Assembly: GCF_900177685.1 (NCBI RefSeq)
Contig: NZ_FXAY01000001.1
Coordinates: 806,001-870,000, forward strand
Source: Agreia pratensis
GTDB taxonomy: Bacteria > Actinomycetota > Actinomycetes > Actinomycetales > Microbacteriaceae
Direction: 5' to 3'
Length of the DNA stretch: 64,000 nucleotides
Shown here in pieces: positions 1 through 64,000 of this stretch; the stretch's first letter is position 1; every line of letters begins with the position of its first letter. Below the pieces are notes generated by a model, which was not told the DNA's origin, made no database searches, and saw only the letters and a list, made by a program, of their open reading frames with translations. The position numbers and the translations under genes are program-made.

Positions 1-540
1 TCGAACCACACTCGGGGCTCGCTGAGTTGGTTGCAGTTCATCCGTCGGGCGAAGGCACCTGAGCTGCCGGTCGTGCTGCTGGAAGACACCGCCGCCCTCC
101 TGGGACTCGTCTTCGCGTTTGCCGGAGTCGGCCTGACCGTGCTCACCGGCAACGGCGTGTGGGACGGCATCGGAACCGTCTTCATCGGAGCCCTACTCGT
201 GCTCGTCGCCGTAATCCTGGGCATCGAGACGAAGAGCCTGCTGGTCGGAGAGGGGGCCACCGACGAAGACCTCGTGAAGATCGAGAACGCCATCACGTCG
301 AGCCCGGAGGTCGAGCACCTCGTGCACCTGAAGACCATGTATCTGGGCCCAGAGGAGATGCTCGTCGGCGCCAAGATCACGCTGCCCGCGGCGACCACGC
401 TCACCGATATCGCGTTGGCCATCAATGCTGTCGAGGCGCGCATCCGTGAGGCCGTGCCGATCGCCCGGGTGATCTACCTCGAGCCCGACGTCTACGCGCC
501 GAGCGTCGCCGACGCCACCGGCTCTGCGCCGGTCGAGTAG
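1..540 (+). CDS. Cation diffusion facilitator (CDF) family efflux protein, C-terminal part
   Basis: The reading frame is open from the first base, so the gene begins outside the window and only its last 179 codons are present. The visible part carries two hydrophobic segments around a loop, then a hydrophilic domain with the beta-alpha-beta pattern of the cytosolic zinc-transporter dimerisation domain. The stretch FIRRAKAPELPVVLLED followed by a membrane helix is typical of CDF transporters, which export Zn2+, Fe2+, Co2+ or Mn2+ against protons. The metal cannot be told from this end of the protein. The last codons and the stop lie inside the first copy of the REP-like repeat that follows. 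Confidence 0.85.
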   Translation, partial: SNHTRGSLSWLQFIRRAKAPELPVVLLEDTAALLGLVFAFAGVGLTVLTGNGVWDGIGTVFIGALLVLVAVILGIETKSLLVGEGATDEDLVKIENAITSSPEVEHLVHLKTMYLGPEEMLVGAKITLPAATTLTDIALAINAVEARIREAVPIARVIYLEPDVYAPSVADATGSAPVE

Positions 541-618
541 GCCGCCCGCGGCACCCGTGCGCCGGTCGAGTAGGCCGCCCGCGGCACCCCTGCGCTGATC
601 GAGTAGGCCGCCCGCGGC
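525..618 (+). repeat. Tandem 33-bp repeat, about 2.8 copies, overlapping the upstream stop codon
   Basis: Units start at 525, 558 and 591, each with the core GTCGAGTAGGCCGCC or GATCGAGTAGGCCGCC. The GAG TAG of the first unit is the last codon and stop of the CDF gene. The same GATCGAGTAG core recurs near 32.1 kb, so this is one repeat family. Confidence 0.85.
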
Positions 619-651
619 CGTATCGAGATCCGTCGCGGCGATCTCGATACG
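619..651. repeat. REP-like hairpin (12-bp arms CGTATCGAGATC)
   Basis: CGTATCGAGATC at 619-630 is matched by its perfect inverse at 640-651 around a 9-nt loop. It sits between a convergent gene pair (CDF gene forward, tadA reverse), where a bidirectional transcription-end signal would be expected. The same arm sequence forms the hairpin at 32275-32309. Confidence 0.85.
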
Positions 652-713
652 CCGGCTCCTTCGTCGCGCGACTACTCGATCAGCGGAGAGCCATGGGCGC
701 GACTACTCGTTCA
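652..713 (-). repeat. Inverted copies of the GATCGAGTAG repeat, reaching the tadA stop
   Basis: Read on the minus strand, 652-685 matches the 40-bp unit found at 32.1 kb (core GATCGAGTAG, then CGCGACGAAGGAGCC). A second degenerate copy (AACGAGTAGTCGCGCC) overlaps the stop codon of tadA. The repeats therefore sit on both sides of the central hairpin in opposite orientation. Confidence 0.7.
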
Positions 714-1193
714 GCGGTGGCGGAAGAAGGTCGTCAGGGCGGCGGCGCAGGCGTCGGCCTCGACTCCCGCCCAGACCTCGACCCGGTGGTTCAGCCGCAC
801 ATCGCGCAGAACGTCGTAGACCGAGCCGACAGCGCCCGCCTTCTCGTCCCACGCGCCGAACACGACCGTCGGAACGCGCGCGCCGAGGATCGCGCCGGCG
901 CACATCACGCACGGTTCGAGCGTGACGATCAGCGTGCACCCCTCGAGACGCCAGTCCCCCGTCGCCGCTGACGCTTCGCGCAGTGCCAGCACCTCGGCGT
1001 GGGCGGTGGGGTCGTGCAGCAACTCGCGCTCGTTGCGGCCGTGGCCGATGACCCGGCCGGAGGCATCCAGAACCATCGCCGCCACGGGCACGTCGCCCGA
1101 CGCCTCGGCGAGCCGGGCATCTTCGAGAAGCTCGCGCATCCGCTCGCCGTAGGCGGCAGGCCAGGGATGCGCGGGGTGCGATCGATCGGACAT
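711..1193 (-). CDS. tadA: tRNA adenosine(34) deaminase TadA
   Basis: 160 residues. The zinc-dependent cytidine/deoxycytidylate deaminase motifs are clear: HAE at residues 65-67, with the proton-shuttling Glu, and PCVMC at 94-98. TadA converts A34 to inosine in tRNA-Arg(ACG), and that tRNA gene lies in this window at about 36.9 kb. The start at MSDRSH is preferred over an upstream start (1268) because that would run into the divergent upp gene. A yeast-type cytosine deaminase is the main alternative, but length, motifs and upp neighbourhood are usual for tadA in Actinobacteria. Confidence 0.9.
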   Translation of the reverse strand: MSDRSHPAHPWPAAYGERMRELLEDARLAEASGDVPVAAMVLDASGRVIGHGRNERELLHDPTAHAEVLALREASAATGDWRLEGCTLIVTLEPCVMCAGAILGARVPTVVFGAWDEKAGAVGSVYDVLRDVRLNHRVEVWAGVEADACAAALTTFFRHR

Positions 1194-1229
1194 TCCGCCA
1201 GGCCCCTTCCGCTCCAGTAGATTGAGCCT

Positions 1230-1862
1230 ATGCGAGTACACGTTGCCGACCACCCGCTCATCACGCACAAGCTCACCGTGCTGCGAGAGAAGTCGACGCC
1301 GTCACCGACGTTCCGTGCACTCACTGAGGAACTCGTGACGCTGCTCGCCTACGAGGCCACGCGCGAGGTGCGCACCGAGGTCGTAACCATTCAGACGCCG
1401 GTCGCCGAGACCCAGGGGCTCGCCATCTCGGAGCCTCGCCCTCTGATCGTTCCCATTCTTCGTGCGGGGCTCGGCATGCTCGAGGGCATGATGAAGCTCG
1501 TTCCGAGCGCCGAGGTCGGCTTTCTCGGCATGGTGCGCGACGAGGAGACGTTCGAGCCGACGACCTACGCCGAACGCCTGCCCGACGATCTGAGCGACCG
1601 CCAGTGCTTCGTGCTCGACCCGATGCTGGCCACCGGTGGGTCGCTGAGCGCGGCGATCGAGTTCCTCTTCGACCGCGGAGCCGTCGATGTCACGGCGATC
1701 TGCCTTCTCGGTGCCCCCGAGGGCGTCGCTGCCCTCGAGAAGGCCGTCGAGGGCCGCGAAGTGCACCTCGTCCTCGGAGCGCTCGACGAGCGACTCAACG
1801 AGAAGGGCTACATCGTTCCGGGCCTCGGAGATGCCGGCGACCGCCTCTACGGCCTCGTCTGA
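1230..1862 (+). CDS. upp: Uracil phosphoribosyltransferase
   Basis: 210 residues, the normal length. The enzyme makes UMP from uracil and PRPP in pyrimidine salvage. The PRPP-binding loop DPMLATGGS is at residues 130-138 and the family segment [15 protein letters not shown] at about 69-83. It is divergent from tadA with only 36 bp between the two starts, so the promoters must overlap. This tadA-upp pairing is common in Actinobacteria. Confidence 0.97.
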
Positions 1863-1904
1863 GACGACGCGAGGTCACGATCGAGCTCGCGAACAAGAAA
1901 TAAC

Positions 1905-1935
1905 TTGACATGCGGAGTCATATTCCGCTTAGCTT
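1905..1935 (+). promoter_or_regulatory. Probable promoter of a leaderless leader ORF
   Basis: TTGACA at 1905-1910 and TAGCTT at 1930-1935 are 19 bp apart. Counting six bases past the -10 puts transcription start on the A of the ATG at 1942. That would give a leaderless mRNA, a common arrangement in Actinobacteria. The spacing is slightly longer than the optimum of 17-18 bp. Confidence 0.5.
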
Positions 1936-1941
1936 TCGTTC

Positions 1942-2043
1942 ATGACTGACAACGCGCTCGCCCTTACCTCCTTTGAGGCACTGGGGACTGCTGGCATGAT
2001 GATGCCCAGCAGCGCTGTCATGTGTTGCCGAATGTGTGCCTAA
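1942..2043 (+). CDS. Putative 33-residue leader peptide with Cys-rich C-terminus
   Basis: A 33-codon ORF begins at the predicted transcription start and ends about 220 bp before the winged-helix regulator gene. The peptide starts MTDNALALTSFEALG, has three Met in a row, and ends MCCRMCA, so three Cys codons are packed into its last six codons. No signal peptide or membrane helix is visible. Known actinobacterial Cys-rich upstream ORFs work as cysteine-responsive attenuators by stalling ribosomes at Cys codons. The position, size and downstream hairpins fit that model, but the link to cysteine is inference. It could also be a chance ORF. Confidence 0.55.
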   Translation: MTDNALALTSFEALGTAGMMMPSSAVMCCRMCA

Positions 2044-2094
2044 TCAGACACTGCGCCTGACAATCAGGTTCGCTCGGTTCTGAGGTCTGCTTCT

Positions 2095-2147
2095 CTCTTT
2101 AACGAAAGAGGCCTCCGTTCCCCCGCCTGGTTCTGACTCTCAGAACC
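2095..2147 (+). promoter_or_regulatory. Two hairpins in the leader between the small ORF and the regulator gene
   Basis: CTCTTT/AAAGAG (2095-2110, 4-nt loop) is followed by a perfect 8-bp hairpin, GGTTCTGA/TCAGAACC, with a 3-nt loop at 2129-2147. Further copies of GGTTC and GGTTCTGA upstream (about 2067-2083) could pair alternatively with TCAGAACC. Such mutually exclusive pairings are what an attenuator needs. No long U-run follows, so if this is an attenuator it would act on translation or through Rho. Confidence 0.4.
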
Positions 2148-2260
2148 ACTCGCGGTCTCCGGCTGTAACGCCGCACCATTCGCACAACCCGCCCTGGGGC
2201 ATCCGCTTCGTCGCCGTATCCGGCCGGAGCCCACGGGCACCTCATCGAAGGATTTCTCCC

Positions 2261-2965
2261 ATGTCTCTTGCACACCTCGACACCCGCCCCGCCGCCGTCA
2301 CCCCGATCACCCGCTCAGAGCAGCTCGCCCCTGAGGCGCCCTCGACTCACCTGCGTGCCGTGCCCACCGGCACCGAGGCTCGCGGCTTCGTTCTCTACGT
2401 GGGAATCGACGAAGACAAGGCCGCCGCCGACGGTACCGACCTATCAGAGATCGTCGCCCAGCTGCGAGCTCTCGCCGCCCAGCTGTCGCCGTCATCAGAG
2501 ACCTACGCCGCCGTCGCCCTGGCCCCGCGCGGCGCCGGTGGACGCGACGTCGACGTGGTGCGCCTCGCACTGCAGGATCCCGCAGCACTCGCCAAGCACC
2601 GCCACACCCCCGAAGACGAAGACCGCGCTCGCGATGGCGTCGTCATCGACCTGTCACGCAAGCGTGTACTGCTCGACAACAACGCGGCGAACCTCACATA
2701 CAAGGAGTTCGAGCTGCTGCAGTACCTCGTGCTGCGCGAGGGAAAGACCATCGACCGCGCCGAACTCATCGCCTCGCTCTGGTCGGCCGACGACAGCGAT
2801 ATTCCGAACGAGCGCACGATCGACGTGCACGTGCGGCGCCTCCGCGCCAAGCTCGGCGACTACGAAGACATCGTGCGCACCGTCCGCGGCGCGGGCTACC
2901 GCTTCGATCGCCACGCCGACGTCTCGGTGCAGCACACTTCGACGCCCTCGCCCGACCTGTTCTAA
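2261..2965 (+). CDS. Winged-helix (OmpR/PhoB-type C-terminal) transcriptional regulator
   Basis: 234 residues. Residues 1-40 look disordered. Residues 42-115 form a small alpha/beta region that is not a canonical phospho-receiver. Residues 126-218 are a clear Trans_reg_C winged helix, with LTYKEFELLQYLV, RTIDVHVRRLRAKL and VRTVRGAGYRF. Without a receiver Asp pocket, phosphorylation control is unlikely. The start ATG at 2261 follows AAGGATTTCTCCC. The long leader with a small Cys-rich ORF suggests control at the RNA or translation level. The target genes are unknown; a role in sulfur metabolism would be a guess from the leader peptide only. Confidence 0.85.
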   Translation: MSLAHLDTRPAAVTPITRSEQLAPEAPSTHLRAVPTGTEARGFVLYVGIDEDKAAADGTDLSEIVAQLRALAAQLSPSSETYAAVALAPRGAGGRDVDVVRLALQDPAALAKHRHTPEDEDRARDGVVIDLSRKRVLLDNNAANLTYKEFELLQYLVLREGKTIDRAELIASLWSADDSDIPNERTIDVHVRRLRAKLGDYEDIVRTVRGAGYRFDRHADVSVQHTSTPSPDLF

Positions 2966-3028
2966 GCCGAGCCGCTCCTCGAAGACAAGGGCTGTCACAG
3001 ACCATCCGCCTCCCACTAGGTTGTGGTC

Positions 3029-4135
3029 ATGGGTGCAGAACTGACGCTGGGCGCAGAAGAAGAACTCCACCTCATCGACCTCGAGTCGTGGCGGTTGTCG
3101 GCCTCGGCTCCACAGCTTCTCCAGCAGCTCGACGCGGCGAGCTACGGCGCCGAACTTCAGCGCACAACCGTCGAGACGAACACCGGGGTGGTGCAGACGT
3201 TGGCGGGGCTCCGGGCAGAGCTCGTGCGTCTTCGCCGAGGGGTGATGGATGTCGCCCGTCCGCTGGGCGTGGGCATCGCGGCCGCCGGCACGGCGCCACG
3301 GTCGGAGATCTCCGACTTCGAACTCACCAGCTCACAGCGATTCGGTGCGATGCAAGAGAAGTATCGGCTGCTCGTCGACGAGCAATTGATCTGTGGATTC
3401 CAGGTTCACGTCGGTGTAGCCGACCGCGACCTCGCCGTGCAGCTCGCACAGCGGGTTGCCGATCGTCTCCCTGTTCTTCTCGCTCTGTCAGCCAGCTCGC
3501 CGTTCTGGAACGGCCACGACACCGGCTATGCGAGCGTGCGAAGCCTGGTCTGGCAGCGCTGGCCCAGTGCGGGAGCGACGGGCCCCCTCGCCTCCGCCGC
3601 CGAGTACGACGAACTCATCTCTGATCTGATCGATACCGGGGTGATCGCCGACAGCAAGATGGCGTACTTCGACGTACGCCCATCTGCCCACGTCCCCACC
3701 CTCGAACTGCGCGTCTGCGATGCGCTGCCCCTCGTCGACGACGCCGTGCTGATCGCGGGGCTCTTCCGCGCCGCCGTGCGGTCTGCGGAGATCGACATCG
3801 AGAGAGGGGTTCCTCTGCAGGCTCGGCGCGCACCCATTCATCGGGCGGCCCTGTGGCAGGCCTCCCGCACCGGGCTCTCAGCCGAGCTTCTCAGCGCGGG
3901 CCCGCACCCGCACCCGCTCGACGCGGCGGATGCCGTGCGCGGCTTGGTCGACGACCTCAGGCCCGCGCTCGACGAGTTCGGCGACTACGCGGTTGTGCGC
4001 GATCTGGCGGAGCAAGCGCTCGGCCGGGGCAACTCATCCGACCGCCAGCGCGCAGCATTCGCGAGTCAGCAGAGCCTCGACGACGTCATGCGACTGGTCG
4101 TCGGCGAGACGCAGTCGATCGGAGAAGGACCATGA
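3029..4135 (+). CDS. YbdK-type carboxylate-amine ligase (glutamate-cysteine ligase family 2)
   Basis: About 368 residues, normal for the family. Recognisable segments are GAEEELHLID at the N-terminus (metal and ATP site), TVETNTG, CGFQVHVGV and ASSPFWNG. YbdK proteins ligate glutamate to an amine such as cysteine, but many members have another, unknown substrate, so a glutathione or mycothiol role should not be assumed. Start choice: ATG at 3029 gives the conserved N-terminus; a GTG two codons earlier is possible, and neither has a strong ribosome site. Its stop overlaps the next start by 4 bp (ATGA), so the two genes are translationally coupled. Confidence 0.85.
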   Translation: MGAELTLGAEEELHLIDLESWRLSASAPQLLQQLDAASYGAELQRTTVETNTGVVQTLAGLRAELVRLRRGVMDVARPLGVGIAAAGTAPRSEISDFELTSSQRFGAMQEKYRLLVDEQLICGFQVHVGVADRDLAVQLAQRVADRLPVLLALSASSPFWNGHDTGYASVRSLVWQRWPSAGATGPLASAAEYDELISDLIDTGVIADSKMAYFDVRPSAHVPTLELRVCDALPLVDDAVLIAGLFRAAVRSAEIDIERGVPLQARRAPIHRAALWQASRTGLSAELLSAGPHPHPLDAADAVRGLVDDLRPALDEFGDYAVVRDLAEQALGRGNSSDRQRAAFASQQSLDDVMRLVVGETQSIGEGP

Positions 4136-4692
4136 CGGCGAACCCACGCCGTGCAATCGGCTTCACCACCGAACTCGTGACGGGCGCGGTAGCCCTTCGG
4201 AGCTGGACTGTCGCACTGCAGACGCCGCCCACCGAGTTCTATCCACGCTTCGGACCCCTGCCCGCGGTCGTGGGCGTACTAGGCCAGCCGTCGTCGTGGG
4301 ATGTCGTCGGCTACACGCGCACCCTCCAGCTGTCTGACGGCGGCACCGTCGTCGAGACGATCACGCACAGCGAGCCGGGCGTGTTCTTCGCCTACGACCT
4401 GAGCCGATTCACGGGCATCCTCGGTCGGCTCGTGAGCGGAGGACGCGCGGAATGGACTTTCACCCCGGCAGGCCCAGGTGGCTCTGATGACTCGGGCGGC
4501 CCTGGAGGCTCGAGCCCCCACTCCGATTCGGCGACCACGAACATCCGGTGGCAGTACCGGTTCTATCCCCTGCCGGGCCGCGCATTCATCGTTCGCGCCA
4601 TCGTGGGTCTGTTCTGGGCACCGTACATGCGTCGGGTGCTCAGCGCGATCGTGGAGACGGTCGAGGCGCGAGGAAGCAGGCCGAGCGACTGA
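4132..4692 (+). CDS. SRPBCC (START-like) domain protein
   Basis: 186 residues. The pattern fits the SRPBCC fold that binds hydrophobic ligands: an N-terminal beta strand, hydrophobic strands ending in TFTPAG, a Gly/Ser-rich loop at roughly 112-130 and a C-terminal helix with FWAPYMRRVLSAIVETVE. The Gly/Ser loop is an unusual insertion. The ATG overlaps the stop of the YbdK gene and is preceded by GGAGAAGG, so the two are co-expressed. The function is not known. Confidence 0.7.
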   Translation: MTANPRRAIGFTTELVTGAVALRSWTVALQTPPTEFYPRFGPLPAVVGVLGQPSSWDVVGYTRTLQLSDGGTVVETITHSEPGVFFAYDLSRFTGILGRLVSGGRAEWTFTPAGPGGSDDSGGPGGSSPHSDSATTNIRWQYRFYPLPGRAFIVRAIVGLFWAPYMRRVLSAIVETVEARGSRPSD

Positions 4693-4728
4693 GTCGGTCC
4701 GGGCCGGGTCGCCACGGCGACGAGACCG

Positions 4729-5223
4729 TTACTCGGGCGGGGCCTCCACGCAGGGGCCGGATGCGGAGAGCACCACGACCGGCCCGCCCTGCGGCGCGGT
4801 GCTGAACTCTCCCAGTCGCAGGTAGTACCCGTCGGCCGACACCATAGAGACTGCCGTGGTGGCTTCTGAAGATCCGTCGGCCGCCACCTTCTTCTGAATC
4901 TTCCACCCTTGGCGCTGCTCGAAGCTCGCGGCCGCCTGGTCGAGCCATTCCGCACGGTCGAAGTCGGCGGCGACCACGATCGTGCGGGTTCCTCCGAACT
5001 GCGCCGCATCATCGCCACAGGCTATGCGCACCTCGTCGTCGCTCGAGCTGAGCACGGCCGCCGACGACAGCGTCTCCTGCACTTCGTCACGAAGAGACAG
5101 CGCCGCCGCACGCGAGCCGTCATAACTCAGGCCTGTCGATCCCGGATCGTTCACCACACCACATCCTGTCATTGTCACGACGACCGCGGCGGTCGCCAGC
5201 ATCGCTTTGATTCCGGACCTCAT
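4729..5223 (-). CDS. Small lipoprotein coupled to the DUF1023 hydrolase gene
   Basis: 164 residues. A signal peptide ends in a lipobox with the lipidated Cys at residue 21 (MTGC). The rest is a soluble extracytoplasmic domain with acidic patches and a C-terminal Cys (SGPC) that may pair with the Cys in RIACGDD. I do not recognise the family. The ATG overlaps the stop of the upstream WXG100/DUF1023 gene by 4 bp, so the two proteins are made together. A tethered partner or immunity-like role is possible but unproven. Confidence 0.75.
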   Translation of the reverse strand: MRSGIKAMLATAAVVVTMTGCGVVNDPGSTGLSYDGSRAAALSLRDEVQETLSSAAVLSSSDDEVRIACGDDAAQFGGTRTIVVAADFDRAEWLDQAAASFEQRQGWKIQKKVAADGSSEATTAVSMVSADGYYLRLGEFSTAPQGGPVVVLSASGPCVEAPPE

Positions 5224-6734
5224 GATCCGGCGGGCTTGTTTCCACTCAGCAGGTCGATCAGCCCATCTTTGACCTCGTGGCTCGTGTTCGTCGAAGCGAT
5301 GAGGCTGTGATTGTCTATGGACTGCTTGAGCAGCGGGTCGAACAGAGTCGGCGTCTTCCACCCGATACCCGGATCGAGCACAGAGAAGCCGTTCTCTTCG
5401 CTCGGCGTGAGGGGGAAGCCCGCCCTCTCGAAGCTCAGCGTGACCGATGGATCGAGGATCGACCCGCCGAACTCGATGTCCGACGGGAGGAGTCCGTTGA
5501 CTCCTCGAGCGGCGAGGATGGCATCGCCGCCAGTCGTGTAGTCGTAGTAGCCGGTGCCCTGCTGCGGCTCCCAGCCCCCGGCCATTCCGATGCCCGACAA
5601 CGACACCACATTCGTGTAGTGCGCGCCAGCCGACTCACTGGCCGTGAGAATCGCTAGTCCCGCAGAATGACCGACCGCGGTGTTCGGCATCGACTCGAAT
5701 CCCGACGCTTCGAGCCCGGATTGGAACTGCGCCTGTGTCACGCCGAGGTCGTGGGCGAGCGAGGTGTCCGACGGGGGGTGAGAGAGATCCCACTGCGGGT
5801 AGGTTCCGTCTTTCATCACAAACGCCACCGTACCCGGCACGGCCCCGGCCACGTAGTCGGGCAGACCTTGCACACCATGTGTGTAGAAGGAATTCATGTC
5901 GGTCGCGGTGCCCGGGATCCAGGTGAGCTGCTGAGTCGCCGTCTCGGGGTTGCCGATCATCTCGACGATGCGGTCGGCATCTCGGTCATAGGTGTAGAGC
6001 TGAACGTCGCCGTCGACGGCTTCCTGCAGGTACTTGTTCTCGTTCTTGAGATCTTTGAGTTCGTCGTTCAGGGCCTGGATGTCGCCCGGTCCCGTGATAG
6101 CACTGAGTGCATACCTCCACGGCTCTGCGAGCTTCTGCTCGATCTCTTTGATCCTGGTGTCGTTCTTCTCGATCTGATCGCCGGCGATGTTCGCGTTGGC
6201 GGCGACTCGATCGAGTGCGGGCACGCCGTCGAGGCCACCGACGAGTTCGGGAGCGTTCTTGATCAGGCGCGCCTGCTCGGCCGGGGTCAGAGACTCCCAC
6301 CAGTCGTGCGCCGCATCGGGGTCTTTACTGAACTTCTCGGCGAGATCGCGCAGCTCGTCGCTCGACAGATCTTCGAGGTCGTCGACGGACTTGCCGCCGA
6401 GATCGCCGGAGGTCGTGCCGTCGCTCGATCCCTTGCCGGTGCCGCCATTGCCTGCGCCGCCTCCGGTGTCGGAGCTCGTTGTCTGCTGCTCATCGGCGTT
6501 CTTGACGAGGATCGTCACGAGACCGTGAAGGCTACCGCTCGCGCGGGTGAGTCCCGGCTTGTACTGCGAATTCCAGTGAGAAGTGAACTCCGAGCCGTCG
6601 GGCCCGAGCCAGCGTGTGCTTGCGAGCGCGGCCGACAGCCCGTTCGTCGTGTCGTCGAGTTGACGGCTGGCCGTGTCGACGAGCTTCGCGAACGCGCGAA
6701 GCTCGTCGACGTCTGCGCCTACGAATCCGGCCAT
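5220..6734 (-). CDS. WXG100-like N-terminal domain fused to DUF1023 alpha/beta hydrolase
   Basis: 504 residues. Residues 1-95 are a helical hairpin of the WXG100 kind (turn near RWLGPDGSEF). A Gly/Ser/Thr linker follows at about 100-135, then a helical region, then an alpha/beta hydrolase with the nucleophile elbow GHSAG (Ser about 357) and plausible acid and base near GGDAIL (about 404) and DNHSL (about 476). This matches DUF1023 hydrolases in Actinobacteria, whose WXG100-like heads link them to type VII-like secretion. The start at MAGFVG is chosen over an upstream one because AAAGGAG sits 7 nt before it. The substrate is unknown. Confidence 0.85.
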   Translation of the reverse strand: MAGFVGADVDELRAFAKLVDTASRQLDDTTNGLSAALASTRWLGPDGSEFTSHWNSQYKPGLTRASGSLHGLVTILVKNADEQQTTSSDTGGGAGNGGTGKGSSDGTTSGDLGGKSVDDLEDLSSDELRDLAEKFSKDPDAAHDWWESLTPAEQARLIKNAPELVGGLDGVPALDRVAANANIAGDQIEKNDTRIKEIEQKLAEPWRYALSAITGPGDIQALNDELKDLKNENKYLQEAVDGDVQLYTYDRDADRIVEMIGNPETATQQLTWIPGTATDMNSFYTHGVQGLPDYVAGAVPGTVAFVMKDGTYPQWDLSHPPSDTSLAHDLGVTQAQFQSGLEASGFESMPNTAVGHSAGLAILTASESAGAHYTNVVSLSGIGMAGGWEPQQGTGYYDYTTGGDAILAARGVNGLLPSDIEFGGSILDPSVTLSFERAGFPLTPSEENGFSVLDPGIGWKTPTLFDPLLKQSIDNHSLIASTNTSHEVKDGLIDLLSGNKPAGS

Positions 6735-6798
6735 GAATCGACTCCTTTGTTCCCCCGTGGGCACTGATGCTCCACGTGACTCAGAGTAGGAGGCGGCG

Positions 6799-6840
6799 GG
6801 CCGGAAGGCCATGGGGACATGTCCCCATGGCCTTCCGGCC
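6799..6840. terminator. Perfect 42-bp palindrome downstream of the ABC transporter operon
   Basis: Bases 6799-6819 are the exact reverse complement of 6820-6840 (left arm begins GGCCGGAAGGCCATGG). It starts 4 bp past the end of the minus-strand importer operon and about 65 bp before the hydrolase start. A transcription terminator without a U-run is the simplest reading. As DNA it is also symmetrical enough to be a binding site or a cruciform. Confidence 0.75.
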
Positions 6841-6844
6841 TCGT

Positions 6845-8518
6845 CTAGCCGCTCGTGCGCGGGATCGCCTCGAGCAAGGCGCGGGTATAGGGATGCTCAG
6901 GGCGCGCGAAGATCTGATCGACCGTGCCGCTTTCTACGACCTTCCCCCGCTTCAGCACCGACACCGTGTCGGCGAGCTGCCTGACCAGCGCCAAGTCGTG
7001 CGACACGAGCAGGTACGACAGGCCATGCTCGCGTTGCAGACGAGAAAGAAGTTCGAGGATGCCCGCCTGCACACTCACGTCGAGCGCCGAGGTCGGTTCG
7101 TCGAGCACCAGCACGTCTGGCCGCACGACAAGGGCACGGGCAATGGCCACGCGCTGGCGTTGACCACCAGACAGCTGGCTCGGTCGGCGCGACAGAACGG
7201 ATGCCGGCAGCCCCACCTCGTCGAGCGTCTGCTGAACGAGTCGGGCACGCTCTGATCGTTCGTCGACGCGGAAACGGTCGAGCGGCTCCCGCACGATCTT
7301 GCTCACCCGCCAGGTGGGATCGAGTGACGTGAACGGATTCTGGTAGACGAGCTGCAGGTGCCGTCTGAGGCTGCGCAGCTCCGCCGCCGTCTGCCCGTGC
7401 ACCCGCGAGCCCGCTACCTCGATCTGTCCGGCATCCGGCTGTTCGAGGCCCAACAGAAGGCGTACCGCGGTGGTCTTGCCCGACCCCGATTCGCCGACGA
7501 GCGCGTGGGTCGTTCCCTTCTCGAGCGTAAACGAGACGCCGTCGAGCGCCGCCACCTCGCCATCGCCCGAGCGGAACCGCTTGGAGACATCGCGAACCTC
7601 GACAGCGCGAACCGTGACAGGTGCGGCATCGGCGGATGGAGCAGTGCGCTGGACGCGGTATCGGTCGGGGTTGAGGGCGGGCACATCGGCATGCAACTGC
7701 CGCGCGTACTCCGACGTCGGAGCCGAGAAGACCTGTCTCGACGAACCGCTCTCTTCGACGACCCCGTTCTTCAACACCACGATCGAATCCGCCCGCTCGG
7801 CGGCGACCGCGAGATCGTGCGTGATGAGCAGCAGACCGATGCCCAGGTCTCGTCGCAGTTCGGAGAGCAGGTCGAGAATGAGCTTCTGGATGGTCACGTC
7901 GAGCGCCGACGTGGGCTCGTCGGCGACGATGAGCGCCGGCCTCGGCAGCACGGTCAGCCCGATGAGAACACGTTGCAGCATTCCGCCTGAGAGCTGATGC
8001 GGATACGAGGCGTAGACCCGCTCGGGGTCGGGCAGGCCGACCTGCTCGAAAACCGACAGGATGTTTCGGCGCCGGACCCGCGCATCCGATTCGCCCGCGA
8101 GCGCCGCCGCCTCGTGTGCCTGCGAACCGATGGTGCGCACCGGGTTCAAGGCCGACGACGGATCTTGCGGAATATAGCCCAGCAGGCGGCCGCGCAGAGG
8201 CCTGAACTGCCGCTCGGGCAACCCGAACAGTTCTCGTCCTTCGAGACTCACCCGTCCGCTCGTGGCGCTCTCGCCCGAGGGAAGCAGACGCAGGATGCTC
8301 TTCGCCACCGTCGACTTTCCCGAACCTGACTCGCCGATCAGTGCCAGGCTCTGCCCGCGCTCGAGAGAGAATCCCACGTCGCGCACGACCGTGGTGTCGC
8401 CATATGCGACTGCCAGGCCCTCGACGGTGAGGAGAGAGGCGCCATCGGGCCGGCCGGAACGGGCGGTCGGCGCGACGGCAGGAAGCACCTGCCGCGTGCT
8501 CTCGATCGATACGGTCAT
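6845..8518 (-). CDS. Fused dipeptide/oligopeptide-type ABC ATPase (DppD-DppF type)
   Basis: 557 residues with two complete ABC ATPase halves. Walker A is GESGSGKST in the first half and GESGSGKTT in the second. Signature motifs are LSGGM and LSGGQ, and Walker B motifs are LIVADEPTS and LVLDEPTS. The double ATPase energises import by the two permeases encoded just upstream in the operon (8515-10331). Start ATG 8518 overlaps the stop of the DppC-type gene by 4 bp; upstream in-frame sequence is not coding. The substrate class (peptides, opines, nickel or sugars) is not set by the ATPase. Confidence 0.93.
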   Translation of the reverse strand: MTVSIESTRQVLPAVAPTARSGRPDGASLLTVEGLAVAYGDTTVVRDVGFSLERGQSLALIGESGSGKSTVAKSILRLLPSGESATSGRVSLEGRELFGLPERQFRPLRGRLLGYIPQDPSSALNPVRTIGSQAHEAAALAGESDARVRRRNILSVFEQVGLPDPERVYASYPHQLSGGMLQRVLIGLTVLPRPALIVADEPTSALDVTIQKLILDLLSELRRDLGIGLLLITHDLAVAAERADSIVVLKNGVVEESGSSRQVFSAPTSEYARQLHADVPALNPDRYRVQRTAPSADAAPVTVRAVEVRDVSKRFRSGDGEVAALDGVSFTLEKGTTHALVGESGSGKTTAVRLLLGLEQPDAGQIEVAGSRVHGQTAAELRSLRRHLQLVYQNPFTSLDPTWRVSKIVREPLDRFRVDERSERARLVQQTLDEVGLPASVLSRRPSQLSGGQRQRVAIARALVVRPDVLVLDEPTSALDVSVQAGILELLSRLQREHGLSYLLVSHDLALVRQLADTVSVLKRGKVVESGTVDQIFARPEHPYTRALLEAIPRTSG

Positions 8519-9366
8519 CGTGTTCTCCTCAACCAGGTACTGATGCGGTTCACAGAGAGAACGGTGATCACGATCACCAGCGCGGGAGCGTAGATGAGCC
8601 ACGGTGCGGTCGCGTACGACTTGCCCGAGGCCACAAGCAGGCCCCAATCGGATGCCGGTGGCGGGTCTCCGTAGCCGAGGAACGCGAGCGAGGCGATCAC
8701 CAGAATCGAGGTGCCGAACTGCAGGACGGCGAGTGCGACCACCGACTTGTAGGTGTTCGGAAGGATGTGCCCGAGCAGCGCGTGGAGCCTGTTGCCACCC
8801 TGCAGGTAGGAGGCCTCGACGAACACAGATCCGCGCGCCCTCAGCACCTCGGCGCGCATGAGCCGGGCGAAGATCGCGATCGCGGAGACTCCCGTCGCGA
8901 TCGCCGCGTTGATCGTCTGGAAACCGAGCGAACTGACGATGACGACGGCGAGGAGGAAGCTCGGGATGGCCAGCAGCACGTCGACGACTCTGCCGAGCAC
9001 GACATCGACCGCCCCGCGGAGGAACCCACTCGCCAAACCGATGATGCTGCCGACGACGAGTCCGATCGAGACGGCCACCAGCGCGCTCGTCACCGACGAT
9101 GCCGTTCCGTACACGACACGGGCGAACACATCCCGTCCGAGGTGATCGGTTCCGAACCAGTGCGCGCCGCTCGGCGCCGTCAGCTTCTCGGCCGTGTCTC
9201 CGACCGACGGGTCGAATGAGGTGAACAGCCACGGCACCAGCGACCACAGCAGCACGATGACGATGACGACTGCGGCGACCGCCACCGTCGGCGGCACGCG
9301 AACGGCCGATTGCCGTGCGGCGCGAAGTCGATCCGACGGTCTCAGGAGCGCTGTCAAGCTGGTCAT
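8515..9366 (-). CDS. ABC importer permease, DppC type
   Basis: 283 residues. A long N-terminal stretch comes before the first membrane helix, and a short domain after it ends in FGTDHLGRDVFARVVYG, the signature of DppC/OppC permeases. The EAA-type coupling loop (ARLMRAEVLRARGSVFVEAS) is present. It pairs with the DppB-type permease to form the channel. It overlaps both neighbours by 4 bp (starts and stops as ATGA), so the importer genes are tightly coupled. Confidence 0.93.
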   Translation of the reverse strand: MTSLTALLRPSDRLRAARQSAVRVPPTVAVAAVVIVIVLLWSLVPWLFTSFDPSVGDTAEKLTAPSGAHWFGTDHLGRDVFARVVYGTASSVTSALVAVSIGLVVGSIIGLASGFLRGAVDVVLGRVVDVLLAIPSFLLAVVIVSSLGFQTINAAIATGVSAIAIFARLMRAEVLRARGSVFVEASYLQGGNRLHALLGHILPNTYKSVVALAVLQFGTSILVIASLAFLGYGDPPPASDWGLLVASGKSYATAPWLIYAPALVIVITVLSVNRISTWLRRTR

Positions 9367-10331
9367 ACCGGCACCACGACCTTTCGTTCGGACTTCACGT
9401 CGAGCCGGGGATCCAGGAGCGGCGACACGAGGTCGGCGAGCAGATTGACCGTGACGAAGACCACGGCCGCGAGCGATACCACGGCCTGCAGAACAGGCAC
9501 GTCCTGGCTTGTGACCGCCTTCTGCACAACCGTGCCGAGTCCGTCGCGACCGAAGATCGTCTCGGTGATCACGGCCCCTCCGAGCAGTTCGCCCACGACG
9601 AGCGCGATCATCGCGACGGCGGGAAGCATGGACGGCTTGACCAGATGCCGCGCGAACAGTCGCGCCTGGCTCAGGCCTCGGGAGCGCGCGACAAGCGCGT
9701 ACTCCTGCCGGGACTCATGATCGAGGTTGGCGATGAGTACCTCCGCCAGCGGCGCCGATACCGGGATGGCGAGGGTCAGGGCCGCGAACAGGGTTGCCGC
9801 AGCGCTATCGGGGTCGATGGTGGTGAAGGTGTGCAGCCGGAACGCGAAGAGCTCGATCAGAACGAGGCCGACGACGAAGTTGGGAACCGACAGGAAGAGC
9901 GACGGCACCGATCGCAGCACTCCGCGCGCCCACCTGCTCGGCAGGTACTGCACGCCGTACGCGATCGCCACCGCGATCACCACGGAGAGCGCCAGTGCGG
10001 TGCCCGCCAGTGTCAGCGTCGAAGGCAGCGCATCGCCCACGAGCTGCGACACCGGCAGGTTGGACTGCAGCGAGAACCCGAGGTCGCCGGTGACAAAACG
10101 TCCGAGCGAGAGGATCAGCTGGATGATCACCGGCTTGTCGAGTCCATAGTGCGCGACGATCTGCTGGATCTGGTCGTCTGAGAGTCCGTTCTGCGGATCG
10201 CGCAGCATGTTGGTGATCGGATCGCCGGGCAGCACGCTGATCACCAGGAAGGTTCCGATGTACGCCAGCAGGACGACGACCAGCGCTTGGGCGGCCCGAA
10301 GCAGCGCGTACCGCCCGTAGGACTTGGTCAC
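9363..10331 (-). CDS. ABC importer permease, DppB type
   Basis: 322 residues with six predicted membrane helices. The N-terminus (RYALLRAAQALVVVLLAY, then VLPGDPI) and the loop with QEYALVARSRGLS are diagnostic of DppB/OppB/GsiC permeases. It overlaps the upstream binding-protein gene and the downstream DppC gene by 4 bp each. It forms the membrane channel with DppC. Confidence 0.93.
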   Translation of the reverse strand: MTKSYGRYALLRAAQALVVVLLAYIGTFLVISVLPGDPITNMLRDPQNGLSDDQIQQIVAHYGLDKPVIIQLILSLGRFVTGDLGFSLQSNLPVSQLVGDALPSTLTLAGTALALSVVIAVAIAYGVQYLPSRWARGVLRSVPSLFLSVPNFVVGLVLIELFAFRLHTFTTIDPDSAAATLFAALTLAIPVSAPLAEVLIANLDHESRQEYALVARSRGLSQARLFARHLVKPSMLPAVAMIALVVGELLGGAVITETIFGRDGLGTVVQKAVTSQDVPVLQAVVSLAAVVFVTVNLLADLVSPLLDPRLDVKSERKVVVPV

Positions 10332-11974
10332 GGCGCTATCCAGGCGGCCGCGAAGTTGGCGAACGCCAGACCGTTGAACGTCACGCCCTTGATGTTCGGC
10401 GACAGCAGGTAGAGGCGCTGCACGAGCTGAACGGTCGGAATCGAGTATCCCTGCTCGAGCACGTACTGCTGCAGATCTTTGACGAGCGCGGTTCGCGAAT
10501 CGCGATCCGAGGCGGTGGCGATTCCGTTTGCCAGCTCATTCAGCTTCTCGTCGCCTGTTCCCGCCTTGAACCAGTCCTCGCCCTTGTTCTGGCTAGTCAG
10601 GACTCCGGCGACGGTGCCCACATCGACGAAGCTGCGCGAGGTCTGGAACAAGGGCGGCTGGTGCGCGATGATCGCGGCGTAACCCGACACATCGACGACG
10701 TTCAGGTTCACCTTGATGCCGATGCGCTTCAGCTGCTGAGCGATGAGCTCGTCCTCGGCCTGGGTCGATGGCACATAGGGATTGGGGGTCACGGTGAACT
10801 CGAGCGTCGCGCCGTCTTTCGATCGATACCCGTCGGAGCCGAGCACCCAGCCCGCTCCGTCGAGCAGCTTCTCCGACTTGTCGGGGTCATACGAGAGCAG
10901 ATCGCTGTAGTCGCCCGCCTCGGGAACGTTGCCTTGCAGGAAGGACCGTGCAACCTCCCAGTCACCCGTGTACACGGTGTCGACGATGTTCTGCCGATCA
11001 ATGCCGTGCTGGATGGCCTGCCGGACGGCGAGTTCGTTCGTCGGAGCGACACTGGTATCGACCTGGAATCCGTCGGTGAAGCCCAGGTAGCGCGGGGTGT
11101 CCACGACGAGGCCCTGGTCGGTGAGCGACTCGATCTCCTGCGGTTCGACGTTGTAGGCGACGTCGGCCTGCCGCGACGCGACGGTCGACGTACGCACCGA
11201 GGTGTCTTTGATCACCTTGTAGGTGATGGTGTCGAGATACGCAGCGCCGCTATGGCCGGTCGCCTCCGGCCCCCAGTCGTAGTCGGGCCGTTTCTCGAGC
11301 ACATAGCTATCGCCCTGTGTCACCGATTTCACCGTGAACGGCCCACTGCCGACCTGCTTCGTGAGATCGGCCTGGTCGTCGATCGACAGAGCCAAGGTCG
11401 CGGGCGACAGCAGGATCGCACCGTGGTACGCCAGCGTCGGAATGAAGCTCAGCGCAGGTGAGGTGAAGACGACATGCACTGTCGAGCTGTCCGTCGCCTC
11501 CGCGTGATCGAAGTTGCCCGATGGAAAGAGTCCCACCTTGCTGATACCGCGGTCGGGGTCGCCTTTCGCCCAGATGTTGATGTTGTCGACGACCGCGGCC
11601 GCATCGAGCGGAGTGCCGTCAGAGAAGGTGACGCCCTCTTTGAGGTGCAGAACGAACTCGGTCGCCCCGTTCAACTCCTCCCAGCTGGTGGCGATCCAGG
11701 GGCTGAGCTGTCCCTTCTCATCGACATAGATGAGCTTGTCGGTGATCTCGCCCCACAGGTTGCCCTCGTAGCTCGAGATCGATGTCTTGCTCGAGACCCA
11801 GCCGGCGTCGTAGCCCTGAATGAGGAACGTCAGATTGCCGCCCTCAACCGGGGTCGAGTCAGAGGACGCCTGACCGGGGGGTGTGCCCGCGGCGCACGCC
11901 GCGAGAAGTACCGTCGTCGCGGCAACGGCGATGGCTGCACGAGCCGCTCGCCGTACTGTCGTCGAGATCGTCAT
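10328..11974 (-). CDS. Family 5 extracellular solute-binding lipoprotein of the ABC importer
   Basis: 548 residues. A signal peptide runs to a lipobox with Cys at residue 27 (LAAC). The SBP_bac_5 fold is indicated by length, by the segment WEELNGATEFVLHLKEGVTF and by DGTPLDAAAVVDNI, as in peptide-, nickel- and opine-binding proteins. It is tethered outside the membrane and delivers substrate to the permeases that follow. ATG 11974 gives a proper signal peptide; longer in-frame versions do not. It lies 41 bp after the FAD-oxidase gene and is probably co-transcribed with it. Confidence 0.92.
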   Translation of the reverse strand: MTISTTVRRAARAAIAVAATTVLLAACAAGTPPGQASSDSTPVEGGNLTFLIQGYDAGWVSSKTSISSYEGNLWGEITDKLIYVDEKGQLSPWIATSWEELNGATEFVLHLKEGVTFSDGTPLDAAAVVDNINIWAKGDPDRGISKVGLFPSGNFDHAEATDSSTVHVVFTSPALSFIPTLAYHGAILLSPATLALSIDDQADLTKQVGSGPFTVKSVTQGDSYVLEKRPDYDWGPEATGHSGAAYLDTITYKVIKDTSVRTSTVASRQADVAYNVEPQEIESLTDQGLVVDTPRYLGFTDGFQVDTSVAPTNELAVRQAIQHGIDRQNIVDTVYTGDWEVARSFLQGNVPEAGDYSDLLSYDPDKSEKLLDGAGWVLGSDGYRSKDGATLEFTVTPNPYVPSTQAEDELIAQQLKRIGIKVNLNVVDVSGYAAIIAHQPPLFQTSRSFVDVGTVAGVLTSQNKGEDWFKAGTGDEKLNELANGIATASDRDSRTALVKDLQQYVLEQGYSIPTVQLVQRLYLLSPNIKGVTFNGLAFANFAAAWIAP

Positions 11975-12015
11975 GGTGTTTCTCTTTCTGCTGAATAGGT
12001 GCACGAAAGCGCGAC

Positions 12016-13437
12016 TCAGATGGCCTTGCCGGGATTGAACAGGTGCTGCGGATCGACGGCGGCCTTGATGGCGCGTTGCGCTTCTATCGAGCGCTGTGAC
12101 AGTTCTAGAGCGGCCCACTCGCGCTTGAGCGTCCCGATTCCGTGCTCGCCCGAGACGGTGCCGCCGAGTGCCAGAGCGATGCGAACGAGTTCCGTGGCAG
12201 CCTCCGCAAGTGACTCCGGAATGACCGCGGGGTCGTCGCCCTGCCTGATCTCCTGTGTGATCAACGGGTGCAGATTTCCGTCTCCCGCGTGGGAGACCGC
12301 CGAGATCTCGACGCCGAAACGGGCCTCCAGCGCGGCGAAGGAACGATAGACGGCAGGGAGCGCCGACTTGGGAACCGCGATGTCTTCGCCGATGAAGCGG
12401 CGCGACCCGGGCAGGCCCCGGCCGTGTCGGCGCAGCTCCCAGAGAGCGACGCTGTCTTCGTCCGACTCCACCGTGACGCGCGCGCCGACTCTCGTCAGAG
12501 CATCCTCGAGGTCTGCGGCCTGCTCGTCGATGCCGTAACCATCGAGCTCGATCAGAATGAGCGATTCGCCCCGCTCACGGAGTCGGGTGCCGGAGTGCGC
12601 GTCGATGCCCTCGAGGCTGACCTTGTCGAAGAACTCGATGATGGCCGGCCGCACCGGTGAGAGGGTGATCGCGCCCAGACCCTCGGCGCCGGATGCCGTG
12701 CTGTCGAAGAACGCGGTGACGGTGCGTCGGGCTACCGGAAGAGGGCGCAGGCGAAGGGTGGCGCGCACCACGATACCCAGCACTCCCTCGGAGCCGACGA
12801 ACAGCGAGGTCAGATCGAGCCCGGTCACCCCCTTGATCGATCGATGACCGACGCTGATGAGGCTGCCGTCGGCGAGTACGACGTCGAGGGCCAGCACCGA
12901 CTCCCGGGTCACCCCGTACTTCGCGCATCGCAGCCCCCCTGCGTTCGTTGCGATGTTGCCGCCGATGGTCGAGATCTCGAAGCTGGCGGGATCGGGCGCG
13001 TAGAACAGACCGAACTCCCGCAGGTGCGCGTTGAGGTCTCCGTTGATGACGCCCGGTTCGACGATCGCGACCTCGTCGAGTGGCGAGACCTCTACGATGC
13101 GGTCGAGCCTGTCGGTCGAGATGACCAGCTGCTCGCCCGTAGCGCTCGCGCCGCCGGCCAGGCCGGTTCCCGCCCCACGAGCGACCACGGTGACGCCATA
13201 TTCGGCTGCGAGCCGCACGAGCGACTGCACGTCGTCGGCCGTCGTCGGGAAGGCCACCGCGGGGCCACGAAGACCGTCGACCACCGAATCGGGCCGCGGT
13301 GCCGTCGCATAGTCATACTGATAGGCCGCGGTGTCGGTGGATGCCGGCCGCACGTCGATCTGCGGGTGCCGGTTCGCCACGGCGCGCATCAGTGCGTCGG
13401 CCGGGCTGATAGTCGCGGTCGTGTCGGCTGAGGTCAT
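12016..13437 (-). CDS. FAD-linked oxidase, GlcD / D-2-hydroxyacid dehydrogenase type
   Basis: 473 residues. The PCMH-type FAD-binding half is at about 55-235, with VVARGAGTGLAGGA and the FAD-contact segment STIGGNIATNAGGL. The FAD-oxidase C-terminal domain follows and ends in the conserved GTVSGEHGIGTLKR. Members oxidise glycolate, D-lactate or other 2-hydroxy acids. As first gene of the operon with a complete importer, it probably oxidises the imported compound or a product of it. GGAAGGGA lies about 8 nt before the ATG. Which acid it uses cannot be read from the sequence. Confidence 0.9.
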   Translation of the reverse strand: MTSADTTATISPADALMRAVANRHPQIDVRPASTDTAAYQYDYATAPRPDSVVDGLRGPAVAFPTTADDVQSLVRLAAEYGVTVVARGAGTGLAGGASATGEQLVISTDRLDRIVEVSPLDEVAIVEPGVINGDLNAHLREFGLFYAPDPASFEISTIGGNIATNAGGLRCAKYGVTRESVLALDVVLADGSLISVGHRSIKGVTGLDLTSLFVGSEGVLGIVVRATLRLRPLPVARRTVTAFFDSTASGAEGLGAITLSPVRPAIIEFFDKVSLEGIDAHSGTRLRERGESLILIELDGYGIDEQAADLEDALTRVGARVTVESDEDSVALWELRRHGRGLPGSRRFIGEDIAVPKSALPAVYRSFAALEARFGVEISAVSHAGDGNLHPLITQEIRQGDDPAVIPESLAEAATELVRIALALGGTVSGEHGIGTLKREWAALELSQRSIEAQRAIKAAVDPQHLFNPGKAI

Positions 13438-13502
13438 CGTCGATCGGTCCCTTCCTCGTCAGGAGACCGATACTGCTGTGACCGAGACCTGCGCGACGGT
13501 TC

Positions 13503-13539
13503 TCGGCGTAACTTTTAGACGCCGACGTAACACAACGTC
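13503..13539 (-). promoter_or_regulatory. Candidate operators upstream of the FAD-oxidase/importer operon
   Basis: TCGGCGT (13503-13509) and ACGCCGA (13519-13525) form 7-bp arms around an AT-rich 9-bp spacer. GACGT/ACGTC (13524-13539) follows immediately. The pair sits 65-100 bp before the operon's first ATG, where a regulator would bind. No regulator gene is adjacent. Confidence 0.35.
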
Positions 13540-13573
13540 AGCTGATTTCGCCTCGCCAGCCGTCTGTGTGAAG

Positions 13574-13597
13574 CACCTTCGCCGGCTCGCGAGGGTG
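13574..13597 (-). terminator. Hairpin after the siderophore-binding protein gene
   Basis: CACCTTCGC and GCGAGGGTG pair over 9 bp (one G-U) around a 6-nt loop. It begins about 20 bp beyond the stop of the minus-strand binding-protein gene, so it probably separates that gene from the next operon. There is no U-run. Confidence 0.45.
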
Positions 13598-13617
13598 AGG
13601 CATCCGACCTCAGGTGC

Positions 13618-14649
13618 CTAGCCGCCCAGCGTCTTCTCCAACTGCGACAGCACACCTCGGGCCGCAGTCGGTCCGACGTTGAGATAGAACACGTCGTCGT
13701 CGACCGAGACAGCGTGGTCGTCGTCGACGGCATTGAGAGTGGGCCACAACGGCAGCGAGGTGAGCTGGGTGTCGTCACCACCCTGCACTCCGTAGAAGAT
13801 CCAGTCGGCGTCGGCCTGGTCGAGCTGCTCTGAGCTGATGTCGACAGAGGTGTCATTGGTGAACTGCTGACTCTCGGGGCGAGCGAGACCCGCGTCTTCT
13901 GCGACGGATCCGCTGAACGAGGCGACGCCGAAGATGCGCGTGCGGTCGGCATTCTTCCGCAGGAACGACACCGTCGGTGCTCCCTCGACCGTGGCCCCGA
14001 AGGCCTTGGCGTCGTCCTGGTAGTCGTCGAGCCACTGCTCGGCCTGCTGGGTCTTGCCGATGGCGTCGGCGAGCAGAAGGAAGTCCTGCTTCCAGTACAG
14101 ACCCGTGCCCTGGGTGACGACGGTCGGAGCGATAGCGCTCAAGCTCGCGTACAACGCCGTCGCATCCTTGCCGGCGCTGCTCATCACGATCAGGTCGGGA
14201 GCCAGATTCGCGATCGTCTCGACGTTCGGCTCGAAGCGGCTGCCCACGTAGGTGACCGCGTCGAGCGCGGACTTGTCGTCGGGGAACGCTTTGTAGAGGT
14301 ACGACGGAATCATGTCGGCCCCGTCGCCTGAGGTCGACCCGGTGGGAACCACTCCGAGCGTCAGCAGGGCGTCGGCCTGGCCGGTGGAGATCACGACGAC
14401 CTTCTTCGGCGCGGCCTCGAGGGTCGTCGATCCTGAGAAGTGCACGACGGTGCGCGGAAATACTCCGTCGGATGCCCCGCTGCCCTTACCCTCGGGCATG
14501 GTGCGCGGGGTCACATAGCTGGTCGGATGCGCATCAGACGAGGGCGGTACCGTTGCGGCGGGCGACGCGGCGGAACATCCGGCCAGCAGGAGAACGGCGA
14601 GGGACATGGCGGCGAGCGAGGTTCGCTTCTTCAATTCGGCAGTAAACAC
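13618..14649 (-). CDS. Iron-siderophore ABC transporter substrate-binding lipoprotein (FecB/FepB type)
   Basis: 343 residues. A signal peptide with KKR and a lipobox (LAGC, Cys 25) is followed by a periplasmic-binding fold of the BtuF/FecB class. Segments such as KKVVVISTGQADALLTLGV, NVETIANLAPDLIVMSS and SYLYKAF support this. It would capture ferri-siderophore outside the membrane for the divergent permease pair. The start is a GTG. A TATGCT -10 element ends 6 bp before it, so the mRNA is probably leaderless and lies under the shared iron box. Confidence 0.9.
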   Translation of the reverse strand: MFTAELKKRTSLAAMSLAVLLLAGCSAASPAATVPPSSDAHPTSYVTPRTMPEGKGSGASDGVFPRTVVHFSGSTTLEAAPKKVVVISTGQADALLTLGVVPTGSTSGDGADMIPSYLYKAFPDDKSALDAVTYVGSRFEPNVETIANLAPDLIVMSSAGKDATALYASLSAIAPTVVTQGTGLYWKQDFLLLADAIGKTQQAEQWLDDYQDDAKAFGATVEGAPTVSFLRKNADRTRIFGVASFSGSVAEDAGLARPESQQFTNDTSVDISSEQLDQADADWIFYGVQGGDDTQLTSLPLWPTLNAVDDDHAVSVDDDVFYLNVGPTAARGVLSQLEKTLGG

Positions 14650-14653
14650 CGAC

Positions 14654-14672
14654 CAAGCATAGGCTTACCTAA
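14654..14672. promoter_or_regulatory. IdeR/DtxR-type iron box between divergent siderophore genes
   Basis: The 19-bp site ends in TAGGCTTACCTAA. Read on the other strand it is TTAGGTAAGCCTA followed by a weaker half. This matches the IdeR consensus TWAGGTWAGSCTWACCTWA over 13 consecutive positions. It overlaps the -10 elements of both divergent promoters (TAGGCT forward 14660-14665; TATGCT reverse 14661-14656) and ends directly at the permease GTG. Iron-loaded IdeR would shut both genes at once. Confidence 0.8.
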
Positions 14673-15689
14673 GTGAGCGTTTACAGGGCAGAGCGATCGC
14701 GCCGCATCCGGCTGCCTGTCGCCCTCATCGCCGGAGCCACCGTCCTCGTTCTGTTCACCGTTCTCAGCCTGGCGATCGGCTCGAAGAATCTGAGCATCGG
14801 CGAGGTCTTGAACGGGCTGCTCGCCGCAGACGGCTCTCGCGGGTCGATCATCGTCTGGCAGCTGCGCATGCCTCGAACCCTCCTCGCCATCGTGGCGGGC
14901 GCGGCTCTCGCCGTCTCGGGTGTGCTCATGCAGGCGCTGACACGCAACCCTCTCGCAGAGCCGGGACTGCTCGGTGTCAACGCTGGAGCCGCATTCTCTG
15001 TCGTCATCGCGATATCCGCGTTCGGCGCCACTCGCGGCGACGAATATCTGTGGTTCGCGTTTCTCGGAGCCGGCGCCGCCGCCGTCTTCGTCTATCTCAT
15101 CAGCATCCGCCGCACCCAGGCCAGCGACCACGCTCGTCTCGTACTCGCGGGAGTCGCGCTGACGGCAAGTCTGGGAGCGTGCACCCGCATCATCACCCTG
15201 TTCGATGCGACCGCCTTCGACTCGTACCGCTTCTGGGTGATCGGGTCGGTCGCCAACCGCGGCTTCGACACCGTCTTCTCGGTTCTGCCGTTCATCGCAG
15301 CCGGCCTCGTGCTCGCCTTCGTCTGCGGCCCATCGCTCAACGCCCTCGCCCTGGGCGACGAGCAGGCCGTCTCGCTCGGTGTGCCGGTGACGGCTTTGCG
15401 CATTCTGGTGATCGCCACGATCACGCTGCTCTGCGGCGCGGCCACGGCAGCGGCCGGCCCGATCGCATTCGTCGGGCTCGTGGTTCCGCACGTGCTGCGA
15501 CTGATCGCGGGCGTCGACCAGCGCACCATCCTGGTGCTCTCTGCTCTCGTCGGCCCGTCGCTCATGCTGGCTGCGGATGTGATCGGCCGGCTCATCGCCC
15601 AGCCGTCCGAACTCGAGGTGGGCGTGGTCACCGCGTTCCTCGGTGCCCCCGTTCTGATCGCCCTGCTTCTTCGACGGAGGCCTGCGTGA
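14673..15689 (+). CDS. Iron-siderophore ABC permease, FecCD family (FepD-like)
   Basis: 338 residues with about nine to ten membrane helices. Family segments are visible: VWQLRMPRTLLAIVAGAALA, GVLMQALTRNPLAEPGLLGV and GPIAFVGLVVPHVLRL. With the second permease it forms the membrane channel for ferri-siderophore. The GTG start lies directly after the iron box and 7 bp after a TAGGCT -10, so it is probably leaderless. The stop overlaps the next start. No FepC-type ATPase is encoded here, so the ATPase must come from elsewhere in the genome. Confidence 0.93.
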   Translation: MSVYRAERSRRIRLPVALIAGATVLVLFTVLSLAIGSKNLSIGEVLNGLLAADGSRGSIIVWQLRMPRTLLAIVAGAALAVSGVLMQALTRNPLAEPGLLGVNAGAAFSVVIAISAFGATRGDEYLWFAFLGAGAAAVFVYLISIRRTQASDHARLVLAGVALTASLGACTRIITLFDATAFDSYRFWVIGSVANRGFDTVFSVLPFIAAGLVLAFVCGPSLNALALGDEQAVSLGVPVTALRILVIATITLLCGAATAAAGPIAFVGLVVPHVLRLIAGVDQRTILVLSALVGPSLMLAADVIGRLIAQPSELEVGVVTAFLGAPVLIALLLRRRPA

Positions 15690-16765
15690 GCGGCTTCGGC
15701 AGGCGATCCCTGCCACCCGGCTACTTTCGATTCCGGATGCCGGGCGGCACCGCACTGCTGGTTCACCGTCGCTCCGCCGTAGTCGCTGCGGCGCTTTTTC
15801 TTGTCGCCCTCGCGGTCGCCGTCGTCGAGATCGCGACCGGCGATTACACGATCACCCCGACCGGTGCCCTCAACGCACTTGTCGGCGGCGGATCGGATCT
15901 CGATCGTTTCATCGTGGTCGACCAGCGGTTGCCCCGGGCGGCCGCAGCCCTTCTTGTGGGTGCCGCGCTCGGCGCATCCGGTGCCATCTTTCAGAGCGTG
16001 TCGCGGAACCCTCTGGGCAGCCCCGACATCATCGGCTTCACTACGGGCGCCGCCACGGGCGGGCTGACCGTGATCCTGTTGGTGGGCGCGTCGACGGCCA
16101 CGACCATTCTGGTGGGCACACTCGTGGGCGGCTTCGCGACCGCTGCGGTCGTCATCGCGCTGGCACTGCGACGCGGAGCCACCGGAGATCGACTGGTGCT
16201 GTCGGGCATCGCCGTGGCGGCGATGTTGGCCGCAACGAACGACTACCTCGTGAGCCGCGCCGACATCGAGAACGCAGAGGTGGCGAAGGCCTGGCAGTAC
16301 GGAAGCCTCAACGCGATCTCGTGGCCGCCGCTGCTGCCGCTCGCGGTCGTGCTGGCGTTCGCGCTTCCGGCGGCGCTGCTCGCCTCGCGCTCTCTGCGCG
16401 TCCTCGAACTCGGCGACGATACGGCCGCAGCGGTAGGCCTACGCGTGGCGCGCACCCGCACCGTCGCACTCGCACTGGGCGTCTGCCTCGCCGCCATCGC
16501 CGTGGCAACGGCCGGCCCGATCGGCTTTCTGGCGCTCGCCGCACCCCAACTGGCGCGCCGTGTCGCCCGTTCGCCCGGCGTCACCGTGCTTGCGTCGACA
16601 GCGATGGGCGCCGCGCTGCTCGTGAGCGCCGACCTGCTGGCGCAGCGGCTGCTGTCGCCGTTTCAGATTCCCGTCGGCCTGGTCACGGCCGCGATCGGCG
16701 GGGCGTACCTCGTCTGGATGCTGGCGCTGGCCCCCGCGTCGGGGTCGCGGTCGGGCCGCACGTGA
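15686..16765 (+). CDS. Iron-siderophore ABC permease, FecCD family (FepG-like)
   Basis: 359 residues. QRLPRAAAALLVGAALGASGA, FQSVSRNPLGSPDIIGF and GPIGFLALAAPQLARR identify the second FecCD subunit. The GTG start overlaps the upstream stop (GTGA), so translation is coupled to the first permease. The last 324 bp of the gene are repeated almost exactly at 18167-18490, attached to a broken MFS gene. Confidence 0.93.
   Translation: MSGFGRRSLPPGYFRFRMPGGTALLVHRRSAVVAAALFLVALAVAVVEIATGDYTITPTGALNALVGGGSDLDRFIVVDQRLPRAAAALLVGAALGASGAIFQSVSRNPLGSPDIIGFTTGAATGGLTVILLVGASTATTILVGTLVGGFATAAVVIALALRRGATGDRLVLSGIAVAAMLAATNDYLVSRADIENAEVAKAWQYGSLNAISWPPLLPLAVVLAFALPAALLASRSLRVLELGDDTAAAVGLRVARTRTVALALGVCLAAIAVATAGPIGFLALAAPQLARRVARSPGVTVLASTAMGAALLVSADLLAQRLLSPFQIPVGLVTAAIGGAYLVWMLALAPASGSRSGRT
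16442..16765 (+). repeat. Source copy of a 324-bp duplicated segment (fepG 3' end)
   Basis: Bases 16442-16765 match 18167-18490 at a constant offset of 1725. I count about 11 differences by eye; all but one (Thr to Ala in the last codon) are synonymous. Confidence 0.95.
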
Positions 16766-16824
16766 GACGGGCTATGCGAGGGCGAGAACAAAGCCGATAA
16801 CAACGAGCGCGGCCAAGGTTCTAG

Positions 16825-16999
16825 GTTGGATATCGTCGAGACTAGCGAGCAGTGGAGGACGAGATGAGTACGCTCGACCCTATAGAAGCGCGACAGCGTC
16901 GGGAAGCAGCCAGACTTGGCTCGCCCGGGGCTTTCGTGGGTATCGTGATCGGGCTTCTGCTGATCGCCGTCGGCGGGGCCTTCGAGACGCGCGCCCTGT
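16825..16999 (+). repeat. Source copy of a second duplicated segment (start of the DUF3592-like gene)
   Basis: The segment includes GAGACTAGCGAGCA, the GGAGGACGAGATGAG start region and about the first 45 codons. It is repeated with divergence at 19204-19377. Confidence 0.85.
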
Positions 17000-17625
17000 T
17001 CGGCTTCGCGGAGTTCGACGCGATGGGCGATGTCGACGAGCCGCCATTGGCGATCTTCGGAATGATCGTGGGGCTCCCCCTGCTGCTCGCCGGCTTCTTT
17101 ATCCACACCGGCGCGAGCCGTCGATTCACCGGAAAGCTACTGAGTTCTCCCGGCGTCGGGCCGGTCTCGATCCTGCTCGTCGGCCTGTCCGCTGGTGCTT
17201 GGTGGGGAGCTCTGTCAATGCCGTCGCCTGGCGCCTTTTGGATGGTTCCGCTCGGCTTGACGGTTCTCGCGGCGCTTCTCCTTGTCGCGGGCGCGGCAAA
17301 ACGGATGCGTGGGCGTTCGCAACGAGGCACGCTGGCCCGACTGGTGGTTCAGGGACGGATCGCCGCCGGTGTCATCGTCGAGATACCCGAGATCGACCCG
17401 TCCTCCGGGGGCCTCATAGGCCCGGTGACGGTGAAGTTCACCGACTCGGCGGGCGTCGACAGGTGGGTGACGAAGACAGGGCAATGGAAGCGCCGAGACC
17501 TCCCACAGACAGGAGACTCGGCCAGCGTTCTCTACGATCCCGAACGGCCGAGCGATACGTCGCGGATCTGGGTCGCGCCATCCGAATCGACCACCGTCGA
17601 CGATTTCAGCCGCTGGCACGCCTAG
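16864..17625 (+). CDS. Membrane protein with DUF3592-like C-terminal domain
   Basis: 253 residues with four hydrophobic segments (about 25-45, 65-85, 105-125, 130-150). A soluble C-terminal beta-rich part (about 165-245) contains VKFTDSAGVDRW and ASVLYDPERPSDTSR, like DUF3592 proteins. The ATG at 16864 is preceded by GGAGG at good spacing. Function is unknown. A truncated paralogue with the same upstream sequence lies at 19242-19451. Confidence 0.8.
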   Translation: MSTLDPIEARQRREAARLGSPGAFVGIVIGLLLIAVGGAFETRALFGFAEFDAMGDVDEPPLAIFGMIVGLPLLLAGFFIHTGASRRFTGKLLSSPGVGPVSILLVGLSAGAWWGALSMPSPGAFWMVPLGLTVLAALLLVAGAAKRMRGRSQRGTLARLVVQGRIAAGVIVEIPEIDPSSGGLIGPVTVKFTDSAGVDRWVTKTGQWKRRDLPQTGDSASVLYDPERPSDTSRIWVAPSESTTVDDFSRWHA

Positions 17626-17737
17626 CCCGCCGACGAACCCTAGACTCGAAGAATGATCGGTTTCATCGTCGCCTTCAACTGACGGTCCTGCGACCCGCCC
17701 CTCGCAGTTCCTGGCACCGGCCCCGGGCGGGTTCGAA

Positions 17738-17756
17738 CGCGCCGCTTTAAGGCGCG
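17738..17756. repeat. Small hairpin upstream of the broken MFS gene
   Basis: CGCGCC/GGCGCG arms around a 7-nt loop. It lies in the 200-bp gap (17626-17828) that otherwise holds nothing I can identify. It may end transcription from the upstream gene. Confidence 0.3.
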
Positions 17757-17828
17757 CAGACCCTCATCAGCGATGATCCTCCGCAGCGCTTCGGCGCGCG
17801 TCGAGGTTCGTATTACCGAAGGCCCATA

Positions 17829-18166
17829 ATGCCCACCGATCACCTGTCTTATCGAGCCGTGCTGCGCACACCGCAGATAGCTCGCTCCTTTCTCCCCAGC
17901 ATCGTCGGGCGCCTGTCGCTCGCCACGTCTGGGCTCGCCCTGGTGCTGCTGCTCGAGCAGTCCACCGGATCGTTCGCCCTGGCCGGGGTGATCACCGCCG
18001 TCTTGGGAATCGCGAACGTCGTAGCCACTCCCTTGCGGGCACGCCTCATCGACAGCCACGGCCAGACCGTGGTGCTCGGCGCGATCGGACTCGGCCACGC
18101 GGCATCCCTCATCGCGCTGGCCGCGGTGCCTCATGCCGACACGCTCTGGCTTCTTCTCCTTGCCGC
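17829..18166 (+). pseudogene. MFS transporter fragment, N-terminal third only
   Basis: About 113 codons encode the start of an MFS transporter: TPQIARSFLPSIVGRLSLA and then three hydrophobic helices, with ATPLRARLIDSHG as the conserved loop between helices 2 and 3. At 18167 the sequence switches abruptly into the duplicated fepG tail, and the MFS frame does not continue into the fepG frame. About nine helices are missing, so it cannot be functional. The start resembles MFS exporters often found beside siderophore genes. Confidence 0.8.
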
Positions 18167-18490
18167 CGCGTGGCGCGCACCCGCACCGTCGCACTCGCAC
18201 TGGGCGTCTGCCTCGCCGCCATCGCCGTGGCAACGGCCGGCCCGATCGGCTTTCTGGCGCTCGCCGCACCCCAGCTCGCGCGCCGTGTCGCCCGTTCGCC
18301 CGGCGTCACCGTGCTTGCGTCGACAGCGATGGGCGCCGCGCTGCTCGTGAGCGCCGACCTGCTGGCGCAGCGGCTGCTGTCGCCGTTTCAGATTCCCGTC
18401 GGCCTGGTCACGGCCGCGATCGGCGGGGCTTATCTCGTGTGGATGCTCGCGCTCGCGCCTGCGTCGGGGTCACGGTCGGGCCGCGCGTGA
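18167..18490 (+). pseudogene. Duplicated 3' end of fepG (106 codons) without a 5' end
   Basis: The segment encodes the last third of the FepG-like permease, nearly identical to 16442-16765. Differences cluster in third positions (for example CTG/CTC, TAC/TAT, GTC/GTG); only the last residue differs (Ala for Thr). The frame is shifted relative to the MFS fragment it joins. An 18-bp micro-repeat (CGGTCGGGCCGCGCGTG) follows its stop. Confidence 0.9.
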
Positions 18491-18535
18491 CGCGGTCGGG
18501 CCGCGCGTGGCAGTGGGTCGTGCAGAGTTGGCCGG

Positions 18536-19129
18536 CTACTTCAGCGGCCATGGAGCGTCGTAGTGGCACGTCACAGGACCCGTATCGGATGATTCCTGAT
18601 CAACGACGGCTCCGCCGTACCGGATCTGGCAGCTGTGCAAGTAGCCCTCGCCGCCCGGCGACGGCGTCACGGTGATCTCGACGGTCTTCTTCGTGGTGTT
18701 CCACCATTTCACACCGTCTTTTTGCCACTCTTCGGTGTACGTCTGAAAGTCGTCCGCGTACGTCACAGTGAAAGTGGGTCCACCAGTAGCGCGCACCTCG
18801 ACGTCGACCGGGCGCGCTGTAAGCAAAACGACCATGATCACCACGACGACAAGGTCGACGACGAGGCCGATAACGGCGAGCACCGCCGTCCAACGCAATA
18901 TGGCGCCGCGTTGGCCTCGCGAGCGAGCACGAAACATGAGCACCAGCGCGACCACGGCTGCGACAGCCCCAAGCCCGACGAGCGGAAAGAACTCGTAGTA
19001 GAAAACCGGCGCGATCACGGCGGCGATCGCCAGCCACAGTGCGACGAGCGGAGTTCGCCCGGAGACGCGCCCACCAGCGCCCGTCGGAGCCGCTCCGTCG
19101 GCGGGCAACGATCCGTCAGCCTGAGTCAT
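18536..19129 (-). CDS. Membrane-anchored protein of unknown function with C-terminal extracytoplasmic domain
   Basis: 197 residues. A Pro/Gly-rich N-terminus is followed by two or three membrane helices (about 27-60 and 70-100). A C-terminal domain with two Cys (HSC, VTC) follows, probably a small beta sandwich like MmpS/DUF4190-related proteins. ATG 19129 has GGGAAAG upstream. It is inserted between the two duplicated segments and has no counterpart in the source copy, so it arrived with or after the rearrangement. Confidence 0.7.
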   Translation of the reverse strand: MTQADGSLPADGAAPTGAGGRVSGRTPLVALWLAIAAVIAPVFYYEFFPLVGLGAVAAVVALVLMFRARSRGQRGAILRWTAVLAVIGLVVDLVVVVIMVVLLTARPVDVEVRATGGPTFTVTYADDFQTYTEEWQKDGVKWWNTTKKTVEITVTPSPGGEGYLHSCQIRYGGAVVDQESSDTGPVTCHYDAPWPLK

Positions 19130-19203
19130 GTCTTTCCCATCGATAGTTGCCCGCACGCACTGCCTTGGGCCTTTCCGTGCCCTGCAGACTGCTGTCGTTC
19201 TGC

Positions 19204-19377
19204 ATTGGGTATCACGAGACTAGCGAGCAACGGAGGACGAGATGAGCACGGTCGACCCTGTAGACGCACGCCAGCGCCGGAAAACGGCCAGACTCGGCTC
19301 GCCAGGGGCAGTCATGGGTATCGTGATCGGCCTCCTGCTGATCGCCACGGGCGGAGCCCTCGAGACGCGCGCCCTGT
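19204..19377 (+). repeat. Second copy of the DUF3592-like gene start
   Basis: Homologous to 16825-16999, including the ribosome site GGAGGACGAGATGAG. Similarity stops abruptly after the codons for ETRAL, where both copies share GACGCGCGCCCTGT. Confidence 0.85.
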
Positions 19378-19451
19378 CCGTCGGTCTGGCAGGCGGCGCC
19401 TCTGTCTCTATCTCGCTTCGTGAAATCCGCGCGAAACGATCCCCTCTGTAG
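19242..19451 (+). pseudogene. Truncated paralogue of the DUF3592-like membrane protein
   Basis: 69 codons. The first 45 or so mirror the gene at 16864 (MSTVDPVDARQRRK against MSTLDPIEARQRRE, then GIVIGLLLIA and ETRAL). The remaining 24 residues are unrelated, and a stop follows. It keeps a good ribosome site and could still be translated as a single-helix peptide. It is best seen as the remnant of a tandem duplication. Confidence 0.75.
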
Positions 19452-19480
19452 CGTGGGCAGCGAGACGAAGGCGGGGCCGG

Positions 19481-20887
19481 ATGCGCGAACTCAGTTTTAG
19501 CTCGGTTGTACAGCAGGCCGCGTGGGTGGCTTCGGGAGAGGTGAGTGCACGGGAGCTCGTAGATCACTCGCTCGACGCCATCGAGTCACTCAACCCCCGA
19601 CTCAACGCTGTCGCCGAGGTGATGGCCGCCGACGCCATGGCACGCGCCGACACCCTCGACTCGCAACGCCACGACTCCTCGGCAAAGATGCCCCTGCGTG
19701 GGGTACCCATTGTCATCAAAGAAGAGAACGATATCGCCGGCATCCCCACCCGGTACGGCAGCGCGGCCTACTCCACGCCCGCCCGCGCAGACAGCGAGGT
19801 GGTTCGCAGGCTCCGCGCAGCCGGCGCGGTCGTCGTCGGCACGACCCGCATGCCCGAGTTCGGCATCTGGCCCTTCACCGAGAGCGAGGCCTACGGGATG
19901 ACCCGCAATCCCTGGAATCTCGAGAGGTCGCCGGCCGGGTCGAGTGGAGGTACGGCGGCGGCTGTGGCATCCGGCATGGTGGCCGCGGGAATCGGCGGCG
20001 ACGGCGGCGGTTCCATCCGGCTGCCCGCCAGCTGGTGCGGCCTGTTCGGACTCAAGGCACAACGAGGGCGGATGAGTCTCGCGCCGAACGCCGACCTGTG
20101 GCGATCACTGGGCGTCATCGGGCCGATCACGCGCACGGTCGCCGACAGCGCGCTCATCCATGACGTCATCGCCGGCACCACCGCAGTCGACCGCTTCCGC
20201 GCTGCACCGTTGGCGGCGTCGATGTATGCGGCGGCGACGAGCGAAACGGTGACTCCGCTCAGAATCATGGTGTCGACGAAGAACCCCTCTGGCGGACCGG
20301 CGGCAGACTCCGATACCACCGAAGCGCTGATGCGCACCGCAGCTCTTCTGGCGACACTCGGCCACGAGATCATCGAGGCAGATCCCGCGTACCCCAAGCT
20401 GAACCTGCCGTTTCAGCTTCAGCTGAGTGGCGGCATCGGAGACGAGGCGGCCCGCGCCGACGAGCCCCACCGTCTGGAATCTCGGACAAGGAACATGCTG
20501 CGCATCGGTCGCCCGCTGCGTCGACTCGGAGGCTGGGCTGAGCGAACCGCCGCTCGGCTGGGCGAGCCGTTTCTTGATGACCTGTTCGGCAGGGTAGACC
20601 TTCTCCTGACTCTCACCACGCCCACTGCAGCCTTGCCGATCGGGCAGTTGCACGATGCCGGGGCGCTGACGGCGGTGCGACGTGCCACACCTGTCAGCTC
20701 GTACACCTCGGTGTGGAACGTTCTCGGAAATCCTGCCGCCGCGGTGCCCGCCGGGTTCGGTGCCGACGGAATGCCTCTCAGCGTGCAGGTCATCGGGCCG
20801 CCGAATGGCGAGCTCTCTGTTCTCGCCCTGGGCGCCCAGCTCGAACGCAGTCAACCATGGGCCGATTCTCTTCCCCCGGCGGGCTGA
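19481..20887 (+). CDS. Amidase signature family hydrolase
   Basis: 468 residues. The Ser-cisSer-Lys triad is intact: Lys 80 in VPIVIKEEN, Ser 154 in PAGSSGGT and Ser 178 in GGSIR. The family hydrolyses amides to acids and ammonia, with substrates that vary widely. It precedes an aldehyde dehydrogenase gene by 106 bp on the same strand. Together they could turn an amide- or lactam-type compound into a carboxylic acid; that is inference. It is not GatA: no gatB or gatC is near and the sequence around the triad differs. Confidence 0.9.
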   Translation: MRELSFSSVVQQAAWVASGEVSARELVDHSLDAIESLNPRLNAVAEVMAADAMARADTLDSQRHDSSAKMPLRGVPIVIKEENDIAGIPTRYGSAAYSTPARADSEVVRRLRAAGAVVVGTTRMPEFGIWPFTESEAYGMTRNPWNLERSPAGSSGGTAAAVASGMVAAGIGGDGGGSIRLPASWCGLFGLKAQRGRMSLAPNADLWRSLGVIGPITRTVADSALIHDVIAGTTAVDRFRAAPLAASMYAAATSETVTPLRIMVSTKNPSGGPAADSDTTEALMRTAALLATLGHEIIEADPAYPKLNLPFQLQLSGGIGDEAARADEPHRLESRTRNMLRIGRPLRRLGGWAERTAARLGEPFLDDLFGRVDLLLTLTTPTAALPIGQLHDAGALTAVRRATPVSSYTSVWNVLGNPAAAVPAGFGADGMPLSVQVIGPPNGELSVLALGAQLERSQPWADSLPPAG

Positions 20888-20993
20888 ACCACGGTCGAGG
20901 CGACCTCGGCCGGACTTCCGACGGCCGACGCCGCCTCTTACAATTCGAAGACCGCATCGCACGATAAGCACCTCAGAATCAAGGAGCACACCA

Positions 20994-22373
20994 GTGAGCG
21001 ACTACGCCGTCATCAACCCTGCGACCGGAGAGACCCTCCGCGACTATCCGACGATCACCGACGAGGAGCTTCGTCAGGCGATCGCCTCGGCTTCGGCCGC
21101 GCACGAGGAGTGGTCTCGCCGCGTTGCGGTCACCGAGCGGGCGGCCCTGGTTGCACGCGTGGCCGCGCTTCACACCGAGCGCCGTGAGCAGCTGGCCGAG
21201 ATCGCCGTGCGCGAGATGGGCAAGACCCTGGAGCAGGCGCTGGGCGAGGTCGATTTCGCCGCCGCGATCTACCAGTACTACGCCGACAATGGCGAGGCCT
21301 TCTCCGCCGATGAGGCGATCGAGCTGTCCGACGGCACCGGTTCGGCGTTCGTGCGGCGCGCTTCGCTCGGCGTGCTGCTCGGCATCATGCCGTGGAACTT
21401 CCCGTACTACCAGGTGGCCCGCTTCGCAGGCCCCAATGTGGTCAATGGCAACACCATCCTCCTGAAGCATGCCCCGCAATGCCCGGAGTCGGCGGCCGCG
21501 ATCGCGCAGATCTTCGACGATGCCGAAGCCGAGCTGGGCGCCCATGACTCGGTCTACGTGAACATCTTCGCGACCAACGAGCAGATCGCGACCGTCATCG
21601 CCGATCCGCGGGTGCAGGGCGTCTCGGTCACCGGGTCGGAGCGAGCCGGCTCGGCCGTCGCGGAACTCGCGGGTAAGCACCTCAAGAAGGTCGTCCTCGA
21701 ACTGGGCGGCTCCGATCCGTTCATCCTGCTCTCCACCGACGACCTGGATGCCGCGGTGCAGGACGCCGTCAACGCGCGCCTCGACAACAACGGCCAGTCG
21801 TGCAACGCCGCCAAACGCTTCATCATCATCGACGAGTTGTACGACGCGTTCGCAGAGAAGTTCACGTCTGTCTTTACCGCGAACACCCCCGCCGACCCGA
21901 TGGCCGACTCCACACAACTCGGTCCGCTGTCGTCGAAGGCCGCTACCGAGCGACTGACCGAGCAGCTCGGACGCGCTCGATCGCAGGGCGCGACGATCCT
22001 CGCGTCAGGTGAGCCCGACGGCAACTTCTTTCCTCCTGCCGTGCTCGCAGATGTCACGCCGACGATGGACGCTTTCCACGAAGAGTTCTTCGGACCGGTC
22101 GCGGCTCTCTACCGCGTCTCGTCCGAAGACGAAGCGGTCAGGCTCGCGAACGACACTCCGTTCGGCCTCGGTTCTTACGTCTACACGACCGATCAGGCGC
22201 AGGCGTTACGCGTCGCCGATGCCATCGACGCCGGCATGGTATGGATCAACCTCGTGCTGGGCGATGCCGCCGAACTGCCGTTCGGCGGTGTGAAGCGCTC
22301 CGGCACCGGCCGCGAGATGGGCCGCCTCGCCATGGATGAGTTCGTGAACAAGAAGCTCATCCGAATCGCGTGA
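20994..22373 (+). CDS. NAD(P)-dependent aldehyde dehydrogenase, succinate-semialdehyde type (copy 1)
   Basis: 459 residues, the short class typical of GabD1-like succinate-semialdehyde dehydrogenases. The catalytic Cys is residue 270 (NNGQSCNA), the Glu-containing LELGGSDP lies before it, and PWNFPYYQ is the cofactor-side motif. It uses a GTG start behind AAGGAG. It is closely related along its whole length to the enzyme at 51623-53005. One visible difference is LLKHAPQCP here against LLKPAPQCP there. The pairing with an amidase suggests a different source of aldehyde from the second copy. Confidence 0.9.
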   Translation: MSDYAVINPATGETLRDYPTITDEELRQAIASASAAHEEWSRRVAVTERAALVARVAALHTERREQLAEIAVREMGKTLEQALGEVDFAAAIYQYYADNGEAFSADEAIELSDGTGSAFVRRASLGVLLGIMPWNFPYYQVARFAGPNVVNGNTILLKHAPQCPESAAAIAQIFDDAEAELGAHDSVYVNIFATNEQIATVIADPRVQGVSVTGSERAGSAVAELAGKHLKKVVLELGGSDPFILLSTDDLDAAVQDAVNARLDNNGQSCNAAKRFIIIDELYDAFAEKFTSVFTANTPADPMADSTQLGPLSSKAATERLTEQLGRARSQGATILASGEPDGNFFPPAVLADVTPTMDAFHEEFFGPVAALYRVSSEDEAVRLANDTPFGLGSYVYTTDQAQALRVADAIDAGMVWINLVLGDAAELPFGGVKRSGTGREMGRLAMDEFVNKKLIRIA

Positions 22374-22426
22374 GTCGGCCCCTTGCCGTTCTTCGCTCGA
22401 AGAGTCGCTTGTCGTAGGGTGCCTGC

Positions 22427-22840
22427 GTGAGAGCAAAAACCATCGCGGTCGCAGGTTCGTTGGCGCTGGCCCTCATGGGGTCTGTCGCAGGATGCTCACC
22501 GGTGGGGTGCGGCGGCGCAGCAGTCGAGCCACCGAGCGTCTACCTCGATGCGGGCCCCTGGCTCGAGGCGAATCCCGGGGCGACAGCTCAAGCGTGCTTG
22601 GGCGATGGCGAATGCAGAACCCTTACCCCCGGTGCCCAACAAGTCTCCGCGACAGGGGGTATCGGAGCACAGTCGTCGTACTCCTTGAGCGTGACAGGTG
22701 AGCTCACCGGATCGCCGATCCTGACAGTGACTGAGGACGTCGACATTCCCGTCACCACGACCCAGGCAGCATGCGGCCCCAGCAGGTCGCAGACACGAAA
22801 AATGTCTCTGAATCGCTCGGGCCAGCTCGTCACACCATGA
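22427..22840 (+). CDS. Small secreted lipoprotein of unknown function
   Basis: 137 residues. A signal peptide ends in a lipobox with Cys 23 (VAGC). Four more Cys residues in the mature part (GCGG, QACLGDGEC, AACGP) could form disulfides. The body is Thr/Ser-rich and probably beta-stranded. No family recognised. The GTG start lies 54 bp after the aldehyde dehydrogenase stop, so co-transcription is possible. Confidence 0.7.
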   Translation: MRAKTIAVAGSLALALMGSVAGCSPVGCGGAAVEPPSVYLDAGPWLEANPGATAQACLGDGECRTLTPGAQQVSATGGIGAQSSYSLSVTGELTGSPILTVTEDVDIPVTTTQAACGPSRSQTRKMSLNRSGQLVTP

Positions 22841-23236
22841 CCACGGCACGTGCTCGGGAGAGCACCCCTCGCCGCCGGTGAAAGTGACTCCGTGGAACTG
22901 ATTCCTCGTGACCTGGCCACCTCGAATTGCACCGGACACATGCCCCCCGAACAGGGGTTCCCAGAGAACTCCCAGCAAAATAACGTTTTGGTAACTAGCG
23001 CTCCGTTACTCAACCGTTATATGGTTCTAGAGCGTTAGTTGTTTGCTGTGGCAGGTAACGCAGAATGTGATTGCAGGACACTCTTGGTGCAAGGGAAGAA
23101 AGCCCGTCGTTAGCCTCTACGACGGGCTTTCTGTCTGTCTGCGAACGCGTCACTCCAGCGAGGGATGTCAACCCGCCCCTCCTGTTTCGGACATTCCTCA
23201 GCGGCGCCCCTAATGTGGAGCCACGAGAGGATCTCC
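22841..23236 (+). other. 396-bp intergenic region with AT-rich patch and terminator
   Basis: No convincing protein gene. Bases 22970-23060 are much richer in A/T than the surroundings (AATAACGTTTTGG, CGTTATATGG), as a promoter would be. A strong terminator follows at 23099-23130. The region 23130-23236 holds the MarR gene's leader. A small RNA between the patch and the terminator is possible. Confidence 0.5.
23099..23130 (+). terminator. Strong factor-independent terminator with no protein gene just before it
   Basis: AAAGCCCGTCGT and ACGACGGGCTTT pair perfectly over 12 bp around an 8-nt loop, followed by CTGTCTGTCT. The nearest upstream stop codon is about 260 bp away, so it may end a non-coding transcript. 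It is symmetrical and could also act on minus-strand transcripts. Confidence 0.85.
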
Positions 23237-23680
23237 ATGACTAATCCAGCCTCCCCCGTCGAAGCGTGGGAATCGCTCTTTCGCGCTCAGGTCGCGGTGA
23301 TGCGACAGATCGCCTCGGAGTTTCCCTCCGACGTCATCTCTCTGAATGAATACGACGTTCTCTTCACCCTGACCCGCAGCGAGAACCGAACCCTGCGCAT
23401 CCGGGAATTGAACGAGAACGTGCTGCTCACCCAACCGAGCATCTCGCGCCTGGTCGACCGCCTGGCCGCCCGCGGTCTCGTCACGAAGCTCACCGATCCG
23501 AACGATGGCCGCGGAACCCTGGTTGCACTCACCGACACCGGATTCGCTCTGTTCCGCGACGCCGCGCGCATTCACGGCCGCTCCATCACGAGCCGCATGA
23601 GCACCGCGCTCTCACCCGACGAGCTCACAGACCTCGCGCGCCTCACCGGCAAGCTCTACGCGAGCGTCACCACCAGATGA
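23237..23680 (+). CDS. MarR family transcriptional regulator
   Basis: 147 residues. The MarR winged helix is clear: LRIRELNENVLLTQPSISRLVDRLAARGLV as helix-turn-helix, then DPNDGRGTLVALTDTG as wing. ATG 23237 follows GAGAGGATCT. The stop overlaps the photolyase start by 4 bp (ATGA), so the regulator and the repair enzyme are made together. It may repress this operon in response to a ligand or redox signal; the ligand is unknown. Confidence 0.9.
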   Translation: MTNPASPVEAWESLFRAQVAVMRQIASEFPSDVISLNEYDVLFTLTRSENRTLRIRELNENVLLTQPSISRLVDRLAARGLVTKLTDPNDGRGTLVALTDTGFALFRDAARIHGRSITSRMSTALSPDELTDLARLTGKLYASVTTR

Positions 23681-25089
23681 GCGCACCCAGCGTCGTCTGG
23701 TTTCGTGACGACCTGCGGGTCGCAGACAACCCGGCCCTGCACGAGGCCGCCCAGCGTGGCGAGCCGATCGTGTGCCTCTACATCCTGGATGACGCCAGCT
23801 CCGACATCAGGCCGCTGGGCGGCGCGGCCCGCTGGTGGCTGCACCACAGCCTCGACACCCTCGCCTCGTCGCTGCGCGACCTCGGGCTCGATCTCACCCT
23901 TCGACGCGGCGCGGCCTCCGACGTCATCGACTCGGTCGTCGCCGAGACAGGGGCGAAGGCCGTCTTCTGGAACCGTCGGTACGGCGAGGCCGAACGCGCG
24001 GTGGATGCCGGCATCAAGTCGTCGCTGCGCGCTGCGGGCATCGAGGCCCGAAGCACTCAGGCGTCGCTTTTGTTCGAGCCCTGGACCGTACTCACCGGGC
24101 AGGGCGCGCCCTATCGCGTGTTCACGCCGTTCTACCGGTCGTGCCTCGCCCAAGCCGAGCCACGGCATCCGCTGCCTGTCGACGACGAGGTCTCGGCCTT
24201 CGACGGCGTGACCGGCGACGATCTGGCCGACTGGGCACTGCTGCCCACTCAGCCCGACTGGGCGGGCGGGCTGCGCGAGGCGTGGGTTCCCGGAGAGAAG
24301 ACCGCGCTCGAGAGGCTGCGCGCGTTCCTGGCCGACGAACTCTCGTCGTATGTGGCCGAGCAGGATCTGCCCGCGCAGGATGCGACATCCGGTCTCTCGC
24401 CGTATCTGCGTTGGGGCGAGATCAGCCCGTTTCAGGTGTGGCACGAGACCCGCTCGTTCGTGGCGTCGCTCGACAGGCGAACGTCGGAGGGCGCCACAGC
24501 AGCCGAGGGCGCGAGCGCGTTCCTGCGCCAGCTCGTGTGGCGAGAGTTCTCGTACCATCTGCTGTTCCACTGGCCGCAGATCACCCACGCCAACATGAGG
24601 CCCGCCTTCGACGACTTCCCGTGGTCCGAGCCGACCGACGTCGTGATGGAGGCGTGGCAGATGGGTCGCACCGGCATCCCGCTCGTCGATGCGGGCATGC
24701 GCGAACTGTGGCAGACGGGCATCATGCACAACCGGGTGCGCATGGTCGTGGCGTCGTTTCTCGTGAAGAATCTGCGCATCGACTGGCGCGAGGGCGAGCG
24801 GTGGTTCTGGGACACACTGGTAGACGCGGACCCCGCAGCGAACGCGGTGAACTGGCAGTGGGTCGCGGGGTCGGGGGTCGACGCGGCGCCCTACTTCCGC
24901 GTATTCAACCCCGAGTTGCAGGCCACCAAGTTCGACCCGCACCGCGAATACATCCGCCGATTCGTGCCCGACATCGACGACGAGACCTACCCGCCGCCGC
25001 TCGTCGACCTCAAAGAGTCGCGCAAGGCCGCACTGGATGCCTATGCCTCGATCTCGAAGGATCGTGCGTTGGGCGAGCCGGGCGCCTAG
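23677..25089 (+). CDS. phr: Deoxyribodipyrimidine photo-lyase
   Basis: 470 residues. An N-terminal antenna-binding Rossmann domain (VVWFRDDLRVADNPAL) is followed by the FAD-binding helical domain with GIPLVDAGMRELWQTG, HNRVRMVVASFLVKNL and NWQWVAGSGVDAAPYFR. This is a class I CPD photolyase that uses blue light to split pyrimidine dimers. Its last base triplet overlaps the stop of the convergent gene within a CTAG sequence. Confidence 0.95.
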   Translation: MSAPSVVWFRDDLRVADNPALHEAAQRGEPIVCLYILDDASSDIRPLGGAARWWLHHSLDTLASSLRDLGLDLTLRRGAASDVIDSVVAETGAKAVFWNRRYGEAERAVDAGIKSSLRAAGIEARSTQASLLFEPWTVLTGQGAPYRVFTPFYRSCLAQAEPRHPLPVDDEVSAFDGVTGDDLADWALLPTQPDWAGGLREAWVPGEKTALERLRAFLADELSSYVAEQDLPAQDATSGLSPYLRWGEISPFQVWHETRSFVASLDRRTSEGATAAEGASAFLRQLVWREFSYHLLFHWPQITHANMRPAFDDFPWSEPTDVVMEAWQMGRTGIPLVDAGMRELWQTGIMHNRVRMVVASFLVKNLRIDWREGERWFWDTLVDADPAANAVNWQWVAGSGVDAAPYFRVFNPELQATKFDPHREYIRRFVPDIDDETYPPPLVDLKESRKAALDAYASISKDRALGEPGA

Positions 25090-26267
25090 ATCCCTTCGCC
25101 GGGCACGATCGTCGAGTCGATGCTGCGGTTCAGCGCCTGCGCGTCGGCGTCGAGATCTCGCAGCTGTTGCTGAAGGTCTCCGAGTCGCGTCTTCTTGTCG
25201 TTGATGGCCGTTCTACGCGTCTCGAGCTCGGAGTCGCGAGCGATGAGTGCAGCCTTGTCAGCATCGAAGCCGGCCGGATCGCCCGAGTAGCCGTAGGCCT
25301 GATTCTTGGCGATGAAGGCATCGATATCGGCGTTGAGTTGAGTCTGGTCGGCGTTGAAGGTGTTCGTGTCCGACTCGATCTCGTCTGCGAGCGCCAGAAT
25401 CTGGTTCGACAGATCTGTCGTCTGCTTCTCGAGGTCGCTGAACACCTTCATATACGAGGCATGCAGCCCGACGACGATGCTCCGGTCGCCGAAGTAGCGC
25501 TTGTAGTACGTTTCGAGTTCGGGGTCGAGATCGGCGAATTCGGTTCCGACGATGGAGTGCAGCTCGGTGATGCGGGTGCCCGGCTGCGAGATCGCATAGG
25601 CGTCCATGCGGTCGGCGAGCTCGGGATCGTCTCCGTGTTCCTCGTAGGCCTTCTCGAGCAGTACGCCCAGTCGGTCCTGCGACTTCTTGTCGAGGCGGTC
25701 GAAGGCGGCGTGCAACATCTCGTGTGCCGCCGTGACCTCGCGCAGCCCGTCGAGGCGCTCTTCAGTGACGTTATAGAGATGGATGGTCTCACCCGTGTAG
25801 CAGCCGAGGAGGAACTGCTCGGGGCGGATTCCGCAGGCCGTGTTGAATTCGTTTGCCGTGTTCAGCTCGGGATGACTCGTGTAGAAGATGAAGGTGCCGA
25901 CGTCGTTCAGATCGGCACGCTCGACCAACGACGAGATGTTGTCGCTCGGGGTGTAGTCGGCCACCGATTGCCGGTCGGCGATGAGTCGAGCATTGGCCAT
26001 GTAATAGACGCCGCCCGAAACGGGGAGTGCGATCGAGAGCAACGCCGCCACACCGACCATCAGGCCCTGCCACCAGGTCATTCCGCGCGTGCGCACGGGC
26101 TTGGGCGACCCGGATGCGTAGGGCCGGGGTGACTGCGAGGGATACTGCTGGGTCTGCTGCGGCGGATAGGGCTGATGCTGGGTCTGCTGCTGCGGCATCG
26201 GAGGAACCGGTGGTCGACCTGCTGCGCCGCTCTGCTCGGGGCCGGTCGGATACGGGGGCAGACTCAC
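25086..26267 (-). CDS. Membrane-anchored HExxH (putative zinc metallopeptidase) protein with coiled coil
   Basis: 393 residues. Residues 1-60 are Pro/Gln-rich and probably cytoplasmic. A helix at about 67-92 anchors the protein. The outer part contains HEMLH at 182-186 inside EVTAAHEMLHAAFDRL, the zinc-site pattern of many metallopeptidases. Cys 145 and Cys 156 could pair. The last 130 residues are a heptad-rich coiled coil (SDLEKQTTDLSNQILALADE onward). GTG 26267 is the only start that gives a sensible N-terminus. Peptidase activity is inferred from the motif alone; a third zinc ligand is not obvious. Confidence 0.75.
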   Translation of the reverse strand: MSLPPYPTGPEQSGAAGRPPVPPMPQQQTQHQPYPPQQTQQYPSQSPRPYASGSPKPVRTRGMTWWQGLMVGVAALLSIALPVSGGVYYMANARLIADRQSVADYTPSDNISSLVERADLNDVGTFIFYTSHPELNTANEFNTACGIRPEQFLLGCYTGETIHLYNVTEERLDGLREVTAAHEMLHAAFDRLDKKSQDRLGVLLEKAYEEHGDDPELADRMDAYAISQPGTRITELHSIVGTEFADLDPELETYYKRYFGDRSIVVGLHASYMKVFSDLEKQTTDLSNQILALADEIESDTNTFNADQTQLNADIDAFIAKNQAYGYSGDPAGFDADKAALIARDSELETRRTAINDKKTRLGDLQQQLRDLDADAQALNRSIDSTIVPGEGI

Positions 26268-26376
26268 GGAGGTTCCTAACACTCGACACAATCCTGCTGA
26301 CCAGACTAGCGGGGGGCGGATTTTGCGGGAGGACGAGCCGAATAGACTTGACGGTGATCGCGAGACGAGGAGCACG

Positions 26377-26994
26377 ATGAGCACACGCTGGACACGCGTC
26401 GCTCGTGGCACGCTCGCCGCCGGGTTCTCGACCTTCGTGGCCGCCTTCTCTCACGCTGCTGCCGGGGGAAGCGCGCCCAGCATCGCGGCACTCTCGCTGG
26501 CCATCGCCTTCTCGACCATGATCTGCGTGGCCCTCGCGGGGCGCGGGCTCTCGTATTGGCGTATCGGCGCCTCGGTCGCCGTGAGCCAGGTCTTCTTCCA
26601 CACGCTCTTCAGCCTCATCGCCACGCCCGCCGCGCGCGCGCCGGGTTCCGCCCCGGCCGCCCATAGCGGCCACGATATGGCCGCGATGTTCGCGCCGACG
26701 GGCCCCGCGGCATCCAGCGCCCTCGCAATCGGCATCGATGTCGCCATGATCGCGGGCCACGTGTTCGCCGCGGTCGTGACCTTTGCCGCCATCGTCTGGG
26801 GCGAGCGCGCCGTTCGCGGCCTGCTCGCTGCCGCGCTCGTGCGTGCGACGCGCCTCTCGGCCCTCCTTGTTCCCTCGCCGTCCTTCGCTCCCCCCGCGAT
26901 CAGGGTGGGGCGCGTGCATCGCATCGACGCCCCGGCCATGCTCGAGGTGCTGCGGGCCTCCCTCTGGCACCGCGGCCCACCGCTCTTCGCCTGA
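26377..26994 (+). CDS. Multi-spanning membrane protein of the copper cluster
   Basis: 205 residues with about five hydrophobic segments. A His/Met-rich loop, HSGHDMAAM, at 96-104 looks like a copper-binding site. ATG 26377 follows ACGAGGAG. It lies 155 bp before a YcnI-type gene and in the same direction as the CopC-type gene, so a role in copper handling is likely. Family name not recognised. Confidence 0.75.
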   Translation: MSTRWTRVARGTLAAGFSTFVAAFSHAAAGGSAPSIAALSLAIAFSTMICVALAGRGLSYWRIGASVAVSQVFFHTLFSLIATPAARAPGSAPAAHSGHDMAAMFAPTGPAASSALAIGIDVAMIAGHVFAAVVTFAAIVWGERAVRGLLAAALVRATRLSALLVPSPSFAPPAIRVGRVHRIDAPAMLEVLRASLWHRGPPLFA

Positions 26995-27148
26995 CCTTTC
27001 CCCTTCCTCGGGCCCTATCTTCGGGCCAGCACTTCGCGGGCACGCACTCGCCCGCGCACCGAGGCATTTTCGCGCACCCTGCGCATTCATCTCGCCGGAG
27101 CAGCCGCGCCTTCGACGCGCCCCTCCGCACTCTTTTCAAGGACTCACC

Positions 27149-27886
27149 ATGAAGAAATCCACCTCGCTCACCCTCGCCTCGACCGGCCTCGGCCTCGGCG
27201 TTCTGTTGGCCGTCGCCGTTCCTCTCTCGGCGAGCGCACACGTGAGCGTCACCCCCGCCGCGACGGCCGCGGGGTCGTACACCGTGCTCACGTTCGCCGT
27301 TCCGCACGGATGCGATGGGTCGGCCACGACCTCGATCACCATCGACATTCCCGAGACGATCGCGTCGGTGACGCCCACCGTCAACCCCAACTGGGACGTC
27401 TCGAAGGTCATGACCCCGCTGGCCACCCCAACGACGAATGCTGAAGGCGCAACCGCGTCGGAGCGCGTCGGTCAGGTCGTCTACACCGCCAAGACTCCGC
27501 TGGCAGACGGCTACCGCGACACCTTCGCGCTCTCACTGCAGCTGCCGACCGACGCCGCGGGCACGACCCTCGACTTCCCCGTGCTGCAGACCTGCGAGAC
27601 CGGCTCGACGAACTGGAATGAGATCCCGGCCGAGGGTGCTGACGAAGACTCGGTCGAGCACCCGGCGCCCAACATCAAGGTGACCGACGCCGTGGCGACC
27701 GAGGCCGACGGCGACCCGATGCCGGCTGGCTCCATGGCGTCGGATGCGACGGGCTCGGCATCGAACACGGCCTCCGGTTCGTCTGATGATGTGCTGGCAC
27801 GCGTGCTCGGTATCGGCGGACTCGTGGTCGGTGCCGTCGGCGTCGTCATCGCCGTCGTGGCCACGCGACGCTCGCGGGCGGCCTAA
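27149..27886 (+). CDS. YcnI-type (DUF1775) copper-binding surface protein
   Basis: 245 residues. The signal peptide is cleaved after SASA, so the mature protein starts with His 31 (HVSVTP). In YcnI proteins this N-terminal His forms a copper brace. The domain runs to about 170 with conserved PHGCDGSATTSI and PNWDVSK. An acidic, Ser/Gly-rich tail and a C-terminal membrane helix (about 220-240) anchor it outside the membrane. AAGGACT precedes the ATG. It is followed after 4 bp by the CopC gene. Confidence 0.92.
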   Translation: MKKSTSLTLASTGLGLGVLLAVAVPLSASAHVSVTPAATAAGSYTVLTFAVPHGCDGSATTSITIDIPETIASVTPTVNPNWDVSKVMTPLATPTTNAEGATASERVGQVVYTAKTPLADGYRDTFALSLQLPTDAAGTTLDFPVLQTCETGSTNWNEIPAEGADEDSVEHPAPNIKVTDAVATEADGDPMPAGSMASDATGSASNTASGSSDDVLARVLGIGGLVVGAVGVVIAVVATRRSRAA

Positions 27887-27890
27887 GCGC

Positions 27891-28595
27891 ATGCGCATCG
27901 CTCTGCCGAGGTTCTCGAGTGGCGTGACCGTGGCGATCGGCGCCCTGGCGCTGCTCGGCACGGGAGCGCTCGCGGTCGGCGCAATCGGGCAGCTTCCGCC
28001 CGCATCCGCGCACAACTATCTCGTGTCGTCGACCCCGGAGGCGGGGTCCGTGCTCACCGTACTGCCGAGCGACTTCGTGATCACGACCAACGATGTGCTG
28101 CTCGACTTCGGCGGGGGGAGCACCGGATCGGCCGGCGCCCTCGAGGTTCAGGGCCCCGACGGCCTGTTCTACGGCGACGGATGCGTGACCGTTGCGGGGC
28201 CGTCGATCTCGACGGCCGCCGCACTCGGTCCGGCCGGCGACTACACGGTGCTCTGGCGCGTCGTCTCGACCGACGGGCATCCGGTGTCGAATCAGTTCTC
28301 GTTCACGTGGAAGCCGGATGCGGGGCAGCCCGCCTCGCCCGGCTCCACGACCGCGCCCGTCTGCCCGACGGCGGCCGACGCCTCCGGTGACGGTGCGTCG
28401 ACCGGTTCTGCAAGCGGCTCCGACTCCTCGTCGGTCGCTGAGACATCAGACGAGGAGTTCGTATCAGTGCTGGCGTGGGGTGGCGGAGCTCTCGCCGCCG
28501 TCGCGGTGGCCGTCGGCGTGACTCTGTTCATCCTGCGGCGACCGAAACTGGGAGCGGGCTCCGGAAGTGATTCACGCTCCTCGAGCGATATCTAG
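27891..28595 (+). CDS. CopC-domain copper-binding protein
   Basis: 234 residues. The signal peptide ends in ASA, leaving His 41 (HNYLVSSTP) as mature residue 1. The second conserved His is at 130 in STDGHPVSNQFSFTW, so the Cu(II) site of CopC looks complete. A Ser/Gly linker and a C-terminal membrane helix (about 194-214) follow. It starts 4 bp after ycnI and is followed by a strong terminator, so the copper operon ends here. No CopD import domain is fused. Confidence 0.92.
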   Translation: MRIALPRFSSGVTVAIGALALLGTGALAVGAIGQLPPASAHNYLVSSTPEAGSVLTVLPSDFVITTNDVLLDFGGGSTGSAGALEVQGPDGLFYGDGCVTVAGPSISTAAALGPAGDYTVLWRVVSTDGHPVSNQFSFTWKPDAGQPASPGSTTAPVCPTAADASGDGASTGSASGSDSSSVAETSDEEFVSVLAWGGGALAAVAVAVGVTLFILRRPKLGAGSGSDSRSSSDI

Positions 28596-28602
28596 CCCTG
28601 CC

Positions 28603-28646
28603 GCGAATCGGAGCTCTCACCGAGACTGGTGAGAGCTTCGATTCGC
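28603..28646 (+). terminator. Terminator of the copper operon
   Basis: A stem of 19 pairs with one mismatch (GCGAATCG and AGCTCTCACC on the left, inverse on the right) encloses a 6-nt loop. It starts 7 bp after the CopC stop. Confidence 0.8.
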
Positions 28647-28684
28647 AGACTTCGCGAAAGGAGCGAGGAAAGAGCAGGAATAGC

Positions 28685-28912
28685 GTGATCGCACACAGCA
28701 CCGCCTCGCCGACTCGACAAGCCGTATCGCTGGTCAGACTCTCACCGACGGAATGGCGGGTCTCAGATCCCCGCGTCTCAGCTCACGACGCGGCGTCGCT
28801 GCTCGGGTTCATCGAAGCACGTGGCCCCATCTTCGAGGTGACTCTTGTGAACCGCGGCGTCGCTTCTCATACTGCGCGCAGCCTCGACGACGCGCTGGAA
28901 CTCTTCGCCTAG
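28685..28912 (+). CDS. Small protein of unknown function
   Basis: 75 residues from a GTG start with CAGGA upstream. The sequence has a strand-helix-strand pattern (LVRLSPTEWRVSDP, ASLLGFIEARG, FEVTLVNRG) that resembles short actinobacterial proteins of unknown role. Codon use is like that of its neighbours. No membrane segment. Confidence 0.55.
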   Translation: MIAHSTASPTRQAVSLVRLSPTEWRVSDPRVSAHDAASLLGFIEARGPIFEVTLVNRGVASHTARSLDDALELFA

Positions 28913-28991
28913 AGTCATAGATCGGGTCGTGTCTCGCCTAATGTGGGAGGATCACCGCGCGCAGCGGTGCGCTGAGGCACGAGGGGACATC

Positions 28992-29321
28992 ATGGGAAAG
29001 TTGCTATACGGTGACTCCGACATCGAGATCGAGTTCGACGACCGGGCGCTGACGCACCTGCAGATCGTGATCGGCTCGAAGCTGCGGCGTGGAGAAAGCT
29101 TCTTCTTCTCGTGGAAAGACGACCCCGCCATCGGCGACGGTCGCTCGAGCATCTGGCTCGACAAGTCGATTCCGCTCTATTTCAAGTTCTTCGGCGGCAA
29201 GATGCCCACGCTGAACCGCGAGTGGCTCGAGATTCTCACATCCTCGGCGAACAGCGGGCAGGGGCTCATCTTCTCCGAAGAGCCGAACGGCGCCACGAAC
29301 CCGCCCCGGGGTCACGTCTAA
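28992..29321 (+). CDS. DUF7882-type small protein (often mislabelled ATP-dependent DNA ligase)
   Basis: 109 residues. MGKLLYGDSDIEIEFDDR and LQIVIGSKLRRGESFFFSW match a short family I recall as conserved in Microbacteriaceae and of unknown function. It has no ligase catalytic lysine motif. ATG 28992 gives the conserved N-terminus; upstream in-frame sequence is not conserved in style. Confidence 0.75.
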   Translation: MGKLLYGDSDIEIEFDDRALTHLQIVIGSKLRRGESFFFSWKDDPAIGDGRSSIWLDKSIPLYFKFFGGKMPTLNREWLEILTSSANSGQGLIFSEEPNGATNPPRGHV

Positions 29322-29479
29322 ACGACCCGCCGCTCTCGGGCGCCGCGCGCATCCTGACACGCCCAACACCCCCTCAATAGGGGTACTTTAAACCTGTTGT
29401 TTACACGCGCGTCTCGCTGCCGTCGCGCACTGTCCCTTGGATGGATGAATACCACTCGTCATCCGAACAAGGGATCTCC

Positions 29480-32134
29480 ATGCCCCGAACGCACCACACT
29501 CGGCTCAGGCTCGGCCTGGCACTCGCCGCCGGAGCCGCACTCGCCGCCGGCCCCATGATCGCTGCCCCCGCTGTGGCCGCCAGTACCGGGGTCATCATCA
29601 ATGAGGCGTACGTGAACGGCGGATCGACCGGCGCGAGCTACGTCAACAAATTCGTCGAGCTCTACAACCCGACCGACGCCGCTGTCGATCTGAGCACGAT
29701 GTCGCTGCAGTACCGGGCCGCGGGCAAGGCTGACGACCCCACCGGCGTCCTGCCGCTGACGGGAACCATCCCCGCCGGCGGACACTACCTGATTCAGGGC
29801 ACGAGCAATGCCGCGAACGGAGCGCCTCTGCCGACCCCAGACGCTACGGCCAAGTTCTCGTTCGCCGGCGGAGGAGGAACCCTGTTCCTGGCGAATCAGA
29901 CGACAGCGCTGGCCGCACCGTCCATCGGTTCCCTGGTGAACAACCCGGCCGTCATCGACCTGCTGGGCTATGGCTCGTCGAACACCTTCGAGGGCGCTGC
30001 GGCTGTGACGCCGTCGGTGACCACATCGTTGACCCGCACAAGTGCGGTCGACAGCGACGTGAACTCCGCAGACTTCGCCGTCGCGCCGCCGACACCTGAG
30101 AACAGCGGGGGCGAGCAGGCACCGGAACCGGAGGAACCGTCTGGGCCGCCGGTCACCGCCACGATCGCCGACATTCAGGGCACGACGGATGCGAGTCCCC
30201 TCGCCGGTCAGGCCGTCATCACCCGCGGAGTCGTCACCGCCAGCTACCCATCCGGCGGCTTCGACGGCTACGTCATCCAGACGCCGGGCACCGGAGGGGC
30301 GGTCGACCTGGCGACGCACACGGCATCCGACGGCCTGTTCGTCTTCTCGTCGGCGACGGTGTCACAGGCCCCCATCGGCGCGTACGTCGAGGTCACCGGC
30401 ACCGTGTCGGAGTACCAGGGCCTGACCGAGGTGACCGTCGCATCCGATGGCCTGACCGTGCTGACCGAGGCGGCGACGACGCCGATACCGGCCACACTCG
30501 CTGTGCCTGTCGACCCCACCCAGCGGGAGTCTCTCGAGAGCATGCTGATCGCTCCTGCGGGCGACTACACGGTCACCGACAATTACGACACGAACTTCTT
30601 CGGGTCGGTGGTGCTCGTAGCCGGATCCGAGCCGCTCACGACCCCGACATCGGTGACCGAGCCCGGCAGCGCCGAGTACCGAGCGCTCCTGGCGGCGAAC
30701 ACCGCGGCCAAGGTGACTCTCGACGATGGTGCGAGCACGAACTTCAGCAGCGCGGCGAACACCGCGAAGCCGCTGCCGTATCTGACCGTCGAGAACCCCG
30801 TGCGCATCGGCGCAGCGGTGACATTCACACGCCCGGTCGTGCTCGACTACCGCTTCGACACCTGGAGCCTGCAACCCACCCAGGAGTTGACGCCGTCGAA
30901 CGCCGCCGAGGTGCAGCCCGCGACCTTCGAGAACACGCGCAAGCCCTCCCCCGCGGCTGTCGGAGGCGACGCGACGGTCGCCTCATTCAACGTGCTGAAC
31001 TACTTCTCGACCACGGGCGATGAGTTGAGCGGATGCTCGTACTACACCGACCGCGAGGGCGACCCCGTGACCGTGAACAAGGGGTGCGACGCTCGCGGGG
31101 CAGCCGAGCAGGAGGACCTCGACCGGCAGCAGGCAAAGATCGTCTCGGCCATCAATGCGCTCGACGCCGATGTCGTCTCGCTCGAAGAGATCGAGAACTC
31201 CGCCCGCTTCGGAGAGCAACGCGACGCATCACTTGCTCAGTTGACGGCGGCCCTCAATGCCGCGGCCGGTGCTGGCACCTGGGCGTTCGTGCCCTCACCC
31301 TCAGCGATTCCGGCCGATGAGGATGTGATTCGCACGGCCTTCATCTACAAGCCGGCCGTCATCAAGACCGTCGGCTCCTCGGTGATCCTCGACGACCCGG
31401 CGTTCGTCAATGCCCGCGATCCGCTGTCGCAGGTGTTCGCACTCGCCGATGGCGGAGACGACAGCCGGTTCATGGTGATCGTGAACCACTTCAAGTCGAA
31501 GAGTTCGGGAACAGGCGCAGACGCGAATCAGAACGACGGGCAGAGCGGATCGAACGCCTCACGAGTGCGGCAAGCCAACGCCCTCGTGACCTTCGCCGCC
31601 GCGCGCAGGGCAGAGACGGGCATCGACCGAGTACTACTGAGCGGCGACTTCAACGCCTATGAGAAAGAGGATCCGGTCGATGTGATCCTCGCGGCCGGCT
31701 ACACCGATATCGGCGAGGCCACGGGCAAGAAGAGCTACGCGTTCGAGGGTGCGGTCGGCTCGCTCGATCACGTGTTCGCGTCGCCCGCTGCTGCGGCGGA
31801 TGTGACGGGTACAGACATCTGGAACATCAACTCGGTCGAGTCGATCGCCCTGGAGTACAGCCGTTACAACTACAACGCGCTCAACCTCTACCGGGCCGAT
31901 CCCTACCGATCGAGCGATCACGATCCGGTGGTCGTCGGGCTCGCGCTGCGCGGAGACGCGTCGGCAGACCCGGGGGATCCGGGCTCTCCTGGGGCGGCTG
32001 CTCCGACCCGCCTCGCGGCCACGGGAACTGACGCTTCACCATTGCCGATCGCGGCGCTGGCACTGCTCCTCCTCGGAGCGGGGTTCGCTCGTATAGCTCA
32101 GCATCGACGCCGCGAGTCGGCGCCGATCGAGTAG
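29480..32134 (+). CDS. ExeM/NucH-type extracellular endonuclease with LAATG wall-sorting tail
   Basis: 884 residues. The order is signal peptide, lamin-tail-like domain (about 35-160, IINEAYVNGG), Pro/Glu linker, OB-like region with IADIQGT, and an endonuclease/exonuclease/phosphatase domain from about 500. That domain shows ASFNVLNYF, VVSLEEIEN, FMVIVNHFKSKSSG, LLSGDFNAYE and SDHDPVVV. The C-terminus has LAATG at 845-849, a hydrophobic helix and HRRR, a class E-type sortase signal. It would degrade extracellular DNA at the cell surface, giving phosphate and nucleosides. AAGGGATCTCC precedes the ATG. The final four codons and stop lie in the downstream repeat. Confidence 0.92.
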   Translation: MPRTHHTRLRLGLALAAGAALAAGPMIAAPAVAASTGVIINEAYVNGGSTGASYVNKFVELYNPTDAAVDLSTMSLQYRAAGKADDPTGVLPLTGTIPAGGHYLIQGTSNAANGAPLPTPDATAKFSFAGGGGTLFLANQTTALAAPSIGSLVNNPAVIDLLGYGSSNTFEGAAAVTPSVTTSLTRTSAVDSDVNSADFAVAPPTPENSGGEQAPEPEEPSGPPVTATIADIQGTTDASPLAGQAVITRGVVTASYPSGGFDGYVIQTPGTGGAVDLATHTASDGLFVFSSATVSQAPIGAYVEVTGTVSEYQGLTEVTVASDGLTVLTEAATTPIPATLAVPVDPTQRESLESMLIAPAGDYTVTDNYDTNFFGSVVLVAGSEPLTTPTSVTEPGSAEYRALLAANTAAKVTLDDGASTNFSSAANTAKPLPYLTVENPVRIGAAVTFTRPVVLDYRFDTWSLQPTQELTPSNAAEVQPATFENTRKPSPAAVGGDATVASFNVLNYFSTTGDELSGCSYYTDREGDPVTVNKGCDARGAAEQEDLDRQQAKIVSAINALDADVVSLEEIENSARFGEQRDASLAQLTAALNAAAGAGTWAFVPSPSAIPADEDVIRTAFIYKPAVIKTVGSSVILDDPAFVNARDPLSQVFALADGGDDSRFMVIVNHFKSKSSGTGADANQNDGQSGSNASRVRQANALVTFAAARRAETGIDRVLLSGDFNAYEKEDPVDVILAAGYTDIGEATGKKSYAFEGAVGSLDHVFASPAAAADVTGTDIWNINSVESIALEYSRYNYNALNLYRADPYRSSDHDPVVVGLALRGDASADPGDPGSPGAAAPTRLAATGTDASPLPIAALALLLLGAGFARIAQHRRRESAPIE

Positions 32135-32280
32135 CGGCGCAACGGAGGAGCGCGACCATGCGCCGATCGAGTAGCGGCGCGACGGAGGAGCCCGATCATG
32201 CGCCGCTCAAGTAGCGGCGCGACGGAGGAGCGCGACCATGCGCCGATCGAGTAGCGGCGCGACGGAGGAGCCCGCGTATC
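32121..32280 (+). repeat. Four tandem 40-bp repeats overlapping the nuclease stop codon
   Basis: Units begin at 32121, 32161, 32201 and 32241 with exact 40-bp spacing. Each has the core GATCGAGTAGCGGCGC (GCTCAAGTAG in the third) followed by ACGGAGGAGC. The first unit supplies the codons for Ala-Pro-Ile-Glu and the TAG stop of the nuclease gene. Confidence 0.95.
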
Positions 32281-32309
32281 GAGATCACTGCAGCAGTGGT
32301 CTCGATACG
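32275..32309. repeat. REP-like hairpin closing the 40-bp repeat array
   Basis: CGTATCGAGATCACTG and CAGTGGTCTCGATACG pair over 16 bp with one G-U wobble and a 3-nt loop. The arm shares CGTATCGAGATC with the hairpin at 619-651. It lies between convergent genes, so it may terminate both. Confidence 0.9.
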
Positions 32310-32353
32310 GCCGTGGCCTGCCTACCCGGCCGGCGCAGGCGAGAGTACGGGCA

Positions 32354-32938
32354 CTAGTCCTTGAGGCGCTCGACCAGAATGGCGCGGCTCATTCTCGAAT
32401 AGCCGACGATCCCTTTCGCCTTGGCCTGCGCGCGCAGCTCGACAAGGGTCGGCGGCTTGGTGGCCGCAGGTGCGGCCTTGGGGGCGGCCTTGGGGGCGGA
32501 TGCCTTCGGCAGGTCGAGTGCGCGCTTCGTCGCAGGGGGCGCCGATGCGATGGGCGGCGCGGCCACCTTCTTCGCTGCGGCGGACTTCGCAGTAGCGGGC
32601 TTCTTCACGACCGGCTTCTTCGCGGCAGGCTGCTTGGCGGCAGGCTTCTCAGGGGCGGACGCCTTCTTCGTCGCGACAGACTTCTTCGCCTCGGGCGCTG
32701 CATCTTTCACGACGCTCTCGAGGTCCTGGCCGACTTTCTCGGCCTGCTTGCGTAGTTCCTTCGAGCGCTCGCTCGCCGCCTTGCGCGCCTTCTTCACCGC
32801 GGTCTCCGCCGCCGCGATCGCCTCGCGTGCCGCCTTCTCGAGCTTCTTCTCGATGTTCTTCGCGGTCTTCGATACGGTCTTCTCGTTCGACTTCTTCGTC
32901 GCCTTCGAGGTGGACTTCTTCGTCTTCTTATCAGCCAT
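32354..32938 (-). CDS. Histone-H1-like Lys/Ala/Pro-rich protein with C-terminal Rho-N/SAP-like motif
   Basis: 194 residues. Residues 1-30 are very Lys-rich. A helical, coiled segment follows at 30-90 (EKAAREAIAAAETAVKKARK), then AAKKP-type repeats at 95-160. The last 33 residues (PTLVELRAQAKAKGIVGYSR, then ILVERLKD) form a helix-extended-helix motif like SAP/Rho-N DNA- or RNA-binding ends. ATG 32938 follows AGAAGGGGG. It probably coats DNA in the nucleoid or binds RNA. Low complexity makes homology hard to judge. Confidence 0.75.
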   Translation of the reverse strand: MADKKTKKSTSKATKKSNEKTVSKTAKNIEKKLEKAAREAIAAAETAVKKARKAASERSKELRKQAEKVGQDLESVVKDAAPEAKKSVATKKASAPEKPAAKQPAAKKPVVKKPATAKSAAAKKVAAPPIASAPPATKRALDLPKASAPKAAPKAAPAATKPPTLVELRAQAKAKGIVGYSRMSRAILVERLKD

Positions 32939-33103
32939 GACGGCCCCCTTCTCTCCCACGGCACTGGCGCGCCGGGGTTCTAGATTGGCAGTACTCAGTG
33001 AGAAAGTACCGAACCGTGCATTCGACACACGTCGACACTCGCGCCGAGTGTGCAGAAAGCGTCGGTGGCACGCGCCATCACCGGCCGAAAGTGCACACTC
33101 GAG

Positions 33104-34111
33104 CTACGTGGCTAGCGGGAGCGTGGGCGTGGGCGCGAGCGTGGGCGCGGGCGTGGGCGGGAGGGGCGGCGGGTCGTCGAGGAAGTCGCCGGTGGGGGTG
33201 AAGTACAGCGATCCGGTGACTGCCGTCGAGAAGTCTAGGATGCGGTCGTAGTTTCCCTCGGGGGCGCCGACGAACATGTTCTTCAGCATGCTCTCGGTGA
33301 CCGCCGGCGTCTTCGCGTAGCCGATGAAGTAGGTGCCGAACTCGGCCTCTCCGACCCGGCCGAACGGCATGTTGTCGCGCACGATCTTGAGCTCGTTGCC
33401 ATCGGCATCCGTCAACACGGTCAAGACCGTGTGAGCGTTCGGGGCCTTCTTCTCTTCGGCCTGCTCGACGTTGTCGGCTTTGCCCCGACCGATGGCCTGT
33501 TCCTGCTGCTCGACCGTCAGCGTGTTCCAGGCCGTGAGGTTGTGCAGGTACTTCTGCACGACCACGTAGCTGCCGCCGACGAACTGCGGCTCGTCGTCGC
33601 GCACGATCACGTTCCGCACCGCGAGCGCGCCGGTCGGGTTCTCGGTGCCGTCGACGAAGCCGAGCAGATCGCGTTCCTCGAAGTACTTGAAGCCGTGCAC
33701 CTCGTCGACGACGGCGGACATGCCCCCGAAGCGCTCGACGAGAAGGCTCGCGAGTTCGAAACAGAGATCCATGCCCTTGGCTCGAATGTGAAACAGGATG
33801 TCGCCGGGCGTCGAGACCGAGGAGTGCACCGCTCCATGAAACTCAGGCAGAACGTGCAATTGGTTCGGGCGGGGTCCGTCGAAGAGCCGCGACCAGGCAT
33901 CCGAGCCGATGGAGGTGATGCAGGTAAGAACCCCATCGGGCACACGAAAGCCCACAGAACGCACGAGGCCGGAGATATCACCGAGCGCATCGTGTACCAG
34001 TTGTTCGTTGCCCGCCGCGACCGTGAGCACGAGGAAGATGGCCGAGTCGCTCAGCGGATTGAGGATGGCTTGAGATGCGGCGAGCGGCTCGCCGTCGGCA
34101 GGATCGGTCAC
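33104..34111 (-). CDS. DyP-type heme peroxidase
   Basis: 335 residues. GFVDGTENP at 151-159 is the DyP GxxDG motif with the distal Asp. GTYFIGYAKTP and MLKNMFVG near the C-terminus are conserved around the heme. No signal peptide, so it is a cytosolic B-type enzyme that uses H2O2 to oxidise dyes or other organics. The last 25 residues are a Pro/Thr/Leu repeat coded by GTGGGC-type low-complexity DNA. This tail is not a standard encapsulin-targeting peptide, and no encapsulin gene is nearby. The start is GTG. Confidence 0.92.
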   Translation of the reverse strand: MTDPADGEPLAASQAILNPLSDSAIFLVLTVAAGNEQLVHDALGDISGLVRSVGFRVPDGVLTCITSIGSDAWSRLFDGPRPNQLHVLPEFHGAVHSSVSTPGDILFHIRAKGMDLCFELASLLVERFGGMSAVVDEVHGFKYFEERDLLGFVDGTENPTGALAVRNVIVRDDEPQFVGGSYVVVQKYLHNLTAWNTLTVEQQEQAIGRGKADNVEQAEEKKAPNAHTVLTVLTDADGNELKIVRDNMPFGRVGEAEFGTYFIGYAKTPAVTESMLKNMFVGAPEGNYDRILDFSTAVTGSLYFTPTGDFLDDPPPLPPTPAPTLAPTPTLPLAT

Positions 34112-34191
34112 AGCTGAACGCTACTGGAGCGGCTCGCCGAGGCCGCTAGACGGACGTCGAAACCTGCGGCGAACTCGACCGGCACCCAGCG

Positions 34192-35475
34192 TCACGCGAC
34201 CTCGTCGACCGGGCCCGTCGCATCCAGGGGGTGCGCGATCTCGTCGCGCGGCATGCGGGCGATGAGCAGGGCGGCGACCGCGAAGAAGACGGGCACGATT
34301 CCGGCGACGAGGAACGTGGGCATCAGGCCGACGGCTTCGCCGACAGGGCCCGCGAGCGCCATCGACACGGGCATGAGCGCGAGCGAGACGAAGAAGTCGA
34401 GGCTCGACACCCGCCCGAGCAAATGACGCGGAACCCGCCTCTGCAGAAGGGTTCCCCAGATCACCCCGCCCGCAGAGCCCGTGAAGCCCACGATGAAGAC
34501 GGCGGCAGCCATGACCCATAGCTCACTCGTGAACCCGATGATCGCCATGGGAACCGAGCCGACTCCCCAGACCAGCAGCATCACAGTGAGATAGCGGCGA
34601 GGCAGTGGGCGCGAGGCGACGAAGATCGACCCGATGGCACCGCCGACTCCGAAGGCTGCGAGCACGAGGGCGAACGATCCCGCTCCTCCCCCGGTCTGGT
34701 CGCGCACCGCGAACGGCAGCAACACCTCGATGGGGCCGAGCAACACCAGCACCCAGCCGAATGCGAAGAGCAGGGTCGCAAACAGCCAGGGCGTGCGCAC
34801 CATATAGACGACGCCCTCGCGCATGTCGCGATAGACAGAGACGAGCGGATGCGCGGTGTCGGCCGAGCGATCACGCACGACGGGCACGCTGCGCATCAGG
34901 CTGAGCCCCACGAGCGCGAGAACGTGAACGACGACGATCACGACGAAGGCGAGGGGTGGGCCTCCGATGGCGATGAGGCCGGCGGCGAGCGCGGGGCCGG
35001 CGGCCTGCATTGCCGAGGGGCGGAGCACTCCCTCGATGCCGTTCGCCGCGAGCAGGTCATCTGCAGGAAGGAGGGAGGGGAGGATCGCCGAGTACGCCGG
35101 GTAGAAGAACCCCTCGCCGATGCCGAGCAGAGCGGCCGCGACCACGAGGTGCCAGAGTTCGAGCGAGCCTGTGAGCGCGAGCGCGGCGACGCCGGCCATG
35201 CTCACCACTTTGACACTCTCGATGCCCACCAGAATCAGACGCTGCGGTACCCGGTCGGCGACGACTCCACCGATGAGGGTGGCGCCGACCATTCCGATGC
35301 TCGTGGCAGTGGCGGTTATCGACAGCTGCAGCGGGCCCCCGCCGAGCTCGATGACCTGCCATACGAGGGCCACCAACCACATGCCGCCGCCGAAGAGCGA
35401 GAGCGTGAGCGCGCCGAAGAGCAACCGGTACTGCCCTGTGGCGAACGGCCGCACGGCGCGGGGAAGCTGAGCCAT
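34192..35475 (-). CDS. MFS transporter, DHA3/EntS-like exporter family
   Basis: 427 residues with about twelve membrane helices. The N-terminus (FATGQYRLLFGALTLSLFGGG) and the loop GGVVADRVPQRLIL are typical of the MFS_3 group that exports drugs or siderophores. It stands alone, divergent from the DUF3817 gene with a 46-bp gap, so their promoters are close together. The substrate is unknown. Confidence 0.88.
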   Translation of the reverse strand: MAQLPRAVRPFATGQYRLLFGALTLSLFGGGMWLVALVWQVIELGGGPLQLSITATATSIGMVGATLIGGVVADRVPQRLILVGIESVKVVSMAGVAALALTGSLELWHLVVAAALLGIGEGFFYPAYSAILPSLLPADDLLAANGIEGVLRPSAMQAAGPALAAGLIAIGGPPLAFVVIVVVHVLALVGLSLMRSVPVVRDRSADTAHPLVSVYRDMREGVVYMVRTPWLFATLLFAFGWVLVLLGPIEVLLPFAVRDQTGGGAGSFALVLAAFGVGGAIGSIFVASRPLPRRYLTVMLLVWGVGSVPMAIIGFTSELWVMAAAVFIVGFTGSAGGVIWGTLLQRRVPRHLLGRVSSLDFFVSLALMPVSMALAGPVGEAVGLMPTFLVAGIVPVFFAVAALLIARMPRDEIAHPLDATGPVDEVA

Positions 35476-35521
35476 TCCTCTACGCTACGGGCACCCAGCG
35501 ACGATACGAGACACTGGATGT

Positions 35522-36001
35522 ATGGCCTCCGTTCGCACGTTCACGCCCGAGAGACTCTTCCGCGTCTTCGCCCTGCTCGAAACCATCACCTGGACACTGC
35601 TCATTCTCGGCATGATCCTGAAGTACGCGGTGGGGGTGGGCGACTGGCCCGTATCGATCGCGGGGTTCATCCACGGACTGATCTTCATCGCGTACGCGCT
35701 GCAGGCCGGCGTCGTGGCCGTGAACCAGCGGTGGCGCCTCGGCCTCGCGACGCTCGCCGTCGCATCCGCCGTCGTGCCCTATGCCACGATCCCGATGGAG
35801 CGCTGGCTGGCCCGCCGCAGCAACCTCGAGGGCGGATGGCGTACGGAGTCGACAAGCGACCCCCGAGACGCGCGCCCGCTCGATCGCGCGTTCCGCTGGG
35901 CGATCAACCGCCCCCTGCCGCTGGCCGGTGCACTCATTGTGGCCCTCGCCGTGATCATGACGACGCTGCTGATGGTCGGCCCTCCCGGAGGCAAGGCCTG
36001 A
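35522..36001 (+). CDS. DUF3817 family membrane protein
   Basis: 159 residues. The DUF3817 core LFRVFALLETITWTLL and the following GFIHGLIFIAYA span three helices. A hydrophilic loop (RSNLEGGWRTESTSDPRD) and one more helix at the C-terminus follow. The fold is shared with integral membrane subunits of unknown function in Actinobacteria. No partner gene is obvious. Confidence 0.85.
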   Translation: MASVRTFTPERLFRVFALLETITWTLLILGMILKYAVGVGDWPVSIAGFIHGLIFIAYALQAGVVAVNQRWRLGLATLAVASAVVPYATIPMERWLARRSNLEGGWRTESTSDPRDARPLDRAFRWAINRPLPLAGALIVALAVIMTTLLMVGPPGGKA

Positions 36002-36023
36002 GCAGCGAGCCGCGCGCGCCCGT

Positions 36024-36082
36024 ATTCAGGAAAACTGCTCTGGTTCGGACGACTTCGCACGCGACGACCCGGTTCTGCCTGA
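36024..36082 (+). repeat. Dispersed repeat, copy 1 (ATTCAGGAAAA element)
   Basis: About 56 bp starting ATTCAGGAAAA match 36371-36426 at roughly three of four positions, including TTCGCACGCGACG against TTCGCGCGCGACG. The outer ends CAGGAAA and a TTTCCTG-like end can pair, suggesting a REP-like element. Confidence 0.6.
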
Positions 36083-36108
36083 CTAAGAGCGCCGCTGACC
36101 GCTCGAGC

Positions 36109-36303
36109 TCAGAGCTGAGGTTCGTCGGTTCCATCCGCGATGAGCAACTCCATCTTGACTTCTTGCACGCGCAGGTAGCTCTGGAGGGCGGCCGTCGCCG
36201 CCAGCATCAGGCGCGCGAGGATGATCACAAGGACGACGGCACCGATGAAGAGTGCCGCCATGAACACGATGTACGGGATCTGAACCCAGCCGTTGTAGAA
36301 CAT
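36109..36303 (-). CDS. Small single-helix membrane protein of unknown function
   Basis: 64 residues. A hydrophobic helix at about 8-35 (YIVFMAALFIGAVVLVIILA) is followed by an amphipathic helix and an acidic tail. No ribosome site is evident before the ATG. The gene is framed by two copies of a dispersed repeat, which may mean the block moved as a unit. Confidence 0.5.
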   Translation of the reverse strand: MFYNGWVQIPYIVFMAALFIGAVVLVIILARLMLAATAALQSYLRVQEVKMELLIADGTDEPQL

Positions 36304-36370
36304 CTAATCGACGGTAGTACGCAACCAGAAGAGACGTCTACTCGAGCGGCAGCTGACGTCGTTCGCTCCA

Positions 36371-36429
36371 ATTCAGGAAAAACGCTCCGATTCCGGTGAA
36401 TTCGCGCGCGACGGACCGGTATTTCCTGT
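36371..36429 (+). repeat. Dispersed repeat, copy 2 (ATTCAGGAAAA element)
   Basis: Second copy of the element at 36024, same orientation. Here the ends AGGAAA and TTTCCT are perfect inverses. Confidence 0.6.
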
Positions 36430-36488
36430 GTTGAAGCGCACGTGCGCGGTGAAAGACGTGGTCAACGATGCTGACTACGATCGAGCGC

Positions 36489-36860
36489 ATGAGCCTCACC
36501 GACGACGCAGCTTCATTTCTGGCCGAATACGAACTACGCACCAACGCGCACGACGTCGAGGCGTGGGCTGATTTGATCGCCGAGGATGCCACCTACTGGT
36601 TCACGAACGGCAGTCACGTTGGCAAGCGGGCGGTCGTTGATGCGGTCGCCTACAACTTTCGCGCGATTGCGGATGAGACCTACCGGATCTCGGAGATCGA
36701 GTGGGTGCATAGAGCAGACGATGTCGCCGTCGTGCGCTACCGATTCGATTGGCACGGCGTCATCGACGGTCACGCTGCGAGCGGCGGAGGAAGAGGAACA
36801 AACGTCATGTCTCGACGCGACGGTCGCTGGCAGATGACGCACGAGCACCTCAGCGCTTGA
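36489..36860 (+). CDS. SnoaL/NTF2-like small protein
   Basis: 123 residues with the cone-shaped NTF2 pattern: two helices (DDAASFLAEYELRTNAHDVEAWADLI), then AEDATYWFTNGSHVGKRAVVDAVA and alternating strands ending DGRWQMTHEHLSA. Such proteins are small enzymes (isomerases, cyclases) or ligand binders. An ATG seven codons earlier (36468) is also possible. It is followed by a terminator that serves the tRNA on the other strand. Confidence 0.75.
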   Translation: MSLTDDAASFLAEYELRTNAHDVEAWADLIAEDATYWFTNGSHVGKRAVVDAVAYNFRAIADETYRISEIEWVHRADDVAVVRYRFDWHGVIDGHAASGGGRGTNVMSRRDGRWQMTHEHLSA

Positions 36861-36891
36861 CGCCGCTACACGCCCTCGCGGGCAATGAAAA

Positions 36892-36919
36892 AGCCCCCGA
36901 CTCCGTGGAGTCGGGGGCT
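36892..36919 (-). terminator. Factor-independent terminator of tRNA-Arg
   Basis: AGCCCCCGACTCC and GGAGTCGGGGGCT pair over 13 bp. On the minus strand the stem is followed by TTTTT, the classical intrinsic terminator. It begins about 10 bp beyond the tRNA 3' end. Confidence 0.9.
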
Positions 36920-36929
36920 TCTGGTGTTG

Positions 36930-37003
<74 letters not shown>

Positions 37004-37070
37004 AGGTCAAGACCAGATGAAATCCTAGCACGCCTCGCGGCAGCCCGTTGACGCAGCCGCAAAACGCGGC

Positions 37071-37940
37071 TCAGAGCTTCAGATATCCCCACGTCACCTG
37101 CCACGTCTCGCCGAGCTCGAAGCGCTCGAGCACGGCGCGCTGCAGCGAGGTGTCGCGCGGCAACTCGTCGAGCCGGCTCAGGTCGCGGGTGCGGAAGACG
37201 AAGTACAGCGCGTCGGTGTGTCCGTCGCTCGAGTGGCCGATCGGCGTGAAGCGACGCACGAACGATCCCACGTTGCTCTCGGGCGCGACACGGTCGAGCA
37301 GAAATGGGTCGAGCATCCACGAATCGCACGTGACCACAGACACCGGATGCTGCGGAAAGCGCTCTGCAAAGAACTGCTTGGCCGCAGCGAGACTCTCATC
37401 GACGAGGCTGGGCAGCAACGGGCCAGACTCCGGGATGTGCACCGCGAGCACCCAGTCGCCCGCCTTGATCACTCCGTCAACCTCGGTGGCGGGTGCGGCT
37501 CTCTCGAGCGCGAACTGCAGCCGGCCCAGCGCGAAGATGCGCACCGTGAAGTGGTAGGTGAGCCAACGCCAGGTCTGCAGGCCAAACTCCCCGGTGACGC
37601 GGCGACTGATGGCGAGGTGCCGCCCGACGTCGGCCAGCGTGTCACGAATCACTCGATCGGGAATGTCGTGCCGGCGGCTCCACGCCACTACTCGCGGGGT
37701 GAGGGTGAAGAACGCCTTCAGCCAGACCAGCGGATCCTGCGTCGGTTCATCGACGGGAATCTGGTTGAAACTGCCGAAGCTGCGTCGCAGCGCCGCCACG
37801 ACCGGTGCGACCTGTTCCGCATCGTCAGTACGCTCGAGCAGGCGGGCGCAGTCGGCTCGGTCGACCTCGTCGATCGCGAGAAGACCGAACAACGTGTCTT
37901 GGTCGTATGCCGCGGCCATAGACGCATTCCTGTCTGTCAT
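37071..37940 (-). CDS. GNAT-like acyltransferase domain protein at the end of a sugar ABC operon
   Basis: 289 residues. An N-terminal helical part and a C-terminal GNAT-like half (about 150-285) resemble the two-part acyltransferase-domain family (DUF5596/GNAT-like C-terminal). DSWMLDPFL, SNVGSFVRRFTPIGHSSDG and YFVFRTRDLSRLDELPRDTSLQRA are the recognisable stretches. ATG 37940 overlaps the stop of the sugar permease gene by 4 bp, so it is translated with the importer. It may acylate the imported sugar or an intermediate. Catalytic details are not visible. Confidence 0.75.
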   Translation of the reverse strand: MTDRNASMAAAYDQDTLFGLLAIDEVDRADCARLLERTDDAEQVAPVVAALRRSFGSFNQIPVDEPTQDPLVWLKAFFTLTPRVVAWSRRHDIPDRVIRDTLADVGRHLAISRRVTGEFGLQTWRWLTYHFTVRIFALGRLQFALERAAPATEVDGVIKAGDWVLAVHIPESGPLLPSLVDESLAAAKQFFAERFPQHPVSVVTCDSWMLDPFLLDRVAPESNVGSFVRRFTPIGHSSDGHTDALYFVFRTRDLSRLDELPRDTSLQRAVLERFELGETWQVTWGYLKL

Positions 37941-38758
37941 CGGCTCGAGATGCCGTCGAGCATGCCGCTGATGAAGCGCTTCTGCAGAAAGAAGTACAGC
38001 ACGACGATGGGGGCGGCGATGATGATGCCCGCCGCAGCCAGCAACGAGTAATCGGTCGCGTGCTGACCCTGGAAGAAGGCGAGGCCCAGGGGCGCGGTGC
38101 GCAGACTGTCTTGCGTCACCATCACCAGCGGAATGAGGAACTCATTCCACGTCCACATCGCCACGAGCAGGCACATCGTCATGATCGACGGAATCGACGG
38201 CGGCACGATGATCTGCCACAGCGTGCGCAGATCGGTGGCGCCGTCGAGCCTGGCCGCCTCGATGACCTCGCCGGGGAACGACATGAACTGGTTGCGCATC
38301 CAGAAGATGCCGAACGCGAGCGACTGTGCGATCTGCGGCAGGATGAGCGCCCAGTAGCTGTCGGTGACATGCGCCGATCGCAGATTGAAGTACAGCGGAA
38401 TGATGAACGCCTCAGCCGGCAGCAGCAGACCCGCGAGCAGCACAAAGAACACGATGTTCGAGCCGAAGAACTTCAGCCTGGCGAAGGCGAATCCGGCCAT
38501 CACGCTGAGCACCGTGGTGACGACGATCACGGTGACCGTGACGAGAACGCTCGAGACGATGTACTGGGCGAAGTGGCCGCGATCCCACGCCTCGACGAAG
38601 TTGCCGAGCTCGATCGACTCGGGCATCCGGAACCCGCTCGTCGAGCTCGACGGGCTGATCGCGGTGATGACGACACCGAGCAGCGGCACCAGAGCGAACG
38701 CCGCGAAGATGACGAGAACGAGGTAGGTGACGAGCTTTTCGCCGAGCGAGAGCTTCAT
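37937..38758 (-). CDS. Carbohydrate ABC importer permease, MalG type
   Basis: 273 residues and six membrane helices. The EAA motif region EVIEAARLDGATDLRTLWQI and FLIPLVMVTQD are diagnostic of the MalG-type sugar permeases (CUT1 family). It overlaps the MalF-type gene at its start and the acyltransferase gene at its end, both by 4 bp. No ATPase is encoded in the operon, so a shared MsiK-like ATPase is expected, as is usual in Actinobacteria. Confidence 0.93.
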   Translation of the reverse strand: MKLSLGEKLVTYLVLVIFAAFALVPLLGVVITAISPSSSTSGFRMPESIELGNFVEAWDRGHFAQYIVSSVLVTVTVIVVTTVLSVMAGFAFARLKFFGSNIVFFVLLAGLLLPAEAFIIPLYFNLRSAHVTDSYWALILPQIAQSLAFGIFWMRNQFMSFPGEVIEAARLDGATDLRTLWQIIVPPSIPSIMTMCLLVAMWTWNEFLIPLVMVTQDSLRTAPLGLAFFQGQHATDYSLLAAAGIIIAAPIVVLYFFLQKRFISGMLDGISSR

Positions 38759-39696
38759 TCGGTGTCTTTCGGTTGCAGTCGCCCGATCAGGGCGGTGATC
38801 AGCAGGATGCCGATGGTCAGCACGACCGCGACACTCGCGGCGGATCCGACCTGGCCCGAGTTGAACGCGCGATTGTAGGCCTCGAAGGCGGGAACCGACG
38901 TGCTGTTTCCCGGGCCTCCGCGCGTGGTGATGTAGACGAGGTCGAAGGTCTTGAGCGACGACACCACGGTGAGGGTGAGCGCCACCGTGATCTGTCCGCG
39001 CAGCGCCGGCAGGGTGATGCCGAAGAACTCCTGCAGGCCGCTCGCTCCGTCGAGCCGCGCCGCCTCGAACAGTTCGGGCTGCACGTTGCCGACCCCGCTC
39101 AGAAAGAGAACGAGGCAGAGGCCGACGTTGAGCCAGGTTCCGACGAAGCCCACCGAGACGAGCGCCGTGTTGAAGTCGCCCAACCACACATGCGTGAGCG
39201 AATCGAGCCCGATGGCCCGCAGCAGCGTGTTGAGCAGCCCGTTGGGCGAGTAGATCGAGAGCCAGGTCGTAGCGATCACAACCGAGGCGATGACCTGAGG
39301 AAGGAAGAGCACCGTGCGAAAGAAAGACATGCCGCGAAGGGCATGTGCCCGCGAGATGACCATGGTGAGGAGCAGGGCGATGGCGATGGGCAGGAACGAG
39401 TAGAACACCACGAGCACACCCACGTGCATGAACGAGTCGCGCAGTTGCTCGTCTTGAACGATGTCGATGTAGTTCTGCACACCGGCCCAGGTTGCGACAC
39501 TCAGGCCGTTCCAGTCGTAGAGCGAGTACCACGCCGTCTGCAGCGTGGGCACGATGAGGAAGATCAGCGAGAACGCGAGCGCCGGCGCGACGTAGAGGAA
39601 CGCCTTGAGCGAGGCGACGCGGCGCCGGCGGGTGCGGCTCGGGGCCACACCCGCCGTTCGCGTCTCACCCGAGCGGAGCCGAGTGGTGACGGTCAT
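38755..39696 (-). CDS. Carbohydrate ABC importer permease, MalF type
   Basis: 313 residues. The N-terminus, with a basic stretch and then FLYVAPALAFSLIFLIVPTL, and the EAA region ELFEAARLDGASGLQEFFGI mark a CUT1-family MalF/UgpA permease. It pairs with the MalG-type permease that follows and starts 9 bp after the binding-protein stop. Confidence 0.93.
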   Translation of the reverse strand: MTVTTRLRSGETRTAGVAPSRTRRRRVASLKAFLYVAPALAFSLIFLIVPTLQTAWYSLYDWNGLSVATWAGVQNYIDIVQDEQLRDSFMHVGVLVVFYSFLPIAIALLLTMVISRAHALRGMSFFRTVLFLPQVIASVVIATTWLSIYSPNGLLNTLLRAIGLDSLTHVWLGDFNTALVSVGFVGTWLNVGLCLVLFLSGVGNVQPELFEAARLDGASGLQEFFGITLPALRGQITVALTLTVVSSLKTFDLVYITTRGGPGNSTSVPAFEAYNRAFNSGQVGSAASVAVVLTIGILLITALIGRLQPKDTE

Positions 39697-39705
39697 TCGG
39701 AGTCC

Positions 39706-41058
39706 TTACTTGCTTCCCACGAAGCCGGAGTAATCCTTCTGAAGAATGTCGGTGAAGGCCTCGGGCGTGACCTGCTGATCGGTCAGCTGCTGCACCGCGC
39801 TCGTGAGTGTGTCGTAGAACGTGGGCGTGGAGTAGTCGAGATACGGCACCAGCCCGCCCGACGAGGTGACCTTGCCGTAGGTGTCGAAGACATCCGTCTC
39901 GAGACCAGGCTTCGGCGTGTAGTCGGCCGGAATCACTGACGGCAGGCTGTTCTCGTCGATGAACGTCTTGGCCGCATCCGCATTGTTGATGAAGTCGATG
40001 TAGGCGGCAGCGACATCCGGGTGCTTCGAGCCCGTCGTGACAGCCCAGGCCAGACCCTCGCCGCCCGTGGTCACCGGCGAGTCCGCGCCCTTCGGGATGA
40101 GTGTCGTGAAGCCGGCGTCGTCACCCATCGCCTCCGAGATCGCGGCCTGCTTCCAGGTGCCTACGACGTAGAAGGCAGACTGCCCGGCCTCGAACTGGGC
40201 GAGGGCATCATCGCGAGAGACACCGTTGGCACCCTCGGTGATGTACCCCTTGCTCGACCAGTCCTGAATCGTCTTCGCGGCCGTGACCGACGCGTCGTCT
40301 GTCCACGCGCCGCCGGCGCCGGTGACGAGCTTGTTCACCGCATCAGACCCGGCGATCGCCGCCTGCACCACGCCGAAGAGGTGGATGCCCGGGCTCTTCT
40401 CGATGTCGCCATACGCCATGGGCATGATGCCTGCGGCCTTAGCCGCCGCCATGTCTTGCTCGAGCTCGTCGAGCGAGGTCGGAGCCTCGACGCCGAGCTG
40501 CGTCAGGATCTTCTTGTTGTAGTAGATGCCCACCACCTCGCCGGTCTGCGAGATGCCGTACAGATTGTCGCCCTGCCAGGTCTTGCCATCAGCGCTGAAC
40601 GAGTTGATCTTCAGCAGCGATTCCGGGTAGTACGAACTCCAGTCATACAGGCCGTCGTAGTCGTTCAGCGAACGGATGAGACCGCCCTGCACGAATGCGC
40701 CCATATCGGGATAGCCCTGGTTGGCCTGAACCACGTCGGGAGGATTGTCACCCGAGAGCGCGAGCTTGAGAGTGGTCTTCAGGTCGGCGAACGACTGCGT
40801 GACCCTGTCGATCTTCACATTCGGGTATTTCGCCGAGAACGCGGCGTTCAGCTTCTCCTGCGCGTCGGTGATGCCCTCATCCGTGTTCTGATCCCACACC
40901 GTGAGGGTGACGTCTCCGGCTCCGGCGACGTCTTTCGATACGGGGCCGCCGGATGCCGCGGGAGCCGATCCACTGCCGGGTGCGCAGGCGGTGAGCGACA
41001 GCGCCACCGCGACGGACACGGCAATGACTCCTGTCCAGGAACGTTTCTTGCCATTCAT
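39706..41058 (-). CDS. Sugar-binding lipoprotein of the ABC importer
   Basis: 450 residues. A signal peptide ends in lipobox LTAC (Cys 25). The type 1 extracellular sugar-binding fold is supported by VTLTVWDQNTDEGITDAQ, FSAKYPNVKIDRV and GDNPPDVVQANQG. It captures a sugar at the membrane for the permeases. First gene of the minus-strand arm, with its promoter in the 184-bp gap shared with the ROK repressor. The sugar is not known; two Gfo/Idh enzymes across the gap suggest a cyclitol, amino sugar or glycoside. Confidence 0.92.
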   Translation of the reverse strand: MNGKKRSWTGVIAVSVAVALSLTACAPGSGSAPAASGGPVSKDVAGAGDVTLTVWDQNTDEGITDAQEKLNAAFSAKYPNVKIDRVTQSFADLKTTLKLALSGDNPPDVVQANQGYPDMGAFVQGGLIRSLNDYDGLYDWSSYYPESLLKINSFSADGKTWQGDNLYGISQTGEVVGIYYNKKILTQLGVEAPTSLDELEQDMAAAKAAGIMPMAYGDIEKSPGIHLFGVVQAAIAGSDAVNKLVTGAGGAWTDDASVTAAKTIQDWSSKGYITEGANGVSRDDALAQFEAGQSAFYVVGTWKQAAISEAMGDDAGFTTLIPKGADSPVTTGGEGLAWAVTTGSKHPDVAAAYIDFINNADAAKTFIDENSLPSVIPADYTPKPGLETDVFDTYGKVTSSGGLVPYLDYSTPTFYDTLTSAVQQLTDQQVTPEAFTDILQKDYSGFVGSK

Positions 41059-41201
41059 GCTGACTCCTCGACTTGCTGGGGGGAACTGAGAGATAGGGGC
41101 GATGGAGCGAAATGGGGTGGATCGGGTGCCTGAGGTAAAAGCTATGGTTCCTATGTTTCGTACGAGTTACCGTTTGATTGCCACCGCAAGTAGATTGCAA
41201 T

Positions 41202-41219
41202 TCGAACGACTTCGTTCGA
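41202..41219. promoter_or_regulatory. Candidate ROK repressor operator between the two arms of the sugar locus
   Basis: TCGAACGACTTCGTTCGA is a perfect 18-bp palindrome about 25 bp before the likely repressor ATG and about 145 bp from the binding-protein ATG. Its place between divergent genes and next to a ROK repressor makes it the best operator candidate. Confidence 0.6.
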
Positions 41220-41242
41220 TTCTCGGCCTATATGGTGAGTGT

Positions 41243-42454
41243 ATGACACGAGCAGAGCTTTTCCGAGAATCGGAATTCGCCTCGGGATCGGTCGGCGACA
41301 TCTTTCGCCTGATCCGTTCCGGCGCAGCCTCCTCTCGCTCTGCGCTCGCGCGCCATATCGGCATGGCGCCCTCGACCATATCGCTCAGAATCGACTCTCT
41401 CATTCGCCTCGGCCTCGTCAGCGAGGCCGGCGACGAGCAGTCCCGCGGCGGTCGGCGTGCCCGCTCGCTCGAGGTCTCGACGGGCGCCGGGTTCGTCGGG
41501 GCGATGGATGTCGGTGCTCACCATGTGCAGGTCGGCATCGCCGATCTCGGTGGTCGCATGCTCGCCGTAGAAGATGTACCCGTGGCCATCGAAGACGGCC
41601 CCGCCTTGGCCGCCGAGGCCTTGTGGGCAGCGCTGCGAGGCCTCATCGCCGCGAACGAACTCGATGAGGCGCAGCTTCTGGGGGTAGCCATCGGCCTCCC
41701 CGCTCCCATCGAATACCCGAGCGGCCGTGTCGTTCTGCCCTCGTTCATGCCCAGCTGGCACAACGCCGACCTGCCCGGTCTGTTCAGCGAGTTCACGAGC
41801 GTGCCGGTGCTCGTCGAGAACGACGCGAACCTCATCGCGCTGGCCGAGCAGACGATGGGAGGCCAGAGCAGCGACCAGCTCCTGGCCATCAAACTCGGCA
41901 CCCGCATCGGCTGCGGCATCGTCTCCGACGGTCGACTGCACCGCGGGGCCGGCGGTGCGGCCGGCGAGATCAGCCATACCTCGGTGCAGGGAACCTCCAC
42001 GATCTCGTGCGTCTGCGGCACCCCGAACTGCCTCGAGTCCGTCGCGAGCGGCGGCGCGATCGTGGCGCGGCTGTCGCAGCTGGGGTACGACGTGCAGACC
42101 GCCGCAGACGTCGTCGAGCTCGGCCGCGGGGGCGACGCTCAGGTCGTCGATATCCTGCGCAGCGCCGGCACCTCGATCGGCGGCGTCCTCGCGTCGATCG
42201 TCAACTTCTTCAATCCGCGTGACGTGATCCTCGGTGGAGCGATGTCTGCGTCGGCGCCCCTGGTCGCCGCCATCCGGGCCGAACTCTTCCAACGCTGCCT
42301 TCCGCTGGTCGGCAACGACCTCGACGTGCGCGCCGCGCGCAGCCCCGGCGATGCCGGCGTGCGGGGCGCGGCGCACCTGATTCTCGAAGAGGTGCTGGCG
42401 CCCGCCCGCATCGAGCAGCTCGTTCGAGAACTCGACGACACGACGCCCGCCTGA
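41243..42454 (+). CDS. ROK family transcriptional repressor
   Basis: 403 residues. A winged helix at about 15-75 (RSGAASSRSALARHIGMAPS, LRIDSLIRLGLV) precedes a ROK domain with sugar-binding GAMDVGAHHVQVGIAD, VENDANLIALAEQ and a zinc motif CVCGTPNCLES. ROK repressors of this form (NagC/XylR type) bind a sugar or sugar phosphate and release DNA. ATG 41243 gives the standard N-terminus; earlier in-frame starts would overlap the regulatory region. It is the first gene of the plus-strand arm and probably controls both arms. Confidence 0.88.
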   Translation: MTRAELFRESEFASGSVGDIFRLIRSGAASSRSALARHIGMAPSTISLRIDSLIRLGLVSEAGDEQSRGGRRARSLEVSTGAGFVGAMDVGAHHVQVGIADLGGRMLAVEDVPVAIEDGPALAAEALWAALRGLIAANELDEAQLLGVAIGLPAPIEYPSGRVVLPSFMPSWHNADLPGLFSEFTSVPVLVENDANLIALAEQTMGGQSSDQLLAIKLGTRIGCGIVSDGRLHRGAGGAAGEISHTSVQGTSTISCVCGTPNCLESVASGGAIVARLSQLGYDVQTAADVVELGRGGDAQVVDILRSAGTSIGGVLASIVNFFNPRDVILGGAMSASAPLVAAIRAELFQRCLPLVGNDLDVRAARSPGDAGVRGAAHLILEEVLAPARIEQLVRELDDTTPA

Positions 42455-42509
42455 ACGCTCAGACACTATCCCCGCCCCGACCTTTCGTCTTAGAACTGCG
42501 AGTACTTCT

Positions 42510-43541
42510 GTGATCCACCCGCACCACTCGGCCCTCGAGGTCGTGATCGCGATCGACATCGGCGGCACGACGGTCAAGGGCGCGGCCGTCGACGCCGCGG
42601 GCACGGTGGTCGCGCGGCACACCACCGCGACCTTCGATGGCGGCCGTGACGCCTACGAGAGCGTGCTGGCGATCGCGCGCCGGCTCGTCGACGAAGCGGC
42701 GGCGGGCGGCTTCACGATCGCGGGCATCGGCATCGCCTCGCCGGGACTGGTCGACCCCGAGTCGGGTACCGTGCGCTTCGCCGCCAATCTCGGATGGGAC
42801 GGCTTTCCGCTGCGTCAGCTGCTCGAGGCCGAGTTCAGCGTCGCCGTCAGCGTCGGCCACGACGCCCGCTCGGCCGCGCTGGCCGAACGCGCCGCCCAGG
42901 GGGCCGGCGCATCCGGCACCGACGCGGGCTCGAGCTACGACGCCGCGTACGACGACGCCCTCATCGTGCCCATCGGCACCGGCGTCTCGTCTGCCGTCGT
43001 CTCGGGCGGCGTTCTCGTCGAGGGTGCCACCGGCGCCGCGGGCGAGCTCGGCCACATGCTGGCCGTGCCGAACGGCGCGCTCTGCACGTGCGGGCAGCGA
43101 GGCTGCATCGAGGCCTACGCGTCGGGAACGACGATCCTCGATCGGTACCGCGAGCACGGCGGAACCATCGCGTCGTCGACCCGGGCCATCGCATCCGCTC
43201 TCGACACCGACCCGATCGCCGCCCGTGTCTGGGCCGACGCCGTCGATGCCCTGTCTGTCGGGCTCGCCGGCATCACCGCGGTGCTCGATCCTGCCGTGAT
43301 CGTGATCGGTGGGGGCGTTTCGGCGGCGGGCGACACTCTGATCGCGCCGCTCCGCGAGGCCGTCACGGCCAGGCTCGGCTGGCGCTCGACCCCGCGCATC
43401 GAGCAGTCTGCGCTCGGGGCATTGGGTGGCCTGATCGGCGCGGCGATCATCGGCTGGGCAGATCGGGTTCCGGATGCGGGCTTCGCCCGACAGGCCCTCC
43501 GTTCGCTGGGGCCGGAACAGCGCGGAGCATCTGATGCCTAG
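42510..43541 (+). CDS. ROK family sugar kinase
   Basis: 343 residues. The phosphate-binding AIDIGGTTVKGAAVD is at the N-terminus. The catalytic Asp is in SVGHDARSAALAE, and the zinc-type ROK signature ELGHMLAVPNGALCTCGQRGC lies after a poorly conserved Gly/Ser-rich insertion (GASGTDAGSSYDAAYDD). There is no DNA-binding domain, so this is an enzyme that phosphorylates a hexose, amino sugar or related compound. GTG start. It overlaps the MFS gene by 8 bp. Confidence 0.9.
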   Translation: MIHPHHSALEVVIAIDIGGTTVKGAAVDAAGTVVARHTTATFDGGRDAYESVLAIARRLVDEAAAGGFTIAGIGIASPGLVDPESGTVRFAANLGWDGFPLRQLLEAEFSVAVSVGHDARSAALAERAAQGAGASGTDAGSSYDAAYDDALIVPIGTGVSSAVVSGGVLVEGATGAAGELGHMLAVPNGALCTCGQRGCIEAYASGTTILDRYREHGGTIASSTRAIASALDTDPIAARVWADAVDALSVGLAGITAVLDPAVIVIGGGVSAAGDTLIAPLREAVTARLGWRSTPRIEQSALGALGGLIGAAIIGWADRVPDAGFARQALRSLGPEQRGASDA

Positions 43542-44853
43542 GAACGCTCTCGCCGGCAGCTCGCTCGACCGAAGGCTGATGCTCATCTGGGGCGCCGGCG
43601 TTCTGGCTTACATCGTCTCGATCGTGAACCGTACCTCGCTCTCCGCGGTTGGCACCGAGGCGTCGGCACGCTTCCACGCCGACGCGTCAACCCTGGCGCT
43701 CTTCGCCGTTCTGCAACTGCTGGTCTACGGTGCGATGCAGATCCCCGTGGGCCTGCTGCTCGACCGTTTCGGTTCGCGACGCGTCATGACCGTGGGAATG
43801 CTGGTCATGGCCGCCGGACAACTCGTGATGGCGCTGACCCCCGACGTGCACATCGCGATCGCCGCACGCGTTCTGCTCGGTGCCGGCGATGCCGCGATCT
43901 TCCCCAGCATCCTGCGCGTGATCGCCGCATGGTTCCCGGTGAAGCGCGCTCCGATCATCATTCAGTTCACCGGGCTGCTCGGGCAGTTCGGCCAGATCGT
44001 CTCGGTCATTCCTCTGGCCGCCCTGCTGCACGCCACGAACTGGCCCACCGCCTTCGTCTCGCTCGCCGCCGTTGGCGCGCTGGCCGGCATCCTGACCTTC
44101 GCCATGGTGCGAAACGAACCCGAGGAGACGGGCGCGATCACCGTGGTGACGAGCCGCCCCGATCTGCGGCAGGGGTTTGTGGATGCCTGGAAGCACCCGG
44201 GCACTCGGCTCGCGTTCTGGTCGCACTTCTCCACGCCGTTCGCGGGCAACGCGTTCGCTCTGCTGTGGGGCTACCCGTTCCTCGTCGAGGGACTCGGGCT
44301 GTCGGTGCAGCTCGCATCGCTGATCTTCACCTTCTATGTGCTGGTCGGGCTCGTCCTGGGGCCTGTCGTCGGGGCGGCGTCCGCCCGGCATCCACTGCGC
44401 CGATCGTGGATCGTGCTGACCGTCGTCGGGGCCCAGGCCGCACTCTGGGCCGTGGTCATTCTCTGGCCGGGTGCTGCTCCCCTGCCCGTGATCTTCGCGC
44501 TGGTCGCTGCGCTCTGCGCTGGTGGCCCCGGCTCGATGATCGCATTCGACCTCACCCGCGCCCACAACCCGGCACAGCGTCTGGGAACCGCCACGGGAAT
44601 CGTGAACGGCGGCGGCTTTCTCGCCAGCGTCCTCGCGATCCTGTTCATCGGTATCGCCATGGATGTGCAGGGCGCGGGGACTCCTGCGACCTACTCCCTC
44701 GCCGCATTCAAGATCGCCTTCCTCGTGCAATTCCCGATCTGGGCCGTCGGCATCGTCGCCCTGCTGCGCGAACGTCGCCGCACCCGCGCGGTGATGGCGG
44801 CCAGAGGCATCCATCTGCCCCGAATTCGCGACGTGATCGCCCGGAGGCGATGA
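43534..44853 (+). CDS. MFS transporter of the sugar locus
   Basis: 439 residues with twelve predicted helices. The loop LLLDRFGSRRVMTVGMLVMA is the MFS signature between helices 2 and 3. It resembles the ACS/nitrate-sialate type (IVNRTSLSAVG, DAAIFPSILRVIAAWFP). It overlaps the kinase gene by 8 bp and the next gene by 4 bp. It may import a second form of the substrate or export a product. Confidence 0.88.
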   Translation: MPRNALAGSSLDRRLMLIWGAGVLAYIVSIVNRTSLSAVGTEASARFHADASTLALFAVLQLLVYGAMQIPVGLLLDRFGSRRVMTVGMLVMAAGQLVMALTPDVHIAIAARVLLGAGDAAIFPSILRVIAAWFPVKRAPIIIQFTGLLGQFGQIVSVIPLAALLHATNWPTAFVSLAAVGALAGILTFAMVRNEPEETGAITVVTSRPDLRQGFVDAWKHPGTRLAFWSHFSTPFAGNAFALLWGYPFLVEGLGLSVQLASLIFTFYVLVGLVLGPVVGAASARHPLRRSWIVLTVVGAQAALWAVVILWPGAAPLPVIFALVAALCAGGPGSMIAFDLTRAHNPAQRLGTATGIVNGGGFLASVLAILFIGIAMDVQGAGTPATYSLAAFKIAFLVQFPIWAVGIVALLRERRRTRAVMAARGIHLPRIRDVIARRR

Positions 44854-45920
44854 CCGCAGTGCCCACCATCTCTTCACCCGCCCACCTCTCCTCCCCCGAC
44901 GGAAAGACAGCCATGACACACACTCCGCTTCGAATCGGCCTCATCGGCGCCGGCGGCATCAGCCACTCGCACCTTCGGCACCTGCTCACCCTCGGCGCCG
45001 ATGTGTACGTCTACTCCGAAGCAGGAGCGGCCGAGCTGGTCGCCCTCTACGGCGGAACCGTGGTGGACAGCCTCGACGAGCTGCTGGCGGCGGTGGACTT
45101 CGTCGACGTGGCCACCCCGACGTTCACGCACCACGCCCTGGTCAAGCGTGCGCTCGAGGCCGGCAAGCACGTGATCAGCGAGAAGCCGCTCGCGCGCACC
45201 GACGCGGAGGTCGACGAGCTCGCAGGTCTGGCAGACGAACTCGGCCTCATGCTGTTCCCCGCCCACGTCGTGCGGTTCTTCCCCGAGTACGTCCTGCTGA
45301 AAGAGGCCGTCGCATCCGGTCGACTCGGCGACCTCGCGGTACTCCGCTTCTCTCGATCCGGCGCTTTTCCCACCCGCACTCCCTGGTTCGCCGACCGCGC
45401 TCTGTCGGGCGGCATCATCATGGATCAGATGATCCACGACATCGACATCGCGAGGTGGGTCGCAGGTCCCGTCGAGCGAGTATCCGCGGTCTCCTCTCAT
45501 GCGGGGGATGCGACGACGCCGGTCGAGGCAGCGCACGTTCTGCTCACCCACAGCTCGGGAGCCATCAGTCACATCGCCGGAATCTGGGGCCCGTCGCACC
45601 TGCCTTTCACCACGGAATATTCGGTGACGGGAACCGAGGGTTCGCTCGCCCATTCCTCGGTGGCGGAACGCAACTACATTTCACACCTCGCCAGCACAGA
45701 CGCGCCGAGTGGCCTGCTGCCGGAGGTCGACCCGGCAGAGAACCCCTACTTCGCCGAGCTGCGCGAATTCACCGACGCTTTCGGCGGAGGTGCGGCGCCG
45801 CGGGTGTCTGCTGCCGAAGGCGCCGAAGCCGTGCGCCTCGCCAACGCCGCCCTACTCTCGCTCGAGACGGGGCAACCTGTCGATATCGAATCCCCCTCAG
45901 CACAGGCCACCGGAAAGTAG
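44850..45920 (+). CDS. Gfo/Idh/MocA family oxidoreductase (first of two)
   Basis: 356 residues from the ATG that overlaps the MFS stop (ATGA). A second in-frame ATG at 44913 has GGAAAG at better spacing and gives the usual family N-terminus MTHTPLRIGLIGAGGISHSH, so the protein may start there (335 residues). The NAD(P) Rossmann fold is GLIGAGGISHSHLRH. EKPLARTDAEVDEL holds the catalytic Lys, and MDQMIHDIDIARW is the conserved active-site His region. Substrate is probably a sugar or inositol derivative. Confidence 0.88.
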   Translation: MTAVPTISSPAHLSSPDGKTAMTHTPLRIGLIGAGGISHSHLRHLLTLGADVYVYSEAGAAELVALYGGTVVDSLDELLAAVDFVDVATPTFTHHALVKRALEAGKHVISEKPLARTDAEVDELAGLADELGLMLFPAHVVRFFPEYVLLKEAVASGRLGDLAVLRFSRSGAFPTRTPWFADRALSGGIIMDQMIHDIDIARWVAGPVERVSAVSSHAGDATTPVEAAHVLLTHSSGAISHIAGIWGPSHLPFTTEYSVTGTEGSLAHSSVAERNYISHLASTDAPSGLLPEVDPAENPYFAELREFTDAFGGGAAPRVSAAEGAEAVRLANAALLSLETGQPVDIESPSAQATGK

Positions 45921-46967
45921 ATGACGATGCGCACTCCCGACCGCCCCCTGAAGATCGCCGTCATGTCGTTCGCGCACACCCACGCTCGTGGCTACATCGA
46001 CCTGCTCAAGGGCACCCCATCGGTGAGCCTGCTCACCTCCGATCCCGGTGAGCACTCCGACACAGAGCTGCGCGGGCGCGCGTTCGCCGAGCACCTCGGC
46101 GTCGACTACGTCGACAGCTACGACGAGCTCATGGCCTGGCAACCGGATGCGGTGATCGTCACCAGCGAGAACGCCCGCCACCGGGCCGACGTCGAGCGCG
46201 CGGCCGCGGCCGGGGCGCACATCCTGTGCGAGAAGCCGCTCGCCACGAGCCACGAAGACGGCGTGGCGATGCTCGAAGCGGCAGACGCCGCAGGCGTCAT
46301 CCTGATGGTCGCGTTTCCCGTGCGCTTCGCGAGCACCTTCTCTCGGCTGAAGGCCGAGTACGACGCGGGCCAGCTCGGGCAGGTCTTCTCTATTCGCGGC
46401 AGCAACAACGGCAAGCTGCCGAGTGAGCGTGCGTGGTTCACCGACCCTGAGCTCTCGGGCGGAGGCGCTCTCGTCGATCACGTCGTGCACATCGCCGATC
46501 TGTTGGAGGCTCTGATGGGCGCGGCGCCCGTGTCGGTGACCGCCGTCACCAACCAGAAGCTGCACGCCGACAGGGCCCGCGCCGAGACAGCCGGTCTTGT
46601 GACCATCAGCTACGACAACGGCGTGATCGCGGCGATCGACTGCTCGTGGAGCCAACCCGACACGGCTCCGAGCTGGGGCGGTGTCTCTGTGACCCTGGCC
46701 GGCACCGCGGGAACCGTGGCCGTCGACTTCTTCGGACCGCGCGCACGTGGTCTCGACACGGCGACAGGCCTGCCGATCGAGGCGCCCTACGGACCGAACT
46801 TCGACGAGGCTCTACTGTCGAGCTTCATCGACGCGGTCTGCTCGGGAGAGCAGCCCCAACCCGACGGCGGCGTAGGGCTGCGTACTCTCGACATCGTGCT
46901 GGCGGCGCAGGAGTCGGCCCGCACGGGTCGAACGATCGCCGTGGCTGACGTCGCCTCGAGCAGCTAG
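45921..46967 (+). CDS. Gfo/Idh/MocA family oxidoreductase (second of two)
   Basis: 348 residues, starting directly after the stop of the first dehydrogenase. The N-terminus (KIAVMSFAHTHARGYIDLL) lacks a classical GxGxxG and carries SFAHTHA instead, as in some dehydrogenases of this family that act together with a partner. CEKPLATSHEDGVAML and GGALVDHVVHIADLL hold the active-site Lys and His. Two tandem members suggest a two-step oxidation/reduction, for example a 3-keto-sugar route. The pathway itself is inference. Confidence 0.88.
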   Translation: MTMRTPDRPLKIAVMSFAHTHARGYIDLLKGTPSVSLLTSDPGEHSDTELRGRAFAEHLGVDYVDSYDELMAWQPDAVIVTSENARHRADVERAAAAGAHILCEKPLATSHEDGVAMLEAADAAGVILMVAFPVRFASTFSRLKAEYDAGQLGQVFSIRGSNNGKLPSERAWFTDPELSGGGALVDHVVHIADLLEALMGAAPVSVTAVTNQKLHADRARAETAGLVTISYDNGVIAAIDCSWSQPDTAPSWGGVSVTLAGTAGTVAVDFFGPRARGLDTATGLPIEAPYGPNFDEALLSSFIDAVCSGEQPQPDGGVGLRTLDIVLAAQESARTGRTIAVADVASSS

Positions 46968-46977
46968 GCGTGAGACA

Positions 46978-47033
46978 AATCGACGACCTGTCGAACAGCC
47001 AACGCCTCATTCGACAAAAGCGACACGTCGATT
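46978..47033. promoter_or_regulatory. Nested inverted repeats upstream of mmsA
   Basis: Outer arms AATCGACG (46978-46985) and CGTCGATT (47026-47033) enclose inner arms TGTCGAA (46989-46995) and TTCGACA (47010-47016). The TCGACA half-site also appears between the PucR gene and the aminotransferase gene. The site lies just upstream of the mmsA start at 47061. Confidence 0.6.
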
Positions 47034-47060
47034 GACGCGCTGAGGCCTTAGCTTTGGGCC

Positions 47061-48572
<1,512 letters not shown>

Positions 48573-48596
48573 GTTCGCCCCGTTCGAGCCTGGCCG

Positions 48597-50132
48597 CTAC
48601 TGCCCGTTCTCCTCGGGATCGATGAGCTGCAGCGCCGACCAGAGCTCTGCCCTCGCCGCGAACTGCTCCAGATCGAGCCCGAGCAGGGTGTCCGCCGCGG
48701 CCACCCGGTTGCGCAGGGTGTGTCGGTGGATGCCGAGCTGGCGGGCAGCCGGGTCCCACGCTCCGTTGTGCTCGAGCCACACCCGCAGTGTTTCTGCGAG
48801 AGCCTCACGATCGCGCAGCGGCAGGTCGAGCAACGGCCTCAGGATGCGTCGGGCCACCGCCTCGCCGCCGCTCGCGGCGAGCAGTCCCTGCATCCCCTCG
48901 TCGGCGAGTCGTTCGAACAAGATGAAGGGATGCTCGCGCGACACGGCGCGACCGGCGTGGCCCGCCTCGGTGAGAGCGCGAGGCAGCTCGTTCCACCGCA
49001 CCGGCCCCGAAGTACCCGCGCGAAGCCCATGACGCAGGAGCAGCGCCTGCAGATCGTCGAATTCGTCGTTGCCCGTGATCAGCAGAATGCGCCCGCCGCG
49101 CTCGGCGAAGAAGAGCCGGCCACTGTTCTGGTCGGCATGCAGCTCGAGCTCATCGAGCAACGCCTGCCCAGAGACCTCCCCCACCACCGCGGTGAGTCGC
49201 ACGGGCTCGGCCGGCAGCGCGCCCCAGAGCGACTCGGCCGTGCGGTCGGCCACGTCGATCACGCCGGCCAGAAGCAGTTCGAACAGGCCGGTGCGAAGCC
49301 GCCGCCGTGCCGCGTCCAGGTTGCGGCGCTGCTCGAGCGCGATACTCGCGAGCCCGATCACGCTCTCCACCACGTCGCTGCCCGCGGCATCCAGAGGTTC
49401 GGAGGCACCGACGGCCAGCACTCCGCGAAGCTGACCGCGCTGGCCGATGGTCTGCAATGTGATGCCATCGCCTGCGTCGAGGATGTTGAGGCCGGCCCGC
49501 GATCCACGCGCCAGCGTGCGGGCCACCGCCTCGGCGACCACGGGTTCGAGCTCGGCCGGCACCGGGGCGAGCCCCGGCACCCGCAGCCGGTTTCCCACGG
49601 AATCGTAGAGCGCCACCCAGCAGTCGAGCCGGTCGGCGAGTTCGAGCAGGATGGCGCCGAGACCGTCGACCCGCAGCGCTGCCCTGGCGACGGCGCGCTG
49701 GGCGTCGAGCGACCACTGCAGGCGCTCGCGCCGCTCGTCGGCGAGTACGTCGGCGACCCATCGGATGATGCCGATAAACGGAGTACGCCGCTCGACCTCG
49801 AAGAGCGGCAATCCCGCCCGATCGCACGAGGCCGCCAGGGCATCCGGAATGCGATCGTGCACGATGCCCGTGGCGAACCCGAGCGCGACCACGCCTCGCG
49901 CGAGAAGCCGGTCGACGTACTCGGCGACGAACGCGTCGTTGCGCTCGGTGAACTGAGCGCCGTCGGTGAGCAGCAGTTGGCCAGGCTCCAGCCATGGCGT
50001 CGGATCGGCCAGATCCGAGCTGTGCGCCCAGGACAGCGGTTCGTCTATGAACGCATCGTCTGCCGCGCCGCCCGCCGCCAGTCTCAGGCGAAAGTCGCCT
50101 TCGGCGAGAAGCCGTCTCATGGTTGCCGGCAC
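48597..50132 (-). CDS. PucR-type transcriptional regulator (GabR-like)
   Basis: 511 residues. The N-terminal PucR ligand domain spans about 5-130 (DEPLSWAHSSDLADPTPWLEPGQLLL). A middle region resembles a GAF/GGDEF-like sensor, and the C-terminal helix-turn-helix is HNGAWDPAARQLGIHRHTLRNRV at about 460-485. The gene is divergent from a class III aminotransferase. In Corynebacterium a PucR-type GabR activates gabTDP, so a similar role is likely here. The GTG at 50132 or an ATG at 50120 may be the start. Confidence 0.88.
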   Translation of the reverse strand: MPATMRRLLAEGDFRLRLAAGGAADDAFIDEPLSWAHSSDLADPTPWLEPGQLLLTDGAQFTERNDAFVAEYVDRLLARGVVALGFATGIVHDRIPDALAASCDRAGLPLFEVERRTPFIGIIRWVADVLADERRERLQWSLDAQRAVARAALRVDGLGAILLELADRLDCWVALYDSVGNRLRVPGLAPVPAELEPVVAEAVARTLARGSRAGLNILDAGDGITLQTIGQRGQLRGVLAVGASEPLDAAGSDVVESVIGLASIALEQRRNLDAARRRLRTGLFELLLAGVIDVADRTAESLWGALPAEPVRLTAVVGEVSGQALLDELELHADQNSGRLFFAERGGRILLITGNDEFDDLQALLLRHGLRAGTSGPVRWNELPRALTEAGHAGRAVSREHPFILFERLADEGMQGLLAASGGEAVARRILRPLLDLPLRDREALAETLRVWLEHNGAWDPAARQLGIHRHTLRNRVAAADTLLGLDLEQFAARAELWSALQLIDPEENGQ

Positions 50133-50152
50133 TGACCACCTCTATCGTCGTT

Positions 50153-50212
50153 ATGTCGACTCTTAGGCTAGTCGATCGACATTTCGGCACTCGTTTCGTG
50201 TGGCGAACACGA
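50153..50212. promoter_or_regulatory. Inverted repeats between the PucR-type and aminotransferase genes
   Basis: ATGTCGA (50153-50159) and TCGACAT (50176-50182) form one pair. TCGTGT (50196-50201) and ACACGA (50207-50212) form another, just before the aminotransferase ATG. The TCGACA core is shared with the mmsA upstream site, so a common regulator is plausible. Confidence 0.55.
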
Positions 50213-50224
50213 CACACTGACACC

Positions 50225-51523
50225 ATGCCGAGTAACGAATCCGTCTCCCTCTCCGATCGCTCTACCGTCTTTCACTCCTGGTCGGCCCAAGGGGCGTTGG
50301 CCCCGCTGGCGATCGCGAGCGGACTGGGAAGCCGAGTATGGGACTTCGACGGTAAGGAGTACCTCGACTTCTCGTCGCAGCTGGTGAATGTGAACATCGG
50401 CCACCAGCATCCGAAGGTCGTTGCCGCCATCCAGGAGCAGGCCGCCCTGCTCACGACCGTCGCACCGGCACACGCGAACGCCACCCGCGCCGAGGCTGCC
50501 CGCCTCATCCTCGATCGGGCGCCTGAGGTCTTCGAGAAGGTGTTCTTCACGAATGGTGGTGCCGATGCGAACGAGAACGCGATCCGCATGGCCCGTCTGT
50601 ACACGGGCCGCGACAAGGTGATCTCGCACTACCGCTCGTACCACGGCAACACCGGGGCCGCCATCGTCGCCACCGGCGATTGGCGACGGATGCCCAACGA
50701 GTACGCCCGCGGACACGTGCACGTGTTCGGCCCCTACCTCTACCGCTCCGAGTTCTGGGCGTCGACGCCCGAGGAGGAATCGGCCAGGGCGCTGCGCCAC
50801 CTCGAGCGCGTCATCCAGTCCGAAGGTCCCGACACGGTCGCCGCGATCCTGATCGAGACCATCCCCGGCACCGCCGGCATCCTGGTACCGCCGCCCGGCT
50901 ATCTGAAAGGCGTGCGCGAGCTCGCCGACCGCTACGGCATCGTGCTCATCCTCGACGAGGTCATGGCCGGATTCGCGCGCACCGGCCAATGGTTCGCGTT
51001 CGACGCCTTCGATGTCGTGCCCGACCTCATCACCTTCGCCAAGGGCGTCAACTCGGGCTACGTGCCCGTCGGTGGCGTGCTCATCTCCGGGCCGATCGCG
51101 CACCACTTCGACGAGCGGGTCTTCCCCGGCGGGCTCACCTACTCCGGGCATCCACTCGCGGCTGCCAGCATCGTGGCGACCCTTCACGCGATGGCGGATG
51201 AGGGCGTGGTCGAGAACGCGCGCACCATCGGCGAGTCGGTGATCGGTCCGACGCTCGCTCGCCTCGCCTCGACCCACGAGGTGATCGGCGAGGTGCGCGG
51301 CACCGGAGTGTTCTGGGCAGTCGAGCTCGTCGCCGACCGCGCCTCCCGCGAACCACTGGATGCGGCCACCATGGGCCGCCTGAAGTCCTCGCTGCTCTCC
51401 GCAGGGCTGCTTCCTTTCATCGCAGAGAACCGAATTCATATCGTGCCTCCCGCCGTGATCACCCCCGCCGAAGCCGACCACGGTCTCGCACTTCTCGATG
51501 AGGCGCTGTCCGTTCTCCGATGA
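50225..51523 (+). CDS. Class III aminotransferase, GABA/beta-alanine type
   Basis: 432 residues. The PLP lysine is Lys 273 in ITFAKGVNSGYVPVGG. Family segments are KVFFTNGGADANENAIRMAR, SYHGNTGAA and ILDEVMAGFARTG. The neighbours MmsA (malonate semialdehyde) and a GabD-like enzyme (succinate semialdehyde) point to beta-alanine or GABA as amino donor; taurine-type specificity is also possible. ATG 50225 gives the proper N-terminus; the long upstream in-frame extension runs through the operator region. Confidence 0.9.
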   Translation: MPSNESVSLSDRSTVFHSWSAQGALAPLAIASGLGSRVWDFDGKEYLDFSSQLVNVNIGHQHPKVVAAIQEQAALLTTVAPAHANATRAEAARLILDRAPEVFEKVFFTNGGADANENAIRMARLYTGRDKVISHYRSYHGNTGAAIVATGDWRRMPNEYARGHVHVFGPYLYRSEFWASTPEEESARALRHLERVIQSEGPDTVAAILIETIPGTAGILVPPPGYLKGVRELADRYGIVLILDEVMAGFARTGQWFAFDAFDVVPDLITFAKGVNSGYVPVGGVLISGPIAHHFDERVFPGGLTYSGHPLAAASIVATLHAMADEGVVENARTIGESVIGPTLARLASTHEVIGEVRGTGVFWAVELVADRASREPLDAATMGRLKSSLLSAGLLPFIAENRIHIVPPAVITPAEADHGLALLDEALSVLR

Positions 51524-51622
51524 CGACGACGTCGACTCGGCACACAGTGATCGTGGATGCCGTGCTCACGAAACCATCGAAATCATTTCTGCTGTTGCCA
51601 CCACGATCGAAGGATCTGCCCT

Positions 51623-53005
51623 ATGAGCCACTACGCCGTCATCAACCCCTCAACCGGTGAGACTCTGTCTGAGTACTCGACCATCACCGACGCTGAGCTC
51701 GGCGCCGCCACGCGATCGGCCTCCGATGCATTCGAGGGCTGGTCGCGCAAGGTCACGGTCGCCGACCGGGCCGCGCTGATCGCGAAGGTGGCCGAGCTGC
51801 ACAGAGAGCGCAGGCTCGAGCTCGCCGAGATCGCTGTGCGGGAGATGGGCAAGCCGCTCGACCAGGCCCTCAGCGAGGTCGACTTCGCCGCCGCGATCTA
51901 CCAGTACTACGTCGACAACGGCGAGATGTTCCTGTCCGACGAACAGATCGAGCTCTCCGATGGAACCGGATCAGCGTTCGTGCGCCGCGCGGGCCTCGGC
52001 GTGCTGCTCGGCATCATGCCCTGGAACTTCCCGTATTACCAGGTGGCGCGGTTCGCCGGCCCGAACATCGTGGCCGGCAACGCCATCCTTCTCAAGCCCG
52101 CCCCGCAGTGCCCGGAGTCGGCTCTCGCAATGCAGACCATCTTCGACGAGGCAGCCGCGTCAGTGGGCGCACCCTCTGCTGTGTACGTCACCATCTTCGC
52201 CACCAACGAGCAGATCGCCACCGTGATCGCCGACCCGCGCGTGCAGGGCGTTTCGGTGACCGGCTCTGAGCGGGCGGGCGCGGCCGTGGCCGAGATCGCG
52301 GGCAAGTATCTCAAGAAGGTCGTACTCGAGATGGGCGGGTCCGACCCCTTCATCCTCCTGTCGACCTCCGACATCGACGGAGCGGTTCAGGACGCGGTCA
52401 GCGCTCGCCTCGACAACAACGGGCAGTCCTGCAACGCGGCCAAGCGGTTCATCGTGATCGACTCGCTGTACGAGGAGTTCGCGGCGAAGTTCACAGCGGC
52501 GTTCACGGCGGCGCAGCCGGCGGATCCGTTCGCCGAGGGCACGCTGCTCGGCCCGCTGTCGTCGACGTCCGCAGCCGACCGCCTCGAAGAACAGCTCGGC
52601 CGAGCGATCTCACAGGGCGCCACTGTGGTCGCCAAGGGCGAGCGCAGCGGCAACTACTTCCCACCCGCCGTGCTCGCCGACGTCACCCCATCGATGGACG
52701 CTCACCACGAGGAGTTCTTCGGACCTGTGGCGGCGCTCTACCGCGTCTCGTCGGAGGACGAGGCGATCGCGCTCGCCAACGACACCCCGTTCGGGCTCGG
52801 CTCCTACGTCTACACCACCGACCAGGAGCAGGCGCTGCGCGTGGCCGACGCGATTGATGCCGGCATGGTGTGGATCAACCTCGTGCTGGGCGACGCCGCA
52901 GAGCTCCCCTTCGGTGGAGTGAAGCGCTCGGGCTCGGGCCGTGAGATGGGTCGCTTCGCGCTCGAGGAGTTCATCAACAAGAAGCTCATCCGCATCGCAG
53001 GCTGA
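51623..53005 (+). CDS. NAD(P)-dependent aldehyde dehydrogenase, succinate-semialdehyde type (copy 2)
   Basis: 460 residues. The catalytic Cys is residue 270 in NNGQSCNA, with LEMGGSDP before it. It is a close paralogue of the enzyme at 20994-22373. It follows the aminotransferase by 99 bp on the same strand and would oxidise succinate semialdehyde from GABA, or a similar aldehyde, to the acid. GAAGGATCT precedes the ATG. Confidence 0.92.
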   Translation: MSHYAVINPSTGETLSEYSTITDAELGAATRSASDAFEGWSRKVTVADRAALIAKVAELHRERRLELAEIAVREMGKPLDQALSEVDFAAAIYQYYVDNGEMFLSDEQIELSDGTGSAFVRRAGLGVLLGIMPWNFPYYQVARFAGPNIVAGNAILLKPAPQCPESALAMQTIFDEAAASVGAPSAVYVTIFATNEQIATVIADPRVQGVSVTGSERAGAAVAEIAGKYLKKVVLEMGGSDPFILLSTSDIDGAVQDAVSARLDNNGQSCNAAKRFIVIDSLYEEFAAKFTAAFTAAQPADPFAEGTLLGPLSSTSAADRLEEQLGRAISQGATVVAKGERSGNYFPPAVLADVTPSMDAHHEEFFGPVAALYRVSSEDEAIALANDTPFGLGSYVYTTDQEQALRVADAIDAGMVWINLVLGDAAELPFGGVKRSGSGREMGRFALEEFINKKLIRIAG

Positions 53006-53108
53006 GCCGTGTTCTCGGCCGACGACAGATGGACAAGTCGGCAGTTCAGGTCAGATGGTGGGCTAATTTGTCATTCGCCTCTCGGTGCGGTCCGAGTAGC
53101 CTTCACAC

Positions 53109-53462
53109 ATGGTCGACTCCAGCACGAATGCCTTGCAGCCCGGCGGAATGATCGATGCGTTGGCCCTTTCTCTCGATCTCGCACCGGCCGACAACGTCGT
53201 GGCCGGCACGCCCCACACCGGTTTTTACGAGCTGATGGATACAGATGGACGCTCGGTCGGAATATGGGAGCTCGGAGTCGGGACAGTGACCGACACCGAG
53301 ATCGACGAGGTGTTCGTCGTGATCAGCGGATCGGCCACTGTGGAGTTCGACGACAGCGATGAGACCCTCTCGCTACGTCCTGGGTCCGTCGGTCGTTTGG
53401 GCGCCGGGATGCGCACCCGCTGGACCGTCACAGAGACACTCCGCAAGATCTACATCACCTGA
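53109..53462 (+). CDS. Small cupin-domain protein
   Basis: 117 residues. The double-stranded beta-helix pattern includes EIDEVFVVISGSATVEF, DSDETLSLRPGSVGRLGAGM and RTRWTVTETLRKIYI, close to the DUF861/EutQ-type cupins. The usual metal His cluster is reduced (no His in the first motif), so metal-dependent catalysis is doubtful. It follows the aldehyde dehydrogenase by 103 bp. Its stop overlaps the convergent cupin gene by 8 bp. Confidence 0.8.
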   Translation: MVDSSTNALQPGGMIDALALSLDLAPADNVVAGTPHTGFYELMDTDGRSVGIWELGVGTVTDTEIDEVFVVISGSATVEFDDSDETLSLRPGSVGRLGAGMRTRWTVTETLRKIYIT

Positions 53463-54318
53463 GTGCGGCACGGGTCCGTTCTGCCTCGATGAGCTGCTCG
53501 AAGACGGCCGCGTAGGTCACGCGGGCCTGCTCCCACGACGCAGTCATGTCGAGCTGCGTCGGGTCGTCGATCGGCAGCGCGTAGCCCGCCTGGGCATGCG
53601 GCACCGGGTCGCCCGGCAGAACGAGGGTCTGGATGTAGGCGCCCGTGTCGACGTTGAAGGTCAGCGTGTGCGAGGCCACATTTCGATCCCAGTCGTCTGA
53701 CGGCCACGAGAGGAACGAGACGTGCCGGGGTGGCAGGTCTGTGCCGAGCTGGGTGGCCGAGACGTAGCTGCCGTAGTGCTCCTCGCCCGGAGAGAGGATC
53801 TTGTAGGAGCCGTTGTCGAGGTAGATGAGCAGCGCTTCGGGAAACGGCTTGGGGCCGTACATCGCGGTGTAGCGGAAGGCCTGCGCGAACACAGGCTTCC
53901 CGAGCGGCACGGCGACCGATGCAGCGCCCTCGTGCGGTCCGACCTCCGGCACGCTTTCCCCGCCTTCGGACTCCATAGGTTCCTCGCCGGGGGGCGGGCA
54001 CGGCACGGCAGCCTCGGAACCGGCCGGAATGTGCGACAGGAACACCAGCTCAGCCTCTTCGACGCCCGTGCTGTGTGCGATGTGCACGATCTCGGGCTGC
54101 TCGATGAGCGGGGTGGCGATCTCGAAAACCGTATCGCGATCTCTGGTCGAGTGCCTGATCTCTCCGCGCAGCAGAAATCCGGTCTGCCAGCCGTCATGAA
54201 AGTGCCAGCCTGTCGACGATCCGACGGGAATCACGACGCGGCGCACCTCGACGCGGCTCCCATCGGGCCGTTCGATGCTGGCGAGAATCTCAGTCGACGG
54301 CGATTCTGGTTCGCTCAC
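53455..54318 (-). CDS. Two-part protein with N-terminal cupin domain
   Basis: 287 residues. Residues about 10-95 form a cupin with metal ligands in WHFHDGWQTGFLLRGEIRH and IEQPEIVHIAHS. An acidic Pro/Glu linker (about 95-135) leads to an unrecognised beta-rich C-terminal domain (about 140-285; YIDNGSYKILSPGEEHYGSY-like region, SFLSWPSDDWDRN). GTG 54318 is chosen because CAGGGAG sits 5 nt before it. Function unknown; the second half is worth a structure search. Confidence 0.7.
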   Translation of the reverse strand: MSEPESPSTEILASIERPDGSRVEVRRVVIPVGSSTGWHFHDGWQTGFLLRGEIRHSTRDRDTVFEIATPLIEQPEIVHIAHSTGVEEAELVFLSHIPAGSEAAVPCPPPGEEPMESEGGESVPEVGPHEGAASVAVPLGKPVFAQAFRYTAMYGPKPFPEALLIYLDNGSYKILSPGEEHYGSYVSATQLGTDLPPRHVSFLSWPSDDWDRNVASHTLTFNVDTGAYIQTLVLPGDPVPHAQAGYALPIDDPTQLDMTASWEQARVTYAAVFEQLIEAERTRAALR

Positions 54319-54583
54319 GAACACTCCCTGTTTGCTTCGCGTCGAGGCTATGCCGTCGACCATGGGGCCGCTCCTCGCGGGTAGTTCATTTTCGAGCCCC
54401 GGCCTGGCCGAACCCTGGGATCGCCGATCTCAGCACATACTGCGCACGCCGACACTCGCTGTTCATGTCTACGACAGCAGCAGGTCACGTGGGAGAAATA
54501 ATCTTCGCCTGTCGCGACAGCGACCACCCGACTCGCGCCTCATGCTTACCCCTGAGCGCGCGACCTTCCCGCACAGGATTCCG

Positions 54584-56224
54584 ATGCTGCCCAATTCCCC
54601 CTTCTCTGCGAGCTCCCGCGGGCGCCGCGGCCCTGCACGATCACGCGCACTCCTCGTCGTCTCGAGCGCACTCGTTCTGGTGCTCGCCGGCTCGGCGGCC
54701 CCCGCCCTGGCGGCATCCGGAACGGGTACCGACCCCGCGTCGGGCCGCACGTACTACAGCAGCAAGACCCCCTACGTGCCGCAGGAGACTCCGGCCGAGC
54801 TGCAGACCGCGCCCGCCGGATTCCTGCCGGTCTACACGGAGTCCGTCGCCCGGCACGGATCCCGAGCGCTGTCGAGCTTCAAGTACGACTCTCTGACCAC
54901 ACAGGTCTGGGAGCAGGCGCGTTCCGAAGGAGCACTCACCGAGCTCGGCACAACACTCGGCCCCGAGGTGCAGAAGCTGACCGCCGCGAACCAGAAGCTC
55001 GGCTACGGCAACCTCACCGGCCAGGGCGCGACCCAGCACCGGGGCATCGGCAGCAGGGTCGTCGAGCGGCTTCCCTCGCTGTTCGCGGGCATCGACGCCG
55101 GAACCGACACCGTCGCCGTCGAGAGCTCGGGAGAGGCCAGGGCCACGGCATCCGGCAAGGCGTTCGAGCAGGGGCTCACTCAGGCCGATCCTCTGATCGC
55201 CTCCCACCTGCCCGCGGCCATCGCCCAGCGCCCCGACACCCTCTACTTTCACAAAGAGGACATCAACGCCGACTACCAGGCATACGCCGACAGCACGAAG
55301 GTCAGCGACGCGGTCGATGCCATCTACGCCCAGCCCCGCAGCCACGAGGCATCTCGCGAGGTGCTCGAGCGCATCTACACGCCGGCGTTCGTCGATCGAC
55401 TCGCAGCCGGTGCGTACCATTTCGTCGACGGCGGCGACGGCAAGACGACCGTCGACAACGAGGTCGACGCGGCGATGATGCTCTACAACCTCTACATCAT
55501 CGCGCCCGACATGACCGAGGAGGTGCAGGTCGACTTCGACCGCTACTTCGCCGGCGCAGACGCCGAGTGGTTCGCGTATCTGCTTGACTCCGACGACTTC
55601 TACGGCAAGGGCCCCGCCTTCGCGGGCAGCGACATCACCTACAAGATGGCCACGCCCCTGCTCACCGACTTTCTCGACTCGATCGACGCGCGGTTGGCTG
55701 GTTCCACGACCGCGGCGACCTTCCGTTTCGCCCACGCCGAGACGATCATCCCGTTCGCGGCGCTGATCGGCCTGCCCGGCTCGACTCAGCCGGTGACACC
55801 GGATGCGCCGTATTCGTACGCGACGAACGATTGGCGCGGCGAGACGGTCACCCCCATGGCCGCGAACGTTCAGTGGGACGTCTTTCGCGACGCCACCGGT
55901 CGCGCCATCGTGCGCATGCTCTACAACGAGCGCGAGATCGCCTTCCGCGCCAGCTGCACCCCCATCGCCCCCGGTTCCCACTTCTACGACGTGAGCGAGG
56001 TGCGCCGCTGCATCACGGGGCAGGTCGCGGATGCGCCCGGCGCGGCGTCCGACCCGGCGGATAGCGCGACGGCGAGCAACGCGAATGGCTCGGCGACACT
56101 CGCGGCAACAGGCGAGGATGCGACGGAGCGCGACCTGCTCATCGGCCTGGCTCTGGCACTGCTCACCGCCGGGGCTGGCGCACGTCTCGTGCGCAGCGCG
56201 CGCCGCAGCCGCTCGAGGCTCTGA
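54584..56224 (+). CDS. Histidine acid phosphatase / MINPP-like phytase with LAATG wall-sorting tail
   Basis: 546 residues. A signal peptide ends near ALAA (about 44). RHGSR at 90-94 is the catalytic histidine phosphatase motif, and HAE at 384-386 is the proton-donor motif of the MINPP group of inositol-polyphosphate phosphatases. LAATG at 506-510, a hydrophobic helix and a basic end (RRSRSR) make a class E-type sortase signal. It would release phosphate from phytate or other esters at the cell surface. ATG 54584 is preferred (AGGATTCCG upstream); an ATG at 54542 is possible. Confidence 0.9.
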   Translation: MLPNSPFSASSRGRRGPARSRALLVVSSALVLVLAGSAAPALAASGTGTDPASGRTYYSSKTPYVPQETPAELQTAPAGFLPVYTESVARHGSRALSSFKYDSLTTQVWEQARSEGALTELGTTLGPEVQKLTAANQKLGYGNLTGQGATQHRGIGSRVVERLPSLFAGIDAGTDTVAVESSGEARATASGKAFEQGLTQADPLIASHLPAAIAQRPDTLYFHKEDINADYQAYADSTKVSDAVDAIYAQPRSHEASREVLERIYTPAFVDRLAAGAYHFVDGGDGKTTVDNEVDAAMMLYNLYIIAPDMTEEVQVDFDRYFAGADAEWFAYLLDSDDFYGKGPAFAGSDITYKMATPLLTDFLDSIDARLAGSTTAATFRFAHAETIIPFAALIGLPGSTQPVTPDAPYSYATNDWRGETVTPMAANVQWDVFRDATGRAIVRMLYNEREIAFRASCTPIAPGSHFYDVSEVRRCITGQVADAPGAASDPADSATASNANGSATLAATGEDATERDLLIGLALALLTAGAGARLVRSARRSRSRL

Positions 56225-56245
56225 CCCGCGCCAGCACCGCGCCGC

Positions 56246-56309
56246 CACTGAGGTGCGGAGTATGGCCGCATCCCGACGCCGGGTAGCGGCCATACTCCGC
56301 ACCTCAGTG
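56246..56309. terminator. Long perfect hairpin after the phytase gene
   Basis: Arms of 24 bp (left arm begins CACTGAGGTGCGGAG) pair perfectly around a 16-nt loop. It starts 21 bp after the phytase stop. The stem is far longer than a terminator needs and there is no U-run, so it may also be a repetitive element or RNA-processing signal. Confidence 0.7.
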
Positions 56310-56357
56310 CGCCCGAAAGACACACCACGCGTCTGACAACAGCTAGTGTGCTTGGGC

Positions 56358-57320
56358 ATGACGTCATCACATTCGGCGAGTCGAGGAGAGGCGGCTCCAC
56401 CTTCGGCTGATGCACGCTCTAAATCCGTCGAAGCCGCTCACCCGAGCCGTCGATGGATCGTCACCGCCGTGGTCGCAGCGGCACTGCTGATCCTCGTCTA
56501 CGTCATTGCCGTGCTCACGCCCTGGGGTCAACGATGGGAGAACGCTGCTCTCACGGGTTCCGGGCGGGCGTCGCCCGACGAACAAGCCCAGGCTCTGGAT
56601 GCCCTGGCGGCGATTCAGATCTGGTCTCTGGCCGTTGCCCTCGCCGGCATCGCGGTGATCGGCTTACTCAGGCGTCAGATACTGACAACAATCGTCGCCC
56701 TCGCCGTTGTTCTCGGCGGTGCCGGGGGCGCCGAAGTGCTGAAGCGTTGGGTCCTGCCTCGCCCGGAACTCTTTGCAGCACCTGTCGATCTCATTCAGAA
56801 CAGCTTTCCGAGCGGGCACACGGCCATTGCCATGACCACGATGGTGGCGGTGTTTCTCGTCGTGCCCTACCGGTGGCGTGGCTGGGCGATGTTCATCGTC
56901 ATGACGTGGGCGACGAGCATCGGGCAGTACACCGTCACCGCGCACTGGCATCGACTGTCAGACACCGTCGGCGCCGATCTCATGGCGTTGATCCTCGGCA
57001 GCGTCGCGGCGTATTGGCTGCACCGACGAGGGCTCGTGCATGTCTCGGAACAACGTCGATACGGCGGACGCGTCGTCTACGTCGCTTTGGCGACGATCCT
57101 GGGGCTCGTCTCGCTGGCGCTCGGAACGCTTCTCGCGTGGGTGTCGATCGATCAAGAGCTCGCCTCCGGGTCGGGCGACCACAATGCATTCCTGGCCACG
57201 CAGGTGTTGGCGGGTGCCTTCTCGACGGCTGCGGCGCTCGTCTACTGGGCAACCTGGCATCGGCTCGAGATCACCGGCTCGAGCGAACTCGCGATCGACG
57301 GGCATTCCAGACGGCCGTGA
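56358..57320 (+). CDS. PAP2 family phosphatase, membrane-bound
   Basis: 320 residues. The PAP2 motifs are present: KRWVLPRP, PSGH and HWHRLSDTVGAD, holding the catalytic His/Asp pair. About six to seven membrane helices surround them, and a C-terminal helix pair (about 240-290) extends the family core. It removes phosphate from lipid phosphates such as undecaprenyl pyrophosphate or phosphatidate. ATG 56358 is chosen; a GTG at 56346 is possible. The 3' end overlaps the convergent membrane-protein gene by 50 bp. Confidence 0.9.
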   Translation: MTSSHSASRGEAAPPSADARSKSVEAAHPSRRWIVTAVVAAALLILVYVIAVLTPWGQRWENAALTGSGRASPDEQAQALDALAAIQIWSLAVALAGIAVIGLLRRQILTTIVALAVVLGGAGGAEVLKRWVLPRPELFAAPVDLIQNSFPSGHTAIAMTTMVAVFLVVPYRWRGWAMFIVMTWATSIGQYTVTAHWHRLSDTVGADLMALILGSVAAYWLHRRGLVHVSEQRRYGGRVVYVALATILGLVSLALGTLLAWVSIDQELASGSGDHNAFLATQVLAGAFSTAAALVYWATWHRLEITGSSELAIDGHSRRP

Positions 57321-57717
57321 AGCCCGCGTAGGCGCCGAAGACGACGATGAACCCCAGCACTCCGATCCATGGTCCAGGGCCGTTCTGGTAGAACCAGCTC
57401 AGGTAGACCAACAACAGCGAGCTGCCCAGCGCGCCACCCACCCCGGCGCCGAAGCTGATCCTCGTGCGTTCGGCCGGCATCCCGGTGGTCGTTGCCGAGC
57501 CGCGCTTGCCGATGTACGCGCCGAGACCCGCGGTCAACCCAGAGATGATGCCGGTAATCACCGACGGAACCATGATGAGAATGATGATCCACCGGACGCC
57601 GGCCTCGGAGTCAGGCAGGTTGGCGATGTAGACCGATGCCTGGATGGCCAGCATGGCCGCGGTGAAGAGCACAGTACCGAACACTGTGAGGGCGAGGATC
57701 AAGCCGCGCATTGTCAT
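57271..57717 (-). CDS. Small multi-spanning membrane protein of unknown function
   Basis: 148 residues with four hydrophobic segments (about 5-30, 40-65, 85-110, 115-135) and a basic C-terminus (WNARRSRVRSS). No family recognised. Its last 50 bp lie antisense to the end of the PAP2 gene, so transcripts of the two genes would overlap at the 3' ends. Confidence 0.65.
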   Translation of the reverse strand: MTMRGLILALTVFGTVLFTAAMLAIQASVYIANLPDSEAGVRWIIILIMVPSVITGIISGLTAGLGAYIGKRGSATTTGMPAERTRISFGAGVGGALGSSLLLVYLSWFYQNGPGPWIGVLGFIVVFGAYAGFTAVWNARRSRVRSSR

Positions 57718-57830
57718 CGGCCTCAGTGTTTGTCGAGAACGTCATCACGATTATCTAACTGCACGTTCCAGGTCTGTGCTGACGCCCCGCTCGGCAGCGG
57801 TTGCGCCACCTTGCGGGCACTGCCGTAGGT

Positions 57831-57864
57831 CAAACAAAAACGGCCCAAACTTTCGTTTGGACCG
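57831..57864 (-). terminator. Terminator of tRNA-Ser(GCT)
   Basis: On the minus strand CGGTCCAAAC and GTTTGGGCCG pair over 10 bp (one G-U) around a GAAA tetraloop, followed by TTTTTG. It starts about 17 bp beyond the tRNA. Confidence 0.9.
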
Positions 57865-57880
57865 AGTTCGAACTGTGGTG

Positions 57881-57969
57881 CGGAGACGGAGGGATTTGAA
57901 CCCTCGGTGGGGTTTCCCCCACTCCACCTTAGCAGGGTGGTGCACTAGGCCGGACTATGCGACGTCTCC
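57881..57969 (-). tRNA. tRNA-Ser (anticodon GCT)
   Basis: Class II tRNA on the minus strand. Acceptor GGAGACG/CGTCTCC, anticodon stem CCACC/GGTGG with loop CTGCTAA (anticodon GCT), a long variable arm (GTGGGGGAAACCCCAC) and T-loop TTCAAAT. CCA is not encoded. It is charged by the SerRS encoded nearby at 60320-61582. Confidence 0.95.
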
Positions 57970-58030
57970 TTGGCTTGCGCCTCAGCAATCATAGCCGACG
58001 TCGGCCGAATCTCTACTTTCGGCCTCTCGA

Positions 58031-59311
58031 TCAGTCGTCGAAGCCCTTGCTGCAGGTGTACTCCGCGGCCGATTGGCCCGTGATGCTCTTCGGCAGCACG
58101 GTCGCAGCCGAGCCGGCCTGACCAGCCTGGGTCAGGGCTGCTGCCGCATCCGATTCGCCGGCGCCCGGGTCGGCCGTCGTGCCGGATGCCGGGGGCAGCG
58201 CATTCGGGTCGACCTCGGCGCCCAGGCCGGTGTTGCCGGCTTCGGCGACGATCGGCTGATCGGCTCGGATCGCGGCGAACATCGCTTCGGCATCTGCGGC
58301 GTTCGGCTGCACCTTGCCGGCGTACACACCGGAGCCGCCGGTCGACCCTGGATACGCGTAGAACCCGATCTTGTCGAGCGGAATGTCTTTGAGAGCGACC
58401 GCGATCGACACCATGGTGTCGGGCGAGCTCAGACTCGTGGAGACCTGCATGTTGCTGGCGGCCGCCTTGGCCAGGCCATAGAGCTTGGTGACATCGGTCA
58501 GCGTGTCCGAGCTCTTGATCGTGCGCACGAGCGACGACAAGAAGACCTGTTGCGAGCTGATGCGACCCAGGTCGCTGCCGTCGCCGACGCCGTGTCTGGT
58601 TCTCAAGAACTGCAGCGCATCCATGCCCTGCAGCTGGTGCGTGCCCGCTGTCAGATGGGTGTTCGTCCACTCGTCGTCGATGGGAGACGCCACGCACACG
58701 GGCACACCGCCGACCGCGTTGGACATCTCGATCACGCCGTTGAACTGAATCTCGGCGGCGAAGGGAATCTCGAGCCCGGTGAGCTTCTCGACCGTGAGCA
58801 CGGTGCAGGGCAGGCCGCCGTAGAGCAGGGTGACATTGATCGGCTGCGCCGACATCGCATCGCTCGTGCCGCCCTCGCCATCGGGGCATTCGGGGATCGA
58901 CACGACGAGGTCGCGCGGGAAGCTGATGACCGACGCGCTGGAGTGATCCTGCGAGATGTGCAGGAGCATCGTGACGTCGTTCAGGTTCGACGTCTCGTCG
59001 CCGTACGCCTCGCCTTGACCCGCGCGGCTGTCGCTGCCGACGAGCAGCAGATTTACTCCCCCATCGATCGCCGCGATGTTCGGCGGCGGCAGGTCGGTCT
59101 TGTCACCCTCGAGGGCGACGACGGTGAGGTCCTTGCGCACATCCCACGTGGCGATCGCGGCGATCGATACCCCGCTGACGAGAAAAACGGCCATCATCAG
59201 GCCCACGACTCTGAAGAAAGAGGAGACGACGTTCGACGTGCGCTGACGTCCATGGCGAATCGCGGTCGGTCGAGGCGAGCGCGCGCCGCGACGCGAAGAA
59301 TCTGCTCTCAC
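58031..59311 (-). CDS. LytR-CpsA-Psr (LCP) family cell-wall ligase
   Basis: 426 residues. An N-terminal membrane helix (about 30-55) is followed by the LCP domain with LLLVGSDSRAG, SVISFPRDLVVSIP and RTRHGVGDGSDLGRISSQQ, which hold the Arg/Asp residues that bind polyprenyl phosphate. It attaches teichoic acid, arabinogalactan-like or other glycopolymers to peptidoglycan outside the membrane. An Ala/Gly-rich tail ends with CSKGFDD, so the usual LytR_C domain is missing. GTG 59311 follows AAAGGA. It lies between two tRNA-Ser genes. Confidence 0.92.
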   Translation of the reverse strand: MRADSSRRGARSPRPTAIRHGRQRTSNVVSSFFRVVGLMMAVFLVSGVSIAAIATWDVRKDLTVVALEGDKTDLPPPNIAAIDGGVNLLLVGSDSRAGQGEAYGDETSNLNDVTMLLHISQDHSSASVISFPRDLVVSIPECPDGEGGTSDAMSAQPINVTLLYGGLPCTVLTVEKLTGLEIPFAAEIQFNGVIEMSNAVGGVPVCVASPIDDEWTNTHLTAGTHQLQGMDALQFLRTRHGVGDGSDLGRISSQQVFLSSLVRTIKSSDTLTDVTKLYGLAKAAASNMQVSTSLSSPDTMVSIAVALKDIPLDKIGFYAYPGSTGGSGVYAGKVQPNAADAEAMFAAIRADQPIVAEAGNTGLGAEVDPNALPPASGTTADPGAGESDAAAALTQAGQAGSAATVLPKSITGQSAAEYTCSKGFDD

Positions 59312-59364
59312 TCGGTCCTTTCATGCACACGGTCTCGGGGTAGACCATGGTCATCGGGGTGGAA

Positions 59365-59452
59365 TGGCGGAGGGCTAGGGATTCGAACCCTAGAGACATT
59401 TCTGCCCACCAGTTTTCAAGACTGGCTCCATCGGCCGCTCGGACAGCCCTCC
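59365..59452 (-). tRNA. tRNA-Ser (anticodon TGA)
   Basis: Class II tRNA on the minus strand with acceptor GGAGGGC/GCCCTCC, discriminator G and an encoded CCA (59365-59367). Anticodon stem CCAGT/ACTGG with loop CTTGAAA gives anticodon TGA, and a long variable arm follows. It lies about 60 bp from the 3' end of the serS-HAD operon. Confidence 0.95.
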
Positions 59453-59519
59453 TTGCCCGGTAGAACCAGACAAGCCACGATTCTAACCGAACCGCATCCG
59501 TCGGTGGGTCAGGCAGTGG

Positions 59520-60323
59520 TCAGAACGTGCGAAGAGCGACGGCCAGGCCGTCTTCGTGCACGGATGCCGTCACCTCGCTGGCAACGGCCAGCACGTCGTC
59601 GGGCGCCTGGCCCATCGCGACTCCGCGGCCGTGTTCGCCGGCCCAGGTGAGCATGTCGACGTCGTTGCGACCGTCGCCGATCGCGAAGATCCGCTCGCGC
59701 GGAACATCCAGAAGCTCGCGCACGCGCTCGAGGCCCGTGGCCTTGTTCACGCCGTCCGGAGCGATGTCGAGCCAGGCCGTCCAGCCGATGGCGTAGCTCA
59801 CCTTGTGCAGGCCCATGCGCTCGACGAGAGAGAGGAAGTCTTCCATATCGTGGTCGGGCGAGATCACGACGACCCGGGTCGCCTCGATAGTGAGCAGCTG
59901 CTCGAACGGCACCGCTCGGCTACCGACGTCGGCGGCGGTCACGGGGAACGTGCCGTAGTAGCAGAAGTTGCCCTCCTCGTCTTCGACGGCGAAACTCGCC
60001 TCGGCGAGATGAGCCCTGATCTGCGTGAGCACGGGCCCGGGGTCGAAGGTCTCGACGAACTCGCGGCGGTATCCGACGGGTGCCGTCTCGTCGCGCTTGA
60101 GCGTGATGGCACCGTTCGAGCACACGACGTACTCCGGCGTGATCGACAGCTGGTCGAGCATGGGCAGCGTCGACGCCACCGAACGCCCGGTCGCCAGCAT
60201 GATCTCGTGCCCGAGCGCCGAGACCCGAGCGACCTCGTCGCGGACCGCGTCGGTCAGAGTGCCGTCTTCGTGGATGATCGTGCCGTCGATGTCGAGGGCG
60301 AGCAACCAGCGATCGTCGGTCAC
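59520..60323 (-). CDS. HAD-superfamily Cof-type hydrolase
   Basis: 267 residues. HAD motif I is LALDIDGTI, motif II is in MLATGRS, and motif IV is GDGRNDVDM. The C2-type cap between them is typical of the Cof/YidA group of sugar-phosphate phosphatases. The GTG at 60323 overlaps the serS stop by 4 bp, so the gene is translated with serS. The substrate is unknown. Confidence 0.92.
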
Positions 60324-61582
60324 TTCGGCTCGATTCTCTCGACTCCGTTGAGGTACGGGCGAAGCACCTCGGGCACGATCACCGATCCGTCGGCCTGCTG
60401 ATGCGTCTCGAGAATAGCGACGATCCAACGAGTGGTCGCCAGAGTGCCGTTCAATGTGGCGACGGGAGCGGTCTTGCCGCTCTCGGTGCGGTAGCGGGTC
60501 TCGAGGCGACGAGCCTGGAAGGTCGTGCAGTTCGAGGTCGACGTGAGCTCGCGGTACGCATCCTGCGTGGGAATCCACGCCTCGATGTCGTACTTGCGTG
60601 CGGCCGACGAGCCGAGGTCGCCCGCGGCCGTGTCGATCACGCGGTAGCTGAGACCCAGATCCTGCATCATCTGCTCCTGGAACGACACCAGGGCGAGGTG
60701 CTCGTTCTCGGCATTCTCGGGCAGCACGTAGCTGAACATCTCGAGCTTGTTGAACTGGTGCACGCGCAGGATGCCGCGGGTGTCTTTTCCGCCCGAGCCG
60801 GCCTCGCGGCGGTAGCAGGTCGACCATCCGGCGTAGCGCTTCGAGCCGCCCTCGAGGTCGAGAATCTCGTCGGAGTGGAAGCCCGCGAGCGCCACCTCGC
60901 TCGTGCCGGTGAGGTAGAGGTCGTCGGCGGGAAGGTAGTAGATCTCGTCGGAGTGCTCTCCGAGGAACCCGGTGCCGGCCATGATCTCGGGGCGCACGAG
61001 CGTCGGAACGATCAGCGGCACGAAGTCGTTCTTCTCGGCACGGTCGAGCGCCAGCGTCATCAGGGCGAGTTCGAGTCGGGCACCGATTCCGGTGAGGTAG
61101 TAGAAGCGCGCACCCGAGACCTTGGCGCCCCGCGCCAGGTCGAAGATGCCCAGGGTCTCGCCGAGCTCGACGTGGTCTTTCGGCTCGAAGTCGAACGACG
61201 GACGCTCTCCGACCTCGCGGAGGGTCACGAAGTCGTCCTCGCCGCCGGCGGGCACGCCGTCGATGATCGGGTTGGCGATCTGCCGAACGATCGTCGTGAA
61301 CTCGGCCTCGGCATCCGACGCCCGCTGGCTCGCGGCCTTGACCTCGGCGGCCAGCGACTGGGCCTCGGCGACGAGAGCCTTCTTCTCTTCTTTGGCGGCC
61401 TGCGCGACCTTCTTGCCGAAGGCATTCTGGCTCGCGCGCAGGTTCTCGTACTCGCCGATGGCGGCCCGGCGGGCGGCATCCGCTGACAGAGCCGCGTCGA
61501 CCAGGTCGACGGAGTCGCCCCTCGCCGCCTGCGATTGGCGGAGGACATCGGGATTTTCGCGCAGGAGTACGGGATCGATCAC
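60320..61582 (-). CDS. serS: Seryl-tRNA synthetase
   Basis: 420 residues, normal length. The N-terminal coiled-coil arm that grips the tRNA-Ser variable arm is at about 25-105 ([20 protein letters not shown]). The class II core follows with [33 protein letters not shown] as motif 2 and [15 protein letters not shown]-like motif 3 (residues about 345-365). Two tRNA-Ser genes lie within 4 kb. It charges both tRNA-Ser and tRNA-Sec where present. Confidence 0.97.
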
Positions 61583-61653
61583 CGCTCAAGCCTACCTTTT
61601 GCGGCGCGCGCGCCCGGATGGCCGCGGGTGAACAACGCGGTAGCTTTACACTC

Positions 61654-62637
61654 GTGGCCACAATCGAAGAACCCGCAGAGCCCCAACGGGCCGCTGTCGT
61701 GTACAACCCGATCAAAGTGGATGTCACCAAGTTGCGCGTCGAGATCAACCGGGCTGCCACGTCGGCCGGTTTCGAGAAGACCCTCTGGTTCGAGACCACG
61801 ATCGACGAGGCCGGCCAGAACCTCGCCCGGCAAGCTGTAGAACAGGGCGCGACCGTCGTGATCGCGGCGGGCGGCGACGGCACGGTCAGAGCCGTCGCAG
61901 AGGGACTGCGCAACACCGGCGCCGCCCTCGGCCTCCTCCCGAGCGGCACGGGCAACCTCTTGGCCCGCAATCTCGACATGGGCGTTCCTCACACCGAGAG
62001 GGCGCTCGGCATCATCTTCACCGGTAAAGATCGGGTCATCGACCTGGGCCTCGCCGCGATCACCCGAGCCGACGGAGACGTGCAGGAACACGTCTTTCTC
62101 GTCATGGCAGGTCTCGGGCTCGACGCGAAGATGATCGCGAACACCAACTCAAGGCTCAAAAAGGCCGTCGGATGGCTGGCCTACGTCGACGGCGTCGGCC
62201 GCTCGCTGCCCGAGCTGCGCCCGGTGAAGTTCCGCTTCTCGATCGACGGGGCGCCCTGGAAGTCCACGTCGGCGCACACCGTGATGGTGGGCAACTGCGG
62301 CGTGCTCCCCGGCGGCGTGCTCCTCATTCCGGATGCCAAGCTCGACGACGGCGTGCTCGACATCATGGCGTTGCGTCCCGAGGGCCCGTTCGGCTGGCTG
62401 AAGGTGTGGAACAAGATCGCGTGGGAGAACGGGGTGCTGCGCAAGTCGGCAGCCGGGCGCAAGATCATCGATCTGTCACGCGACGTTCGCTCGGTGACCT
62501 ATCGCACGGGCAAGGACCTCAAGCTGGTCGTCGCCGAGCCCGAGGAGTTCCAGCTCGACGGCGACGAGTTCGGCGAGGTCACCGCCGTGCACAGCTGGGT
62601 CGAGCCGGGTGCCCTCCGCGTGAAGGTGCCTGCGTAG
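61654..62637 (+). CDS. Diacylglycerol kinase-like lipid kinase (DagK_cat family)
   Basis: 327 residues. The nucleotide-binding AAGGDGTVRAVAEGL and PSGTGNLLARNL motifs belong to the diacylglycerol/sphingosine kinase catalytic domain. The C-terminal half is the beta-sandwich lid. It phosphorylates a lipid such as diacylglycerol at the membrane. GTG 61654 follows a TAGCTT -10-like element by about 7 bp, so the mRNA is probably leaderless. It is divergent from serS and convergent with pheA with only 2 bp between stops. Confidence 0.9.
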   Translation: MATIEEPAEPQRAAVVYNPIKVDVTKLRVEINRAATSAGFEKTLWFETTIDEAGQNLARQAVEQGATVVIAAGGDGTVRAVAEGLRNTGAALGLLPSGTGNLLARNLDMGVPHTERALGIIFTGKDRVIDLGLAAITRADGDVQEHVFLVMAGLGLDAKMIANTNSRLKKAVGWLAYVDGVGRSLPELRPVKFRFSIDGAPWKSTSAHTVMVGNCGVLPGGVLLIPDAKLDDGVLDIMALRPEGPFGWLKVWNKIAWENGVLRKSAAGRKIIDLSRDVRSVTYRTGKDLKLVVAEPEEFQLDGDEFGEVTAVHSWVEPGALRVKVPA

Positions 62638-62639
62638 CC

Positions 62640-63602
62640 CTACGAGGCGTCCGGCTCGCCCGAGATCACTCCGCGCAGCCAGTCACGGGCCTCGATGAAC
62701 ACGTCGTCGTCGTAGCGCGGGATGTACTCGATGGGCGCCTTGTCGGCTCGGGGGTACGAACCCAAGAAGATCACCTTCGGGCTGAAGCGGCGCACGCCCA
62801 GCAGCGAATCGGCCACGCGCTCGTCGAGGATGTGCCCGTCTGCGTCGATCACGAAGCGATAGCGACCGAGGGCGTCGCCGATGGGCCGCGACTCGAGCAG
62901 GCTCATGTTCACGCCGCGGGTCGAGAACTGCTCCAGCAGTTCGAGCAGGGCTCCGGCGCGATCGTCGGGCAGTTCGACGATCAGGCTCGTCTTGTCGGCT
63001 CCGGTGCGCGGAGGAATCGCGGTGGTCTTGCTCACCAGCACGAAGCGGGTGACCGCGTTGTCGTTGTCACCGATGTTCTCTGCGAGAACGTCGAGGTCGT
63101 AGTGATCGACGATTCCGGGAGGCGCGACGGCTGCGTCGGCCAGGTCGTTATCGAACAGCGAGGCCGCAGCGGCGACGTTCGACGTGGCCGGGATGTGCCC
63201 GTGGCTCGGCAGGTTGGCATCGAGCCAGTGGTGGCACTGCGTATAGGCCACCGGATGCGCGTTCACGACCTTCACATCGGCCAGCGTCGTTCCCGGCTTG
63301 GCCACCAGAACGAACTGCACCTTCACGAGGTACTCGCCCACGATGCGCAGATTCGGGATCTTCGCCAGAGCATCCTGCGTGGCGTTCACGCCGCCCTCGA
63401 TCGAGTTCTCGATCGCGATCATCGCCGCGACACTGCGCCCGGCGACGACGTCGTCGAGAGCCTCACCCACGTTGTTGACGCTGCGCCAGATCTTGCCACG
63501 GGCATCCGGAACCTGCGCGAGAGCCGCCTCGGTGAACGTGCCCCGGGGGCCCAGGTAGCTATAGCTCTCGGTGGCGGCTTCGTTCTGCGGTGCGTCGGAC
63601 AT
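62640..63602 (-). CDS. pheA: Prephenate dehydratase
   Basis: 320 residues. An N-terminal dehydratase domain (YLGPRGTFTEAAL, AMIAIENSIEGGV and the catalytic TRF in AVTRFVLVSK) is followed by a C-terminal ACT domain (about 205-290; SLIVELPDDRAGALLELLEQF, ESRPIGDALGRYRFVID) that senses phenylalanine. It turns prephenate to phenylpyruvate in phenylalanine synthesis and is feedback-controlled by Phe. There is no chorismate mutase part, as is usual in Actinobacteria. ATG 63602. Confidence 0.96.
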   Translation of the reverse strand: MSDAPQNEAATESYSYLGPRGTFTEAALAQVPDARGKIWRSVNNVGEALDDVVAGRSVAAMIAIENSIEGGVNATQDALAKIPNLRIVGEYLVKVQFVLVAKPGTTLADVKVVNAHPVAYTQCHHWLDANLPSHGHIPATSNVAAAASLFDNDLADAAVAPPGIVDHYDLDVLAENIGDNDNAVTRFVLVSKTTAIPPRTGADKTSLIVELPDDRAGALLELLEQFSTRGVNMSLLESRPIGDALGRYRFVIDADGHILDERVADSLLGVRRFSPKVIFLGSYPRADKAPIEYIPRYDDDVFIEARDWLRGVISGEPDAS

Positions 63603-63628
63603 GGCTCAGAGCCTATTCGACGCGGCCT

Positions 63629-64000
63629 CTATTGCCGGGGCGCGCCCACGGTGCGCTGTGGCGCATGCTCCGGAAGAAGCAGCGTGCGGCGCTGCAGCCG
63701 TGACAGCAGAAGGACAGCCGCGCCCAGCGCTCCGAACGGAACGCCTCCGAAGAGGATGACACCACCGATGATCGCCATCAGCCCGAAATCGTTTGCGCCT
63801 ATTCCTCCGACGAGCACGACAGCGCCCACGACGAGCGCAACTCCGCCGAGACCGACGAAGATCCATCCCATCCATGCGAGGATGCGCAGCATCCGGGCTC
63901 CGGTGAATGTCGGACGGGGTCCATAACGCGTGCCGATGTACTGCGACCACCGGGCACCGGTCCACCATCGAGTGACATTCGGCGCCACGGTGTACCAGCC
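63629..64000 (-). CDS. DUF2510 membrane protein, 5'-truncated by the window edge
   Basis: 124 codons are visible and the frame runs off the window. The visible N-terminal part is WYTVAPNVTRWWTGARW, the DUF2510 signature with its conserved Trp residues. Two hydrophobic helices follow (about 40-65 and 70-95), then a basic, Pro-containing tail. DUF2510 proteins are anchored in the membrane and often linked to secretion or cell-wall functions. Its start lies upstream of the window edge. Confidence 0.75.
   Translation of the reverse strand, partial: GWYTVAPNVTRWWTGARWSQYIGTRYGPRPTFTGARMLRILAWMGWIFVGLGGVALVVGAVVLVGGIGANDFGLMAIIGGVILFGGVPFGALGAAVLLLSRLQRRTLLLPEHAPQRTVGAPRQ

Follow-up and report, generated by a model that had tools for sequence, protein, structure and literature searches.

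We analysed a stretch of 64,000 nucleotides from Agreia pratensis (contig NZ_FXAY01000001.1), hereafter the window, in which a very short open reading frame precedes a gene for a winged-helix transcriptional regulator. The following features were annotated at this locus:

1905 to 1935, + strand: candidate promoter, with TTGACA at 1905-1910, a 19-nt spacer and TAGCTT at 1930-1935 (direct reading)
1942 to 2043, + strand: leader ORF of the leaderless type, 33 codons, MTDNALALTSFEALGTAGMMMPSSAVMCCRMCA
1967 to 1978, + strand: small hairpin CCTC-CTTT-GAGG, lying within the TSFEA codons of the leader (CCTC-N3..5-GAGG occurs in 58 of 94 leaders)
1988 to 2012, + strand: hairpin H2, with stem CTGCTGG/CCAGCAG and loop CATGATGATGC containing three Met codons (stem tested against recoding)
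2020 to 2037, + strand: Met-Cys-Cys-Arg(CGA)-Met-Cys codons, proposed as regulatory codons along with the three Met codons of H2
2177 to 2188, + strand: CATTCGCACAAC, a doubtful pairing partner, complementary to GTTGCCGAATG of the leader apart from a small internal loop (CATTCG is enriched; missing in most loci)
2201 to 2210, + strand: ATCCGCTTCG, which could pair with CGAAGGAT over the Shine-Dalgarno (SD) sequence of the regulator (direct reading; the alignment shows changes in some species)
2242 to 2252, + strand: ribosome-binding site (RBS) region TCATC-GAAGGA, whose TCATC complements GATGA of the leader loop over 5 bp (CATCATC in two sister species)
2261 to 2965, + strand: regulator, with an OmpR/GlnR-type winged helix (Trans_reg_C, residues 142-215) and an unmatched N-terminal domain (Pfam)

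The TAGCTT box ends 6 nt before the leader ATG at 1942, by direct reading in the window, and the two boxes fit a predicted transcription start at, or adjoining, this ATG. The ORF has contiguous Cys codons near its end, CC plus one more C. The promoter, with its 19-nt spacer and TAGCTT as -10 box, was not listed in a consensus promoter scan of the window. In homologous leaders, a -35-like box TTG[AC][CAG] lies at the right spot in 88 of 93, a -10-like box T[AT]NNNT was found in the interval upstream of the leader ATG in 48 of 93, and both are present together in 45 of 93, against 0.77 expected with shuffled upstream DNA (locus L117 and the loci L065-L068 of family f6 are outside this test). Since the boxes recur at the right distance in homologues, we consider the promoter arrangement to be real despite the miss in the scan.

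The winged helix Trans_reg_C is the sole Pfam match of the regulator (E=1.3e-21). Its nearest PDB neighbour is GlnR, with 45-47% identity to GlnR from S. erythraea (Foldseek; 8hml, 8hig, 8hih). In the N-terminal part we detected no Response_reg match and only scattered weak matches, in at most 3 of 48 members, and the predicted model of this domain (mean pLDDT 76) found nothing in the PDB at E below 3.2. The first-pass annotation had read here a TTGACA/TAGCTT promoter in front of a 33-codon ORF with a Cys-rich end, hairpins after its ATG, and a regulator devoid of phospho-receiver about 220 bp further on. Indeed, promoter and ORF are present as described, one hairpin with Met codons in its loop (H2) was found, the distance from leader stop to regulator ATG is 217 nt, and the regulator has the winged helix and no receiver-domain match in its N-terminal part.

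We then have to consider how far this arrangement is conserved. The nearest named relatives of the window are Agreia. Upstream DNA could be read in seven Agreia genomes; the 33-residue peptide is identical in six of them, and the seventh (G006) shows four residue differences; in the alignment, the DNA 3' of the leader stop drifts among Agreia while the peptide holds. More widely, the regulator is present in 240 of 249 Microbacteriaceae genomes. Of the 128 regulator loci that we oriented, 108 belong to Microbacteriaceae; L008 and L049, which lie at contig ends, were left out. A strict regular expression, describing an ORF that ends in CRMCx or close to that, detected the leader in 94 of these 108 Microbacteriaceae loci. 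Ten further loci carry diverged leaders rich in Met and Cys (L129, L135, L137, L138, L139, L143, L148, L150, L151 and L152), the leader of L151 ending in ..SMCMCMCMCR and that of L152 in ..CMMMCCSMML. In four Microbacteriaceae loci (L109, L141, L144 and L145) the leader or its Cys motif is lost or truncated. L145 has upp directly upstream of the regulator. In L141 and L144, from small-genome relatives that have lost the leader, a -10 box seems to lie directly before the ATG of the regulator, which itself looks leaderless there. Among named records the leader was observed in 79 of 80 loci, the remaining one being interrupted by a contig end; genome-set loci and named records overlap, and these counts are not independent.

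The Microbacteriaceae leaders have an approximate consensus MTxNAxxLTSFEAxGxAGMMMxxxxVMCCRMC(A/R) and are 25-42 codons long, most commonly 33 (64 of 93). In nine diverged leaders CGAATG is always in frame as Arg-Met, though its distance from the start varies. An in-frame repeat of MMPVL lies within the leader of L117 (genome G136). By all the signs that the sequence offers, the leader is a translated ORF.

Beyond its peptide, the leader shows constraint on its hairpin and on its codons. A perfect H2 stem of at least five pairs is present in 79 of 94 leaders, against 42.4 after synonymous recoding, and the stems change on both sides: CTGCTGG/CCAGCAG in the window, CGCCACC/GGTGGCG in L085 and GTCGACAC/GTGTCGAC in L092. 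When covariation was scored in a fixed register, which mixes two registers, 274 of 378 cells were paired, against a permuted mean of 249.5 (sd 3.6, max 264). The Arg codon of the motif is CGA in 92 of 92 leaders, against 123 of 900 Arg codons (14%) in the 37 genes of the window; the Cys codons of the leader are mostly TGT, a codon used for 8 of the 69 Cys codons in these genes. Pairing of the CCRMC codons with the gap was rejected as a full explanation of the invariant CGA, since the native codons bind it no better than recoded ones and CATTCG is present in a minority of gaps.

A tadA-like deaminase gene (711-1268, - strand) lies about 0.7 kb from this leader whose Arg codon is always CGA. The product of tadA deaminates A34 of tRNA, which is required for reading CGA codons. 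In 75 of 80 named loci, the 5-kb flanks of the regulator include both tadA and upp, and the proximity of tadA to a CGA-bearing leader is probably a coincidence. Between tadA and a cation-efflux-like gene, at 530-720 of the window, we observed several near-identical copies of GTCGAGTAGGCCGCCCGCGGC together with an inverted relative. Among the genes tested, upp is the constant neighbour (76 of 80 named loci). Directly 3' of the regulator lies a YbdK/glutamate-cysteine-ligase-like gene (3029-4135, + strand); glutamate-cysteine ligase was rejected as a conserved partner, being near the regulator in 4 of 80 named loci, all from Agreia.

Leaders before the same regulator were also observed in other families. 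In family f12, all 29 loci examined (from 40 genomes, all with the regulator; three of these loci coincide with earlier ones) have a Met-rich leader of the type MTSIAAHRETAPRVVRSAMRAMMFMMMMPMMHRQPSL, ending in ..MMFMMMMPMMHRQPSL, with few Cys. In family f6 (30 loci examined, from 41 genomes, all with the regulator), 23 of the 30 carry leaders combining Cys codons and Arg-Met, with ends such as MCCCRMHA or RCCRMQA, and the pattern used found no leader in the other 7. CC or CCC is present in many f6 leaders and absent from most of the Met-rich f12 leaders. Single loci elsewhere end in ..SSMPMCRCACCCQN (f9) and ..RMCPAGMCMLCVRCR (f7); in L074 (f7) and several f6 loci the rules applied found no leader. 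Thus leader sequence and length differ between families while Met and/or Cys near the 3' end persists, as codon-based sensing predicts. That the leader before one and the same orthologous regulator can be either Cys-ending or a Met run amounts to a natural experiment on which leader feature is selected. In the f12 loci L077 and L079-L082, the last leader codons GTCAGCCGA (of RQPSL) are perfectly complementary to TCGGCTGAC, located a few tens of nt downstream. In the same loci, TCGGCTGAC is followed by a strongly conserved GC-rich sequence with no Rfam match at gathering score, which may be an unrecognised structured RNA.

The composition of the regulator points to the same amino acids. The window regulator, 233 residues long, contains no Cys and no Met after the start, which is unique among the 37 predicted genes of the window. 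The same absence of internal Met and of Cys was observed in 59 of 68 genome-set orthologues and in 70 of 73 named ones, two overlapping sets (the count covers proteins of 151-399 aa whose stop lies inside the locus, and thus 73 of the 80 named loci; 40 loci were left out). For comparison, 19 OmpR-type sequences of the same genus, forming about three paralogue groups, contain a mean of 3.6 Met and 1.4 Cys per 230 residues, and none of them is free of both. The regulators of f12 have exactly one internal Met in all 26 measured (a start rule being applied) and a mean of 0.12 Cys; those of f6 (n=30, about 270 residues) have means of 1.13 Met and 0.10 Cys, both being zero in 10. Such a Met/Cys-poor composition is what a protein made during Met or Cys shortage would look like. 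Since Met and Cys persist near the leader end and the regulator is nearly free of both, the signal is probably the sulfur amino acids and not cysteine alone.

We also examined the gap between leader and regulator, and in particular the RBS region, taken from 36 nt upstream of the regulator start codon. CATCATC, which complements the leader loop AUGAUGAUG, is present in the RBS region of 39 of 94 loci, against 4.7 in dinucleotide shuffles, and in 27.5% of the 80 named regulator loci, against 0.9% of 430 other genes. ATCAT is kept at the RBS in four of the seven leaders that have no ATGATG. A second group of loci has ATTCGAC at the RBS, the complement of GTCGAAT in the leader (12 of 94, against 0.6 expected). 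Within 50 nt, neither RBS motif was found in 29 of 94 loci, among them the window, which has the 5-bp TCATC match only. Complementary runs of at least 8 between the Met-codon segment and its own RBS region occur in 35 of 94 loci; the corresponding numbers are 2.7 for shuffled and 22 for swapped RBS regions. Those between the CCRMC segment and the gap occur in 15 of 94, against 4.3 with shuffled and 9.6 with swapped sequences. CATTCG is present in 21 of 98 leader-to-regulator gaps, against 3.7 expected. UCCUU of the small hairpin also complements the SD sequence AAGGA of the regulator; over the 94 leaders, this complementarity was no better than with swapped RBS regions. In energy calculations, the native CCRMC codons did not bind the gap, nor the last 17 leader codons the RBS, better than synonymous recodings. 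The f6 loci L065-L068 are outside all these 94-locus tests.

In a nested folding model, a ribosome placed on the leader did not raise mean SD accessibility (0.387 for free leaders, 0.381 with the ribosome at CC, 0.398 at the stop), and with the ribosome at MMM we observed a small fall, to 0.361 against 0.387 (Wilcoxon p=0.01). Simple nested sequestration of the SD, lifted by a stalled ribosome, was rejected on this ground. The contact proposed here between the H2 loop and the RBS is a pseudoknot, which a nested model cannot represent.

We propose that the locus is a ribosome-operated sensor of sulfur amino acids acting by translational attenuation, a reading to which we give a probability of about 70%. 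Transcription would start at the leader ATG, and a ribosome would translate the leader. With Met- and Cys-tRNA charged, it would finish the leader and leave; the free leader RNA, namely the H2 loop with its Met codons and the CCRM codons, could then pair with the RBS region, and little regulator would be made. In a shortage of Met or Cys, the ribosome would stall on the Met or Cys codons, covering the anti-RBS segments, and the regulator would be translated; without internal Met or Cys, it could be completed during the shortage. By analogy with the proposal made for the LEU element and its Leu codons, the natural reading would be that the sensed codons double as the lock on the RBS. Sensing by the leader is well supported by the anatomy of the locus; the stalling, the direction of control, the output step (translational and not transcriptional) and a sulfur-scavenging regulon are inferred, and nested folding did not support the output step. 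Several results count against the proposal: besides the folding, these are the 29 loci with neither RBS motif, the four leaders lacking ATGATG that still face an ATCAT, the native codons that bind gap and RBS no better than recoded ones, the four Microbacteriaceae and seven f6 loci described above as lacking the leader or its Cys motif, the roughly one internal Met of f12 and f6 regulators, and the searches for targets and for a metE leader reported below.

The first-pass annotation had recognised the layout of a stalling attenuator with a leaderless leader ORF, and the conserved ORF and the Met/Cys-rich leaders across families bear it out in kind. The comparison of upstream regions across Microbacteriaceae that it had suggested shows conserved Cys and Met codons and a conserved Met-loop hairpin. 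Its proposal of a regulator whose own translation reports cysteinyl-tRNA levels is too narrow as to the amino acid, in view of the f12 leaders. Methionine, which it had rightly mentioned as a possible signal, fits these Met-rich leaders and the presence of both Met and Cys in the Microbacteriaceae leaders. For redox sensing, which it had also raised, we found nothing that speaks in favour.

The same sensing could have a transcriptional output, in which the gap, C-rich and mostly untranslated, is a Rho-dependent attenuator, and a stalled or terminating ribosome decides on the passage of RNA polymerase. The 98 gaps are indeed C-rich and G-poor (7456 C and 4378 G) and variable in length and sequence, and Rho was suggested for mycobacterial cys leaders (PMC1262725). 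However, this output does not need the enrichment of leader complements at the regulator RBS, and a scan listed no terminator-like hairpin on the + strand within 2044-2260. We consider it rather unlikely.

Alternatively, the peptide itself, through its C-terminal CRMC and the invariant CGA, could arrest the ribosome on a small molecule, Met and Cys being contact residues and not limiting codons. High conservation of the CRMCA/R end, in peptide and in codon, would agree with such an arrest. However, C-termini as different as RQPSL, CMCMCMCR and CCSMML precede the same regulator, which codon content fits better, and a nascent-chain arrest appears improbable.

Copper is bound by Met, Cys and His, all three of which abound in the leaders; a leader peptide that binds Cu(I) or is oxidised, altering stalling or release as in copper-responsive upstream ORFs, is thus conceivable. 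Copper-dependent translational control by a nascent protein has been reported (PMC9973294). However, the residues in question are at the extreme C-terminus, presumably inside the exit tunnel when translation ends, the near absence of Met and Cys from the regulator is explained by sulfur limitation and not by copper, and upp is the only one of the tested genes that is constantly next to it, all of which makes metal or redox sensing very improbable. Finally, a riboswitch-like structured RNA with an incidental ORF, which the conserved hairpin and the near-invariant RNA motif UGYCGAAUG could suggest, is hardly credible, given a start codon at the predicted transcription start, an open frame whose motif stays in frame over the whole range of leader lengths, a Met/Cys content that outlasts the sequence, and no Rfam match (two tRNAs are the only matches of the window at gathering score, and 1850-2350 has none up to E=1).

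The sensing of sulfur amino acids proposed here has to be placed in the sulfur metabolism of the family. Of 120 Microbacteriaceae genomes, 19 gave a PAPS_reduct match; in the other 101, this genome among them, none was found, while all 14 control genomes score. With NIR_SIR, four of eight Agreia genomes gave no match and the other four one match apiece, within frames some 890-930 codons long; these matches were rejected as sulfite reductase and taken for NirB instead. Leifsonia xyli is described as lacking any genes for assimilatory sulphate reduction (PMC1266029). Since most Microbacteriaceae have no PAPS_reduct match, a dependence on organic sulfur is likely for most of them. Leaders also occur in genomes having PAPS_reduct (e.g. 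G035, G070 and G084).

Searches for a regulon in the own genome gave no convincing target. The promoter palindrome has ten other matches, in open frames of at least 161 codons or in one tRNA-like stretch, and the leader motif has 44 other matches with 1-2 mismatches, the nearest of which falls within a long open frame. Before metE, eight Agreia genomes showed no conserved leader rich in Met and Cys and gave two far, unconserved candidates.

Organic sulfur supply should be critical for most of the Microbacteriaceae sampled, and this locus offers a candidate sensor together with a candidate master regulator. More broadly, it may be a master switch for sulfur starvation that operates family-wide in Micrococcales, with the ribosome as sole sensor, Met codons as the lock on the RBS and a regulator built free of Met and Cys; this wider view is tentative, and we would put it at slightly under even odds. 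It would combine two principles that we have not seen together, codon-limited translation as sensor and a responder from which the limiting residues have been purged. In the open-licence papers searched, in the parts available, we found neither a description of this leader-regulator system nor an account of how Microbacteriaceae sense organic sulfur.

Polycysteine attenuators consisting of leaderless short ORFs were reportedly described in mycobacteria by Canestrari et al. in 2020. In two papers (PMC13236596, PMC9031893), the cysteine genes of M. smegmatis are given as an example of translation attenuation, in which a stalled ribosome lifts a block of the RBS and Cys codons slow the ribosome when cysteine is short. 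As described there, these attenuators have in common with the window a leaderless short ORF at the 5' end, its Cys codons and a proposed translational control downstream. However, they act on enzymes of Cys metabolism whereas the window leader precedes a transcription factor, and, unlike them, leaders of the window type have Met codons as prominent as Cys or replacing it, Met codons that complement the RBS in many loci and a target with almost no Met or Cys.

Seliverstov et al. (2005, PMC1262725) describe the actinobacterial LEU element upstream of leuA, whose run of Leu codons can pair with the SD of leuA. The element shares with the window a run of sensed codons in a leader ORF that can pair with a downstream SD, in a predicted pseudoknot, but it combines Leu codons with leuA where the window combines Met and Cys codons with a regulator gene. 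The same source reports leaders from "acnes" and that of cbs in B. longum which, like that of the window, have runs of Cys codons near the stop and no terminator; unlike it, they belong to biosynthetic operons and have Cys only. A classical transcription attenuator has an intrinsic terminator with a U-run, a feature missing from the scan of the gap mentioned above. For a translational attenuator, the complementarity between leader and RBS holds as a family-wide enrichment, though it comes to 5 bp in the window and is absent by motif in the 29 of 94 loci already mentioned.

As for the protein, the regulator shares its winged-helix DNA-binding domain with GlnR, an actinobacterial orphan of the OmpR type, but differs from it by an N-terminal domain with no convincing Pfam or PDB match and by its lack of internal Met and of Cys. 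With OmpR/PhoB response regulators it shares Trans_reg_C, but their receiver domain has no match in it. Taken as a unit, leader and regulator should belong to the known kind of amino-acid-responsive leader ORFs, with the signal widened from cysteine to the sulfur amino acids.
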